Assembly (NCBI GenBank): GCA_025056115.1 | Contig: JANWVM010000011.1 | Span: 20,970-59,137 of the forward strand | DNA length: 38,168 nt | Source of the DNA: Gloeomargarita sp. SKYG116 | GTDB taxonomy: Bacteria; Cyanobacteriota; Cyanobacteriia; Gloeomargaritales; Gloeomargaritaceae | Reading direction: 5' to 3' | Shown here: one piece after another, positions 1 through 38,168 of the stretch | Layout: every line of letters starts with the position of its first letter | How positions within the stretch are numbered: position 1 is the first letter of the stretch | The notes under the pieces: model-generated | The model's input: only the letters and a program-made list of their open reading frames with translations | Told to the model about the DNA's origin: nothing | Database searches by the model: none | Position numbers and translations under genes: made by a program

Positions 1-1133
1 AATGACGACGCCACAATCGTAGCCAGGCCTGCCGGCGCACGCCCATCCCCCGGTTGACTCACCGACACAAACAGAGAATTGACCTCGCCAATTGGCCCGG
101 CTGGGTCGTACAGAAACTGGAGATGCAACGGGCATCCCGCTGGAATTGCTGCCTGTTGGACCCCCAGGTACACCACAAACGCCCCCGACGCCGCAGGGAG
201 ATGTTCAATCCGCCAGCGGTACAGCGCCGGAGCTGCTTTGCCCAACAACCGCAATAAATCCACCGCCGTTACGTTTGCCACCAGATGATCAACGGATTCG
301 TACTGCCGTTGCCCTTGGCAAGTTTCCACCCACACCCCTTGCACCTGGCCGCGATGCACCACAATTTCCGTCACCCGGTGCCGGCGCTTGACCCGTCCCC
401 CCCACCGGTGAATCGCTTGCAACAACCGCTGGCTCAACACCTGCATACTCCCGTGGAGATGCCAAAGCCCTTGAGGTGCATGGGGAATACCCAACACCGT
501 CGCGCCGTACAACAGAGCCGTCTCGTCCGCATCGCACTGGGAGTAGAGTTTTAACTGCATATCCAGAAATGTTTTCAGGCGCTGCTGATGCCCCAGCCCC
601 AACAGCCGCAACACCTGTCCCACCGTCAACAGCGACAAAGGGCTTACCAAGAGGGTTTCCCCGTCCACCGCCTCCAGGAGTCGCCACCAATCCCACAGAG
701 CGCGCGGGGGTATCACCGGCTGCCGTTGCTGAAACCGCCATCCCACGGCAAACAGCCAGTCCATGAGTTGCCAAAATCGTTCACTCCCGGGAAATTGCCG
801 TTGCCGCTCGGCTTGCCATCGCTGGGGATCGCGCCAGACGTAGATGGGGGTCGTTTCTCCCGGCAGATACACCGCACAAGCCGGATCACACCAGTCGCCA
901 GCGGGAATTTCTACGCCCAATTCCGTGAATATCTGGTGATGAATGCCCCCTGGTTCTAAACCTGCCACTTGGGTCGCCCCCACCTCGAACACAAAGGGCC
1001 CACGCCGAAACGTGGAAGCACATCCCCCCACCTGGGCAGCTTGTTCCCATACCACCACGTCAAACCCACGTTTTGCCAGCAATGCCGCTGCCGTCAACCC
1101 GCCAATACCCGCGCCGATAACCCCAACCCGCAT
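1..1133 (-). CDS. crtD: Carotenoid C-3',4' desaturase (CrtD-like), 3' end cut off by window edge
   Basis: This is an open frame running off the left edge, so the C-terminus is missing; about 377 residues are visible. The N-terminus is an FAD-binding Rossmann segment with GAGIGGLTAA (residues 7-16), followed by GGCASTF and EVGATQVAGLEPGG, which I recognise from the cyanobacterial CrtD branch of the phytoene desaturase/carotene isomerase family. CrtD introduces the 3',4' double bond on the way to myxoxanthophyll-type carotenoid glycosides, at the membrane. The ATG at 1131-1133 is chosen because the Rossmann motif follows directly. The gene diverges from the class II aldolase-like gene across about 210 bp. 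CrtH (carotene isomerase) or CrtO is possible, but the GATQVAGLEPGG stretch favours CrtD. Family membership is firm; the exact substrate is inferred. Confidence 0.75.
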   Translation of the reverse strand, partial: MRVGVIGAGIGGLTAAALLAKRGFDVVVWEQAAQVGGCASTFRRGPFVFEVGATQVAGLEPGGIHHQIFTELGVEIPAGDWCDPACAVYLPGETTPIYVWRDPQRWQAERQRQFPGSERFWQLMDWLFAVGWRFQQRQPVIPPRALWDWWRLLEAVDGETLLVSPLSLLTVGQVLRLLGLGHQQRLKTFLDMQLKLYSQCDADETALLYGATVLGIPHAPQGLWHLHGSMQVLSQRLLQAIHRWGGRVKRRHRVTEIVVHRGQVQGVWVETCQGQRQYESVDHLVANVTAVDLLRLLGKAAPALYRWRIEHLPAASGAFVVYLGVQQAAIPAGCPLHLQFLYDPAGPIGEVNSLFVSVSQPGDGRAPAGLATIVASS

Positions 1134-1346
1134 CTCAGCTTTGTTACAAAAATTTACTTTTCTTATGGTAGCGCAGGCTGTGGATCGGGCTAGGGCAACC
1201 TCGTCAGCGATTGAATACTGAAAACGTCAGCAAACGAGGGCATGCTCGGGCATATTGGACTTAAGCAATTCGGATACCCTCATCCCGAAACGAAGGGTTG
1301 GGGGCACCAATGCCACAGCAGTCGTCGTTGTCCTGAGCATCGGTCT
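1134..1346. other. Divergent intergenic region with small hairpins in the aldolase leader
   Basis: This is the shared upstream region of crtD (minus) and the aldolase-like gene (plus). The part next to crtD is A/T rich. On the plus side two small stem-loops can be drawn: ACCCT (1276-1280) with AGGGT (1294-1298), and GGCA (1303-1306) with TGCC (1311-1314) around a CCAA loop. I could not match them to a riboswitch class I know. No convincing -35/-10 pair was found. Confidence 0.3.
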
Positions 1347-1967
1347 ATGGGACAGGAGCCACACCGGGAAGGGGTCATCAAGTACCGCGTGGTGCATCAG
1401 CCAGGGCCGCCTGTCCCGTGGGAAATCATTGCCGATTTGGAACAGTGGCGACAAACGTTGCGGGCGCAAGGCTGGCTCGGTCAATATCCGGATGGCACCA
1501 GCTACGGCAATGTCAGTCAACGCCATCCGCAGAGGGGTTTGGTCATCACGGCAACGCAAGTGGCGCATCGTCCCCAACTCACGAGCAGCGATTATGTCCA
1601 TGTCACCCATTACGACCCAGCCACCCACACCTTAACCGTCATCGGTTCTGCACCTGCTAGTAGCGAAGCGCCCACCCACTGGGCCATTTACGACCTGCAT
1701 CCCGAAATCCAAGTCGTGTTCCACATCCATGCGCCAGACCTGTGGCAACGGTTGCTCCATCATCCTGAAATCCCCTGTACCGATCCGGCCATTCCCTACG
1801 GCACCCAAGCCATGGCTCGCGAAATCCGGCGGTTATATCCCCCTGGCGCCAACCCCTTCGCGCGTCCGTGTTTTGTCATGGCTGGTCATCAAGATGGCGT
1901 ATTCAGTTTCGGGCGCACAGCCATAGAGGCAGGTCAGGCACTGCTGCGGTGGGTCATGTTAGACTAA
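1347..1967 (+). CDS. Class II aldolase/adducin-family protein
   Basis: The product is about 206 residues when started at the ATG at 1347; the open frame extends to 1242, but that stretch does not look like the family. The fold is recognised from TSYGNVS near the N-terminus, ASSEAPTHWAIY, the metal-binding HIHAPDLW and a later GHQDGVFSFG. In class II aldolases (for example L-fuculose-phosphate aldolase) a Glu and three His bind the catalytic zinc; the E in SSEAP, the two H of HIHA and the H of GHQDG fit that set. The substrate cannot be told; a sugar-phosphate aldolase or a related lyase are both possible. The stop lies 10 bp before tRNA-Leu, so read-through transcription is plausible. There is no clear Shine-Dalgarno at the chosen start. 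Confidence 0.75.
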   Translation: MGQEPHREGVIKYRVVHQPGPPVPWEIIADLEQWRQTLRAQGWLGQYPDGTSYGNVSQRHPQRGLVITATQVAHRPQLTSSDYVHVTHYDPATHTLTVIGSAPASSEAPTHWAIYDLHPEIQVVFHIHAPDLWQRLLHHPEIPCTDPAIPYGTQAMAREIRRLYPPGANPFARPCFVMAGHQDGVFSFGRTAIEAGQALLRWVMLD

Positions 1968-1977
1968 AAATCTGGAT

Positions 1978-2058
1978 GCGGATGTGGCGGAACTGGTATA
2001 CGCGCACGTTTGAGGGGCGTGTGGCTTTGCCTTGCGAGTTCGAGTCTCGCCATCCGCA
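1978..2058 (+). tRNA. tRNA-Leu (anticodon GAG)
   Basis: The cloverleaf can be drawn fully: acceptor GCGGATG pairs with CATCCGC, the D stem is GCG/CGC, and the anticodon stem CACGT/GCGTG (one G-T pair) encloses the loop TTGAGGG with anticodon GAG. A class II variable arm has GGC/GCC pairing, and the T arm is GCGAG-TTCGAGT-CTCGC. The long variable arm fits leucine. The discriminator base is A and CCA is not encoded. Confidence 0.95.
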
Positions 2059-2163
2059 TTGGCTGAGGGAAACGTCTTAAAATTCCCGCTGCAACCCACG
2101 CCGATTCTCTCCAGGTATTCCCTTGCGCTATCATAACCAGCAGTGACGAGCGGGGTAGAGACG

Positions 2164-2475
2164 ATGGTTTTACCACTGCAATCCTTTTTGTTCTTGGCAG
2201 CGGCGCTGTTCTGCATTGGTATTTACGGGTTGGTGACCAGTCGCAATGCAGTGCGGGTGTTGATGTCTGTTGAATTGATGTTAAATGCTGTGAATTTGAA
2301 TTTTATTGCCTTTGCCAATTATCTCGACCCCGCCGACATTAAAGGCCAAGTTTTTTCGGTCTTTGTGATTACGGTAGCCGCAGCCGAAGCCGCAGTTGGC
2401 TTAGCAATTGTGCTGGCCATTTACCGCAACCGCGAGACTGTGGATATGGAGAAATTTAATCTACTCAAGTGGTAG
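2164..2475 (+). CDS. ndhE: NAD(P)H-quinone oxidoreductase subunit 4L (NdhE)
   Basis: This 103-residue membrane protein has three hydrophobic segments and the conserved blocks [19 protein letters not shown] and [17 protein letters not shown], with the buried glutamates typical of NuoK/NdhE. It is a membrane-arm subunit of the thylakoid NDH-1 complex used in cyclic electron flow and respiration. The ATG at 2164 gives the usual family length; an in-frame ATG at 2143 would add seven residues. A resolvase-like gene starts 3 bp after its stop, so the two are probably cotranscribed. ndhE often sits in an ndhAIGE cluster; here the upstream neighbour is a tRNA, so the gene appears detached from ndhAIG. 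Confidence 0.95.
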
Positions 2476-2478
2476 GTC

Positions 2479-3012
2479 ATGCTCTTTTTGGTTGGGTTCC
2501 TGCTGGGAGTCATTGTTGGCACAGCAGTCACGTACATCATTTTGAAGCGGCATGAGCTACAGAGCATTGTTAAAAGCTATGAGACGAGAATCCGCGCCAT
2601 TGAGCAGATGCGCCAAGCAGAAATCAAGAACTATGAAGAGAAAATTCGGTTGATGGAGCAGGAGTATCAAGAAAAAATTAAACAGGCAAAGAATAAAAGT
2701 TTAGCCACCAGTCGTTCTGTCATCAAGGGTCAGGTCGCGGAGCAACTAGCGCCTTTTCTACCGAACTTCCCTTACCTACCTTCCGACGCTCGTTTTCTCG
2801 GAAATCCGGTGGATTACGTTGTGTTCAACGGTTACACAGCAGTCAAAGACGAGCCAGATAGCGGCGTGGATTTAGAAATTATTTTTGTGGACATCAAGAC
2901 CGGTCGAGCTTCCCTGTCGGAACATCAGCAGAAGATTGCCGAAGCAGTGCAGAATGGACGGGTGCGCTTTGAGGTCATTCGACCGGAGGCAAGCCACGGA
3001 GCACCAAGGTAG
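2479..3012 (+). CDS. Membrane-anchored Holliday-junction-resolvase-like endonuclease domain protein
   Basis: The product has 177 residues. Residues 1-22 form one hydrophobic segment, residues about 25-75 are charged and heptad-like (coiled coil rich in E, K, Q), and residues about 80-172 carry SRSVIKGQVAEQLAP, LGNPVDYVVFNGY, IIFVDIKTGRA and LSEHQQKIAEAV. This resembles the bacterial family related to archaeal Holliday junction resolvase (Endonuc_Holl type), with a PD-(D/E)xK-like core: D in NPVDYVVF and the D-x-K of FVDIKTG. Nuclease activity is inferred only. It follows ndhE by 3 bp with a GGTAGG-like ribosome site overlapping the ndhE stop. A restriction-type nuclease fold with another role is also possible. 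Confidence 0.8.
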   Translation: MLFLVGFLLGVIVGTAVTYIILKRHELQSIVKSYETRIRAIEQMRQAEIKNYEEKIRLMEQEYQEKIKQAKNKSLATSRSVIKGQVAEQLAPFLPNFPYLPSDARFLGNPVDYVVFNGYTAVKDEPDSGVDLEIIFVDIKTGRASLSEHQQKIAEAVQNGRVRFEVIRPEASHGAPR

Positions 3013-3063
3013 AATGTCGGAAAATGCTATGCTAGAGGTATTGAGGAGTGCTACGACAATGCA

Positions 3064-4131
3064 ATGAATCAGTCAGTGGGAGTTCCACGGCCGGAGGTCA
3101 TCAGAACAGCGCCGCTTAATCTCAATCACTGGTATGCAGTTGCACTCAGTAGTGAATTGAAAAAAAAGCCATTGGCCGTGCAACTTTGGCATCAGGATAT
3201 AGTCATTTTTCGTAATCAAGGGGGGGACGTTCAGGCGCTGGAAAATCGTTGTCCACATCGCGGGGTCAAACTCAGTAGTGGTTACGTCCAAGGAAACGAA
3301 ATTGTCTGCGTGTATCACGGTTGGAAATTTGATCACCAAGGCTATTGCACCGATATTCCCTACCTGAATGAACGGCAACAGTTACCTCCCTGCCGCATCC
3401 GCAGCTATCCTGTCCAAGAAAAACACGGATTTATCTGGGTATTCCCTGGCGACCCTAACCGCGCATTGCACGTACCAATACCTGATTTATTTGAGTGGGA
3501 ACATTTGAATTATGTGGTGAGTGTAGCCCCTTTACATTTCCAGGCGCACTTTTCATTCCTAGTGGAAAATTTAATGGATATGTATCATGGTCATTTGCAT
3601 CGCCATTTTCAACCTTGGGGCAATGCCATTTTACGGAAAAAAAGCGCAGGGCCAGGCTGGGTAGAAGCTGAATATCAAGCAGAATGCTATTTCCAGATCA
3701 ATCGCCCTTGGTCGGTGATTCAACTGTTTATTCCGCAATTGCGTCGGCCTTTCTTAACTTCTTTAATTGTGCGTTATGAATATCCCCATTGGCATTCCTG
3801 GCTGGGTAATGATTTCCGCCTGTATTGTCTCATCGCGCCGGTCAATGTTACGGAAACACGGGCATATTTAGTTCATACGGTTTCCTTGGGAGCCTTCCGG
3901 GATTTACATCGCCTGCCGGTCTGGTTTCGGCGCTGGGTCAAAAACCGTTGCTTCAATGCCGCGCGCGGTTTTTTGCAGGGATTGTTGCGAGAAGACATTC
4001 TCATGATGGAACAGGAACAACAGGCCTATTCCCAAAACCCCAAACGCCGTAACTGGGAAATTAATCCAGTGATTGGTTCTGTACAGAAATTGGTCTACCA
4101 GCAAGCGCAACTTTATAGCACCAACGATTGA
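3064..4131 (+). CDS. Rieske [2Fe-2S] non-heme iron oxygenase, alpha-subunit type
   Basis: The product has 355 residues. The Rieske domain is at about 25-130, with cluster ligands C63, H65 (CPHRG) and C82, H85 (CVYHGW). A mononuclear-iron motif follows near residues 168-181: ENLMDMYHGHLHRH, with D172, H175 and a second His at 177-181. The layout matches ring-hydroxylating oxygenases of the group that includes cyanobacterial and plastid pigment enzymes (pheophorbide a oxygenase, chlorophyllide a oxygenase, Tic55-like), but there is no C-terminal membrane segment to assign it to one of these. The substrate is unknown. A GAGGAG sits about 15 nt before the chosen ATG. The 3' end overlaps the convergent pdhC gene by 19 bp. 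Confidence 0.85.
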   Translation: MNQSVGVPRPEVIRTAPLNLNHWYAVALSSELKKKPLAVQLWHQDIVIFRNQGGDVQALENRCPHRGVKLSSGYVQGNEIVCVYHGWKFDHQGYCTDIPYLNERQQLPPCRIRSYPVQEKHGFIWVFPGDPNRALHVPIPDLFEWEHLNYVVSVAPLHFQAHFSFLVENLMDMYHGHLHRHFQPWGNAILRKKSAGPGWVEAEYQAECYFQINRPWSVIQLFIPQLRRPFLTSLIVRYEYPHWHSWLGNDFRLYCLIAPVNVTETRAYLVHTVSLGAFRDLHRLPVWFRRWVKNRCFNAARGFLQGLLREDILMMEQEQQAYSQNPKRRNWEINPVIGSVQKLVYQQAQLYSTND

Positions 4132-5372
4132 GTTTCTGTTTCTATGAGTTTAGCCAAATCCTGCAAAAAGGCTGCAGCGTGGGCGCCATAAATGACCCGA
4201 TGGTCGCAGGTTACAGTAACCCGCATCCGCCGCCGCACCGCAATACAGCCGTTCTCCAAAGCCACGACTTCCGGTTGGGCTGAACCAACAGCCAAAATGG
4301 CACCCTGGTTAGGAGGAAGAATCGCATCAAACTGTTTCACACCGAACATCCCCAAATTCGACAGGGTGAATGTGCCACTGTTGTACTCATGGGGTTGTAA
4401 CTGTTTTGCTCGCGCCCGTTGCACCAAATCTTGCCAAGTACGAGACAGGCTGTAGATGTCCTGCTGGTGGGGGTTTGCTAGCACAGGTGTAATCAAACCA
4501 CCGTCTTCCATTGCCACGGCCACCGCCACATGAATCCCTTCTGGCTGATGAACTCCCTGCTCGGTGTAGCGGCTGTTGAGCAAGGGATGTTTGACCAGGG
4601 TGAGAGCGACGGCTTTCGCAAGTAGAGCGGTCATCGTTACTCCCTTGCTCTTGATCTGGCGGTAAAGGGCATCAAGGGCATCGGTCGTGATGGCGTAGGT
4701 CACTCGGAATACCGGCACCGCCAAGCTCGCCACCATGTTGCGCACGACTGCCTGTTGCAGGGTGTTCAACGGCGTAATGGTGCCACCTGCGACTGGCTGC
4801 GGCGGTGCTTTTGCAACTTCAACAGGTTGGGGTGTAGGTACGGTGGTGGTGATGACAGGCGTTGCCGGCTTGGGCGATACCACCTTTAGTACGTCTTCTG
4901 CGGTAATGCGACCATAAGGACCGCTGCCCTGGATTTGTCGCAAATCCACCTGGTGTTGTTGGGCTAACTTCTTAGCGCGCGGAGACGCCATCACCCGGCC
5001 ATTGGTGCGAGAAGTGCTGACGGGCGCTGGAGCCGATTCAACTGCCACGGGAGCCGGGGCGACGGGTGCAGGAGCCGTTTTTAGCTCTGCCAAATATTGC
5101 TCAGGATTTTGTTGCACTTGCTGCATTTCCTCAATCGTGTCGGCAATTAACGCAATGGGTGTACCAGTTGGTGCTTGTCCCCCTGCCGGTAGTAGGATGG
5201 CAGCCAGGTAACCATCGTGGAAACATTCGGCCTCCATGTCAGATTTATCGGATTCCACTACCACAATGCTCTCGTGCGCCTTGACATAATCACCCACCTG
5301 TTTCAACCAAGCGACAACCTTCCCTTCGGTCATGGTGGAACTCAAAACGGGCATCTCGAACGGGTGAATCAT
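4113..5372 (-). CDS. pdhC: Pyruvate dehydrogenase E2, dihydrolipoamide acetyltransferase
   Basis: The product has 419 residues from the ATG at 5370-5372. Domains in order: a lipoyl domain at about 1-76 with the lipoyl lysine in VESDKSDME; a Pro/Ala-rich linker; a peripheral-subunit-binding domain near 125-165 (ASPRAKKLAQQ, GSGPYGRITAEDV); a second Pro-rich linker; and the catalytic acetyltransferase domain ending in TCDHRVIYGAHAAAFL. As I recall, the DHRVIYG form is usual in plastid and cyanobacterial E2, where many other bacteria have DHRxxDG. The enzyme transfers acetyl groups from lipoyl-lysine to CoA. The start places the lipoyl domain at the very N-terminus; a longer frame reaches 5471 but would overlap the divergent gene. 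The 3' end overlaps the Rieske gene by 19 bp. Confidence 0.93.
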   Translation of the reverse strand: MIHPFEMPVLSSTMTEGKVVAWLKQVGDYVKAHESIVVVESDKSDMEAECFHDGYLAAILLPAGGQAPTGTPIALIADTIEEMQQVQQNPEQYLAELKTAPAPVAPAPVAVESAPAPVSTSRTNGRVMASPRAKKLAQQHQVDLRQIQGSGPYGRITAEDVLKVVSPKPATPVITTTVPTPQPVEVAKAPPQPVAGGTITPLNTLQQAVVRNMVASLAVPVFRVTYAITTDALDALYRQIKSKGVTMTALLAKAVALTLVKHPLLNSRYTEQGVHQPEGIHVAVAVAMEDGGLITPVLANPHQQDIYSLSRTWQDLVQRARAKQLQPHEYNSGTFTLSNLGMFGVKQFDAILPPNQGAILAVGSAQPEVVALENGCIAVRRRMRVTVTCDHRVIYGAHAAAFLQDLAKLIETETQSLVL

Positions 5373-5464
5373 GGCCGTATCCGACAAAGAACCATGCTTC
5401 ATCATACCGTCTGACGCACCCGGCGAGCCATTATCATAAAAAAGTCCAGACGCGCACAGAAACG

Positions 5465-7633
5465 ATGTCAACGGCGTGGGAATCGCAAGCCCAGACCTAC
5501 CTCAGTAACCAAGCCTACAGCGAACTGGCCGATTACGCTCACACCCTATTGGCCCAAAACCCTCAGGACCCAACCGCCTACGCCTATGCCATCACAGCAT
5601 CTCTAGCCCAAGAAGATGTCGAAGCTGCTCAAGCCATCTGGCTAGATGCGCTCATCAACCTTGAGGAAACGGCCACTGTCAGCATCATTCATACCCTCAA
5701 GCAAATTGCCGACCAGTATCAGGAACGGGAAGATTGCCCCCTAGCTAGTTGGTTGCGGCAATGGATTTGGGAAGTGGCGCCGGATGATATTGAAAATTTA
5801 CTGCTGTTTGCGGAAGTTTTGGCTCGCCAGCACCGCTTTGACCGTCTGCAGGAACTAGACCTACCTACACGAATCCAGACTTTTCCCCCTGAAAAAATTA
5901 ATCTCAAAATTCTACGGGACGCTTTGCACATCATCTTTAAAGAAGTTACAGATAACACCCTACAACCCTGGCAATTAGAGCTACTGAATGTAGGATTAAA
6001 ATATCTAGACAGATTTACTAAGACTGTATTTTTAAGCGCTAGCCTCCAACACCATGAAAAAGGTAATAGTCGACTTACGAAAGCTTTGATAGAATGGTGC
6101 ATTGATCAGGAGCCGGATAACTGCGATTACCATTACTTTCTGACCGGCATTTTTTACCATTTGAAAGAGTATCGAATTGGTTTACAGAGAGCTCGTCAAT
6201 TTTATGAGATATCCAAACAGCATGGCACCTTTCTACATCAACTTGATGCGATTGACAAAATTTTGCAGGGTTTACTTTATATCCGCGGCAAAAATGAGCA
6301 AGAAGTTTGGGAAGTAGGCCAGAAGTACATAGACACCCTTGAGCAAGTAACTCAGTGGGATATTGAAACCATGAGGTCTGCGCTGAAACAAACTATGCGC
6401 GCACCATTTAACGTACCCTTTTTATTGCCTTATCTACGCGATGACTTGGTCAATAACCAACGCTTAAAACGAGCATTTATCAGTCAGCTAACAGCCTGCG
6501 TTCAACAAAAAGTTAAAGTTTTTACCCATACACCTCGCCGGCGAGAGAAATTGCGGGTTGGTTTTCTATCGCATACCTTGCGCAAACATTCAGTAGGCTG
6601 GTTAATGCGCTGGTATCTTCGCCATACAAATCGAGATAAGATTGACTTTTATATGTATGCTCTGGTCAATATGCCAGATGAATTTGCCCACCAATTTTTA
6701 CTTCCCCAGAGTAAGGCTTGTGTCTATTACCGCGACCCTGACCGCATGGCAGAGCAGATTTATCAAGATGAGATTGATATTTTGATTGACTTAGATAGCG
6801 TCACATTGAACGTGATTGGTGCAGTTTTGGCCCATAAACCAGCGCCGGTATTGGTCGATTGGTTAGGCTGGGATTCCCTGGGTTCACCCGCAGTAGATTA
6901 CTTTGTCGTTGACCCCTACGTGCTACCCGCTAATGCCCAGGAACATTACAACGAAACCCTATGGCGATTGCCTCACTGTTATATCGCAGTTGATGGTTTT
7001 GAAATTGGGGTGCCCACGCTGCGCCGCGACCATCTAGGCATTCCAGCCGATGCCACTGTTTTTTACAGCGCTCAAGTCAGTTACAAACGCCATTATGAAA
7101 CAGTGCGCCTACAGCTTGAAATTCTTAAGTCTGTCCCCCACAGCTATCTTTTGATTAAAGGCATTGGCGACCAACAGGGCATTCAGGAATTTTTCTGCGA
7201 CTTGGCCCAGGAACATGGGGTGAATCCTGACCGTTTGAAGTTCCTGGAACGAGATGTGAATGAATATATTCATCGGGCTAATATGGGGATCGCCGATGTG
7301 ATTTTAGATACCTATCCCTATAACGGGGCAACCACTACTTTGGAAGCGCTGTGGGTAGGTGTGCCGTTGGTGACATGGGTGGGGCAACAATACGCTGCAC
7401 GGAATAGCTATAGTTTTTTGGTGAACTGCGGTATTCAGGAAGGAATTGCCTGGAATGCTCAGGAATATGTGGAGTGGGGTGTTCGTCTAGGCACGGATGC
7501 GGAATTGCGCCGGCGTATTCGTCAAAAATTGTTTCTTTCTCGGCGTACCTCACCTCTGTGGAATGGCCGGCAGTTTGCTCAAGAGTTCGACGCCATGCTC
7601 TGGCAAATGTGGGAACGGTACTTGGCACAATGA
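5465..7633 (+). CDS. TPR-domain O-GlcNAc-transferase-like glycosyltransferase (SPINDLY family, GT41)
   Basis: The product has 722 residues. The first half (about 1-350) is helical and TPR-like. The second half is a GT41/SPINDLY catalytic region: REKLRVGFLSHTLRKHSVG at about 355-375, an Asp-rich IDILIDLDSVT, PAPVLVDWLGWDSLGSPAVDY, and a donor-site block DTYPYNGATTTLEALWVGVP near 615-635. Related proteins transfer GlcNAc or fucose to Ser/Thr of proteins; donor and targets here are unknown. It diverges from pdhC across 92 bp. The TPR half (about 5.88-6.70 kb) is visibly A/T richer than the surrounding genes, which may reflect fast evolution or acquisition. Confidence 0.85.
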   Translation: MSTAWESQAQTYLSNQAYSELADYAHTLLAQNPQDPTAYAYAITASLAQEDVEAAQAIWLDALINLEETATVSIIHTLKQIADQYQEREDCPLASWLRQWIWEVAPDDIENLLLFAEVLARQHRFDRLQELDLPTRIQTFPPEKINLKILRDALHIIFKEVTDNTLQPWQLELLNVGLKYLDRFTKTVFLSASLQHHEKGNSRLTKALIEWCIDQEPDNCDYHYFLTGIFYHLKEYRIGLQRARQFYEISKQHGTFLHQLDAIDKILQGLLYIRGKNEQEVWEVGQKYIDTLEQVTQWDIETMRSALKQTMRAPFNVPFLLPYLRDDLVNNQRLKRAFISQLTACVQQKVKVFTHTPRRREKLRVGFLSHTLRKHSVGWLMRWYLRHTNRDKIDFYMYALVNMPDEFAHQFLLPQSKACVYYRDPDRMAEQIYQDEIDILIDLDSVTLNVIGAVLAHKPAPVLVDWLGWDSLGSPAVDYFVVDPYVLPANAQEHYNETLWRLPHCYIAVDGFEIGVPTLRRDHLGIPADATVFYSAQVSYKRHYETVRLQLEILKSVPHSYLLIKGIGDQQGIQEFFCDLAQEHGVNPDRLKFLERDVNEYIHRANMGIADVILDTYPYNGATTTLEALWVGVPLVTWVGQQYAARNSYSFLVNCGIQEGIAWNAQEYVEWGVRLGTDAELRRRIRQKLFLSRRTSPLWNGRQFAQEFDAMLWQMWERYLAQ

Positions 7634-7686
7634 AGGGGACTTGGCGATAACATAGAAACAATGGTTTATTTAATCCCTGCTGGCGG

Positions 7687-8415
7687 ATGGATATCACATT
7701 AAAAATCTGGCGACAGTCTCATCCAACGCAAGGGGGACGGTGGGTGACCTATTCATTGTCGGATGTTTCGCCCCAGTGGTCGTTGCTGGAAACGCTGGAT
7801 CAATTGAATGAAAAGTTGATTTTGCAAGGGCAGGAACCCGTGGCCTTTGAGAGTGATTGTCGAGAGGGGATTTGTGGCAGTTGCGGGCTGTTGGTGAATG
7901 GCATTCCCCATGGGCAACCAGGCTTAACCACTTGTCAGGTGTATATGCGGCAATTTGCAGTTGGTCAAGTGCTGACCTTGGAGCCATTTCCAGGGTTCCC
8001 TGTGGTGCGGGATTTGGTGGTAGACCGCAGCGCCTTTGACCGGATTATGGCCCAGGGGGGATATATCAGTGTCAATGCAGGCAGCGCACCTGAGGCGAAT
8101 ACCATCCCGATCCCGGCACAGACGGCAGAGCGGGCATTGCAAGCGGCAACCTGTATCGGCTGCGGGGCCTGTGTAGCAGCGTGTCCTAATCAATCAGCAG
8201 CGCTATTTGTAGGGGCAAAAATTACCCATTTGAGCCTACTGCCCCAAGGTCAACCAGAGGCGGCGCGGCGGGTACAGCAGATGACAACGCAGATGGACGC
8301 CGAGGGATTTGGGCACTGCTCTAATCACGGCGAATGCGCTGCTGTGTGCCCGCAAAACATTCCTCTGACAGTGATTGCCCGCCTGCGACGACAGTATTGG
8401 CAATCGTGGTTGTGA
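7687..8415 (+). CDS. sdhB: Succinate dehydrogenase/fumarate reductase iron-sulfur subunit
   Basis: The product has 242 residues. The [2Fe-2S] ligands are C58, C63, C66 (SDCREGICGSCG) and C83 (TTCQVY). C-terminal cluster motifs are CIGCGACVAACP (about 156-166) and CSNHGECAAVCP (about 211-221), fitting a [4Fe-4S] plus a [3Fe-4S] or [4Fe-4S] centre. It carries electrons from the flavoprotein SdhA to quinone in the thylakoid or cytoplasmic membrane; SdhA and membrane anchors are not in this window, and in many cyanobacteria sdhB is separate from sdhA. The ATG at 7687 opens the family-typical N-terminus (MDITLKIWR). Its TGA overlaps the GTG start of the next gene. Confidence 0.92.
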   Translation: MDITLKIWRQSHPTQGGRWVTYSLSDVSPQWSLLETLDQLNEKLILQGQEPVAFESDCREGICGSCGLLVNGIPHGQPGLTTCQVYMRQFAVGQVLTLEPFPGFPVVRDLVVDRSAFDRIMAQGGYISVNAGSAPEANTIPIPAQTAERALQAATCIGCGACVAACPNQSAALFVGAKITHLSLLPQGQPEAARRVQQMTTQMDAEGFGHCSNHGECAAVCPQNIPLTVIARLRRQYWQSWL

Positions 8416-9188
8416 TTACCAGTCGGCGACATCCTCTGGTACACCGCATACGCTCCTTGCACACGACTAAGGGACGCCGGGAAGCAGGGGAATTTCTCCT
8501 GGAAGGAACCCATTTGTTGACGGAAGCGCTCCAACAGGGTATTCCCCTGAAATCTATTTGCTACACATTAGCTTGGGCAGAACGCCACCCCGACGTGCTC
8601 CACCAATTGCCGCCAGCAGTTGCCCAACCCGTGAGTCCACAGGTGTTAGACGCTCTGGCAACGACAGTAAATCCCGATGGCGTAGTGGCCATTGCGCCGA
8701 TACCAACTGCTGAACCAGCATTGCGGGTGGGGTGGTTGCACTTACTGGGCTATCGGCTGCAAGACCCTGGTAACGTGGGGACGCTCATTCGCACCGCTGC
8801 AGCAGTGGGAGTGACCCAGTTGTGGTTGACTGATGACAGTGTCGATCCCTACCATCCCAAGGTGTTGCGCTCGGCTGCTGGTCAGTGGTTCCGTTGCCCG
8901 CCGCACGTGTGTGCCGACCCACTGGCTGTCTTGCGCTTTTACCAACAGAAGCAGGTGCAAATTGTCGCTACGGATGCCCAGGGGGAATTGGTCTACTGGC
9001 AGGTGGATTGGCGGCGACCGACGCTGTTGCTGCTGGGAAATGAAAGCCAGGGGTTGCCCGCCCAGTGGTTAGCGGCTGCTGAGCAAGTCGTGCGCATTCC
9101 ACAACAACCAGGAGTGGAGTCATTAAATGTGGCTATCGCTGCTGCTGTTTGCCTGTACGAGGCGTGGCGCCAGCGCTGGACAAGCTAA
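8412..9188 (+). CDS. SpoU/TrmH-family RNA 2'-O-methyltransferase
   Basis: The product has about 258 residues from GTG 8412, which overlaps the sdhB stop as GTGA; this junction and the following ITSRRHPLVHRIRSL fit the family start, while the longer frame upstream lies inside sdhB. An N-terminal substrate-binding segment (GEFLLEGTHLLTEAL) precedes the knotted SPOUT domain with its three motifs: GNVGTLIRTA, LLLLGNESQGLP and SLNVAIAAAVCLYEA. Members methylate ribose 2'-OH in rRNA or tRNA using S-adenosylmethionine; the exact nucleotide is not predictable here. The overlap with sdhB suggests translational coupling. The rplS promoter begins inside its last codons. Confidence 0.9.
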   Translation: MITSRRHPLVHRIRSLHTTKGRREAGEFLLEGTHLLTEALQQGIPLKSICYTLAWAERHPDVLHQLPPAVAQPVSPQVLDALATTVNPDGVVAIAPIPTAEPALRVGWLHLLGYRLQDPGNVGTLIRTAAAVGVTQLWLTDDSVDPYHPKVLRSAAGQWFRCPPHVCADPLAVLRFYQQKQVQIVATDAQGELVYWQVDWRRPTLLLLGNESQGLPAQWLAAAEQVVRIPQQPGVESLNVAIAAAVCLYEAWRQRWTS

Positions 9189-9205
9189 AAAAATTGGCGT
9201 ATGAT
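9177..9205 (+). promoter_or_regulatory. Sigma70-type promoter for rplS
   Basis: TGGACA (9177-9182) and TATGAT (9200-9205) are separated by 17 bp, close to the housekeeping consensus. The predicted start near 9212 gives a leader of about 23 nt before rplS. The -35 overlaps the end of the methyltransferase gene, so rplS can be transcribed independently of it. Confidence 0.65.
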
Positions 9206-9234
9206 TGGGGATTGTCACAAATTGAGTTACCACC

Positions 9235-9591
9235 ATGAACGCCCAGGCGATTATTCGTTCGATTGAGGCCGAGTACCTTAAATCGGACTTGCCCCAGATT
9301 GATGTGGGAGACGTGGTAAGGGTTGGGGTTGTCATTCAAGAAGGGGGCAAGGAACGGGTACAGCCCTACGAAGGCGTCGTTATCGCCCGGCGGGGAACCG
9401 GCGTGAATTTGAGTATCACGGTGCGCAAAACGTTTCAGGGCGTTGGGGTTGAGCGGGTGTTTTTAGTGCATTCGCCTCGGATTGCCAGTATTCAAGTGTT
9501 GCGCAAGTCGGTGGTGCGGCGAGCCAAACTGTATTACCTACGCAAACGGGTGGGCAAAGCGACGCGCCTGAAACAGCGTTTTGAAGTCTAG
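9235..9591 (+). CDS. rplS: 50S ribosomal protein L19
   Basis: The product has 118 residues and a full-length L19 pattern: IGVGDVV-like [58 protein letters not shown] and a basic tail [14 protein letters not shown]19 sits at the 30S-50S interface. A clear promoter lies just upstream. There is no rimM or trmD beside it, unlike the usual proteobacterial order. Confidence 0.97.
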
Positions 9592-9663
9592 GGGTTCGGG
9601 TTGAACGTTTTATCTGTGGATATTGCGATAGGGTGAACAACGGACTGCAATGGCTGCCTTTCC

Positions 9664-11055
9664 ATGACCTCTCTGACCCCGAGTCCCAGCTTTAGCCTAA
9701 CTGTACGGATTGAAATACCCAACCGCGTGGGACAGTTGGCATCAGTCCTGCAAGCGATTGGCGAAGTTGGGGGAAATTTGGGGCCAATTAATCTCATTGA
9801 ACAAACCCGGCAGCGGGCAGTACGAGAGATTACGATTGATGCGACCGGTCCAGAACATGAAGAACAAATCATCGCCACCCTCAAAGCCTTGCCCAACGTG
9901 CGGTTGCTGAGCGTGGACGACCGAACGTTTAAATTGCACCAGGGGGGAAAAATTCACCTGCAGAGCAAAATTCCCTTAAAAAATCGGGCTGATTTGGCAA
10001 TGGCCTATACTCCCGGTGTCGGGCGAGTGTGTGCGGAAATTGCCCAAAATCCTGACCAGGTTTATCGCTTCACCATCAAACAAAATTGCGTGGCCATTGT
10101 CACTGATGGTAGTGCAGTTTTGGGGCTGGGGAATCTGGGGCCATACGCAGCGCTGCCGGTCATGGAAGGCAAAGCCATGCTCTTCAAAGAATTTGCCGGT
10201 ATTGATGCCTTTCCCATTTGCTTGAATACCCAAGACCCGGAAGCAATTGTGAACACAGTTAAGTATTTAGCGCCAGTGTTTGGGGGTGTGAACTTAGAAG
10301 ACATTAGCGCACCCCGCTGTTTTGAAATTGAGCAGCGCCTGCAACAGGAATTGGATATCCCTGTGTTTCACGATGACCAGCATGGTACTGCAGTGGTGAC
10401 TTTAGCGGCGTTGCTGAATGCCTTGCGCTGGGTGGGAAAATCCCTAGAGCGCGTGCGGATCGTCATCAACGGGGCAGGGGCAGCGGGGTTAGCGGTGGCA
10501 GCATTGCTGAAACAAGCAGGGGCGCAGGGAGTTATCCTATGTGATTCGCAGGGCATTGTCAGTACAGAACGGGACGACTTGCACCCGATGAAACGCGCCT
10601 TTGCTGTTGCTCAGACCGGAACGCTGGCCGATGCCCTCGTAGATGCTGATGTGTTTCTTGGATTGAGTGTGCCCGGCGCAGTCACTCCCGAAATGATCCA
10701 CACCATGGCCCCCGACCCGATTGTGTTTGCCATGGCCAATCCCGTGCCCGAAATCCAGCCGGAGTGGATTGAAGACAAGGTTGCGGTGATTGCTACCGGC
10801 CGGAGTGATTACCCCAATCAGATTAACAATGTACTCGCATTTCCGGGTATTTTTCGGGGAGCCTTAGACAGCCGCGTGCGACATCTTACTCCAGAGCTAT
10901 ACCTCGCAGCAGCACGAGCTATCGCTAGTTTAGTCACTCCCCAAGAATTACAACGGGAGTACATTATCCCATCTGTGTTTGACTCCCGGGTAGTGCCGAC
11001 TGTCGCTCAAGCTGTAGCCCAAGCAGCCCGCGAAGCTGGTCTGACGCCTGGCTGA
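9664..11055 (+). CDS. Malic enzyme with N-terminal ACT domain
   Basis: The product has 463 residues. Residues about 9-85 form an ACT-like regulatory domain ([20 protein letters not shown], then [16 protein letters not shown]). The catalytic part follows with [34 protein letters not shown], the metal-site segment [11 protein letters not shown] and a Rossmann motif [19 protein letters not shown]. The reaction is oxidative decarboxylation of malate to pyruvate, forming NADH or NADPH. An ACT domain suggests allosteric control by a small ligand, perhaps an amino acid, which I infer only. The start at 9664 leaves a complete ACT strand. The 72 bp after rplS contains no clear terminator. Confidence 0.92.
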
Positions 11056-11059
11056 GAAC

Positions 11060-11088
11060 TTGCATTTTTATTGCGGCAGTTGTAAGAT
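11060..11088 (+). promoter_or_regulatory. Sigma70-type promoter for rpmI-rplT
   Basis: TTGCAT (11060-11065) and TAAGAT (11083-11088) are separated by exactly 17 bp, with A/T-rich sequence around them. Transcription would start near 11095, about 20 nt before rpmI. The short leader leaves no room for the long L20-binding leader known from other bacteria. Confidence 0.65.
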
Positions 11089-11114
11089 TAAAAATTGTGA
11101 CTTTATCAGGGGCC

Positions 11115-11315
11115 ATGTCTAAGCAAAAGCTCAAGACGCGCAAAGCGGCGGCAAAGCGCTTTCAGGTGACCGGCAGCGGCAAGATCGTGCGACGGCAAAG
11201 CATGCGCAACCACCTATTGCAGAAAAAAACTAGTAAACGCAAGCGGCGGCTAGCTCAGATGGTATCGGTCAGTGAACAAGATATGGCCAATGTGCGGTTG
11301 ATGTTAGTACGGTAG
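11115..11315 (+). CDS. rpmI: 50S ribosomal protein L35
   Basis: The product has 66 residues, strongly basic, starting [16 protein letters not shown] with [11 protein letters not shown] and [15 protein letters not shown], the normal L35 pattern. The ATG at 11115 is preceded by AGGGG; an upstream in-frame codon at 11097 would add six unrelated residues. It lies 10 bp before rplT. infC, often upstream of this pair, is absent. Confidence 0.97.
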
Positions 11316-11325
11316 GGGAACGACC

Positions 11326-11676
11326 ATGCGTGTTAAGAGGGGAAATGTCGCTCGCAAACGGCGCAAGAAAATTCTGAAACTGGCCAAAGGGTACCGGGGG
11401 GCAGCCTCTCTCCTTTTCCGCACTGCGAATCAACGAGTAATGAAGGCCCTGCGGTATGCCTACCGGCACCGGCGGGAGAAAAAGCGGGATTTTCGCCAGC
11501 TCTGGATTGCCCGGATCAATGCGGCCACTCGTCCTGCGGGCCTGTCCTATAGTCAGTTCATTGGTCAACTCCACAAAGCCAACATTGCTCTCAACCGCAA
11601 AATGCTGGCCCAGATGAGCATCTTTGATCCAGATACGTTTGCCCAGGTGTTGCAGGCCGCAAAAAATGCCAGTTAA
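11326..11676 (+). CDS. rplT: 50S ribosomal protein L20
   Basis: The product has 116 residues: [21 protein letters not shown] at the N-terminus (basic tail that enters the rRNA), then [33 protein letters not shown] and [11 protein letters not shown], all standard L20. L20 is an early assembly protein of the large subunit. It is cotranscribed with rpmI, 10 bp apart. Its stop is only 11 bp from the stop of the convergent glutamine synthetase-like gene and no terminator hairpin fits there. Confidence 0.97.
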
Positions 11677-11687
11677 TTTTTGGTTTA

Positions 11688-12995
11688 CTAGCAATCCAAC
11701 GTGTACTCCCGTTCCCACGGGGTAATCTGGCTGTGGAACTCCTGCCACTCCCGGTACTTGAGCTTGAGATAGGACTCCACAAAGTTCTCTCCAAGGAGAG
11801 TGGTCAGGGTGGTGTTGCGTTCCAAAGCCCGCAGCGCGTCTAACAGATTGCCCGGTAGGGACGGGTATTGCTCGGGGGGTAGGGGGTCCGTGTAGTTGTT
11901 GTTGTCGCACCGAGGGCCGGGGTCGCGCTGTTCCTTAATGCCATCCAACCCAGCGGCAATGACAGCAGCCACAAAGAGATAGGGATTGGCGGCGCCATCG
12001 GCCAAGCGCAGTTCAAACCGCCCTGGGTCGGGAATACGAATCATATGGGTGCGATTGTTGCCGCTGTAACTGATGGTGGTGGGGGACCAGGTGGCACCGG
12101 AACGGGTGACGGGAGCATTGATGCGCTTGTAGGAGTTCACAGTGGGGTTCGTAAAAGCGCATAGGGCCGGTGCATGATGCAAGACTCCCCCGATGAAGTG
12201 ATAGGCCAAGCGCGACAAACCCATTTCGTCTTGGGGGTCATGAAACAAATTCATTGCGCCTGCGGCATCCCACACGGACAGGTGCAAGTGACAGCCATTG
12301 CCAGTGAGATGGGCAAAAGGTTTGGGCATGAAGGTGGCCCGCAGCCCGTGTTTTTCCGCAATTGACTTCACCATGTACTTGAAAAAGGCGTGCCGGTCGG
12401 CGGTCACCAGGGCATCGTCGTAGAGCCAGTTCATTTCAAATTGACCGTTGGCGTCTTCGTGGTCGTTTTGGTAAGCTCCCCACCCGAGCGCCTGCATGGC
12501 ATCGCAAATTTCACTGATCACCGCAAACCGCCGCATCAAGGCCTGCTGGTCATAACAAGGTTTGCTCTGCCGGTCGAACCCATCCGCCAGCGATTCCCCA
12601 TCCGGTGACACCAGAAAATACTCACACTCGACACCCGTTTTCACCCGGTAACCGAGCGCCTGCGCCTGCTCCAGCACCCGTTTCAAAACCAGCCGGGGTG
12701 TTTGGGGCAAAGGGTCGCCTTTGACGGTGGCCAAGTCCGCCGGCATCCAGGCCACGTCCGGTTGCCAGGGCAAGGGCATCAACGCTGCTGCATCGGCCCG
12801 TGCAAACACATCCGCATCCGCCGGCGTCATGTCCAACCAAGCGGCAAATCCCGCAAAGCCAGCGGCCGTTTGCATCGTGTCAATCACCGCTGCCGGCACC
12901 AGCTTCGCCCGCTGAATGCCAAACAAATCAGTAAACGAAATCAAAAAGTAACGAATGCCGCGCGCTTGCGCCAGCGCCGATAGAGTCTGGGTCAT
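11688..12995 (-). CDS. Type III-like glutamine synthetase family protein (GlnT/GMAS-like)
   Basis: The product has 435 residues from the ATG at 12993-12995 (MTQTLSALAQARG); the open frame upstream to 13175 lies mostly inside the next gene. Glutamine-synthetase active-site blocks are present: GVECEYFLV, NDHEDANGQFEMNW, FMPKPF, GNGCHLHLS, PTVNSYKRI and RIPDPGRFELRLADGAANPY. Its length and the C-terminal REWQEFHSQITPWE ending resemble the GlnT branch, which includes gamma-glutamylmethylamide synthetase, rather than the classical cyanobacterial GlnA (about 470 residues, with an adenylylation-type loop) or GlnN. The enzyme likely couples ATP hydrolysis to amidation of glutamate; whether the amine is ammonia or an alkylamine cannot be told. 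It is the last gene of a four-gene minus-strand set. Confidence 0.85.
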   Translation of the reverse strand: MTQTLSALAQARGIRYFLISFTDLFGIQRAKLVPAAVIDTMQTAAGFAGFAAWLDMTPADADVFARADAAALMPLPWQPDVAWMPADLATVKGDPLPQTPRLVLKRVLEQAQALGYRVKTGVECEYFLVSPDGESLADGFDRQSKPCYDQQALMRRFAVISEICDAMQALGWGAYQNDHEDANGQFEMNWLYDDALVTADRHAFFKYMVKSIAEKHGLRATFMPKPFAHLTGNGCHLHLSVWDAAGAMNLFHDPQDEMGLSRLAYHFIGGVLHHAPALCAFTNPTVNSYKRINAPVTRSGATWSPTTISYSGNNRTHMIRIPDPGRFELRLADGAANPYLFVAAVIAAGLDGIKEQRDPGPRCDNNNYTDPLPPEQYPSLPGNLLDALRALERNTTLTTLLGENFVESYLKLKYREWQEFHSQITPWEREYTLDC

Positions 12996-13059
12996 GGGAA
13001 AAACCGTTGCTCTCGAATTAACGGCTATTAAACCGGGGAAAGCGCCCGCCAAAGTGTCG

Positions 13060-14085
13060 TCAAAAACACAAAATGCCTTCGGTAGCCAACCACTCCTGCA
13101 CCACCTGGCGAATAAAAGCGGCATCGGGGGGATGTTGCCAGGGATTCCCCGCTCGGTGGCCCCAGATGGAATCAATCAACCGAAACGTGGCGTTAGGGAT
13201 CAAGGCAGCTTCGGCGGCGCAGTCATCTGGGGGAAAGTACAAATCTGTCGTGCAGGTCATCACCAGGGTTTTGGCCCGAATGGAACGCAGTGCCCGCTCG
13301 TAGTCTCCCTGGTAAACGGGATTGTTGCCTACGTCACAGTGCAACCAGGTGTCAATCATCGCCAGCAAATCCCTGGGGTCCCGTCGCCGGTAGTTCGCTT
13401 CCCATCCCCGCACCAGGTAGTCTTCCAAATCCCGGTAGCCCAGTTGTTTGTAGAGCTCGGCACGATAAAACGCCTGGGAAGCCGCCCAACTGGCGTAAAT
13501 ACAGGCAAAGGCCCGGTAGCCCCGCTCGGGTACGCCCTGGAACGTTTGCCCATCCCACGCCGGGTCTGCCGTCAGCGCTGCCCGTAAACTCAGCAGAAAC
13601 ACCCGGTTGTGGGGCGTGGTGCGGGCTGTGCCACACAGGGCAACCATGCGTTCGACGCGGTCAGGATATAAAGCTCCCCAATGGTAGGCCTGTTGCGCTC
13701 CCATGGACCAGCCGTACACCAGCGCCAGCCGTTCAATGCCCCAGACCTCCCGCAGCAACCGTTCCTGCAACGTCACATTGTCCCAGTGGGTCACCACACA
13801 CCCCTGTTCCGCCAGGCCCGGTAACCCGCCGTTGCTGGGCGAACTGGACAACCCGTTGCCCAACATATTGGGAATCACAATAAACCAGCGGCTCGGGTCG
13901 AGAATCCCATCCGGGCTAATCAACCATTCGATGTCCGTGTGCTGAGCGCCATAGGACGTGGGGTAGAGCACCACGTTATCCCGCCGGGGCGAAAGTTCCC
14001 CGTAGGTCTGATAGACGACCTGCACCCGCGGCAACTGGATTCCACATTGCAGCGTCACATCTTGGGCCGTCCAAACCCCGGTCAT
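13060..14085 (-). CDS. Alpha/beta hydrolase of the homoserine O-acyltransferase (MetX)-like family
   Basis: The product has 341 residues. The ATG (14083-14085) overlaps the stop of the upstream desaturase gene as ATGA, which fixes the start. The fold is MetX-like: VYQTYGELSPRRDNVVLYP, an IPNMLGNGLSSSP segment, the nucleophile elbow GWSMGAQQAYHWG (S127), then CTTDLYFPPDD and WGHRAGNP for the catalytic Asp and His. True homoserine acetyltransferases carry GGSMGGMQ at the elbow; here it is GWSMGAQQ, so acyl transfer to homoserine is doubtful. Lying between a desaturase and a glutamine synthetase relative, it may act on another acyl substrate (inference). A 64-bp gap separates it from the downstream gene. 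Confidence 0.8.
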   Translation of the reverse strand: MTGVWTAQDVTLQCGIQLPRVQVVYQTYGELSPRRDNVVLYPTSYGAQHTDIEWLISPDGILDPSRWFIVIPNMLGNGLSSSPSNGGLPGLAEQGCVVTHWDNVTLQERLLREVWGIERLALVYGWSMGAQQAYHWGALYPDRVERMVALCGTARTTPHNRVFLLSLRAALTADPAWDGQTFQGVPERGYRAFACIYASWAASQAFYRAELYKQLGYRDLEDYLVRGWEANYRRRDPRDLLAMIDTWLHCDVGNNPVYQGDYERALRSIRAKTLVMTCTTDLYFPPDDCAAEAALIPNATFRLIDSIWGHRAGNPWQHPPDAAFIRQVVQEWLATEGILCF

Positions 14086-15011
14086 CCCGGAAACTGGGCG
14101 ACGATTTCCCGGTTGGCGGCGATGTAGCCAGGCGCTAGATGCACCCACTTGTCCCGCAACTTTTGATGCGCCTGGGGCAAGGCATGAAAGGGAATTGCCG
14201 GACAGAAATGGTGCTCGGCATGAAACGGCATATTCCACATCAACAACCGCACCGGCCACCCGGTCAACGTCGTGCGCGTGTTGGTCAGGGGGTTGCTGTC
14301 GTAGCTACAACCCGTGTGTTCTGCCAGCAAGATAAAGCGCAAAAACGGTTGTCCCACCGCTAGCGGCACGACCCAGTCCATGAGAAACCACGGCTGGCCC
14401 GCCCAGACCGATAGGGCTATTGCCAGGGCATAAACCGCTAACTGCGCCGCCGTCGAACGCCGCACCGTCGCCTGGGCTTCGGGAGCAATGTAGGGACATC
14501 CCTGAAAATTCCCCAGCAGCACCCGCAGGTGACCCCGCACTTTTCCCCACCACCAGGGAATCCCGCTCAACTGCCACAGATACATCCGCCAGTTCGTGGG
14601 TACGGGGTCTTCCAGTTCGGGGTCTTTACCAGGAATCTGCGTATAGCGGTGATGCCACTGGTGATAACGGCGATAGAACGCACTGTTGTAAAACGACAAT
14701 ACGCCAGCGACCCAGGCCACCGCATCGTTCAACCAGGGAGTGGCAAACGCCGTGCGATGGACACACTCATGGACAGCGGCAAACATGGTCGCTAGGCTAA
14801 AGCCATACAGGGGCAACGCCAGCCAACCCCAGAGCATCCCCTGCGTCCAGGCCCCGTGCCACAGTAGCCCGCTTCCAACTAAAATGCCCAAGTGGGCCAA
14901 CAATTGCCGCCATCCTTTGACATCCGAGCGCCGGTTCAAAGCTGCCAGCTCCTCGGGGGAAAAGACATCACTTAGCTTGATCGCCGCTGGAGTTGTTGAC
15001 TGCCCTGCCAT
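14082..15011 (-). CDS. Fatty acid desaturase family membrane protein
   Basis: The product has 309 residues from the ATG at 15009-15011. It carries three histidine boxes of di-iron desaturases/hydroxylases: HECVH (81-85), HQWHH (117-121) and HAEHH (264-268), with hydrophobic segments between residues about 40-75 and 190-235. The signature WHHRYTQIPGKDPELEDP is family-like, but I cannot say whether the substrate is a glycerolipid acyl chain, a sphingoid base or a terpenoid. It is distinct from the crtR hydroxylase at 25.2-26.1 kb. Its TGA overlaps the ATG of the next gene, indicating coupling. The upstream transketolase-like gene ends 77 bp before. Confidence 0.85.
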   Translation of the reverse strand: MAGQSTTPAAIKLSDVFSPEELAALNRRSDVKGWRQLLAHLGILVGSGLLWHGAWTQGMLWGWLALPLYGFSLATMFAAVHECVHRTAFATPWLNDAVAWVAGVLSFYNSAFYRRYHQWHHRYTQIPGKDPELEDPVPTNWRMYLWQLSGIPWWWGKVRGHLRVLLGNFQGCPYIAPEAQATVRRSTAAQLAVYALAIALSVWAGQPWFLMDWVVPLAVGQPFLRFILLAEHTGCSYDSNPLTNTRTTLTGWPVRLLMWNMPFHAEHHFCPAIPFHALPQAHQKLRDKWVHLAPGYIAANREIVAQFPG

Positions 15012-15088
15012 CCTCAGTAATTGCCCTATCCTACAACTACAACTCCCACAAGATAACAGTGAGCCTTGCCCAACGTTGGTAACGCCCA

Positions 15089-17278
15089 CTACAACAGGGA
15101 ATGTACCCGCTGGACAATCTGTTCGGCGCTCAACCCGTTGTAGGCCAGCAATTGGTCAGGAGACGCCGCTGTTTCTCCTCGCCGCCAGCCGATGGCATCC
15201 CGCCGGGGCATCTGCGCGCGTAACAGGACGGGTTCTAGTGTTGTCACCGGCCCCCCGCTAATTCCCAACAGCGCATCACCCGTAAATAGTTGGGCAAAGG
15301 TGGCATCGTCCATAAATTCCCCATCCGGTTCGGCGCAGGTGGACCAGGCCACATCACTGGGGCGACACAACCGCCGCAGGTTCACCAAGCTGACAATGCG
15401 CGTGCCAATACCTTGGGCTTGCAACTGGGCCGCCGCCGCAAATACTGGTATCAAGACCAAATCGCCCACCACCGCCAGCACCACCAGCCGTTCTCCCGGC
15501 GTCTCTTGCAAGACAACAGCTCCCTGGGCGACCGCCTGCTGCGCCTGCTCCCAGGTCGTGCGCACCGGCAACGGCGTTTTACTGGCAAAAATGGCGATGC
15601 CTTTGTTGAACGTGGTCACCGCCCACAGGTAGGCCGCTTGGGCGCAATTCGCATCAGGGGGAAACACCGGATACACATTCCCGTTGCGCATCAGGGCCAT
15701 GTAGTAGGCTTCAATTTCCGGGCGTTGGTGCGTCCAGCCATTGCGCCCCTGCTCTAGCGCCCCCGCTGTAAACAAGGCAATCGTCGAAGGCGTGGGTCGC
15801 CGCAATTCCGCCATCGCCTGGGTTACTGTTTGCCAGATGGGTAGCCCGTTAATGGCAAAGGATTCATAGGAGCACCACAGCGACCGTCCCCCCAACAGGC
15901 ACACCGCCGCCGCCAAGCCCGCACAGGCATCTTCGCTCAAGGGTTCATAGACCTGGCCCTGGGGCGACTGGTTATACAGCGGGTCTGCCGTTGGGTGAAT
16001 CACCTTCAGCCCCTGATTGATATTGGCAATCCCTGACGCTTCATTGCCGTCAGCGTTAGTCACCAAAAATTTCGGGTCGCTTTGCCCCAGTTGCACGACT
16101 AACTTCCCCACGGCTGTCGTCGCCACCTGTTTTTCGCCGATGGGAAATTCCTGGTGGGTGAATAGGGGCAAGGGCGGCAAGGGGCGCACCGATTCCGTTA
16201 CCGCAACCTGGGCTGCCGGACCACCCCCAGCTCGCCGAAAGTTCTCCCGCACCAAATCCCAGGCTTCTACCGGCAAAGCCCGCTGCTGCAATGCCCGTAC
16301 AATGTCTGGATTCTCCAGGGTGTGCTGAGCATACAGGTTGTGGGCTTTGGCGCCCCGCGCATGTACCCCGGCCCCTTTCAGTTGCTTCAGGATGAAGACC
16401 GTTAATTTTCCCCCGAGGGCGCTCTGGGCTGCCTGGTCCAACCCGCTGAGGACCGCTTCCGTAAACCGCAACCGTTGCGCAAAGCCAAACAAAGTGCTGT
16501 CGACGTAATCTCCCGGTTGCCCCTGGTCATCGAAGTCCTTGGCATCTACCAAAACCACCGCGTCAAACCCGTGGGCGCGCCAGTAGCGTTCCATGGCGGC
16601 GTTGTCCGCTGTTGCATTCATGCTGTGGTGTTCCTGGCTATAGCCGTTCCAGACCAGGATGGGCAAGAAATTCGTCACCTGGGGAAACGCGGTGTGGAAA
16701 TGCAAAAAGCTGCTCATGACGTAGGGTTCCCCTAGCCCCCCATCCCCAATCGTCACCGGAAATAGCACATCGGGGTAGAGATACGCCCCCGCCATCGCAA
16801 AATGTTGCCCTTGGCCCAAGGGACCTGCTGGCCCAATGACTCCCGGAATCGCGCCCGACAAGTGCCCCAGCAACCCGTGCATTTCCCGGAAGCGCTCTCG
16901 CAGTTGGGCTACCGTGTGAATCCCCATCGCTTCCAGTGAGCCATCCAAGAACAACGCCGCGTAAAACCCTGGCGCATGGTGGCCCACTTCCGTTGGGATG
17001 TTCTTGTGGCCCAGCATGAACAGGGCGGCAATCGCTTCCGCGCAACTGGCAAAACCCCCAGGGTGGCCCGAGGCTTTGGTTGCCGTCATTTGCAGCACCA
17101 AGTAACGCAGGGCATCCGCAGCCAGCAGCGTCTGGTAAACCGCTTGCGGGTCGTGGGGGTTGCGAATGCTGCCTGTCGTTGCCTCCACCGCCGGTCGTTG
17201 CCCATAATGCGACCAGTCCGGCCACGTTGTCCCAAAGTAATCAATGCCCTGCCAGCAGTCCGTTGCGACGGTCATCAT
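15089..17278 (-). CDS. Transketolase-like thiamine-diphosphate enzyme
   Basis: The product has about 729 residues. The N-terminal half has a ThDP-binding pattern: SGHPGGFASCAEA, a HAPGFYAALFLDG segment, IGDGGLGEPYVMSSF (GDG motif) and the Asn of NGYSQEHHSMN. The C-terminal half has the pyrimidine-binding and transketolase C-terminal regions. Sequence and length differ from the canonical Calvin-cycle transketolase (about 670 residues, GHPGLPMG), and some blocks are closer to phosphoketolase-like proteins annotated in cyanobacteria. The ketose substrate is therefore uncertain. Two ATGs at 17276-17278 and 17273-17275 are possible starts after a G-rich ribosome site; a GTG at 17287 also exists. 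It heads the four-gene minus operon and diverges from psbZ. Confidence 0.8.
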   Translation of the reverse strand: MMTVATDCWQGIDYFGTTWPDWSHYGQRPAVEATTGSIRNPHDPQAVYQTLLAADALRYLVLQMTATKASGHPGGFASCAEAIAALFMLGHKNIPTEVGHHAPGFYAALFLDGSLEAMGIHTVAQLRERFREMHGLLGHLSGAIPGVIGPAGPLGQGQHFAMAGAYLYPDVLFPVTIGDGGLGEPYVMSSFLHFHTAFPQVTNFLPILVWNGYSQEHHSMNATADNAAMERYWRAHGFDAVVLVDAKDFDDQGQPGDYVDSTLFGFAQRLRFTEAVLSGLDQAAQSALGGKLTVFILKQLKGAGVHARGAKAHNLYAQHTLENPDIVRALQQRALPVEAWDLVRENFRRAGGGPAAQVAVTESVRPLPPLPLFTHQEFPIGEKQVATTAVGKLVVQLGQSDPKFLVTNADGNEASGIANINQGLKVIHPTADPLYNQSPQGQVYEPLSEDACAGLAAAVCLLGGRSLWCSYESFAINGLPIWQTVTQAMAELRRPTPSTIALFTAGALEQGRNGWTHQRPEIEAYYMALMRNGNVYPVFPPDANCAQAAYLWAVTTFNKGIAIFASKTPLPVRTTWEQAQQAVAQGAVVLQETPGERLVVLAVVGDLVLIPVFAAAAQLQAQGIGTRIVSLVNLRRLCRPSDVAWSTCAEPDGEFMDDATFAQLFTGDALLGISGGPVTTLEPVLLRAQMPRRDAIGWRRGETAASPDQLLAYNGLSAEQIVQRVHSLL

Positions 17279-17305
17279 CCACCCCACCCGCGTAAGTTAT
17301 TGAGC

Positions 17306-17311
17306 ATTGTA
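17306..17311 (-). promoter_or_regulatory. Candidate -10 element for the transketolase-like operon
   Basis: On the minus strand this reads TACAAT, about 28 nt before the start codon. No good -35 is visible at 17 bp, so the assignment is weak. Confidence 0.3.
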
Positions 17312-17383
17312 GTATGGTTGAGCGTTGCGGGCCACCCGCTTTTTGATAGCCTGGTAGATGGGCTGTGTTGGGAGCAAAAAACC

Positions 17384-17572
17384 ATGACAATAGTGTTTCA
17401 GGCGCTGGTTTTGCTGTTGGTGCTGCTGACATTTGTGCTAGTGGTGGCTGTGCCGGTGGTGCTAGCGACCCCTGGCGAATGGCAACGTTACCAGCGACTG
17501 GTCTACCTGGGGGCTGGCGTCTGGGTGCTACTGATATTTGCCATCGGGTTGATGGACGTGTTTCTGGTCTAA
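17384..17572 (+). CDS. psbZ: Photosystem II protein Z (Ycf9)
   Basis: The product has 62 residues with two transmembrane helices separated by [12 protein letters not shown]. The N-terminal [11 protein letters not shown] and the overall pattern are those of PsbZ, the small PSII core subunit that stabilises PSII and its contact with antenna. A GGAG lies 9 nt before the ATG. The stop TAA shares its last A with the start of ribH (TAATG), so translation of the two is probably coupled. The psbZ-ribH pairing recurs in cyanobacteria as far as I recall. Confidence 0.95.
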
Positions 17573-18099
17573 TGGCAATTTTTGAAGGCACGTTTACCGA
17601 TGTCGAGGGCCTGCGGCTCGCCATTGTCATCGGGCGGTTTAACGATCTCATCGCCGGCAAGCTACTAGAGGGCTGTCGGGACGCGCTGCAACGGCACGGC
17701 GTGAACCTGGAAACCCAGGTGGATTACTTTTGGGTGCCGGGGAGCTTCGAGATACCGGTTGTGGCCCATCAACTAGCCCAATCCCAGCGCTACGATGCGG
17801 TGATTTGCTTGGGAGCGGTGATTCGCGGCGATACCCCCCATTTCGAGTACGTGGCTGCTGAGGTGGCCAAGGGCATTGCCGCCGCCAGTTTCCAAACTGG
17901 GGTACCAGTGATTTTTGGAGTGCTCACCACGGATAACTTGCAGCAGGCCATCGAACGCGCCGGCGTCAAGAGCAACAAAGGCTGGGAGTACGCGATGAAT
18001 GCCCTGGAAATGGCCAGTCTGATGCGTCAGGTGCGAGCCTTGCGAACGTCCTATACGCCGTCGTTGCCCCGCGTGGCTGACCTGCCGGATGCCCGTTGA
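17572..18099 (+). CDS. ribH: 6,7-dimethyl-8-ribityllumazine synthase
   Basis: The product has 175 residues. Lumazine synthase motifs are clear: [50 protein letters not shown] and [17 protein letters not shown] with SNKGWE. It condenses 5-amino-6-ribitylamino-uracil with 3,4-dihydroxy-2-butanone 4-phosphate in riboflavin synthesis. The histidine in TPHFEYV is the catalytic position. The start is fixed by the one-base overlap with psbZ. The tail is about 15 residues longer than in many RibH proteins. The -35 of the tRNA-Gly promoter overlaps its stop codon. Confidence 0.96.
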
Positions 18100-18123
18100 C
18101 ACTGACGCCTGACTGGTTAGAAT
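18096..18123 (+). promoter_or_regulatory. Sigma70-type promoter for tRNA-Gly
   Basis: A perfect TTGACA (18096-18101) and TAGAAT (18118-18123) are separated by 16 bp. Transcription would begin about 8 nt before the mature tRNA. The -35 overlaps the ribH stop codon. Confidence 0.7.
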
Positions 18124-18137
18124 AGATAGAGCACTTT

Positions 18138-18209
18138 GCGGGCATAGCTCAGTGGTAGAGCGTCACCTTGCCAAGGTGAATGTCGCGCGTTCGAATCGCG
18201 TTGCCCGCT
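18138..18209 (+). tRNA. tRNA-Gly (anticodon GCC)
   Basis: Acceptor GCGGGCA pairs with TGCCCGC. The anticodon stem TCACC/GGTGA encloses TTGCCAA, giving anticodon GCC. The T arm is GCGCG-TTCGAAT-CGCGT. Discriminator T, no encoded CCA; 72 nt. Confidence 0.96.
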
Positions 18210-18680
18210 TGATTTCAAGGGAGAGCTAGACAAAGTATTAGAGGGGCTTTACTCCCTATGTCCTGCTAAGTTTGTATGACAGGTTATTGGGATATGACCA
18301 AATCACTGAAGGATAGAACGGCTAAGGTGCTTTTTGTTACAGGCAAAACTGCAACGGAACTTTGACCTGCGACCTAGGAGATGAAATATAGAGATGACTT
18401 AGTTATGTCACTCTAATTGCTGCCAGTTACAATTCGCCTGCAAGTCTTCAATCTGCATGCAAAACTTTGGTTGCATACCATCGGAAACCCAGGAAGGAGA
18501 CTGTGCCCTGCGACCCGAGGCAGAACAGGCATAGGCGACCGAGTTAGAAAGTCCTGCTCGTAGTCTGCCAACAGCTTGTTGGTCACCAAAGGAGATGAGA
18601 ACTGGTAACTTTAATATGAAACCCCATAATATACCGAAAAAGCCAAAGGCTATTTCTCAGGAACTATTGAGCACTAGTGG
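18210..18680 (+). other. 471-bp gene-free stretch with candidate RNA structure
   Basis: No convincing protein gene is present. A small frame begins at the ATG at 18595 directly after AAAGGAG (18588-18594), but it runs 106 nt into the DUF3598 gene in another frame and shows no family features. Structure can be drawn: GGCAGA (18519-18524) with TCTGCC (18564-18569), enclosing CAGG (18526-18529) with CCTG (18553-18556), followed by CCAACA-GCT-TGTTGG (18568-18582). The stretch could be a small RNA downstream of tRNA-Gly or a long leader of the DUF3598 gene. I did not recognise 6S RNA, tmRNA, RNase P RNA or a group II intron domain V. Confidence 0.4.
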
Positions 18681-19457
18681 ATGCAACTATTACCTGACTA
18701 CCCACCTCAGTGGCAGTGTTTGCTCCAGAACTTGGGGGAATGGCGGGGTGCCTTTAGCGATATGTCCCCAACCGGTGTCCTGCTAGCCAAACGCCCCAGT
18801 GTGGTGACATTGGAGGCGCTCGATGACGGGACAACCATCCGGCAAACCATTCGGGTTGACGGCAGCGAAAGGGTGTTGGTGTACCGCACGCTGGGACGGG
18901 GTATCTTACTGTTCGCGGATGGGGCCTTTTCCCAGGGGTCGTTGCAATGGGGGCCGTTTGGGGATTTCGGAGCAGAATTGGGCTTGATTCAAGGGGATGA
19001 CCGGGTGCGCTGCGCCATCGTTTACCAAAACAGCGTCTTAGACCGGCTGACGCTCATTCCAGAACAACGACCAGTGACGAAACCATTGCCTACGACTTAC
19101 CCGCTTGTCACGCAGCTCTACCCAGATTGGCGGACACCTGCTGCTCTTACCGGTCAACTCACCCTCACCTGGGATGCCCGGACAGCACACCTGCATCTGG
19201 AGTTGGATGCGGAAAGGTGGACGTGGACAGGACAACGCCAGGAGGGGAACTACTACGACGGGCAGGGGTACCGGTGGTTGCCGTTACGACCAGATACGGG
19301 TGTTTTCATACCGCCGGTGATTCCCCGGGGACAGCCGTTTTTGCTGGGGTTGGTGTGGGGTCACCAGGGGTTGCTGCGCCGGTATGACGCTCAAGGGGCA
19401 TGGACTGATTTAACCCAGGTGCGGTCGGTGCAGTTGGTGTCGGCCTGTGCGGGGTAG
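18681..19457 (+). CDS. DUF3598 family protein
   Basis: The product has 258 residues. It matches a cyanobacterial family by QWQCLLQNLGEWRGAF, RQTIRVDGSERVLVYRTLGRG, FADGAFSQGSLQWGPFGDFG and GAELGLIQGDDRVR. The family is predicted to form a lipocalin-like beta barrel of unknown function; I see no signal peptide or membrane segment. A stop codon lies six bases upstream in frame, so the ATG at 18681 is effectively fixed. No Shine-Dalgarno is close to it; the nearest strong one is at 18588, about 90 nt upstream. Confidence 0.85.
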   Translation: MQLLPDYPPQWQCLLQNLGEWRGAFSDMSPTGVLLAKRPSVVTLEALDDGTTIRQTIRVDGSERVLVYRTLGRGILLFADGAFSQGSLQWGPFGDFGAELGLIQGDDRVRCAIVYQNSVLDRLTLIPEQRPVTKPLPTTYPLVTQLYPDWRTPAALTGQLTLTWDARTAHLHLELDAERWTWTGQRQEGNYYDGQGYRWLPLRPDTGVFIPPVIPRGQPFLLGLVWGHQGLLRRYDAQGAWTDLTQVRSVQLVSACAG

Positions 19458-19501
19458 TATGATGGTTCGTAAACAATTGTTTGGCAATTGTGGGCACTCC
19501 C

Positions 19502-20215
19502 ATGGCTGATGACCTACGGGCTGTCTTGGAACTGGCAACGGTGGAGGAGTTACAGGATTTGACCCAGATTTTGTTCAGTCGTCGGTTTAACCCGCTGGAC
19601 TACCTCTGTACACCGCCGCCGGAGATGGTCCAGTCCCAAGACCGAGACGCATGGCTGGATATGCTGGCGGCGCGGTTGCGCTTTTTAGCGGCAGACGGTT
19701 TGACCGTGTTGCGGGGACAGGCAGACAAGCTCAGCTATTACGAAATCCTGTTGCGGGTGTGCCAGTATTTAAAGCTGCCCTGCACGGAAGAGCTGAGCGT
19801 TCAAGATTTGGAGTCAGAGATTTTCCTGCATGTCCTGCAGCGGTCATGGAACCAATTGCCGGCTCACCAGCGAGAACAGTTGCAGGCGGAATTGACCCAA
19901 GAATTAGCAGGGCCTTGGCAACGGGAAATGGTGCAAGCCTTTTTGAAAAAGGGCAGCGTGGTGGCGCTAGGTTCAGTGTTGCGAGCGGTTTTGTTGCGGA
20001 AACTGGCAGGCTACACAGCTCTGGTGCAAGGCGCCCGCATGGTGATGGTACGGGGTGTGACGGCATTACTTGGTCCTGTATTGTGGGGGTGGTTTTTGGC
20101 GGAATTGGGTTGGAGCGCCATCGCTACGAACTACGCACGGGTAATCCCAGCCGTACTGACCCTGGCTCAAATCCGACTCTTGCGGGATGAATCGTTAACT
20201 TGGGCGCCCGCTTAG
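19502..20215 (+). CDS. YaaW-family protein
   Basis: The product has 237 residues from the ATG at 19502 (MADDLRAVLELATVEELQDL). I recognise the cyanobacterial YaaW family from LTQILFSRRFNPLDYL, QSQDRDAWLDMLAARLRFLA and ADGLTVLRGQADKLSYYEIL. The C-terminal third has hydrophobic segments near residues 150-165 and 185-225, so membrane association is likely. The function is unknown. Its last codons overlap the presumed TTG start of the O-antigen ligase-like gene, and the chain of three genes to 22871 looks cotranscribed. Confidence 0.8.
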   Translation: MADDLRAVLELATVEELQDLTQILFSRRFNPLDYLCTPPPEMVQSQDRDAWLDMLAARLRFLAADGLTVLRGQADKLSYYEILLRVCQYLKLPCTEELSVQDLESEIFLHVLQRSWNQLPAHQREQLQAELTQELAGPWQREMVQAFLKKGSVVALGSVLRAVLLRKLAGYTALVQGARMVMVRGVTALLGPVLWGWFLAELGWSAIATNYARVIPAVLTLAQIRLLRDESLTWAPA

Positions 20216-21360
20216 ATTGGTTGGCCATCGGCCTAGGCATATTGCCCTTCTGGTCGGTGCTGGGGCTGGCGCTCTGGGCTGGCGGCATGGTGACCCTCTG
20301 GGTGCGCCAGGGTCGGGCTTTACTCCGCGACCAGGACACTTGGCTATGGTTGACCGTGGCGGTGGGATTACTGTTTAGCGCCTGGCAGTCGCCCGCGCCC
20401 GGAACGGCTCTTTTGGGTCTAGGGAATTTCATCCCCTTTTTTGCGTTTTTTCTAGCGCTGCGTTCCTATTTGACCCCGGCGCGCATGTCATTGTTGTTGA
20501 CCATCATGGGGAGTACAGCAGTGGTCGTTGCTGGCATTGGCCTAGCCCAGGCGCTGGTAAGCAGGCCATGGACCCTGACGATTTTAGGGGTGGAGATGAA
20601 TTGGCATCCCCGTATTCCCGGACGCATTGATTCAGTATTTAGTGATGCCAATGTCATGGCGTCCTACTGCGTGATGATGTTGTTTGTGCAACTGGGGTTG
20701 GCGTGGCAAGCACCGGTCAAGTCTTGGGCGCGGTGGGGATGGCATGCGGCTGCGGGTTTAACATTACTGGCGCTGGTATTGACCCGTTCCCTCAATGGAC
20801 TAGCGGTGGCGTGGGTGATAGGGCTGGGGTTAAGTTGGGCTTACCGGCGCTACGGGGTCAGCGCTTTGCTCCTGCTACTGGGGCTGGCGGTGATAGCAGC
20901 GGGTTGGGATTGGCCAGGCTGGCGGCTAGTGGTGCCGGAGGTGTTGTGGGGGCGCATTCCCAAGTACCTGACTGGCCAGGCAGAAGATTTACGCACGGTG
21001 CAATGGCAAGTGGCGTGGCACGCCTTTCTACAACGTCCTTGGTGGGGCTGGGGGTTGCGCTATTTCCCAACGCTCTATCGCCAAAGCACCCAGAGTTGGG
21101 TCGGGCATCCCCATAACGTCTGGGTCATGTTACTTGTGGAAACAGGGGTCTGGACGACAGCGCTGTTGATGTATCTCGTGGGACGGGTGTTAGCCCAGGG
21201 GTGGTGGCACTGGCAACGCAGCAGGCAGCCCTGGTACGGCGGCATGTGGTTGGCGTTTGTGGCTATCACCTTATTCCATGGCCTGGATGTGACCTTGTTT
21301 GATGGGCGAATTAACGGCTTGGCCTGGCTGCTGCTGGCGGGATTGGCGGGTGGGAGATGA
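20200..21360 (+). CDS. O-antigen ligase/polymerase-like membrane protein
   Basis: The product has up to 386 residues. About ten hydrophobic segments are visible, with a large periplasmic loop between residues about 250 and 310 that contains RTVQWQVAWHAFLQRPWWGWGL and GHPHNVWVMLLVETG, the loop pattern of the Wzy_C/O-antigen ligase family. Members join or polymerise glycans at the outer face of the inner membrane; the acceptor here is unknown. The start is uncertain: TTG at 20200 overlaps the YaaW gene by 16 bp, and the next ATG is at 20287. The stop overlaps the next gene as ATGA. Confidence 0.75.
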   Translation: MGARLDWLAIGLGILPFWSVLGLALWAGGMVTLWVRQGRALLRDQDTWLWLTVAVGLLFSAWQSPAPGTALLGLGNFIPFFAFFLALRSYLTPARMSLLLTIMGSTAVVVAGIGLAQALVSRPWTLTILGVEMNWHPRIPGRIDSVFSDANVMASYCVMMLFVQLGLAWQAPVKSWARWGWHAAAGLTLLALVLTRSLNGLAVAWVIGLGLSWAYRRYGVSALLLLLGLAVIAAGWDWPGWRLVVPEVLWGRIPKYLTGQAEDLRTVQWQVAWHAFLQRPWWGWGLRYFPTLYRQSTQSWVGHPHNVWVMLLVETGVWTTALLMYLVGRVLAQGWWHWQRSRQPWYGGMWLAFVAITLFHGLDVTLFDGRINGLAWLLLAGLAGGR

Positions 21361-22871
21361 AATACCGATGGGTTGTGTGGGTAGGGTTGTTAGTTTTGGT
21401 GGGGTGGTTACTCGGGCCGGGAGCTGGCTGGATCATCCCGCGCATTCAACAACAAGACTCTTTGGCTGGCTTTGTCGGGACGCTGGCAGAAGTGTTGGCG
21501 GGAGTTTTGGGCTTTACCATCTCCGCTGTAGCCATCGTCGTGCAATTGAGCGCTGAACGATTTAGCCCCAAAGTCACCGAGTTATTTTTGCGGGAGCGGG
21601 TCAACTGGCTGACCATTCTGTTTCTCATCCTGGCCAATCTCATTAGTGTCTGGACGACGCTGGCGTTTGCCTTTGACCCCATGCCGTTTGGATTGGTGGC
21701 ATTGAATTTGTGCCTGGGGAGCTTGTCGTTTATCATCTTGATTCCCTACTTCATTTTTGTGCTGGATTTTCTCCAACCCAGTTCCATCATTCAAAACCTG
21801 GAGCGACAAGTCCGGCAGGGCATCATGCAGAAATTGAGCAAGATAACATCTCTTCAGGCGATTCAACGCAATCATCGCCACTGCCTATCCGCCTTGGGAG
21901 AATTTCGTTCGATTGCTATTAGCGCTCTCCAACAAAGAGACCAGGCGATTATCCTGGGGTGCTTGGAAAGCCTGCGGGACTTGGCCATTTTTTACGGTGA
22001 ACACAAATCCCAGTTACCTGACTTGTGGTTTCGCCTCACACCCGCTGTGTACAAAGACCCTGATTTTATTTCCGTAGATGCGGTGAAATTGCGGGAGATT
22101 GAGAAACAAAAACTCTGGCTGGAAGTAAAAATCCTGCGGCAATACCAGGGCATTTTGGCAAACTCACTGTTGGTCTCGGCAGAAACCTGCACATTGGTAG
22201 GAATTTACACACGGGAAATCGGTGAACAAGCGCTGGATTTAGGGCAGGCATCACTGGTACATTTGACAGTGAAATTTTTTAATACTTACCTGCGCGCGGT
22301 TATTAATCAACGGGATATTCGCGCTGGCTATAACATCATCAAGCAATACCGCCTGCTCGCTGAACAAGCTCTGTTGCAGGGTTGTGATGACATTGCTATT
22401 GAGATTGCCCAGCATTTTCGTTACTACAGCCTGATTGCCCATAAAACCCACTTGTATTTCCTGTGTGAAGTGTTTGCCTATGACCTGGGTCATCTAGTGC
22501 GAACCTGTGCGCAACTGGCAGAACCAACCCACCGGCAGCTTCTAGATATTTTTCTCAAGGTGGACCAGGACCCGGAAAGCGAGCAACAGGAGCAGTCCTC
22601 GCGGGGCGTGCGCAAATCTCAAGTGAAACTGGCCGCCTATTACCTCAGTCGCGGGGATAAACAGTGGGCCGAATTGATTTTTCAAGATATGCACCATGAA
22701 CCCTACAGCCGCGTGCAGGTGATCTGTGAGGAATTGCTCACCACGGGCGAAGATTTCTGGGAATTTACCGACCGAGGTGAAAGTTTTTATTACCTGGAGC
22801 CAGAACTCCACCCCTACGTGCAGGAATTTTTTAGCTGGTTCGTCCCGCCAGTAACTCCGCCGCCGGGATAA
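21357..22871 (+). CDS. DUF2254-like membrane protein
   Basis: The product has 504 residues. Four hydrophobic segments lie in the first 140 residues (about 5-25, 40-65, 83-104 and 112-137), followed by a long soluble C-terminal domain. The block FVGTLAEVLAGVLGFTISAVAIVVQLSAERFSP is typical of DUF2254 proteins. The function is unknown; the topology suggests a membrane-anchored regulator or transporter-like protein. The ATG overlaps the upstream stop (ATGA) with GGTGGGAG before it. Its 3' end overlaps the convergent gpmI gene by 41 bp. Confidence 0.7.
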   Translation: MKYRWVVWVGLLVLVGWLLGPGAGWIIPRIQQQDSLAGFVGTLAEVLAGVLGFTISAVAIVVQLSAERFSPKVTELFLRERVNWLTILFLILANLISVWTTLAFAFDPMPFGLVALNLCLGSLSFIILIPYFIFVLDFLQPSSIIQNLERQVRQGIMQKLSKITSLQAIQRNHRHCLSALGEFRSIAISALQQRDQAIILGCLESLRDLAIFYGEHKSQLPDLWFRLTPAVYKDPDFISVDAVKLREIEKQKLWLEVKILRQYQGILANSLLVSAETCTLVGIYTREIGEQALDLGQASLVHLTVKFFNTYLRAVINQRDIRAGYNIIKQYRLLAEQALLQGCDDIAIEIAQHFRYYSLIAHKTHLYFLCEVFAYDLGHLVRTCAQLAEPTHRQLLDIFLKVDQDPESEQQEQSSRGVRKSQVKLAAYYLSRGDKQWAELIFQDMHHEPYSRVQVICEELLTTGEDFWEFTDRGESFYYLEPELHPYVQEFFSWFVPPVTPPPG

Positions 22872-24429
22872 TTTCGTAATCCGCTGGGGCAATCAAGGAC
22901 TGACCAGTCATTTCTGGCGGTTGCGGCAACCCCAAAATCTGCAACACCGTTGGCGCGACATCGGCTAGGCGTCCCCCCTGCCGCAGTTTCACCTCACCGC
23001 CATGCCCAGGAATTTTGGCCCCTTCCCCTTCCACCACAATAAACGGCACCGGGTTGGTGGTGTGAGCTGTCCAGGGATGACCCTGCTCGTCCGCCATCAC
23101 TTCCGCATTGCCGTGGTCGGCTGTAATCAGCACCGTAGCCCCCACCTGGCTCGCCGCCGCTAACACCCGTCCCACACAGCGGTCCACCGTTTCAATCGCC
23201 GTCACTGCCGCATCCATTTGTCCCGTATGCCCCACCATGTCCGGGTTGGCGTAGTTGACCACAATGAAGTTGTACGCGCGGGATGCTAAGGCATTCACCA
23301 CCGTGTCCGTCACGGCCTCTGCCGACATGGCTGGTGCCAAGTCATAGGTGGGTACCTGGGGACTGGGAATCATCACCCGGTCTTCCCCCTCAAAGGGTTG
23401 CTCACGCCCGCCGTTGAAGAAATAGGTCACATGGGCATACTTCTCCGTTTCCGCCGTGCGCAACTGCTTTAACCCGTGCTGGGCAATCACTTCCCCTAAC
23501 AAGTTGTTCAGGTTTTGGGGAGGAAAGATGACGGGCACGCCCAAACTAGAGTCGTATTCCGTCATGGTCACCACATCTAACGGTTCGATGCGCTCACGGG
23601 GAAAGCCGGTAAATGCCGGGTCTACAAACGCCCGCACCAGTTGCCGCATCCGGTCCGGTCGAAAGTTGAAGAAGATAACGCCATCCCCTGCTTGGATAGC
23701 TCCCGGCGCCAACCGCACCGGCGGGATAAATTCATCGGTGACCCCATCCTGGTAACTCGTCTGGAGCAATTCCACCGCATCAATCCCCTTGCCCGGTCCG
23801 TCGGTGGTCATCGCCTGGTAAGCCGCTTGCGTCCGGTCCCAGCGCTTATCCCGGTCCATTGCATAGTACCGCCCGCTGACCGTTGCAATCTTGCCAATCC
23901 CCAACTGCTCCAAATAGGCCTGTACCTGTCCTAAATACTCCTGCCCAGCAGTGGTCAACGTATCCCGCCCGTCTGTGATGGCATGCACGCACACCTGGTC
24001 AAACCCCTGCGCCTTGGCAAAATCCAGTAACGCTAGCAGATGGTCTAAATGGGAATGCACCCCTCCCGTTGAACATAAGCCCACCAGGTGCAAATTGCCA
24101 CCCCGTTGTCGTACCCGTTCCGCTAGTTCAAGCAATACCGGATGACGTAAAAACACGCCTTCTGCCGCCGCATCGGAAATCCGTACAAACTCCTGCGGCA
24201 CCACCCGTCCTGCCCCCAGGTTCAAATGGCCCACTTCTGAGTTACCCATTTGTCCAGCCGGCAGGCCCACATCCCGCCCTGACGCTTGCAGTAGTGTGTG
24301 GGGATAAATCTGCCAAAGACTATCCATCACCGGCGTGGCTGCCCGAGCAATGGCATTAGCCGTCGGTTCCTCCCGGTAACCCCAACCATCTAAAATCACC
24401 AGCACAACGGGGGAAGCAGGGTGGGACAT
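22831..24429 (-). CDS. gpmI: 2,3-bisphosphoglycerate-independent phosphoglycerate mutase
   Basis: The product has 532 residues from the ATG at 24427-24429, with GGAAGAG 8 nt upstream. Alkaline-phosphatase-type metal ligands and the phosphoserine nucleophile are visible: LDGWGYR (D14), GQMGNSEVGHLNLG (S64), HAITDGRDT, SGRYYAMDRDKRWDR, FFNFRPDRMRQL, NYANPDMVGHTG and ITADHGNAE. It interconverts 3- and 2-phosphoglycerate in glycolysis and in carbon export from the Calvin cycle, using manganese. tRNA-Cys lies 70 bp upstream on the same strand. The last 41 bp overlap the end of the DUF2254-like gene. Confidence 0.96.
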   Translation of the reverse strand: MSHPASPVVLVILDGWGYREEPTANAIARAATPVMDSLWQIYPHTLLQASGRDVGLPAGQMGNSEVGHLNLGAGRVVPQEFVRISDAAAEGVFLRHPVLLELAERVRQRGGNLHLVGLCSTGGVHSHLDHLLALLDFAKAQGFDQVCVHAITDGRDTLTTAGQEYLGQVQAYLEQLGIGKIATVSGRYYAMDRDKRWDRTQAAYQAMTTDGPGKGIDAVELLQTSYQDGVTDEFIPPVRLAPGAIQAGDGVIFFNFRPDRMRQLVRAFVDPAFTGFPRERIEPLDVVTMTEYDSSLGVPVIFPPQNLNNLLGEVIAQHGLKQLRTAETEKYAHVTYFFNGGREQPFEGEDRVMIPSPQVPTYDLAPAMSAEAVTDTVVNALASRAYNFIVVNYANPDMVGHTGQMDAAVTAIETVDRCVGRVLAAASQVGATVLITADHGNAEVMADEQGHPWTAHTTNPVPFIVVEGEGAKIPGHGGEVKLRQGGRLADVAPTVLQILGLPQPPEMTGQSLIAPADYEIIPAAELLAGRTS

Positions 24430-24498
24430 AAGCAGTTCTCTTCCGTGATGGACATGGATTTTGTCCTTTATGATACTACCCCCCGTCCAGTTTCCCCA

Positions 24499-24570
<72 letters not shown>

Positions 24571-24617
24571 GGCTATTTGGTTATGGTAGCATGAGGACTT
24601 TGCTGACCGAGACCCTT

Positions 24618-25250
24618 ATGCCGGGCTGGTTTATCTCCCTCGAAGGGATCGAAGGCGCTGGCAAAACGACCCAAATGCACCTGCTAGCCGATTGGTTGCA
24701 GCGCCAGGGTCACACAGTCCTCACCACCTGGGAACCCGGCGGCACTGAACTCGGCCAGTCCCTGCGCCAGTTGCTATTACACCACCGCTTACCGCACCGC
24801 ACCGAATTACTCCTGTACGCTGCTGACCGGGCCACCCACATCGCCGAAGTCCTGCAACCGGCTTTGCAAACGCACCAAGTGGTCCTGTGCGACCGCTACA
24901 CTGACTCCACCGTGGCTTACCAGGGATATGGCCGGGGGATGGATTTACACCTGATTGACCAGGTCAACACCATTGCCACGGGGGGACTCATGCCCGATTT
25001 GACCCTGTGGTTGGATGTGCCAGTAGAAGTGGGACTCCGGCGGGCGCGGGGGCGGGGTGACCTGAACGCCATTGAACAGGAATCCTTTGCCTTCCACGAG
25101 CGCGTGCGCCAGGGCTACCAAGCCTTAGCAAAACAGTATCCCCAACGCATCTGCCGGATTGACGCCGCATCGGACGTTGAAACCGTTTTCAAGCAGATTC
25201 GGGCGGCGATTGCGGGTCGGTGGCGTGAGCCTGCCAGCGAATGCCAATAA
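24618..25250 (+). CDS. tmk: Thymidylate kinase
   Basis: The product has 210 residues from the ATG at 24618 (MPGWFISLEGIEG), placing the P-loop GIEGAGKTTQ at residues 10-19 as usual; an ATG at 24591 would add nine residues. Other motifs: EPGGTELGQSLRQLLL, the DRY motif in CDRYTDSTVAYQGYGRG, and a lid segment RRARGRGDLNAIEQES. It phosphorylates dTMP to dTDP. It diverges from tRNA-Cys by about 47 bp. The last 62 bp overlap the convergent crtR gene. Confidence 0.95.
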   Translation: MPGWFISLEGIEGAGKTTQMHLLADWLQRQGHTVLTTWEPGGTELGQSLRQLLLHHRLPHRTELLLYAADRATHIAEVLQPALQTHQVVLCDRYTDSTVAYQGYGRGMDLHLIDQVNTIATGGLMPDLTLWLDVPVEVGLRRARGRGDLNAIEQESFAFHERVRQGYQALAKQYPQRICRIDAASDVETVFKQIRAAIAGRWREPASECQ

Positions 25251-26103
25251 ACAAGTCGTACAAAAAGCTCAGGAAACTGCGCGAATCTTCCCATAACCCC
25301 AGCGTTTGCGGCGAGCCGTGGGCCGTCAACGTTGGTTTCATCAAATGATAAACCCGCTCGTAGTGATACCAGGGAATGGAAGGCCAAAGATGATGAATCA
25401 AGTGGTAATTTTGGCCCAGGATTAACCAATTCCAAATGCGGCTGGGATAGACACGGGCGTTCGTCCAGCGACCCCGTTCCCGAAACGGGCGATGGGGTAG
25501 ATAGTCAAAAAACAGTCCTAGAGCCAACCCCACCACCAGCGCCGGCGAAAACCAAAAATTCATGATGTAGCCCAGGAAACCGTAATAACAGGCGGCCCCA
25601 ATTACCCCTGCCACTATCAACCGGCTAATCGCCCATTCCCACAAGTCATAGCCCTGCCACAACCGCCGTTGAAAGAAATAGATTTCGTGGTAGAAAAAGC
25701 GTGCGGCAATCAACCACAGCGGCCCGCCTGTGGATACAAAGTGGTCCGGGTCGTTTTTCGGGTCATTGACGTGGGCGTGGTGCTGCATGTGTACCCGGGT
25801 AAACACCGGAAACGTAAACCCCAGCATCAACGCACTCACATGGCCCATTGCGGCATTTATCACCGGATTCTGGTGGGCCGCTTGATGCGAGGCGTCATGG
25901 ATCACCGTCCCGGCCAGGTGAAGCGCCAAGACATTGCACCCAAAACATACCGGCGGCCACCAGCCCCAACACCAGTACCCCAACGCGGAACTGACCGCCA
26001 ACCCCAACGCCAAGCAGAAAATGGCAAAGGTGGGATTCCATACACTGGCCGGCGCAACCAGATACTCCTTCGGCGGCAGACGCAACACCGGGGTCGCAAC
26101 CAT
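25189..26103 (-). CDS. crtR: Beta-carotene hydroxylase (CrtR)
   Basis: The product has 304 residues from the ATG at 26101-26103, with a strong GGAGGAG 8 nt before it; a GTG two codons upstream is less likely. It is a membrane di-iron enzyme with histidine motifs HDASHQAAH, HMQHHAHVNDPKNDPDHF and, near the C-terminus, NYHLIHHLWP, plus four to five hydrophobic segments. The family hydroxylates beta-carotene rings to zeaxanthin and also acts on deoxy-myxoxanthophyll in cyanobacteria, which links it to the crtD gene at the left end. The start diverges from queF across 140 bp; the 3' end overlaps tmk by 62 bp. Confidence 0.9.
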   Translation of the reverse strand: MVATPVLRLPPKEYLVAPASVWNPTFAIFCLALGLAVSSALGYWCWGWWPPVCFGCNVLALHLAGTVIHDASHQAAHQNPVINAAMGHVSALMLGFTFPVFTRVHMQHHAHVNDPKNDPDHFVSTGGPLWLIAARFFYHEIYFFQRRLWQGYDLWEWAISRLIVAGVIGAACYYGFLGYIMNFWFSPALVVGLALGLFFDYLPHRPFRERGRWTNARVYPSRIWNWLILGQNYHLIHHLWPSIPWYHYERVYHLMKPTLTAHGSPQTLGLWEDSRSFLSFLYDLFIGIRWQAHATDPQSPPESA

Positions 26104-26243
26104 GAACACAACTCCTCCAAAACCGTCAGGTCACCACGACCTTATTGTTTACTATAAGACAGAATGAGAAATAAGATGAAGTTTTGTTAATAGTGGTGTA
26201 AAGCGCCGTGTTAGAGTGAGGGAGAGGCGTTGCGGGAGTTGCG

Positions 26244-26681
26244 ATGGCGGCTGTTTCCGAACCCTATGGTGAGCGCATCATCCGGGAAGCGACGTTGATC
26301 ACGTTTCCTAATCCCCGTCCTGGTCGGCGTTACTGGATTCATATCACGCTGCCGGAGTTTACCTGCAAATGCCCGTTTTCCGGCTACCCTGACTTTGCCA
26401 CCATCTATCTGGATTACATCCCTGACCAGAAACTGGTGGAACTCAAATCCATCAAGCTCTACATCAACAGTTACCGGGATAAGCAAATCTCTCATGAGGC
26501 GGCAGCCAACCAAATCCTAGATGACTTTGTGGCCGCAGTGGCACCCCTAGCCGTACAGCTCAAAGCTGATTTCAACCCGCGCGGCAACGTGCATACGGTG
26601 GTGGAACTGGTGTATCCGGATTCACCAACGGGGAAATTGTCGGAGCAGTTCCTTGAGACGTTGGGTGGGACAGGCGACTAG
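26244..26681 (+). CDS. queF: NADPH-dependent 7-cyano-7-deazaguanine reductase (QueF)
   Basis: The product has 145 residues, the short unimodular QueF type. The catalytic cysteine lies in CKCPFSGYPD (C43 aligns with the usual LCPxTGxPD, D50 is the acid), and the QueF motif ELKSIKLYINSYRD follows at about 66-79. It reduces preQ0 to preQ1 for queuosine in tRNA. A GGGAG lies just before the ATG. I searched the leader for a preQ1 riboswitch and saw none. Confidence 0.95.
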   Translation: MAAVSEPYGERIIREATLITFPNPRPGRRYWIHITLPEFTCKCPFSGYPDFATIYLDYIPDQKLVELKSIKLYINSYRDKQISHEAAANQILDDFVAAVAPLAVQLKADFNPRGNVHTVVELVYPDSPTGKLSEQFLETLGGTGD

Positions 26682-26996
26682 TAACTAGGGAACCCTGGGA
26701 TAGCAACCATAGCAGAAAACATTTAGGTTGTCGCCCTTGGGAAGCCATCAACGTGGAAACGTCTAGGGTTTCGGTTGCTGCCTGTGAGCTACAGCCAAAC
26801 TCACCAGTACTTTTGCACCGTCTCTGGCAATTGACCAGACCGACTGACACCAACCGCCGCCCCGAATACCCTCTGCGCCAACATCAACAATTGCTACAGC
26901 GTGCGAAATTTTATTGCAAAAAACCGGCGCTTCAGCAACGGACTTCTCATTTGCCTAGACAATGCGAAGCGAGAACGTTGTGGAGTTGTAGTAGCG
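26682..26996 (+). other. 315-bp leader region upstream of the phycobilisome linker
   Basis: No gene is supported here. Frames of 90-100 residues exist on both strands but have no family features and unlikely composition. A short inverted repeat AGGGAACCCT sits just after queF. I could not fix a -35/-10 pair. A long untranslated leader would fit genes for phycobilisome components, but that is inference. Confidence 0.4.
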
Positions 26997-27848
26997 ATGA
27001 CCCAATCCACGTCCGCCCGCAATTTGGGCATCAGTGATTTTTCGCCCCAAGACCGGATTGAGTGGCGCAGCCCCGCCGATACCGACTTCATCATTCGCGC
27101 TGCCTACCGGCAAATCCTAGGCAATGACTATTTGATGAGCAGTGAGCGGCTGACCTACGCCGAATCCCAATTGCGCAACGGCAACATCACCGTGCGGGAG
27201 TTTGTGCGGGCGCTAGCCAAATCCGAATTGTATAAACAAAAATTCTTCTACCCCAATTCCAACAACCGCTTTATCGAGTTGAATTACAAGCACTTGTTGG
27301 GCCGCGCCCCTTACGACCAGAGCGAAATTGCTTACCACCTCGACCTGTACCACAAACAGGGCTATGACGCGGAAATTGACAGCTACATTGACAGTCCCGA
27401 GTACGCCGCCAACTTTGGGGAAAATGCGGTGCCAACCTACCGGGGCTTCTGGACGCAGCCAGGCCAAAAGGTGGTCGGGTTTACCCGCATGTTCCGGCTG
27501 TACCGGGGTTATGCCAACAGCGACCGGGCGCAACTCGAGCACGCCAATCCCCGCTTGAACTGGGAACTCGCCCAGAACAAGGCCAGCACGGTTGTCGCGC
27601 CGTCGGGGGTCAATGACGCCTGGGCCTACCGTCCGCCCCAAAACTTTGTTTCCCAATCCCGGCAAGGTCCAACCTTGGGGCAAGACACCCGCATGTACCG
27701 GGTGGAAGTGGTTGGTCTAGCTGGACCCGGCTATCCCCGAGTGCGGCGGGTGACCACGACCTTTCTCGTGCCCTATGACCAGCTCTCCCAGCGCCTGCAA
27801 CAAATCCAGCGGCAAGGGGGACGGATTGCGGGAGTGACGCCGGCATAA
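26997..27848 (+). CDS. Phycobilisome rod linker polypeptide, CpcC-like
   Basis: The product has 283 residues from the ATG at 26997. Residues about 25-150 form the PBS linker domain ([89 protein letters not shown]). Residues about 228-280 form a CpcD-like capping domain ([36 protein letters not shown]). This two-domain layout is that of rod linkers CpcC, PecC or CpeC, not of the rod-core linker CpcG. It joins phycobiliprotein discs in the rod. Which phycobiliprotein it binds cannot be decided, since no cpcBA, pecBA or cpeBA genes are in the window. In-frame sequence upstream to 26901 (GTG) is basic and not linker-like. Confidence 0.9.
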
Positions 27849-27861
27849 ACGCCTTTCGCTA

Positions 27862-27890
27862 GGGGGGTGGGACCTAGAACCCTACTCCCC
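27862..27890 (+). terminator. Terminator-like hairpin after the rod linker gene
   Basis: GGGGGGTGGG (27862-27871) pairs with the segment 27880-27890 to give a 10-bp G/C-rich stem with one bulge and an 8-nt loop, 14 bp after the linker stop. There is no T tract behind it, so intrinsic termination is not assured. Another stem, CAGGG (27985-27989) with CCCTG (27998-28002), is followed by a short TTTT. Confidence 0.45.
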
Positions 27891-28048
27891 ACCATACCTA
27901 AGGGCTAATCACTTTCCATCATGACGGTGAGATAGACCCAATCCAATCAGGCCAAGAGAGATATTGCCAAGTCACCTATGCTTGCAGGGCAAAGCCCCCC
28001 TGTGGTTTTCCTAAATTATTTCTCCGATCAACTACCAACTTTATCAAT

Positions 28049-28846
28049 CTATGTTGCCCGGTTCATGACATCGAGATAGGCCATAGTAATTGAACAAAAT
28101 GTTAGGGGTATCGTCACCCCGAGACCTAATCCGCAAAGCAAAGCCCCGCCCAAATTGGTCAATATTAGCAACAAAAGGAACCAAAACCAAGACCAGAAAT
28201 TTTGCTTTACTAAACGCCAACTACAGACCATCGCCAGCCAAAAGTTTACATTCTGGTCAATGATGAACAGTTTACTAAACATGAGAACTGTACCTAGATA
28301 AGCCATAGTGATCAAGCCGTTTAGTATAAATAACCCCATCAGGATACCCGCCACAATTAAGTCCAAATAATTGGTTTGGATATCAATGTCATTAATATCA
28401 ACGCCTTGCATGGCAGCTAGGATTAGCAGAGCAATACTCGTACAAGTGACAAGCGCCAAGGCTGAAATAATCAGTAAAATGACAGATAAAAACAAACAGA
28501 ACAGAACAAAGCTCAAATCCGTCATCAAGAAGTCAAAAAATCGGACACAAATTCTCAGTAAATCTAGGGGTCGTACTGACTGATTACGGAGATACGCATA
28601 ATAAGCCAAAATGAACCAACCAGTATTGAGAGGCGACGCAAGTGTAACACCAACTATCGAATTAACTGGGAAGGGCGTTAATGACAGAGCTAGACCAATG
28701 AGTAAAAGCAGGACAAGATAAACACTAAATATCACCCAGTGAGACCGGGCAACCTCCCATCCCTGACCAATAAATTCCCCAGGTCTTACCTGGTAACCAT
28801 CTACTAACAACTGCGTCAGAGTCCTGGACGTCCCGTTTGTATGCAT
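28049..28846 (-). CDS. Integral membrane protein, paralogue of the upstream gene
   Basis: The product has 265 residues with about six hydrophobic segments. The N-terminal QLLVDGYQVRPGEFIGQGWE and C-terminal FIIDQNVNFWLAMV, TNLGGALLCGLGLG and IPLTFCSITMAYLDVMN match the neighbouring 209-residue protein position by position, with roughly 55 extra residues in the middle. I do not recognise a named function. An AGGAGAG stands before the ATG. The two genes are 63 bp apart, same strand, and A/T richer than most of the window. Convergent to the linker gene, with a 200-bp spacer. Confidence 0.75.
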   Translation of the reverse strand: MHTNGTSRTLTQLLVDGYQVRPGEFIGQGWEVARSHWVIFSVYLVLLLLIGLALSLTPFPVNSIVGVTLASPLNTGWFILAYYAYLRNQSVRPLDLLRICVRFFDFLMTDLSFVLFCLFLSVILLIISALALVTCTSIALLILAAMQGVDINDIDIQTNYLDLIVAGILMGLFILNGLITMAYLGTVLMFSKLFIIDQNVNFWLAMVCSWRLVKQNFWSWFWFLLLLILTNLGGALLCGLGLGVTIPLTFCSITMAYLDVMNRAT

Positions 28847-28909
28847 CTTCAGCTCTCCTCCGACTCTCAGCAGGACTCAGCAATCTAACGGCGGGAATTT
28901 CCACCTGGG

Positions 28910-29539
28910 CTATGCTCCCTGATTCATGATGTCCATGTAAGCTATCGTTAGGGCACAAAATGTCAGCGGCAGAGTTAGCAAAAGTCCCACGCAACAAAGC
29001 AATGTACCACCGAGATTAATCAACCCCAACAACAGTGAAAAAGCGAATATCGGGAAAAATCGTTTTGTCACCAATTGCAGGCTGGTTTGCATCGCTGGCC
29101 AAAAATCTAGATTCTGGTCAATAATCACCAATTGGGTGAACATATAGCCAGTTGCCAGATAAATCCCTGGTATCAAACACAGCACCATCCCCACGCCAAT
29201 TAAAAGCCCAGAAACCAAACCTGCTAACAAAAAAGTGGCAAATTTTTCAAAGCCCTTGAAACAATCTGAAAATTCCACCGGCTCACCCTGCATTTGCTTA
29301 TAAGCAACAATGAACATACCGGCGCTCAGCGGGGGGCCAACGATCATAGTAGCCAGCGAACCAAAAGGAATTAGAGCTAGGACAACACCAATGCCAAACT
29401 GCAGCGCTGCAAAGCCGATAAATATCCCAATCTGCGACTGCATCAATTCCCAACCTCGGGACAGATACTCGCCGATTTTGACTTCATAGCCGTAGGTCAG
29501 CAGCCGTGACATATCCCTTGGTGCGCCGCCATAGGTCAT
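28910..29539 (-). CDS. Integral membrane protein, paralogue of the downstream gene
   Basis: The product has 209 residues with about four to five hydrophobic segments. Conserved features: RLLTYGYEVKIGEYLSRGWE near the N-terminus, a middle GMVLCLIPGIYLATGYMFT (a glycine/proline-broken helix found in several poorly characterised bacterial membrane families), VIIDQNLDFWPAMQ and INLGGTLLCCVGLLLTLPLT. No enzymatic motif is visible. It is the shorter and probably more family-typical of the tandem pair. It diverges from lgt across 112 bp, and a G-rich ribosome site precedes the ATG. Confidence 0.75.
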   Translation of the reverse strand: MTYGGAPRDMSRLLTYGYEVKIGEYLSRGWELMQSQIGIFIGFAALQFGIGVVLALIPFGSLATMIVGPPLSAGMFIVAYKQMQGEPVEFSDCFKGFEKFATFLLAGLVSGLLIGVGMVLCLIPGIYLATGYMFTQLVIIDQNLDFWPAMQTSLQLVTKRFFPIFAFSLLLGLINLGGTLLCCVGLLLTLPLTFCALTIAYMDIMNQGA

Positions 29540-29651
29540 GATTAATCATCCCCCCCTGCCACCACACCCTTTACCTCCCACATTTCCCGACCTTTGTCAA
29601 GGACACTGGTTGGGTTACACTGAACCTAGCCGCAGTGGGTTGAGTTAGCCA

Positions 29652-30476
29652 ATGGTTCTCCGTTCCCCTGGTCCCAATCTCTGGGAATTTGGCCCGTTTG
29701 CCATTCGCTGGTATGGGGCGCTGATTGCAGTTGCCGTTTTGCTGGGGCTGAATCTCTCCCAATTCCTGGCAAAACGTCGTGGACTCAACCCTGAATGGAT
29801 TAGCGATCTAGCTTTGACGCTGGTGATAGGTTCTCTGTTAGGCGCGCGGTTGTACTACGTTATCTTTCAGTGGTCCTATTACGCCCAAAATCCCTGGGAA
29901 ATCCTGGCGATTTGGCATGGAGGGCTGGCGATTCACGGGGCGATTTTAGCTGGTTTGTTGATCACGTATATCTACGCGCGGCGACAAAAGATTTCTCTGT
30001 GGCAGTTAACTGATGTATTAGTGCCATCGCTGGCGCTGGGGCAAATGCTGGGGCGGTGGGGTAATTTCTTCAATTCCGAAGCGTTTGGGAGTCCCACGGA
30101 TTTGCCCTGGAAACTGTATATTCCTTATGAGAAACGCCCGCCGGAATTGCGCCAGTTTGAATACTTTCATCCCACGTTTCTCTACGAATCGCTCTGGAAT
30201 CTGCTGGTGGGGAGCCTGCTGCTCTATTTGTTTTTCCGGTATCCCCGCTTGCGTCCGGGCACGTTGACGTTGGTGTATATGGCGGGTTATAGCCTGGGGC
30301 GGTTATGTATCGAAGGGTTGCGCACAGACAGCCTGATGCTGGGACCATGGCGGGTGGCCCAACTTGTGAGCGTGGTGGGGATAGTGGTAGGACTTGCAGG
30401 TTTACTGTGGTTGTACGTGGGGCGGCGGGCTTTACCCGATGTCGTTCCCTCCCCATCCCAGTACAATAGGGGTTAA
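29652..30476 (+). CDS. lgt: Prolipoprotein diacylglyceryl transferase
   Basis: The product has 274 residues with seven predicted membrane segments. Lgt signatures are present: [42 protein letters not shown] and the Lgt box [13 protein letters not shown], then [12 protein letters not shown]. It transfers diacylglycerol from phosphatidylglycerol to the lipobox cysteine of prolipoproteins. The ATG at 29652 gives the usual N-terminus. DUF2237 follows 18 bp later and may share the transcript. Confidence 0.95.
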
Positions 30477-30494
30477 ACATTGGGACGTTGACCG

Positions 30495-30875
30495 ATGCCG
30501 CACGCGCTGAACGTATTGGGAACGCCGCTGGAAGTTTGCTGTCGTTCGCCCCTGACAGGCTTTTATCGCACGGGTTACTGTGAAACGGGGCCAGATGATC
30601 TAGGTGTGCATACGGTTTGTGCTCAGGTCACCCAGGCGTTTTTGGAATTTACGCTCAAGCAGGGCAACGATTTGATGACCCCGAACCCCCTGTACAACTT
30701 TCCTGGCCTGAAACCGGGTGACCGCTGGTGCCTGTGCGCCAGTCGCTGGGAAGAAGCCCGTCGCGCGGGTGTGGCTCCCCCGATTATCCTGGCGGCGACC
30801 CATCAAAAAACCCTGGAGATCATCCCGCTGGAAATCCTGCAGGAGTACAGCCTTAGCTCGCCTCTGTCCGGGTGA
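30495..30875 (+). CDS. DUF2237 family protein
   Basis: The product has 126 residues. The Cys-rich N-terminal blocks LEVCCRSPLTGFYRTGYC and ETGPDDLGVHTVCA, then NDLMTPNPLYNFPGLKPGDRWCLCASRW, are typical of DUF2237, a family of unknown function with conserved cysteines that could bind metal (inference). It follows lgt by 18 bp. Its 3' end overlaps the convergent DUF3611 gene by 23 bp. Confidence 0.88.
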   Translation: MPHALNVLGTPLEVCCRSPLTGFYRTGYCETGPDDLGVHTVCAQVTQAFLEFTLKQGNDLMTPNPLYNFPGLKPGDRWCLCASRWEEARRAGVAPPIILAATHQKTLEIIPLEILQEYSLSSPLSG

Positions 30876-31395
30876 TGCGCCACAGGGGCCACAGGCTGGT
30901 CAACAACGCCCCAAAGTGTGCGGCAATTGTATTGAGCAACCCCTGCACCACCAAAATATCCATTGCATCCACCGGTTGAGTCGCCAGGGCAATGGTTCCC
31001 TGGGGGACGAGTAACGCCTTGGCAAACAAACTCCCCACCACGACAAAGGTGCCCAGCAGGGTTGCCAGCATTCCCATCAGGGAAACGCCCATCTCCATAA
31101 ACAATCGGTTGAAAACTTCGTTTTTGCGGGGGCGTTCTTCCCACTCTGCATCGGCCAAGCGACGCGCCAGTTCCACACTGCGGTACTTTAACCAAATACC
31201 CAACGCCAGGGTCGCAATCCCCAGCAATCCCAAAAACAGTCCTAATCCACTCTGCAACCTGGCCCGCCGCTGCAACAGGGCAAACAGTAGGATCAGTGAC
31301 GCCACGACCCCCAGCACCACCTGCACCCAAAACCCGACCCAACTGGCCCGTTTCAGGGTGTAGGCCGCCTGCAACCGCTTAGAACCCGACGACAC
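30853..31395 (-). CDS. DUF3611 family membrane protein
   Basis: The product has 180 residues from a GTG at 31393-31395. Four hydrophobic segments are visible, with RASWVGFWVQVVLGVVASLILLF at the start and GLGLFLGLLGIATLALGIW next. The family occurs in cyanobacteria and plastids; I recall the plastid envelope protein TIC21/PIC1 belonging to it, which would suggest metal or protein transport, but this is from memory. The GTG overlaps the yggT stop by 17 bp, consistent with coupling in a glcE-yggT-DUF3611 transcript. Confidence 0.8.
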   Translation of the reverse strand: MSSGSKRLQAAYTLKRASWVGFWVQVVLGVVASLILLFALLQRRARLQSGLGLFLGLLGIATLALGIWLKYRSVELARRLADAEWEERPRKNEVFNRLFMEMGVSLMGMLATLLGTFVVVGSLFAKALLVPQGTIALATQPVDAMDILVVQGLLNTIAAHFGALLTSLWPLWRITRTEAS

Positions 31396-31666
31396 CGCTG
31401 GCTACCACAGAACTCAAGGCAACCACAATCACTTGCAGCACTAAAAAAGCCAGAATCGGCGAAAAATCAATTCCCCCCAAAGGCGGCAGAATAGCGCGAA
31501 AGATATTCAGATAGGGGTCGGTCAACTGGCTGAGCGTCATCCAGGGCTGGTTGTACCAATTGATGGTGGGAAACCAACTCAGCAACACCCGCAAAATCAA
31601 CAGCACAAAGTAGATATTGATAAAACTAATCACGCCTTGCATCAGCAAAACCAGCGTGCTGGACAT
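31379..31666 (-). CDS. YggT/Ycf19-family membrane protein
   Basis: The product has 95 residues from the ATG at 31664-31666, preceded by AGGGG. Two membrane segments flank the family motif LRVLLSWFPTINW and DPYLNIFRAILPPLGGIDFSPI. YggT/Ycf19 proteins are linked to division or thylakoid/nucleoid organisation in cyanobacteria and plastids; function is not established here. It lies 17 bp after the GlcE-like gene. Confidence 0.9.
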   Translation of the reverse strand: MSSTLVLLMQGVISFINIYFVLLILRVLLSWFPTINWYNQPWMTLSQLTDPYLNIFRAILPPLGGIDFSPILAFLVLQVIVVALSSVVASGVVGF

Positions 31667-31683
31667 GACTGAACCCCTAAAAC

Positions 31684-32829
31684 TCACTCGCTCTTATCAT
31701 ACTCCCACAACCAGCGCCCCGGATTGAGCCGGTCGTCAGGGTCGAGTGCCTGCTTTACCCGTCGCATCAGGGTCAAACTCTCTGGCCGTACATCCCAGCG
31801 CTCCGGCACCGGCGGCCCAGCCAGCACACTGACATAGCCATAAGGACGCACAAACGCCCGCAGCTTATCCACCAACTCGGGCACATTCGCTGGCGCTGGC
31901 GTACACACCACCCGGCCAATGCCCACCCCGCTATGGATTTGCAACCACGCCTGGGGAAGTAACTGCTGAATATATTCCGCCAGGGCAACCGTTTGCGTGG
32001 GTAGTACCCCGACTTTGAGCAACAGGTGCGATGAACTCGCTGGCAGGCTCAGCAAGCGGCTGATGTGCATCCCCGTTTCGGGATTGATTTCCGTTGCTGT
32101 GGCATCCCCCCACACCGCTTGCAAGCGGGCGACCTGTTCCGCCACTGCGGTTGCTGTTCCCCGCACCTCAACCCACAGGCTCAACCGCGCCGGATAGCCC
32201 AACTGTTCTACAAGCGCCGCTGACAGCACATCCACCGCCGTTGGTTGGACAGGGGCATCCAAGACGCGCTGGCGTAACCCGGCCATCTCCGCCCCCTGCA
32301 CCAGCAAACAGCGCGTCTCCGGCGGCAACGGGTACAACCGCAAACTGGCTTGGGTAATGATCCCCAACGTCCCCCAGGAACCCGTCAGCAATTTCATCAG
32401 GTCGTAGCCCGCCACGTTTTTCACCACCTGGCCGCCCGCTTTGACCAGCACCCCATCAGGCCGCACCCATTGCACTCCCAGGAGTAAATCCCGCACACCC
32501 CCGTAGCGCTGGCGTCCTGGTCCCGCATCCGCCGTAGCAATGATGCCCCCCACCGTGGCTTGGTCGGGATACAGGGGCTGCACCGGCCACCACTGGTTTT
32601 GCTCAACCAACAGCGCCTGCAAATCGGCCCATTTCATCCCCGCTTCGACCGTTGCCACCAAATCCGCCACTGCATAGTTGACCACCCGATTTAAGGCGGC
32701 TGTACAAACGACCAATCCCTGTCCTGCTCCACCCCAATGGGCCTTGCTGTTTTGTCCCTGGATTTGCAACGGTTGCGTTCCGGTCTGCCGCACAAATGCC
32801 GCTAATTCTGCCGCTGTCGCCGGTTGCAT
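31684..32829 (-). CDS. glcE: FAD-binding oxidase, glycolate oxidase subunit GlcE-like
   Basis: The product has 381 residues. The N-terminal FAD-binding PCMH-type domain (about 1-180) has PLQIQGQNSKAHWGG, TVEAGMKWADLQALL, PDQATVGGIIATADAGPGRQRYGGVRDLL and VVKNVAGYDLMKLLTGSWGT. The C-terminal domain ends in LDPDDRLNPGRW. The length and GYDLMKLLTGS fit GlcE, one of the three subunits (GlcD, E, F) of glycolate dehydrogenase in photorespiration; GlcD and GlcF are not in the window. Its start faces the DnaA-box region. Confidence 0.88.
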   Translation of the reverse strand: MQPATAAELAAFVRQTGTQPLQIQGQNSKAHWGGAGQGLVVCTAALNRVVNYAVADLVATVEAGMKWADLQALLVEQNQWWPVQPLYPDQATVGGIIATADAGPGRQRYGGVRDLLLGVQWVRPDGVLVKAGGQVVKNVAGYDLMKLLTGSWGTLGIITQASLRLYPLPPETRCLLVQGAEMAGLRQRVLDAPVQPTAVDVLSAALVEQLGYPARLSLWVEVRGTATAVAEQVARLQAVWGDATATEINPETGMHISRLLSLPASSSHLLLKVGVLPTQTVALAEYIQQLLPQAWLQIHSGVGIGRVVCTPAPANVPELVDKLRAFVRPYGYVSVLAGPPVPERWDVRPESLTLMRRVKQALDPDDRLNPGRWLWEYDKSE

Positions 32830-32869
32830 CGTTCCCCAAATTGTGATGATTCTTCACATTCTGACCAAG

Positions 32870-32976
32870 TTATCCCCAGGTTAAGGCGAGTTATCCCCAA
32901 CTTATCCACAGGTTGCCCCTACTTATCCACAGCCCCCCACGTCATTATCCCCCTTTTCGCCCCCGCTTGTGGATAA
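32870..32976. repeat. Array of six DnaA boxes
   Basis: Five boxes face the plus direction and the last faces minus. Three match the E. coli consensus TTATCCACA exactly; two have C for A at position 7 and one also differs at the last base. Chance occurrence of three perfect 9-mers within 75 bp is very unlikely. Confidence 0.9.
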
Positions 32977-32984
32977 CTTTGACT

Positions 32985-33053
32985 GTAAAGGAATGTAACA
33001 AAAATCGGCCTGAAACCCCGTGTTTTCGTTGGACGTAAAGAAATGTTACGAAA
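32985..33053 (+). repeat. 19-bp imperfect direct repeat beside the DnaA boxes
   Basis: GTAAAGGAATGTAACAAAA (32985-33003) and GTAAAGAAATGTTACGAAA (33035-33053) differ at three or four positions and start exactly 50 bp apart. They could be binding sites of an origin-unwinding or regulatory protein, or operator sites for the downstream DUF2811 gene. Confidence 0.65.
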
Positions 33054-33154
33054 CGGGCGAGATGGACGAATTTGACAGCCCGACCGGATTTCGGCTGAAA
33101 TAAGCACAGAGCGGTGGGGAGTGCTTGCAAATTTTCTTAACGCAAAAGGGTATG

Positions 33155-33361
33155 ATGGCGATGGGTAGTCGGGTGGTGGTCCAGGCAGAGATTCCGGTGG
33201 AGTTGCACGAAAGTTTACAAGGGTACCTGGCGACGCATCCTGATTGGGACGTGCATCGGGTGTGCAGCGCGGCGTTGTCTTTATTTTTGTTGCAGAACAC
33301 GGAGAATGACCGCCGGGTGGCGCGAGTGTATCTGGATACGCTATTTCGCGTGCCGCGCTAG
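33155..33361 (+). CDS. DUF2811 family small protein
   Basis: The product is 66-69 residues depending on the start. Three ATGs (33152, 33155, 33161) follow an AAAAGGG site; I chose 33155 for spacing. The family blocks are VVVQAEIPVELHESLQGYL, HPDWDVHRVCSAALSLFLLQN and RVARVYLDTLFR. The pattern of helix, amphipathic helix and small size looks like a ribbon-helix-helix-type DNA-binding or antitoxin-like fold, but that is inference; the family function is unknown to me. It is the first gene to the right of the DnaA-box region. Confidence 0.8.
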   Translation: MAMGSRVVVQAEIPVELHESLQGYLATHPDWDVHRVCSAALSLFLLQNTENDRRVARVYLDTLFRVPR

Positions 33362-33402
33362 GCAGGGTATAACTGGAGTAAAAGCGCCAGAGCGGAGGAC
33401 GG

Positions 33403-34278
33403 ATGTTGCGATTTTTGGTTTTGTCGCCAGGTGATGCTACCGAGCAGTTGTGGTTATTCCCGACGTATCGCAGTCTGAGCCAAGCCCCGGCCCAGGTGGA
33501 TGTCGTGGTCGCGCCGGCGGTGGTTCCTCTATATGGGCTTTGCCCCTGGGTGGCACGGGTGCATACCTACGACTACAGCGGTCGCAACAGCCTGACGGAA
33601 TGGGTAAATTTGCTGGGAACGGTGCGGGACGGTTATTACGATGCGGTGATTTTGACCCAGCCCAGCGGCAGCTTGAGTTTTCTATTGTGGTTGAGCGGGG
33701 TGCGTGAGCGGGTGGGATTTGCCGGCCCTGGCCAACGCTGGCTGACCCAGGTGATCCCCCCCAAACCGGAGCAATATCCGCCGGAGTATTACCACGACTT
33801 GGTCAGGGGGGTGGGGTTGCAAATGCCCTGTGAACCGCTGGCAGTGCAACTTCCCGCAGCAGCCGTGACCTGGGCGGAAACGCAACAGCAGCAGTTGGGC
33901 TTGCAAGGGGGCTATGTGCTACTGGTTCCCGATGACGCTTATCCCCATTGGGAGCTAATCGCTGCTCAACTCCAGCAACAACAGCCCGATTTACCAGTAG
34001 CGGCGCTAGGGCGGGGACTTGCGGATATCCTGACGCTGACGCCGAGTAACTGGGAACAAGAAGCAGCATTACTAGCTGGTGCAACGTTGGTAATCGTCAG
34101 CGAAGCCCAGATGCTACGCATGCAATTGACGGCGGCGGTGCAAACTCCCCTAGTGGCCTTGCTGTCCCAGCAAACACCCCGGCGCCTGCTCCCGACCTCT
34201 GAACTCTGTATTCCCTTGCAGGCGGCGCAACTGGCAGACATCACACCGGAGCAGGTGTTGCAAGCGCTGGGGAATTAA
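33403..34278 (+). CDS. Glycosyltransferase family 9-like (heptosyltransferase-like) protein
   Basis: The product has 291 residues. The N-terminal LRFLVLSPGDATEQLWLFPTYRSL and the domain with LRxVGFAGPGQRWLTQVIPP-like VRERVGFAGPGQRWLTQ match GT9 proteins. The C-terminal nucleotide-sugar half is recognisable in GYVLLVPDDAYPHWELIAAQ and AALLAGATLVIVSEAQMLRM, though shorter than typical heptosyltransferases (about 320-350 residues) and with a degenerate SGP-type motif. The substrate is unknown. GGAGG precedes the ATG. The 3' end overlaps the 2TM gene by 4 bp. Confidence 0.75.
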   Translation: MLRFLVLSPGDATEQLWLFPTYRSLSQAPAQVDVVVAPAVVPLYGLCPWVARVHTYDYSGRNSLTEWVNLLGTVRDGYYDAVILTQPSGSLSFLLWLSGVRERVGFAGPGQRWLTQVIPPKPEQYPPEYYHDLVRGVGLQMPCEPLAVQLPAAAVTWAETQQQQLGLQGGYVLLVPDDAYPHWELIAAQLQQQQPDLPVAALGRGLADILTLTPSNWEQEAALLAGATLVIVSEAQMLRMQLTAAVQTPLVALLSQQTPRRLLPTSELCIPLQAAQLADITPEQVLQALGN

Positions 34279-34511
34279 ATCTCGTAGCGAGCGACACGGA
34301 GCACATACCAGGCGTGACCGAGCAACCCCAGGCCCCACAGTCCTGTTACCCAGGGCAAGCGCGGCCAAGCGCCCGTCAGTTCATGGACAAACCACAGCCC
34401 GGAATTCACAGCAGCAAACAGGGCGACATGCACCGCTAGGTTCATCCGGTCAGCTAAACGGCGGTAGGCGGGGTCCTTTGGGTCGGGACGGCGGGGCCAG
34501 CGGGGAGGCAT
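34275..34511 (-). CDS. Small two-transmembrane (2TM) domain protein
   Basis: The product has 78 residues: a basic N-terminus (PPRWPRRPDPKDPAYRRLADR) with two hydrophobic segments (about 24-45 and 52-72) typical of the 2TM domain found alone or attached to sensor kinases. No other function is visible. Its ATG shares its last base region with the stop of the coiled-coil gene (TAATG), implying coupling. The 3' end overlaps the convergent GT9-like gene by 4 bp. Confidence 0.75.
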   Translation of the reverse strand: MPPRWPRRPDPKDPAYRRLADRMNLAVHVALFAAVNSGLWFVHELTGAWPRLPWVTGLWGLGLLGHAWYVLRVARYEI

Positions 34512-35182
34512 TAGGACACGGCTCGCGAAACCGTTTGGAGTGGTGGAAATTTAGGCAGGTCAATGGTCGCTGCGGATTCGCGTTTGATTGCGGTTTGGGC
34601 TAAAGCCCCGTAACGCTGGAGTTCGCTTTGTAGCCGCCGGTTTTCCTCCTGCAAGCGACTGAGTTGTTCCTTCACCGGGGCCAGACGCGCATTAAACCGC
34701 CGCCGGTAGAGTTCGGGTAAATCCCGCAGGATAGTTTCTAGGTTCTGATTGCGTTCCTGGATGGCCTGCAACGACCCGTGCATTTCGACTAGCTCGTGTT
34801 CCCGTTGTTGCAGGTGCTGTTGACACCGGTGTAGTTCCGTTTGCAGGGTGTGAATTTGTTCTTGCAACGCCACCACCGTCGAGGCATCCACCTGGCGCTC
34901 TTGCCGCAGGCGCTGGAACAATTCCGCCGACAACTGGCGAATTAAGTGTCCGTATTGGTGAAATTGGGCTTTCAATCGTTGCAATTCTTTCGTCTGGGCA
35001 GCCAACGCATACTCTAAAACCTGCTGCCGACCGCGCTCTGGCACCACCCGCTGGAACAGTTCCCGAGACAGTTGGTGAATCAGGCGATGACACTGTTCCA
35101 GTCGTTGCCGCAGTACTGTGATGTCCTCGACCCCAAGACTATTAGACACAGAAATAAGCTCCTCACCCCGCTGCAAAGCCAT
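34511..35182 (-). CDS. Coiled-coil protein with an internal 46-residue repeat
   Basis: The product has 223 residues, rich in Q, L, R and E with heptad-like spacing over about residues 20-200. An internal repeat is obvious: LIHQLSRELFQRVV (34-47) and LIRQLSAELFQRLR (80-93), 46 residues apart. No signal peptide or membrane segment. I do not recognise a named family. It sits between rpsF (50 bp upstream) and the 2TM gene (1-bp overlap), so all three are probably cotranscribed. AAGG lies just before the ATG. Confidence 0.75.
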   Translation of the reverse strand: MALQRGEELISVSNSLGVEDITVLRQRLEQCHRLIHQLSRELFQRVVPERGRQQVLEYALAAQTKELQRLKAQFHQYGHLIRQLSAELFQRLRQERQVDASTVVALQEQIHTLQTELHRCQQHLQQREHELVEMHGSLQAIQERNQNLETILRDLPELYRRRFNARLAPVKEQLSRLQEENRRLQSELQRYGALAQTAIKRESAATIDLPKFPPLQTVSRAVS

Positions 35183-35232
35183 TTGGCCTTAGTTTAACAC
35201 CAGGGGATATACTTTGTCATGCAAATGAGACT

Positions 35233-35574
35233 TCACTCCGTTGTGTGGGCAGTTGCTACTTCTTTCTTCTGGGGAGGCGTCTGGGCAATCGTCAAAAACC
35301 GGATGACATCTTCACTCAAGCGCATCGCCCGCTCAAAGGCTGCCACTGTATCACTGCGGCCATAGTAGTTCACTTGCACGTAAATCCCATCAGAAAACTT
35401 GCGAATCGGGTAAGCCAACCGCCGCCGGCCCCGGTTGAGAATCTGAATTTCCTCGCCGCCCAGTTCACTCAGGATGTTTTTGTACTTTTCAATCGCCTGT
35501 TGGGTTTGTTCATCTCCCAAATCTGGGCGGAGGATGTACATCGTTTCGTAGTAGGGTTTAGGGGCAACCGGCAT
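35233..35574 (-). CDS. rpsF: 30S ribosomal protein S6
   Basis: The product has 113 residues from the ATG at 35572-35574 ([19 protein letters not shown]). S6 blocks: [63 protein letters not shown]. The usual rpsF partners (ssb, rpsR) are not adjacent; instead it heads a three-gene set with the coiled-coil and 2TM genes. It diverges from the FAH-family gene across 70 bp. Confidence 0.96.
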
Positions 35575-35644
35575 AAACCAGCAAATAGCTCCTGCTCGAA
35601 TCGGACAGTTTACAATCATAGCAAATTATCTTTCGGAGCGACGC

Positions 35645-36427
35645 ATGAAGGGTTGGGTGCGGGTGCAGGTGGGTGAACGAGTGGTGTATGGGCAACGGGA
35701 TGACCAGGGTTATGTGCAGGTGTGGAGTGATGCGCCCTGGGCAGAAGGACTCCCAACAGACGTATGGTTCAGTCCTGAGCATTACCGGCTACTCGCGCCC
35801 ACCTCGCCAAGCAAGATTATTGCCGTTGGTCGCAACTACCGCGAACACGCTGCCGAAATGCAGGCGCCTGTACCAGCAGAACCGGTCATTTTTTTGAAAC
35901 CGCCCACCAGTACCCTGGCGCCAGGCGCATCCATCCGTTATCCACGCATCAGCCAGCGAGTGGACTACGAGGGGGAATTGGCAGTTGTCATTGGACAACA
36001 GGCACGGGATTTGACGCCGGAGCAGGCAGTGAGCGCCATTTGGGGATACACCATTGCCAACGATGTAACCGCGCGGGATTTGCAAAAGCGAGATGGGCAA
36101 TGGACGCGCAGCAAGGGGTTTGATACGTTTTGCCCCCTTGGCCCCCAGATTGTGCAGGAGCTTGGGGCAGAGGCCCGGCTGGAAACCCGCTTGAACGGAG
36201 AACTTCGCCAAGTTGCCAAACCCTTGCAAGACATGGTGTTTCCACCGCCTTTTTTGGTGAGTTTTGTCAGCCAAGTCATGACGCTGCTCCCCGGCGATGT
36301 GATCTTAACGGGTACACCGGCAGGCATTGGCCCGATGCAACCTGGCGATGAGGTCAGCGTTACCATCACGGGGATTGGCACGTTAACGAATCGCGTTGAG
36401 CTGGCCAATGAGGGAACCTTTGCTTAA
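35645..36427 (+). CDS. Fumarylacetoacetate hydrolase (FAH) family protein
   Basis: The product has 260 residues. FAH signatures: SKIIAVGRNYREHAAEM, PVIFLKPPTST, the metal site DYEGELAVVIG, GYTIANDVTARDLQ, KGFDTFCPLGP and DVILTGTPAGIGP. Members hydrolyse or decarboxylate 2-oxo acids (fumarylpyruvate, acylpyruvates, oxaloacetate) with Mg or Mn; the substrate here is uncertain. The ATG follows GGAGCG by 4 nt. No aromatic degradation genes are nearby, so an acylpyruvase or oxaloacetate decarboxylase housekeeping role is more likely (inference). Confidence 0.9.
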   Translation: MKGWVRVQVGERVVYGQRDDQGYVQVWSDAPWAEGLPTDVWFSPEHYRLLAPTSPSKIIAVGRNYREHAAEMQAPVPAEPVIFLKPPTSTLAPGASIRYPRISQRVDYEGELAVVIGQQARDLTPEQAVSAIWGYTIANDVTARDLQKRDGQWTRSKGFDTFCPLGPQIVQELGAEARLETRLNGELRQVAKPLQDMVFPPPFLVSFVSQVMTLLPGDVILTGTPAGIGPMQPGDEVSVTITGIGTLTNRVELANEGTFA

Positions 36428-36475
36428 GTGTTACGGTCAAACGGCCTGAGCATCGCTCTAGAGAGGACTTCAGCC

Positions 36476-36817
36476 ATGAAAAAGTGGGCGCCCGTTGTAC
36501 TACTGGCCGTTGTACTGGTATGGGCTTCAGAGGGAGTTGCTGCCCCGAGGCACAGGAACCGCGATGATGATTGCCAGTTTGCTCGGAAGCGGGAACGGAG
36601 ATTCACATCTTGTCGCAGGAATCCCCTGGAAATCCGCGGGTTTGTGCAAGGGTTTGACCCGAGGGCAGGTTGGATACTGGTCAATGGCCAATGGTTTCGG
36701 TTAGCAAACCGGGTAGATTATGACGATTGCCGGCCACGAGTAGGGGATTTTGTAGCAATCAAAGCCTATCCCGAAGCAGGGCAATGGGTGGTTTACAAGG
36801 TTGAGCTGAAAGATTGA
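36476..36817 (+). CDS. Small secreted protein, possibly OB-fold (DUF5666-like)
   Basis: The product has 113 residues with a signal peptide: MKKWAPVVLLAVVLVW, a hydrophobic core and a likely cut after GVAA (about residue 23). The mature part has three cysteines (DDCQ, TSCR, DDCR) and a beta-rich stretch IRGFVQGFDPRAGWILVNGQWF that suggests a small OB-like fold. The ATG is supported by GAGAGG upstream. No named family is certain. It is the last chromosomal gene before the IS element. Confidence 0.65.
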   Translation: MKKWAPVVLLAVVLVWASEGVAAPRHRNRDDDCQFARKRERRFTSCRRNPLEIRGFVQGFDPRAGWILVNGQWFRLANRVDYDDCRPRVGDFVAIKAYPEAGQWVVYKVELKD

Positions 36818-37087
36818 CTCGACATAGCCAAACCAGTTGAGTGCACCTCAATCAAGTGCCAATTTGCGGTCGCAGGGGGGATATTCTCCATCATCTCCGC
36901 ATTCTTATGACCGCATCATCTAGGCTTTTTACCGCTTGAGTCGCAGGGCATGGCCCCGTTTGGCCTCCCAGACAAATTAGAGAGGTCTAGCTATAGCAGG
37001 AAATTTCTTTTGAATAAAGGAATAGGGGTACTCTAGAGCAGGACTTCGCAGTTGCTTAAACTTGACCCTACAACCCGCTGAGTTATG
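36818..37087. other. Intergenic stretch left of the IS element
   Basis: I see no gene. It contains the words GGTCGCAGG (36868-36876), GTCGCAGGGCA (36940-36950) and GAGCAGGACTT (37036-37046), each of which also occurs, inverted, in the gene-free stretch after tRNA-Gly. The part near 36990-37020 is A/T rich with GCTATAGC and CTCTAGAG palindromes. Confidence 0.4.
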
Positions 37088-37115
37088 TATAGTTATTTTA
37101 GATAAAAGTGAGACA
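37088..37115 (+). repeat. Left terminal inverted repeat of the IS630-family element
   Basis: It begins TATAGTTATTTTAGATAAAA and ends GTGAGACA. It pairs with the right repeat at 38021-38048. Confidence 0.8.
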
Positions 37116-37173
37116 ATGCACCCAGGGAGAGTATAAGATAGAGGTCGAGTAGCAATAGTGGAGAAGATTGCAG

Positions 37174-37503
37174 ATGTGCTACAGCCTGGATTTACGGGAA
37201 AAAGTCATGGCTTTTATTGAGAATGGGCATAGTATCACCCAAGCAGCCAAAGTGTTTAATATCGGCAGAGCAACGATTTACCGCTGGCTAGCGAGACCGC
37301 ATCTAGCAAGCATTCCGGTCGAACGCAGGAAACGAAAAATAGATATTGCTCGACTGCATCAAGATGTGGAACAGCACCCCGACAAGACCTTGAGAGAGAG
37401 AGCGAGAGAATTTGGGGTGACACCCAGTGCTATATGCTACCAGTTTAAGCGACTCAAAATTAGGAGAAAAAAAACTGTTGCGGTATCGAGAAAGAGACCA
37501 TGA
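37174..37503 (+). CDS. IS630-family transposase, N-terminal frame (HTH)
   Basis: The product has 109 residues from ATG 37174, with GAGAAG 7 nt before it; a TTG at 37168 is also in frame. CYSLDLREKVMAFIENG, SITQAAKVFNIGRATIYRW is a helix-turn-helix for binding the terminal repeats; a second HTH-like block (TLRERAREFGVTPSAICYQF) follows. The frame passes through an A8 tract (37467-37474) and then runs only ten more codons. It needs a +1 shift (or -2) to enter the catalytic frame. Confidence 0.85.
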   Translation: MCYSLDLREKVMAFIENGHSITQAAKVFNIGRATIYRWLARPHLASIPVERRKRKIDIARLHQDVEQHPDKTLRERAREFGVTPSAICYQFKRLKIRRKKTVAVSRKRP

Positions 37504-38020
37504 AGCTCGCATGAGCTACTATCGGACGTTAAGAGGATTGGTAAAAATCTACGGGGTGGCGAGTCTGGTATTCATTGATGAGACGGGATTTGAGAAGTTT
37601 ACTCATCTCATTTATGGCTGGGCGAAGCGGGGAAAAAAGATATATGGAGAACGGCAAGGTCGCCGCTGTCAACGCGAGAATTTAGTCGCCGGTCGGCGGA
37701 AACATAGTAAGGATTTAATTGCACCGATGATATTGGAGGGTCGTATAGATGCCATAACCTTTGAACAGTGGTTAGAGGGATACTTATTACCGGCATTGAC
37801 CCAAGTATCTGTATTAATCATGGACAATGCACCTATTCATCGGAAAAATCGAATTAAAAAGCTGGTGGAAGGAGCAGGTCACATCGTACTTTTTTTGCCG
37901 ACTTATTCGCCAGACCTGAATGATATTGAGCATGACTTTAGTGCATTAAAGAGATTGAGAATGTATGCTCCTGCTGGGACTACCATTGATGAAATAATCT
38001 GCAAATATTGCACAAGTTGA
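37427..38020 (+). CDS. IS630-family transposase, C-terminal DDE frame
   Basis: The open frame has up to 197 residues; the genuine part probably begins at the A8 tract (KKLLRYRERD). The catalytic triad is VFIDETGF, LIMDNAPIH and DLNDIEH, with 34 residues between the second D and the E, the D34E spacing of the IS630/Tc1 group. The stop TGA (38018-38020) abuts the right inverted repeat. An independent start at the ATG at 37427 is possible but would precede the domain with non-family sequence. Confidence 0.85.
   Translation: MLYATSLSDSKLGEKKLLRYRERDHEARMSYYRTLRGLVKIYGVASLVFIDETGFEKFTHLIYGWAKRGKKIYGERQGRRCQRENLVAGRRKHSKDLIAPMILEGRIDAITFEQWLEGYLLPALTQVSVLIMDNAPIHRKNRIKKLVEGAGHIVLFLPTYSPDLNDIEHDFSALKRLRMYAPAGTTIDEIICKYCTS
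37467..37474 (+). other. A8 slippery tract at the transposase frame junction
   Basis: Eight consecutive A lie where the HTH frame must pass to the catalytic frame. Loss of one A in the mRNA by polymerase slippage, or a +1 ribosomal shift, would give one fused protein. A simple inactivating insertion is the alternative. Confidence 0.5.
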
Positions 38021-38048
38021 TGTCTCAATCTTATTTGAAATAACTATA
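38021..38048 (+). repeat. Right terminal inverted repeat of the IS630-family element
   Basis: It starts TGTCTCAATC and ends ATAACTATA. Its reverse complement matches the left repeat with about five differences. Confidence 0.8.
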
Positions 38049-38168
38049 ACTACAGAGACAACCCATTGAATGGTTCGGTTAACCAGGTTACAGAGACTTT
38101 GATTTGCGCCTGAAAACAACTTTTTTACATACCTGATGGGAGGACCCCGCGGTGCCGTTTTACCTCAG
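38049..38168. other. Right window edge, no assignable gene
   Basis: Only 120 bp are visible. A frame opens at ATG 38137 (MGGPRGAVLPQ) and runs to the edge, too short to identify. Nothing else is supported. Confidence 0.3.

Follow-up and report, generated by a model that had tools for sequence, protein, structure and literature searches.

In a 38,168-nucleotide window of the genome of Gloeomargarita sp. SKYG116, three adjacent minus-strand genes for a membrane desaturase, a MetX-like hydrolase and a glutamine synthetase-like (GS-like) enzyme form a functional unit, to which the transketolase-like (TK-like) gene upstream is a mere neighbor. The trio is somewhat favored here to be a self-contained module under NtcA control, through which nitrogen would be obtained from short alkylamines by glutamylation, oxidation and hydrolysis, with both the substrate and this order of steps being putative. 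No account of the trio was found in the literature searched.

Gene organization and occurrence of the cassette

All four minus-strand genes were intact and spanned positions 17278 to 11688, and their order, strand and spacings of 77 bp, an ATGA overlap (14085-14082) and 64 bp matched exactly those given by an earlier sequence-only reading. The first gene (15089-17278) encodes, by family search, a divergent ThDP enzyme of the phosphoketolase/transketolase superfamily and was placed outside the cassette by its neighborhoods. It is followed by the genes for a 309-aa protein of the PF00487 membrane di-iron desaturase/hydroxylase family, recognized by its His boxes (14082-15011), a 341-aa MetX-like alpha/beta hydrolase of NF005757/PRK07581, assigned by family score and catalytic triad (13060-14085), and a 435-aa gamma-glutamyl-alkylamide synthetase of the GmaS type (TIGR03105), assigned by identity to RhGmaS and by its residues (11688-12995).

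A genome collection searched by means of the MetX-like protein yielded 80 related loci, and a phylum sample added 9. In 74 of 83 loci, the desaturase gene immediately preceded the MetX-like gene, 51 of them with a 4-nt stop/start overlap; the GS gene immediately followed the MetX-like gene in 44 of 83, and a divergent GntR/UTRA gene was present in 19 of 83. In the phylum sample of 194 genomes, a close MetX-like protein (at least 51% identity) was found in 10 genomes and a close GS (at least 57%) in exactly the same ones, and in all 10 the desaturase gene adjoined that of MetX. This grouping is far above chance, and the earlier suggestion that the ATGA-coupled genes represent a real functional group was borne out. 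The distribution of the trio was patchy, from Gloeobacterales through Nostocales, and plasmid-borne copies were observed, namely, the complete trio in Leptolyngbya sp. BL0902 and a MetX-GS pair on a Nostoc plasmid, which together point to a mobile cassette spread horizontally.

The upstream neighbor and the putative promoter in the gap

The TK-like protein matched XFP (6.7e-13), passing the Pfam gathering score, and its best PDB match was the phosphoketolase 3AHC, while the NCBIfam PRK05261 phosphoketolase models were missed by a wide distance (best 95 bits against cutoffs of at least 777). Judged by these matches, it is closer to the phosphoketolase superfamily than to transketolase; the family assignments of the desaturase, the MetX-like and the GS-like protein (TIGR03105) were solid, and transketolase was the earlier name to be revised.

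The TK-like gene was detected in about 70 of about 90 sampled Cyanobacteriia with 63 to 83% identity, and none of the other three genes was found within 1.5 kb of it in the 29 neighborhoods inspected outside the window genome. In the same-genus genome G085, it adjoins ribH, as in the window, and the trio is absent. Conversely, a TK-like gene was located beside the trio in 0 of 89 related loci, 60 of which had more than 2.5 kb of upstream sequence, enough to reveal it. The gene was distant from the trio in 14 named cassette genomes and apart from it in Gloeomargaritales VI4D9. Conservation beyond close relatives, which had been suggested as a check on the four genes staying together, was thus found for the trio and not for the TK-like gene.

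The 77-bp gap upstream of the desaturase gene contains an NtcA-type site, GTAGTGGGCGTTAC, on the minus strand at 15079-15092, which fits GTAN8TAC, lies 81 nt before the desaturase ATG and overlaps the TK-like stop codon. A -10 box of the TAN3T type, TATCTT (15050-15055, minus strand), follows 23 nt downstream, so that the element reads GTAGTGGGCGTTAC-N23-TATCTT at 15092-15050. Canonical NtcA promoters carry GTAN8TAC (PMC3898017). The combination of GTAN8TAC with TAN3T 21 to 24 nt downstream was searched within 300 bp upstream of genes, with other genes of the same loci as controls. It was detected in 17 of 78 desaturase upstream regions versus 8 of 679 control genes (Fisher P = 1.7e-12, an optimistic value because the loci are related by descent) and in 11 of 51 nonredundant groups, still far above the control rate. 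The control rate also puts the chance of the single window site in a random 300-bp upstream region at about 1% (8/679). Upstream of TK-like genes, even a bare NtcA site was found in 0 of 29 regions. A strict match was absent from most cassettes, including L129 and L135, the nearest relatives of the window locus. On these promoter motifs, the trio is apparently under the control of NtcA during nitrogen starvation.

A true four-gene operon, as the sequence-only reading had proposed, with the TK-like enzyme providing or using up a carbon skeleton, would be consistent with the shared strand, the 77-bp gap and the lack of a strong terminator in this gap, the last searched in the window genome. It was nevertheless rejected as very improbable on the neighborhood surveys and the NtcA-type site in the gap, given that no other locus pairs the trio with the TK-like gene and that most cyanobacteria, the same genus included, have this gene without the trio.

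Assignment of the GS-like enzyme to the GmaS type

The GS-like protein scored 676 bits against TIGR03105, named "type III glutamate--ammonia ligase" (cutoff, 470 bits). Its best solved relative was RhGmaS of Rhodovulum (PDB 7CQL), with 63% identity over 426 residues, and the RhGmaS residues K30, A48, E122, Y147, Y174, Q175, D177, E179, E186, N188, W189, Y191, W300, R312 and R317 were all retained. The catalytic residues of GmaS (Asp177, Glu186 and Arg312) and those of the amine pocket (Lys30, Tyr147, Gln175, Glu179 and Asn188), whose roles have been described (PMC7948447), all occur in the window protein, and nearly every one of the 61 aligned GS proteins from cassettes and their neighbors has them too. 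In RhGmaS, methylamine and ethylamine have micromolar Km values (27 and 58 uM, respectively) and are preferred to ammonium, with a Km of 8.7 mM (PMC7948447). Because of the identity to RhGmaS and the conservation of every active-site residue checked, the enzyme should glutamylate short alkylamines and not ammonia. The specificity of GmaS is broad, and the actual amine could therefore differ. Amide formation by the GS-like enzyme, postulated earlier, keeps its central place in the function proposed here.

The database label might suggest a back-up glutamine synthetase for ammonia with two unrelated genes beside it. In the window protein, however, Asp50 of GS, which binds ammonia, is replaced by Ala48 and the Glu of the Glu-flap by Trp300, as in GmaS. 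GlnA of the same genome carries D at position 48 and differs in its amine pocket. An ammonia-using GS was rejected on these active-site residues, and with the perfect co-occurrence with MetX across the 194-genome sample, the back-up reading as a whole is scarcely credible. Cyanobacterial proteins labeled "type III glutamate--ammonia ligase" are probably not glutamine synthetases.

Fifteen cassette genomes, almost all of them lacking an adjacent GS gene, were tested for a GmaS-like gene elsewhere in the genome, and 14 had one. Some of these distant genes belong to a second branch with 51% identity. In Pleurocapsales LEGE 10410, a second-branch GmaS gene is accompanied by mgsABC-like genes and a gene for a heme-dependent N-demethylase, a recognizable methylated-amine pathway.

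Family relations of the di-iron protein and the hydrolase

The desaturase matched PF00487 (7.9e-41), and its three His boxes, H81xxxH85, H117xxH120H121 and H264xxH267H268, were conserved to 97% or more across 80 proteins, with H232 also conserved. A PDB search returned no match. The best NCBIfam relative was GntB, the L-arginine hydroxylase of guanitoxin synthesis (NF041365), with 42.7 bits, far under the equivalog cutoff of 380 bits. GntB acts on free arginine, which makes an amino-acid-like substrate, such as a gamma-glutamyl-alkylamide, plausible for the desaturase. Relatives of the desaturase are encoded beside Rieske-type ferredoxins, and others beside MetX and an Fe-ADH, in part together with a rubredoxin. 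In Leptolyngbya PCC 6406, the relative adjoins genes for GntR, an Fe-ADH and the GmaS of the second branch.

The MetX-like protein scored 491 bits against NF005757/PRK07581 (cutoff, 332 bits), and its triad Ser127, Asp281 and His310 was conserved to 97% or more across 88 proteins. It failed the homoserine O-acetyltransferase equivalog TIGR01392 (115 versus 500 bits), and no substrate-specific signature was found in it. The best solved relatives, MekB and CgHle (PDB 5E4Y and 5D6O), share the nucleophile motif GxSMGAQQxYxW with it; they are acetylesterases, deposited as homoserine O-acetyltransferase. The window protein differs from them in falling below the cutoffs of the full homoserine O-acetyltransferase models.

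MetX relatives from proteobacteria, Deinococcus and actinobacteria are located near genes for aliphatic amidase, formamidase, cytosine permease and ANTAR regulators, in clusters that also contain urea-type transporters, dihydropyrimidinase and carbamoylase. In Rhodobacterales, they are found near a GS-like gene and an ABC transporter, and no useful partners were found in the proteobacterial chromosomal neighborhoods L202 to L207.

Proposed use of alkylamine nitrogen

Under nitrogen shortage, NtcA would turn the cassette on, in some strains together with the divergent GntR/UTRA regulator. GmaS would then use ATP to attach an alkylamine of the methylamine or ethylamine type to the gamma-carboxyl of glutamate, giving an amino-acid-like gamma-glutamyl-alkylamide, and the di-iron oxygenase, fed by ferredoxin, would oxidize the alkyl group. 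The MetX-like hydrolase could finally cut the product, releasing the nitrogen as glutamine, glutamate or ammonia. We infer the alkylamine as natural substrate, the order of the steps and precisely which bond the hydrolase cleaves; the reverse order, with oxidation and hydrolysis preceding glutamylation, is nearly as likely. Glutamylation first gives the simplest scheme that needs no further enzymes, and it has precedent: 1-naphthylamine is known to be gamma-glutamylated before it is oxidized, and the same has been reported for further amines (PMC11335346). No amine transporter gene linked to the trio was found in the window, and since cyanobacteria are documented to take up methylammonium (PMC10794816), a dedicated one would be unnecessary.

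The cassette would take the place of the N-methylglutamate route, which is apparently absent from the window genome. The best match to MgsC (34%) was located inside a 1533-aa GltB-type frame, and a stand-alone MgsC was lacking both here and in eight of the nine other cassette genomes of the sample, with G005 (89%) and G060 (67%) as positive controls. PF04267, the SoxD-like subunit of NMG dehydrogenase, was matched in 0 of 10 genomes and likewise in none of the control genomes. The canonical N-methylglutamate pathway was rejected for the window genome on the missing stand-alone MgsC, and for the same reason gamma-glutamylmethylamide is unlikely to be processed on the usual route.

Nitrogen could also be scavenged with the oxygenase and the hydrolase acting first. 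An N-alkyl amide, carbamate or ester would then be their substrate, and GmaS would do no more than trap the short alkylamine that they set free. This order is the less likely one, though it would suit the desaturase-MetX pair as the tightest of the cassette, the GmaS gene sometimes located elsewhere in the genome, and the amide-use clusters of the MetX relatives; LEGE 10410 has the Des/MetX pair and the separate mgsABC-gmaS cluster, which could process the freed amine. Most tested cassette genomes, on the other hand, are without MgsC, and in them gamma-glutamylmethylamide would be a dead end unless handled by the trio.

Synthesis of an amide-containing lipid or small molecule, the function first suggested for these genes, is improbable. 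Oxidizing, acyl-handling and amide-forming enzymes could suffice for it, and lipids are often the substrates of PF00487 members. No conserved NRPS, PKS, methyltransferase or exporter was found around the trio, however, and the GmaS identity and residues, the NtcA sites and the catabolic, amide-use clusters of the relatives favor nitrogen scavenging from amines or amides.

Comparison with described amine pathways

RhGmaS of the N-methylglutamate pathway resembles the GS of the cassette in all ATP, amine-pocket and catalytic residues checked. The partners differ, being a di-iron oxygenase together with a MetX-like hydrolase here, and the window genome lacks a stand-alone MgsC. In the systems that glutamylate first, namely, NpaA1/AtdA1 for anilines, IpuC for isopropylamine and PuuA for putrescine, the ligase is likewise GS-like, and in that of NpaA1/AtdA1 it is combined with oxidizing and hydrolyzing partners (PMC11335346). 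IpuC and PuuA have such partners as well. The cassette differs from them in its oxygenase, a membrane PF00487 protein and not a Rieske dioxygenase, in the GmaS branch of its GS, in its photosynthetic host and in the NtcA sites on its genes.

Methylated amines form a sizeable pool within dissolved organic nitrogen, and the users known so far are chiefly proteobacteria. Tentatively, the cassette may represent an undescribed route of oxygenic phototrophs to alkylamine nitrogen, in which a membrane di-iron oxygenase and an alpha/beta hydrolase de-alkylate gamma-glutamyl-alkylamide within an NtcA-controlled mobile cassette that replaces N-methylglutamate synthase and dehydrogenase. If true, many phototrophs could tap the methylated-amine pool via a new enzyme pairing in a nitrogen-controlled GmaS cassette.

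In several genomes, the desaturase occurs without MetX, and it may for this reason have a wider role. The creatininase gene beside the trio in Pseudanabaena was taken as local synteny and not as a partner.

Second-branch GmaS and methylated-amine genes

In Pleurocapsales LEGE 10410, a single stretch (locus L286:3066-12404) carried mgsABC-like genes together with the second-branch gamma-glutamylmethylamide synthetase (GmaS), a DmmA-like reductase and an N-demethylase of the HODM family, and this gene set is a methylated-amine pathway in a cyanobacterium. At three other loci, the second-branch GmaS gene was adjoined by an iron-containing alcohol dehydrogenase gene (L280:6370-11328; L282 and L283), and an aldehyde dehydrogenase gene was also present beside it in L282 and L283. 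Such dehydrogenase neighbors would suit the oxidation of a glutamylated amino alcohol.

PRK07581 hydrolases in other phyla

Clusters for the use of amides, formamide and pyrimidines repeatedly contained a PRK07581 hydrolase in many phyla (loci L230, L232 to L239, and L241). No published description of the role of this hydrolase within these clusters was found.

Transketolase-like protein, the ribH position and the window end

The transketolase-like protein (window 15089-17278, minus strand) is an uncharacterized TDP enzyme, falling below every phosphoketolase and transketolase equivalog cut-off, with homologs common across cyanobacteria at 63 to 83% identity (loci L003 to L032). Synechocystis sll0529 may be a counterpart. 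In genome G177, a lone GmaS gene in divergent orientation adjoined ribH (L118:8301-10569), occupying the spot held in the window by the transketolase-like gene. Close to the window end, an open reading frame (37427-38020) encodes a putative IS630-type transposase.

Follow-up and report, generated by a model that had tools for sequence, protein, structure and literature searches.

Structure of the locus

The analyzed window is a 38,168 bp stretch of contig JANWVM010000011.1 (positions 20,970 to 59,137) of Gloeomargarita sp. SKYG116 [GCA_025056115.1]. It contains an intergenic region separating two outward-reading genes, one on the left encoding a FAD-binding, glcE-type protein and one on the right encoding a small protein of unknown function, DUF2811 (PF10929; 92.5 bits against a curated cut-off of 26.6). 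Six sites of the type TTATCCMCM, resembling DnaA boxes, lie within 107 bp of this region (Table 1). Their start spacings are 21, 11, 21, 22 and 23 bp, and the last site is inverted, a detail absent from the original prediction. The window contains nine TTATCCMCM sites against 1.29 expected, and none of 100 shuffles reached nine. In 300 dinucleotide shuffles no 107-bp span held more than one site. Thus, the array described in the original prediction was confirmed, with the positions and spacings given there.

The array is conserved in seven out of seven genomes of the genus. In their alignment the boxes, including the inverted one, are kept while other parts of the intergenic region drift, and four of the seven genomes have extra TTATCCCCA boxes in similar phase.

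Table 1. Features of the glcE–DUF2811 intergenic region and flanking genes (window positions).
Feature	Positions	Strand	Sequence or family	Remarks
glcE-type gene	31684–32829	-		FAD-binding protein
DnaA box 1	32870–32878	+	TTATCCCCA	Invariant in 7 of 7 genus genomes
DnaA box 2	32891–32899	+	TTATCCCCA
DnaA box 3	32902–32910	+	TTATCCACA
DnaA box 4	32923–32931	+	TTATCCACA	Anchor box of the class-wide comparison
DnaA box 5	32945–32953	+	TTATCCCCC	TTATCCCCA in four of the seven genus genomes
DnaA box 6	32968–32976	-	TTATCCACA	Inverted; 45 bp after box 4
HLR1-like (RpaB) site	32984–32999	-	GTTACATTCCTTTACA	16-base core without mismatch; last two positions (W W) of the published 18-base consensus do not match
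Conserved stretch	33013–33030		resembles AAACCC..ATTCTTTCGT	Possible site of another regulator
Second, weaker HLR1-like site	33034–33050	-		Two mismatches in the 16-base core
Probable -35 element	33072–33077	+	TTGACA
Possible weak -10 element	33096–33101	+	TGAAAT	18-bp spacing; 4 of 6 matches, best of four spacings tried; inferred
DUF2811 gene	33161–33361	+	PF10929	Start chosen by comparison with relatives; upstream in-frame ATG at 33155 possible

Comparison with the dnaN-side cluster

To reveal whether the array could be the chromosomal origin, as the original prediction proposed, we searched the whole 2.37-Mb genome (258 contigs) for similar clusters. It contains 25 exact TTATCCACA sites, and only two places hold clusters: the window array with three exact sites and contig C226 with ten in 209 bp. 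The 37 TTATCCCCA sites add no further cluster, so that many similar clusters, named beforehand as evidence against an origin, were not found. The C226 cluster is located beside dnaN, while dnaA was found on another contig, C189; neither gene was among the matches on the window contig. Moreover, the C226 cluster carries TAGTAGTAG next to its outermost boxes, similar to the DnaA-trio of the origin unwinding system (PMC8287927).

In a search limited to strict TAG repeats, (TAG)3 was found at seven out of seven clusters examined in the family (genomes G000, G001, G002, G004, G005, G006 and G007; G003 was left out), all beside dnaN. It was found at none of eight DUF2811 arrays of the family, including the window array, and at none of 83 DUF2811 loci, although DnaA-trios can be degenerate and this absence is not absolute. 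The distance between the array and the dnaN-side cluster is not fixed among relatives: it is about 80 kb in G004, 323 kb in G005 (a complete genome, tentatively Gloeomargarita lithophora) and 599 kb in G002 (VI4D9). A 400-kb sample of G005 showed no regular GC skew, as reported for most cyanobacterial genomes (PMC7198777); the skew check proposed in the original prediction thus speaks neither for nor against an origin here.

Association of the array with DUF2811

We next studied the distribution of the array. PF10929 occurs in 115 of 116 genomes of the class. Boxes were found upstream of DUF2811 in 30 of 30 loci of a first scan with a looser motif set, in 83 of 83 loci of an anchored analysis (an exact box) and in 78 of 78 named loci (an exact box; two of 80 were dropped because they had under 600 bases upstream), against direct pairs in none of 77 downstream control stretches. 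The 83 loci are all from genomes with dnaA; five loci from dnaA- genomes (L077–L081) were left out and are described separately below. Some of the 83 are close relatives, and 76 remain at 90% identity. The set reaches from genomes whose lengths fit Gloeobacter (G020, G052) and Anthocerotibacter (G095) to small genomes that look like marine picocyanobacteria.

In 70 of 83 loci a second direct box (up to one mismatch) lies 20–23 bp upstream of the anchor, and in 60 of 83 an inverted box (up to two mismatches) lies 43–47 bp downstream, i.e., about two and four helical turns, respectively. Random anchors gave 2 and 3%, but this contrast is inflated, since the anchor box was chosen to favor the architecture. 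Exact direct pairs 10–24 bp apart are present in 58 of 83 loci. In the named list, which is rich in Nostocales, 28 of 78 loci have such a pair and 50 have boxes without one. Over the different scans, many loci have only one to three boxes.

The neighboring genes are not shared in this way. A glcE relative flanks DUF2811 in seven of seven Gloeomargarita loci but in none of the other 59 loci compared (about 1.5 kb each side). The downstream glycosyltransferase-like gene (GT9) was found only in those seven loci and in one named Gloeomargaritales record (L125), of 148 loci. Both genes were therefore rejected as targets of the array.

It should be mentioned that small genomes of one family, f2 (G008, G091 and G059; loci L210–L215), carry two or more DUF2811 paralogs, and both copies examined in each of the three genomes have a box upstream. 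Some dnaA+ genomes of family f31 (G068, G300 and G212; loci L099, L101 and L102) have only weak TTTTCCCCA or TTATCCCCA boxes upstream of DUF2811, as might be expected where dnaA has become dispensable. In Synechocystis PCC 6803 dnaA is reported to be dispensable.

Promoter-like elements downstream of the array

An alignment of the 76 non-redundant regions revealed a conserved TTGACA after the array. It is present in 75 of 83 loci: in 35 at 180–184 bp from the anchor box, in 12 at 170–175 bp, in seven (Gloeomargarita) at 149 bp, in five at 152 bp and in 16 elsewhere; eight loci lack it. Its density is 3.20 per kb in this region and 0.12 per kb upstream of the array. A weak -10 element such as CACAAT or TGAAAT can be placed 17–19 bp further on in many loci.

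A motif similar to HLR1, the site of RpaB (PMC11633204), was found on the minus strand in fixed phase in 30 of 83 loci (up to two mismatches in 16 bases). It peaks at +85 to +100 from the anchor (23 loci), and in seven of seven Gloeomargarita loci it lies at +61, which in the window is 93 bp from box 2. The stretch that follows it in the window (Table 1) recurs in the same phase in many loci and may be the site of another regulator, perhaps DUF2811 itself.

Relation of the boxes to DnaA

In Gloeomargarita the dnaN-side oriC and the array share TTATCCACA, whereas elsewhere both mostly use TTTTCCACA, the published cyanobacterial box (PMC4674748). Genome G007 (inferred from its array layout to be C42_A2020_066) mixes both at its oriC, and locus L224 uses TTATCCACA at the array. 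In a whole-genome scan for paired TTTTCCMCA, 20 of 22 dnaA+ genomes matched, at DUF2811 in at least 12, while five of 18 dnaA- genomes matched, in part through tandem repeats. The reversed control pattern matched in two of the 40 genomes, both dnaA-.

DnaA-box clusters also occur where no DUF2811 lies. In particular, a third cluster of three or four boxes about 21 bp apart was revealed in seven dnaA+ genomes (L108, 3546–3596; L109, 3228–3277; L110, 3291–3340; L111, 3428–3478; L112, 3577–3641; L113, 3270–3342; L114, 3145–3195). It follows the GMP synthase gene in L109, L110 and L112, lies between converging genes in L110 and L111 (cation efflux on one side) and beside other genes in the rest. 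It could be a DnaA-titration site.

Loss of DUF2811 in genomes lacking dnaA

In total, we analyzed 388 genomes at least 95% complete, of which 370 have dnaA over the family cut-off and 18 do not; nine of these 18 show weak sub-cut-off hits to the DnaA model and were counted as lacking dnaA. DUF2811 is missing in two of the 370 (G033 and G150, in about 380 and 460 contigs). Of the 18, it is missing in 13, interrupted by stops in two (G306, G379) and intact in three (G326, G366, G149); of the three loci with an intact copy, two have one exact box and one has none. The Fisher value (2.8e-22) ignores kinship; genus labels alone, without a tree, give at least four genera with both dnaA+ and dnaA- members. 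Genus g84 has seven members with both genes and two with neither; g140 has one with both and two with neither; g136 has one with both, one dnaA- with a broken copy and two dnaA- with an intact copy; g88 has two with both and one dnaA- with an intact gene but no exact box in 1 kb. The two genes are not neighbors, being about 1.04 Mb apart in G002, for example. Another small cyanobacterial family, PF04839, used as a control, is kept in 18 of 18.

Predicted structure of DUF2811

A ribbon-helix-helix fold was a guess from the sequence pattern. Two AlphaFold2 monomer models showed three helices (pLDDT 66 and 76); Foldseek, a second comparison with VIA-align and a PDB sequence search gave no significant match. 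No ribbon-helix-helix structure was among the matches listed, which does not exclude the fold, since a monomer model cannot show an intermolecular ribbon. NCBIfam gave no confident match for three members.

Interpretation

The proposal of the original prediction is only partly supported by these data: the main reading, a chromosomal origin placed apart from the usual markers, is not supported, a DnaA-controlled promoter, offered there as an alternative, is what the comparative evidence supports, and a titration site, also offered, is not excluded. We consider it likely that the array is the DnaA-binding upstream regulatory region of the DUF2811 gene. Sequence comparison shows the anatomy and its conservation, i.e., two direct boxes two helical turns apart, an inverted box about four turns further, an HLR1-like site in fixed phase in part of the loci, a TTGACA element and then DUF2811, an order kept across cyanobacteria, together with the loss of the gene in most genomes where dnaA is lost. 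What we infer is DnaA binding itself, probably as a cooperative ATP-DnaA complex on the paired boxes; a resulting switch of DUF2811 transcription, of either sign, by which its level would follow the amount or nucleotide state of DnaA; a light or redox input through RpaB; and an action of DUF2811 back on DnaA-dependent replication or on something that only DnaA-dependent cells need. A role of DUF2811 in replication control seems to us about as likely as not. Several findings do not fit easily: the boxes lie 150 to 200 bp upstream of the TTGACA in most loci, which is far for classical activation, the HLR1-like motif in fixed phase and the exact direct pairs are each confined to part of the loci, and three dnaA- genomes keep an intact DUF2811 while two dnaA+ genomes seem to lack it.

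Among the alternatives, a DnaA-titrating or DnaA-converting site, with DUF2811 as the adjacent gene or a helper at the site, is unlikely but survives best. Five to eight boxes in Gloeomargarita are more than a simple operator needs, box 1 lies about 240 bp before the start codon, and other genomes have further clusters, some between converging genes. However, the array stays with one gene across the class, TTGACA follows it at a few preferred distances, many loci have few boxes, and the distance to oriC is not fixed. It is very unlikely that the sites belong to another protein with a DnaA-box-like motif, although their assignment to DnaA rests on sequence alone, since array and oriC share the motif within a genome and the boxes decay where dnaA is lost. 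A secondary or alternative origin is equally doubtful: the array is dense, phased and intergenic, and cyanobacteria can use several origins (PMC7198777), but it lacks (TAG)3, although DnaA-trios can be degenerate, it is linked to a gene and not to a chromosomal position, and a larger array with this trio lies beside dnaN. Regulation of the divergent glcE-type gene, whose start is only 41 bp from box 1, is the least likely, as this gene is a neighbor only in Gloeomargarita.

A study of Synechococcus elongatus concluded that as-yet-unknown factors regulate DnaA in this species and that DnaA binding to oriC depends on photosynthesis (PMC6478999). DUF2811, a near-universal cyanobacterial gene with DnaA boxes upstream that is lost in most genomes lacking dnaA, is a concrete candidate for a missing partner of DnaA, and its loss offers a natural experiment for what cells give up when they abandon DnaA. 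Tentatively, it can be hypothesized that DUF2811 is an ancestral cyanobacterial DnaA partner whose promoter reads DnaA state and photosynthetic redox (RpaB) together; it would then be one of the unknown factors that tie replication initiation to photosynthesis, discarded when a lineage gives up DnaA-dependent replication. In the literature searched, which left out most subscription papers so that an earlier description under another name cannot be excluded, we found no paper naming DUF2811 or PF10929 and none combining Gloeomargarita with a replication origin.

Comparison with known systems

The closest known system is the sda promoter of Bacillus subtilis, where DnaA directly activates the gene and ATP-DnaA binds the promoter region far better than ADP-DnaA in vitro (PMC4447404). 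In both cases a DnaA-box cluster outside oriC precedes a gene for a small protein, and in our view the DUF2811 promoter would likewise provide a route from DnaA state to gene expression, although here DnaA control is inferred. DUF2811 differs in that it is unrelated to sda as far as known families show, is cyanobacterial, has an RpaB-like site in part of the loci and is mostly lost with dnaA. The datA and DARS sites of Escherichia coli and the DnaA-box clusters of B. subtilis (PMC4447404) are also chromosomal clusters outside oriC, but the array studied here stays with one gene across the class and is followed by a promoter-like element. The cyanobacterial oriC beside dnaN (PMC4674748; PMC7198777) has the same box motif and 11- or 21-bp phasing, whereas the array is not beside dnaN, has no (TAG)3 trio and has fewer exact boxes. 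Finally, as in RpaB/HLR1-controlled promoters (PMC11633204), an HLR1-like site is located 88 bp before the TTGACA in the window, but here it is combined with DnaA boxes in front of a gene of unknown function.
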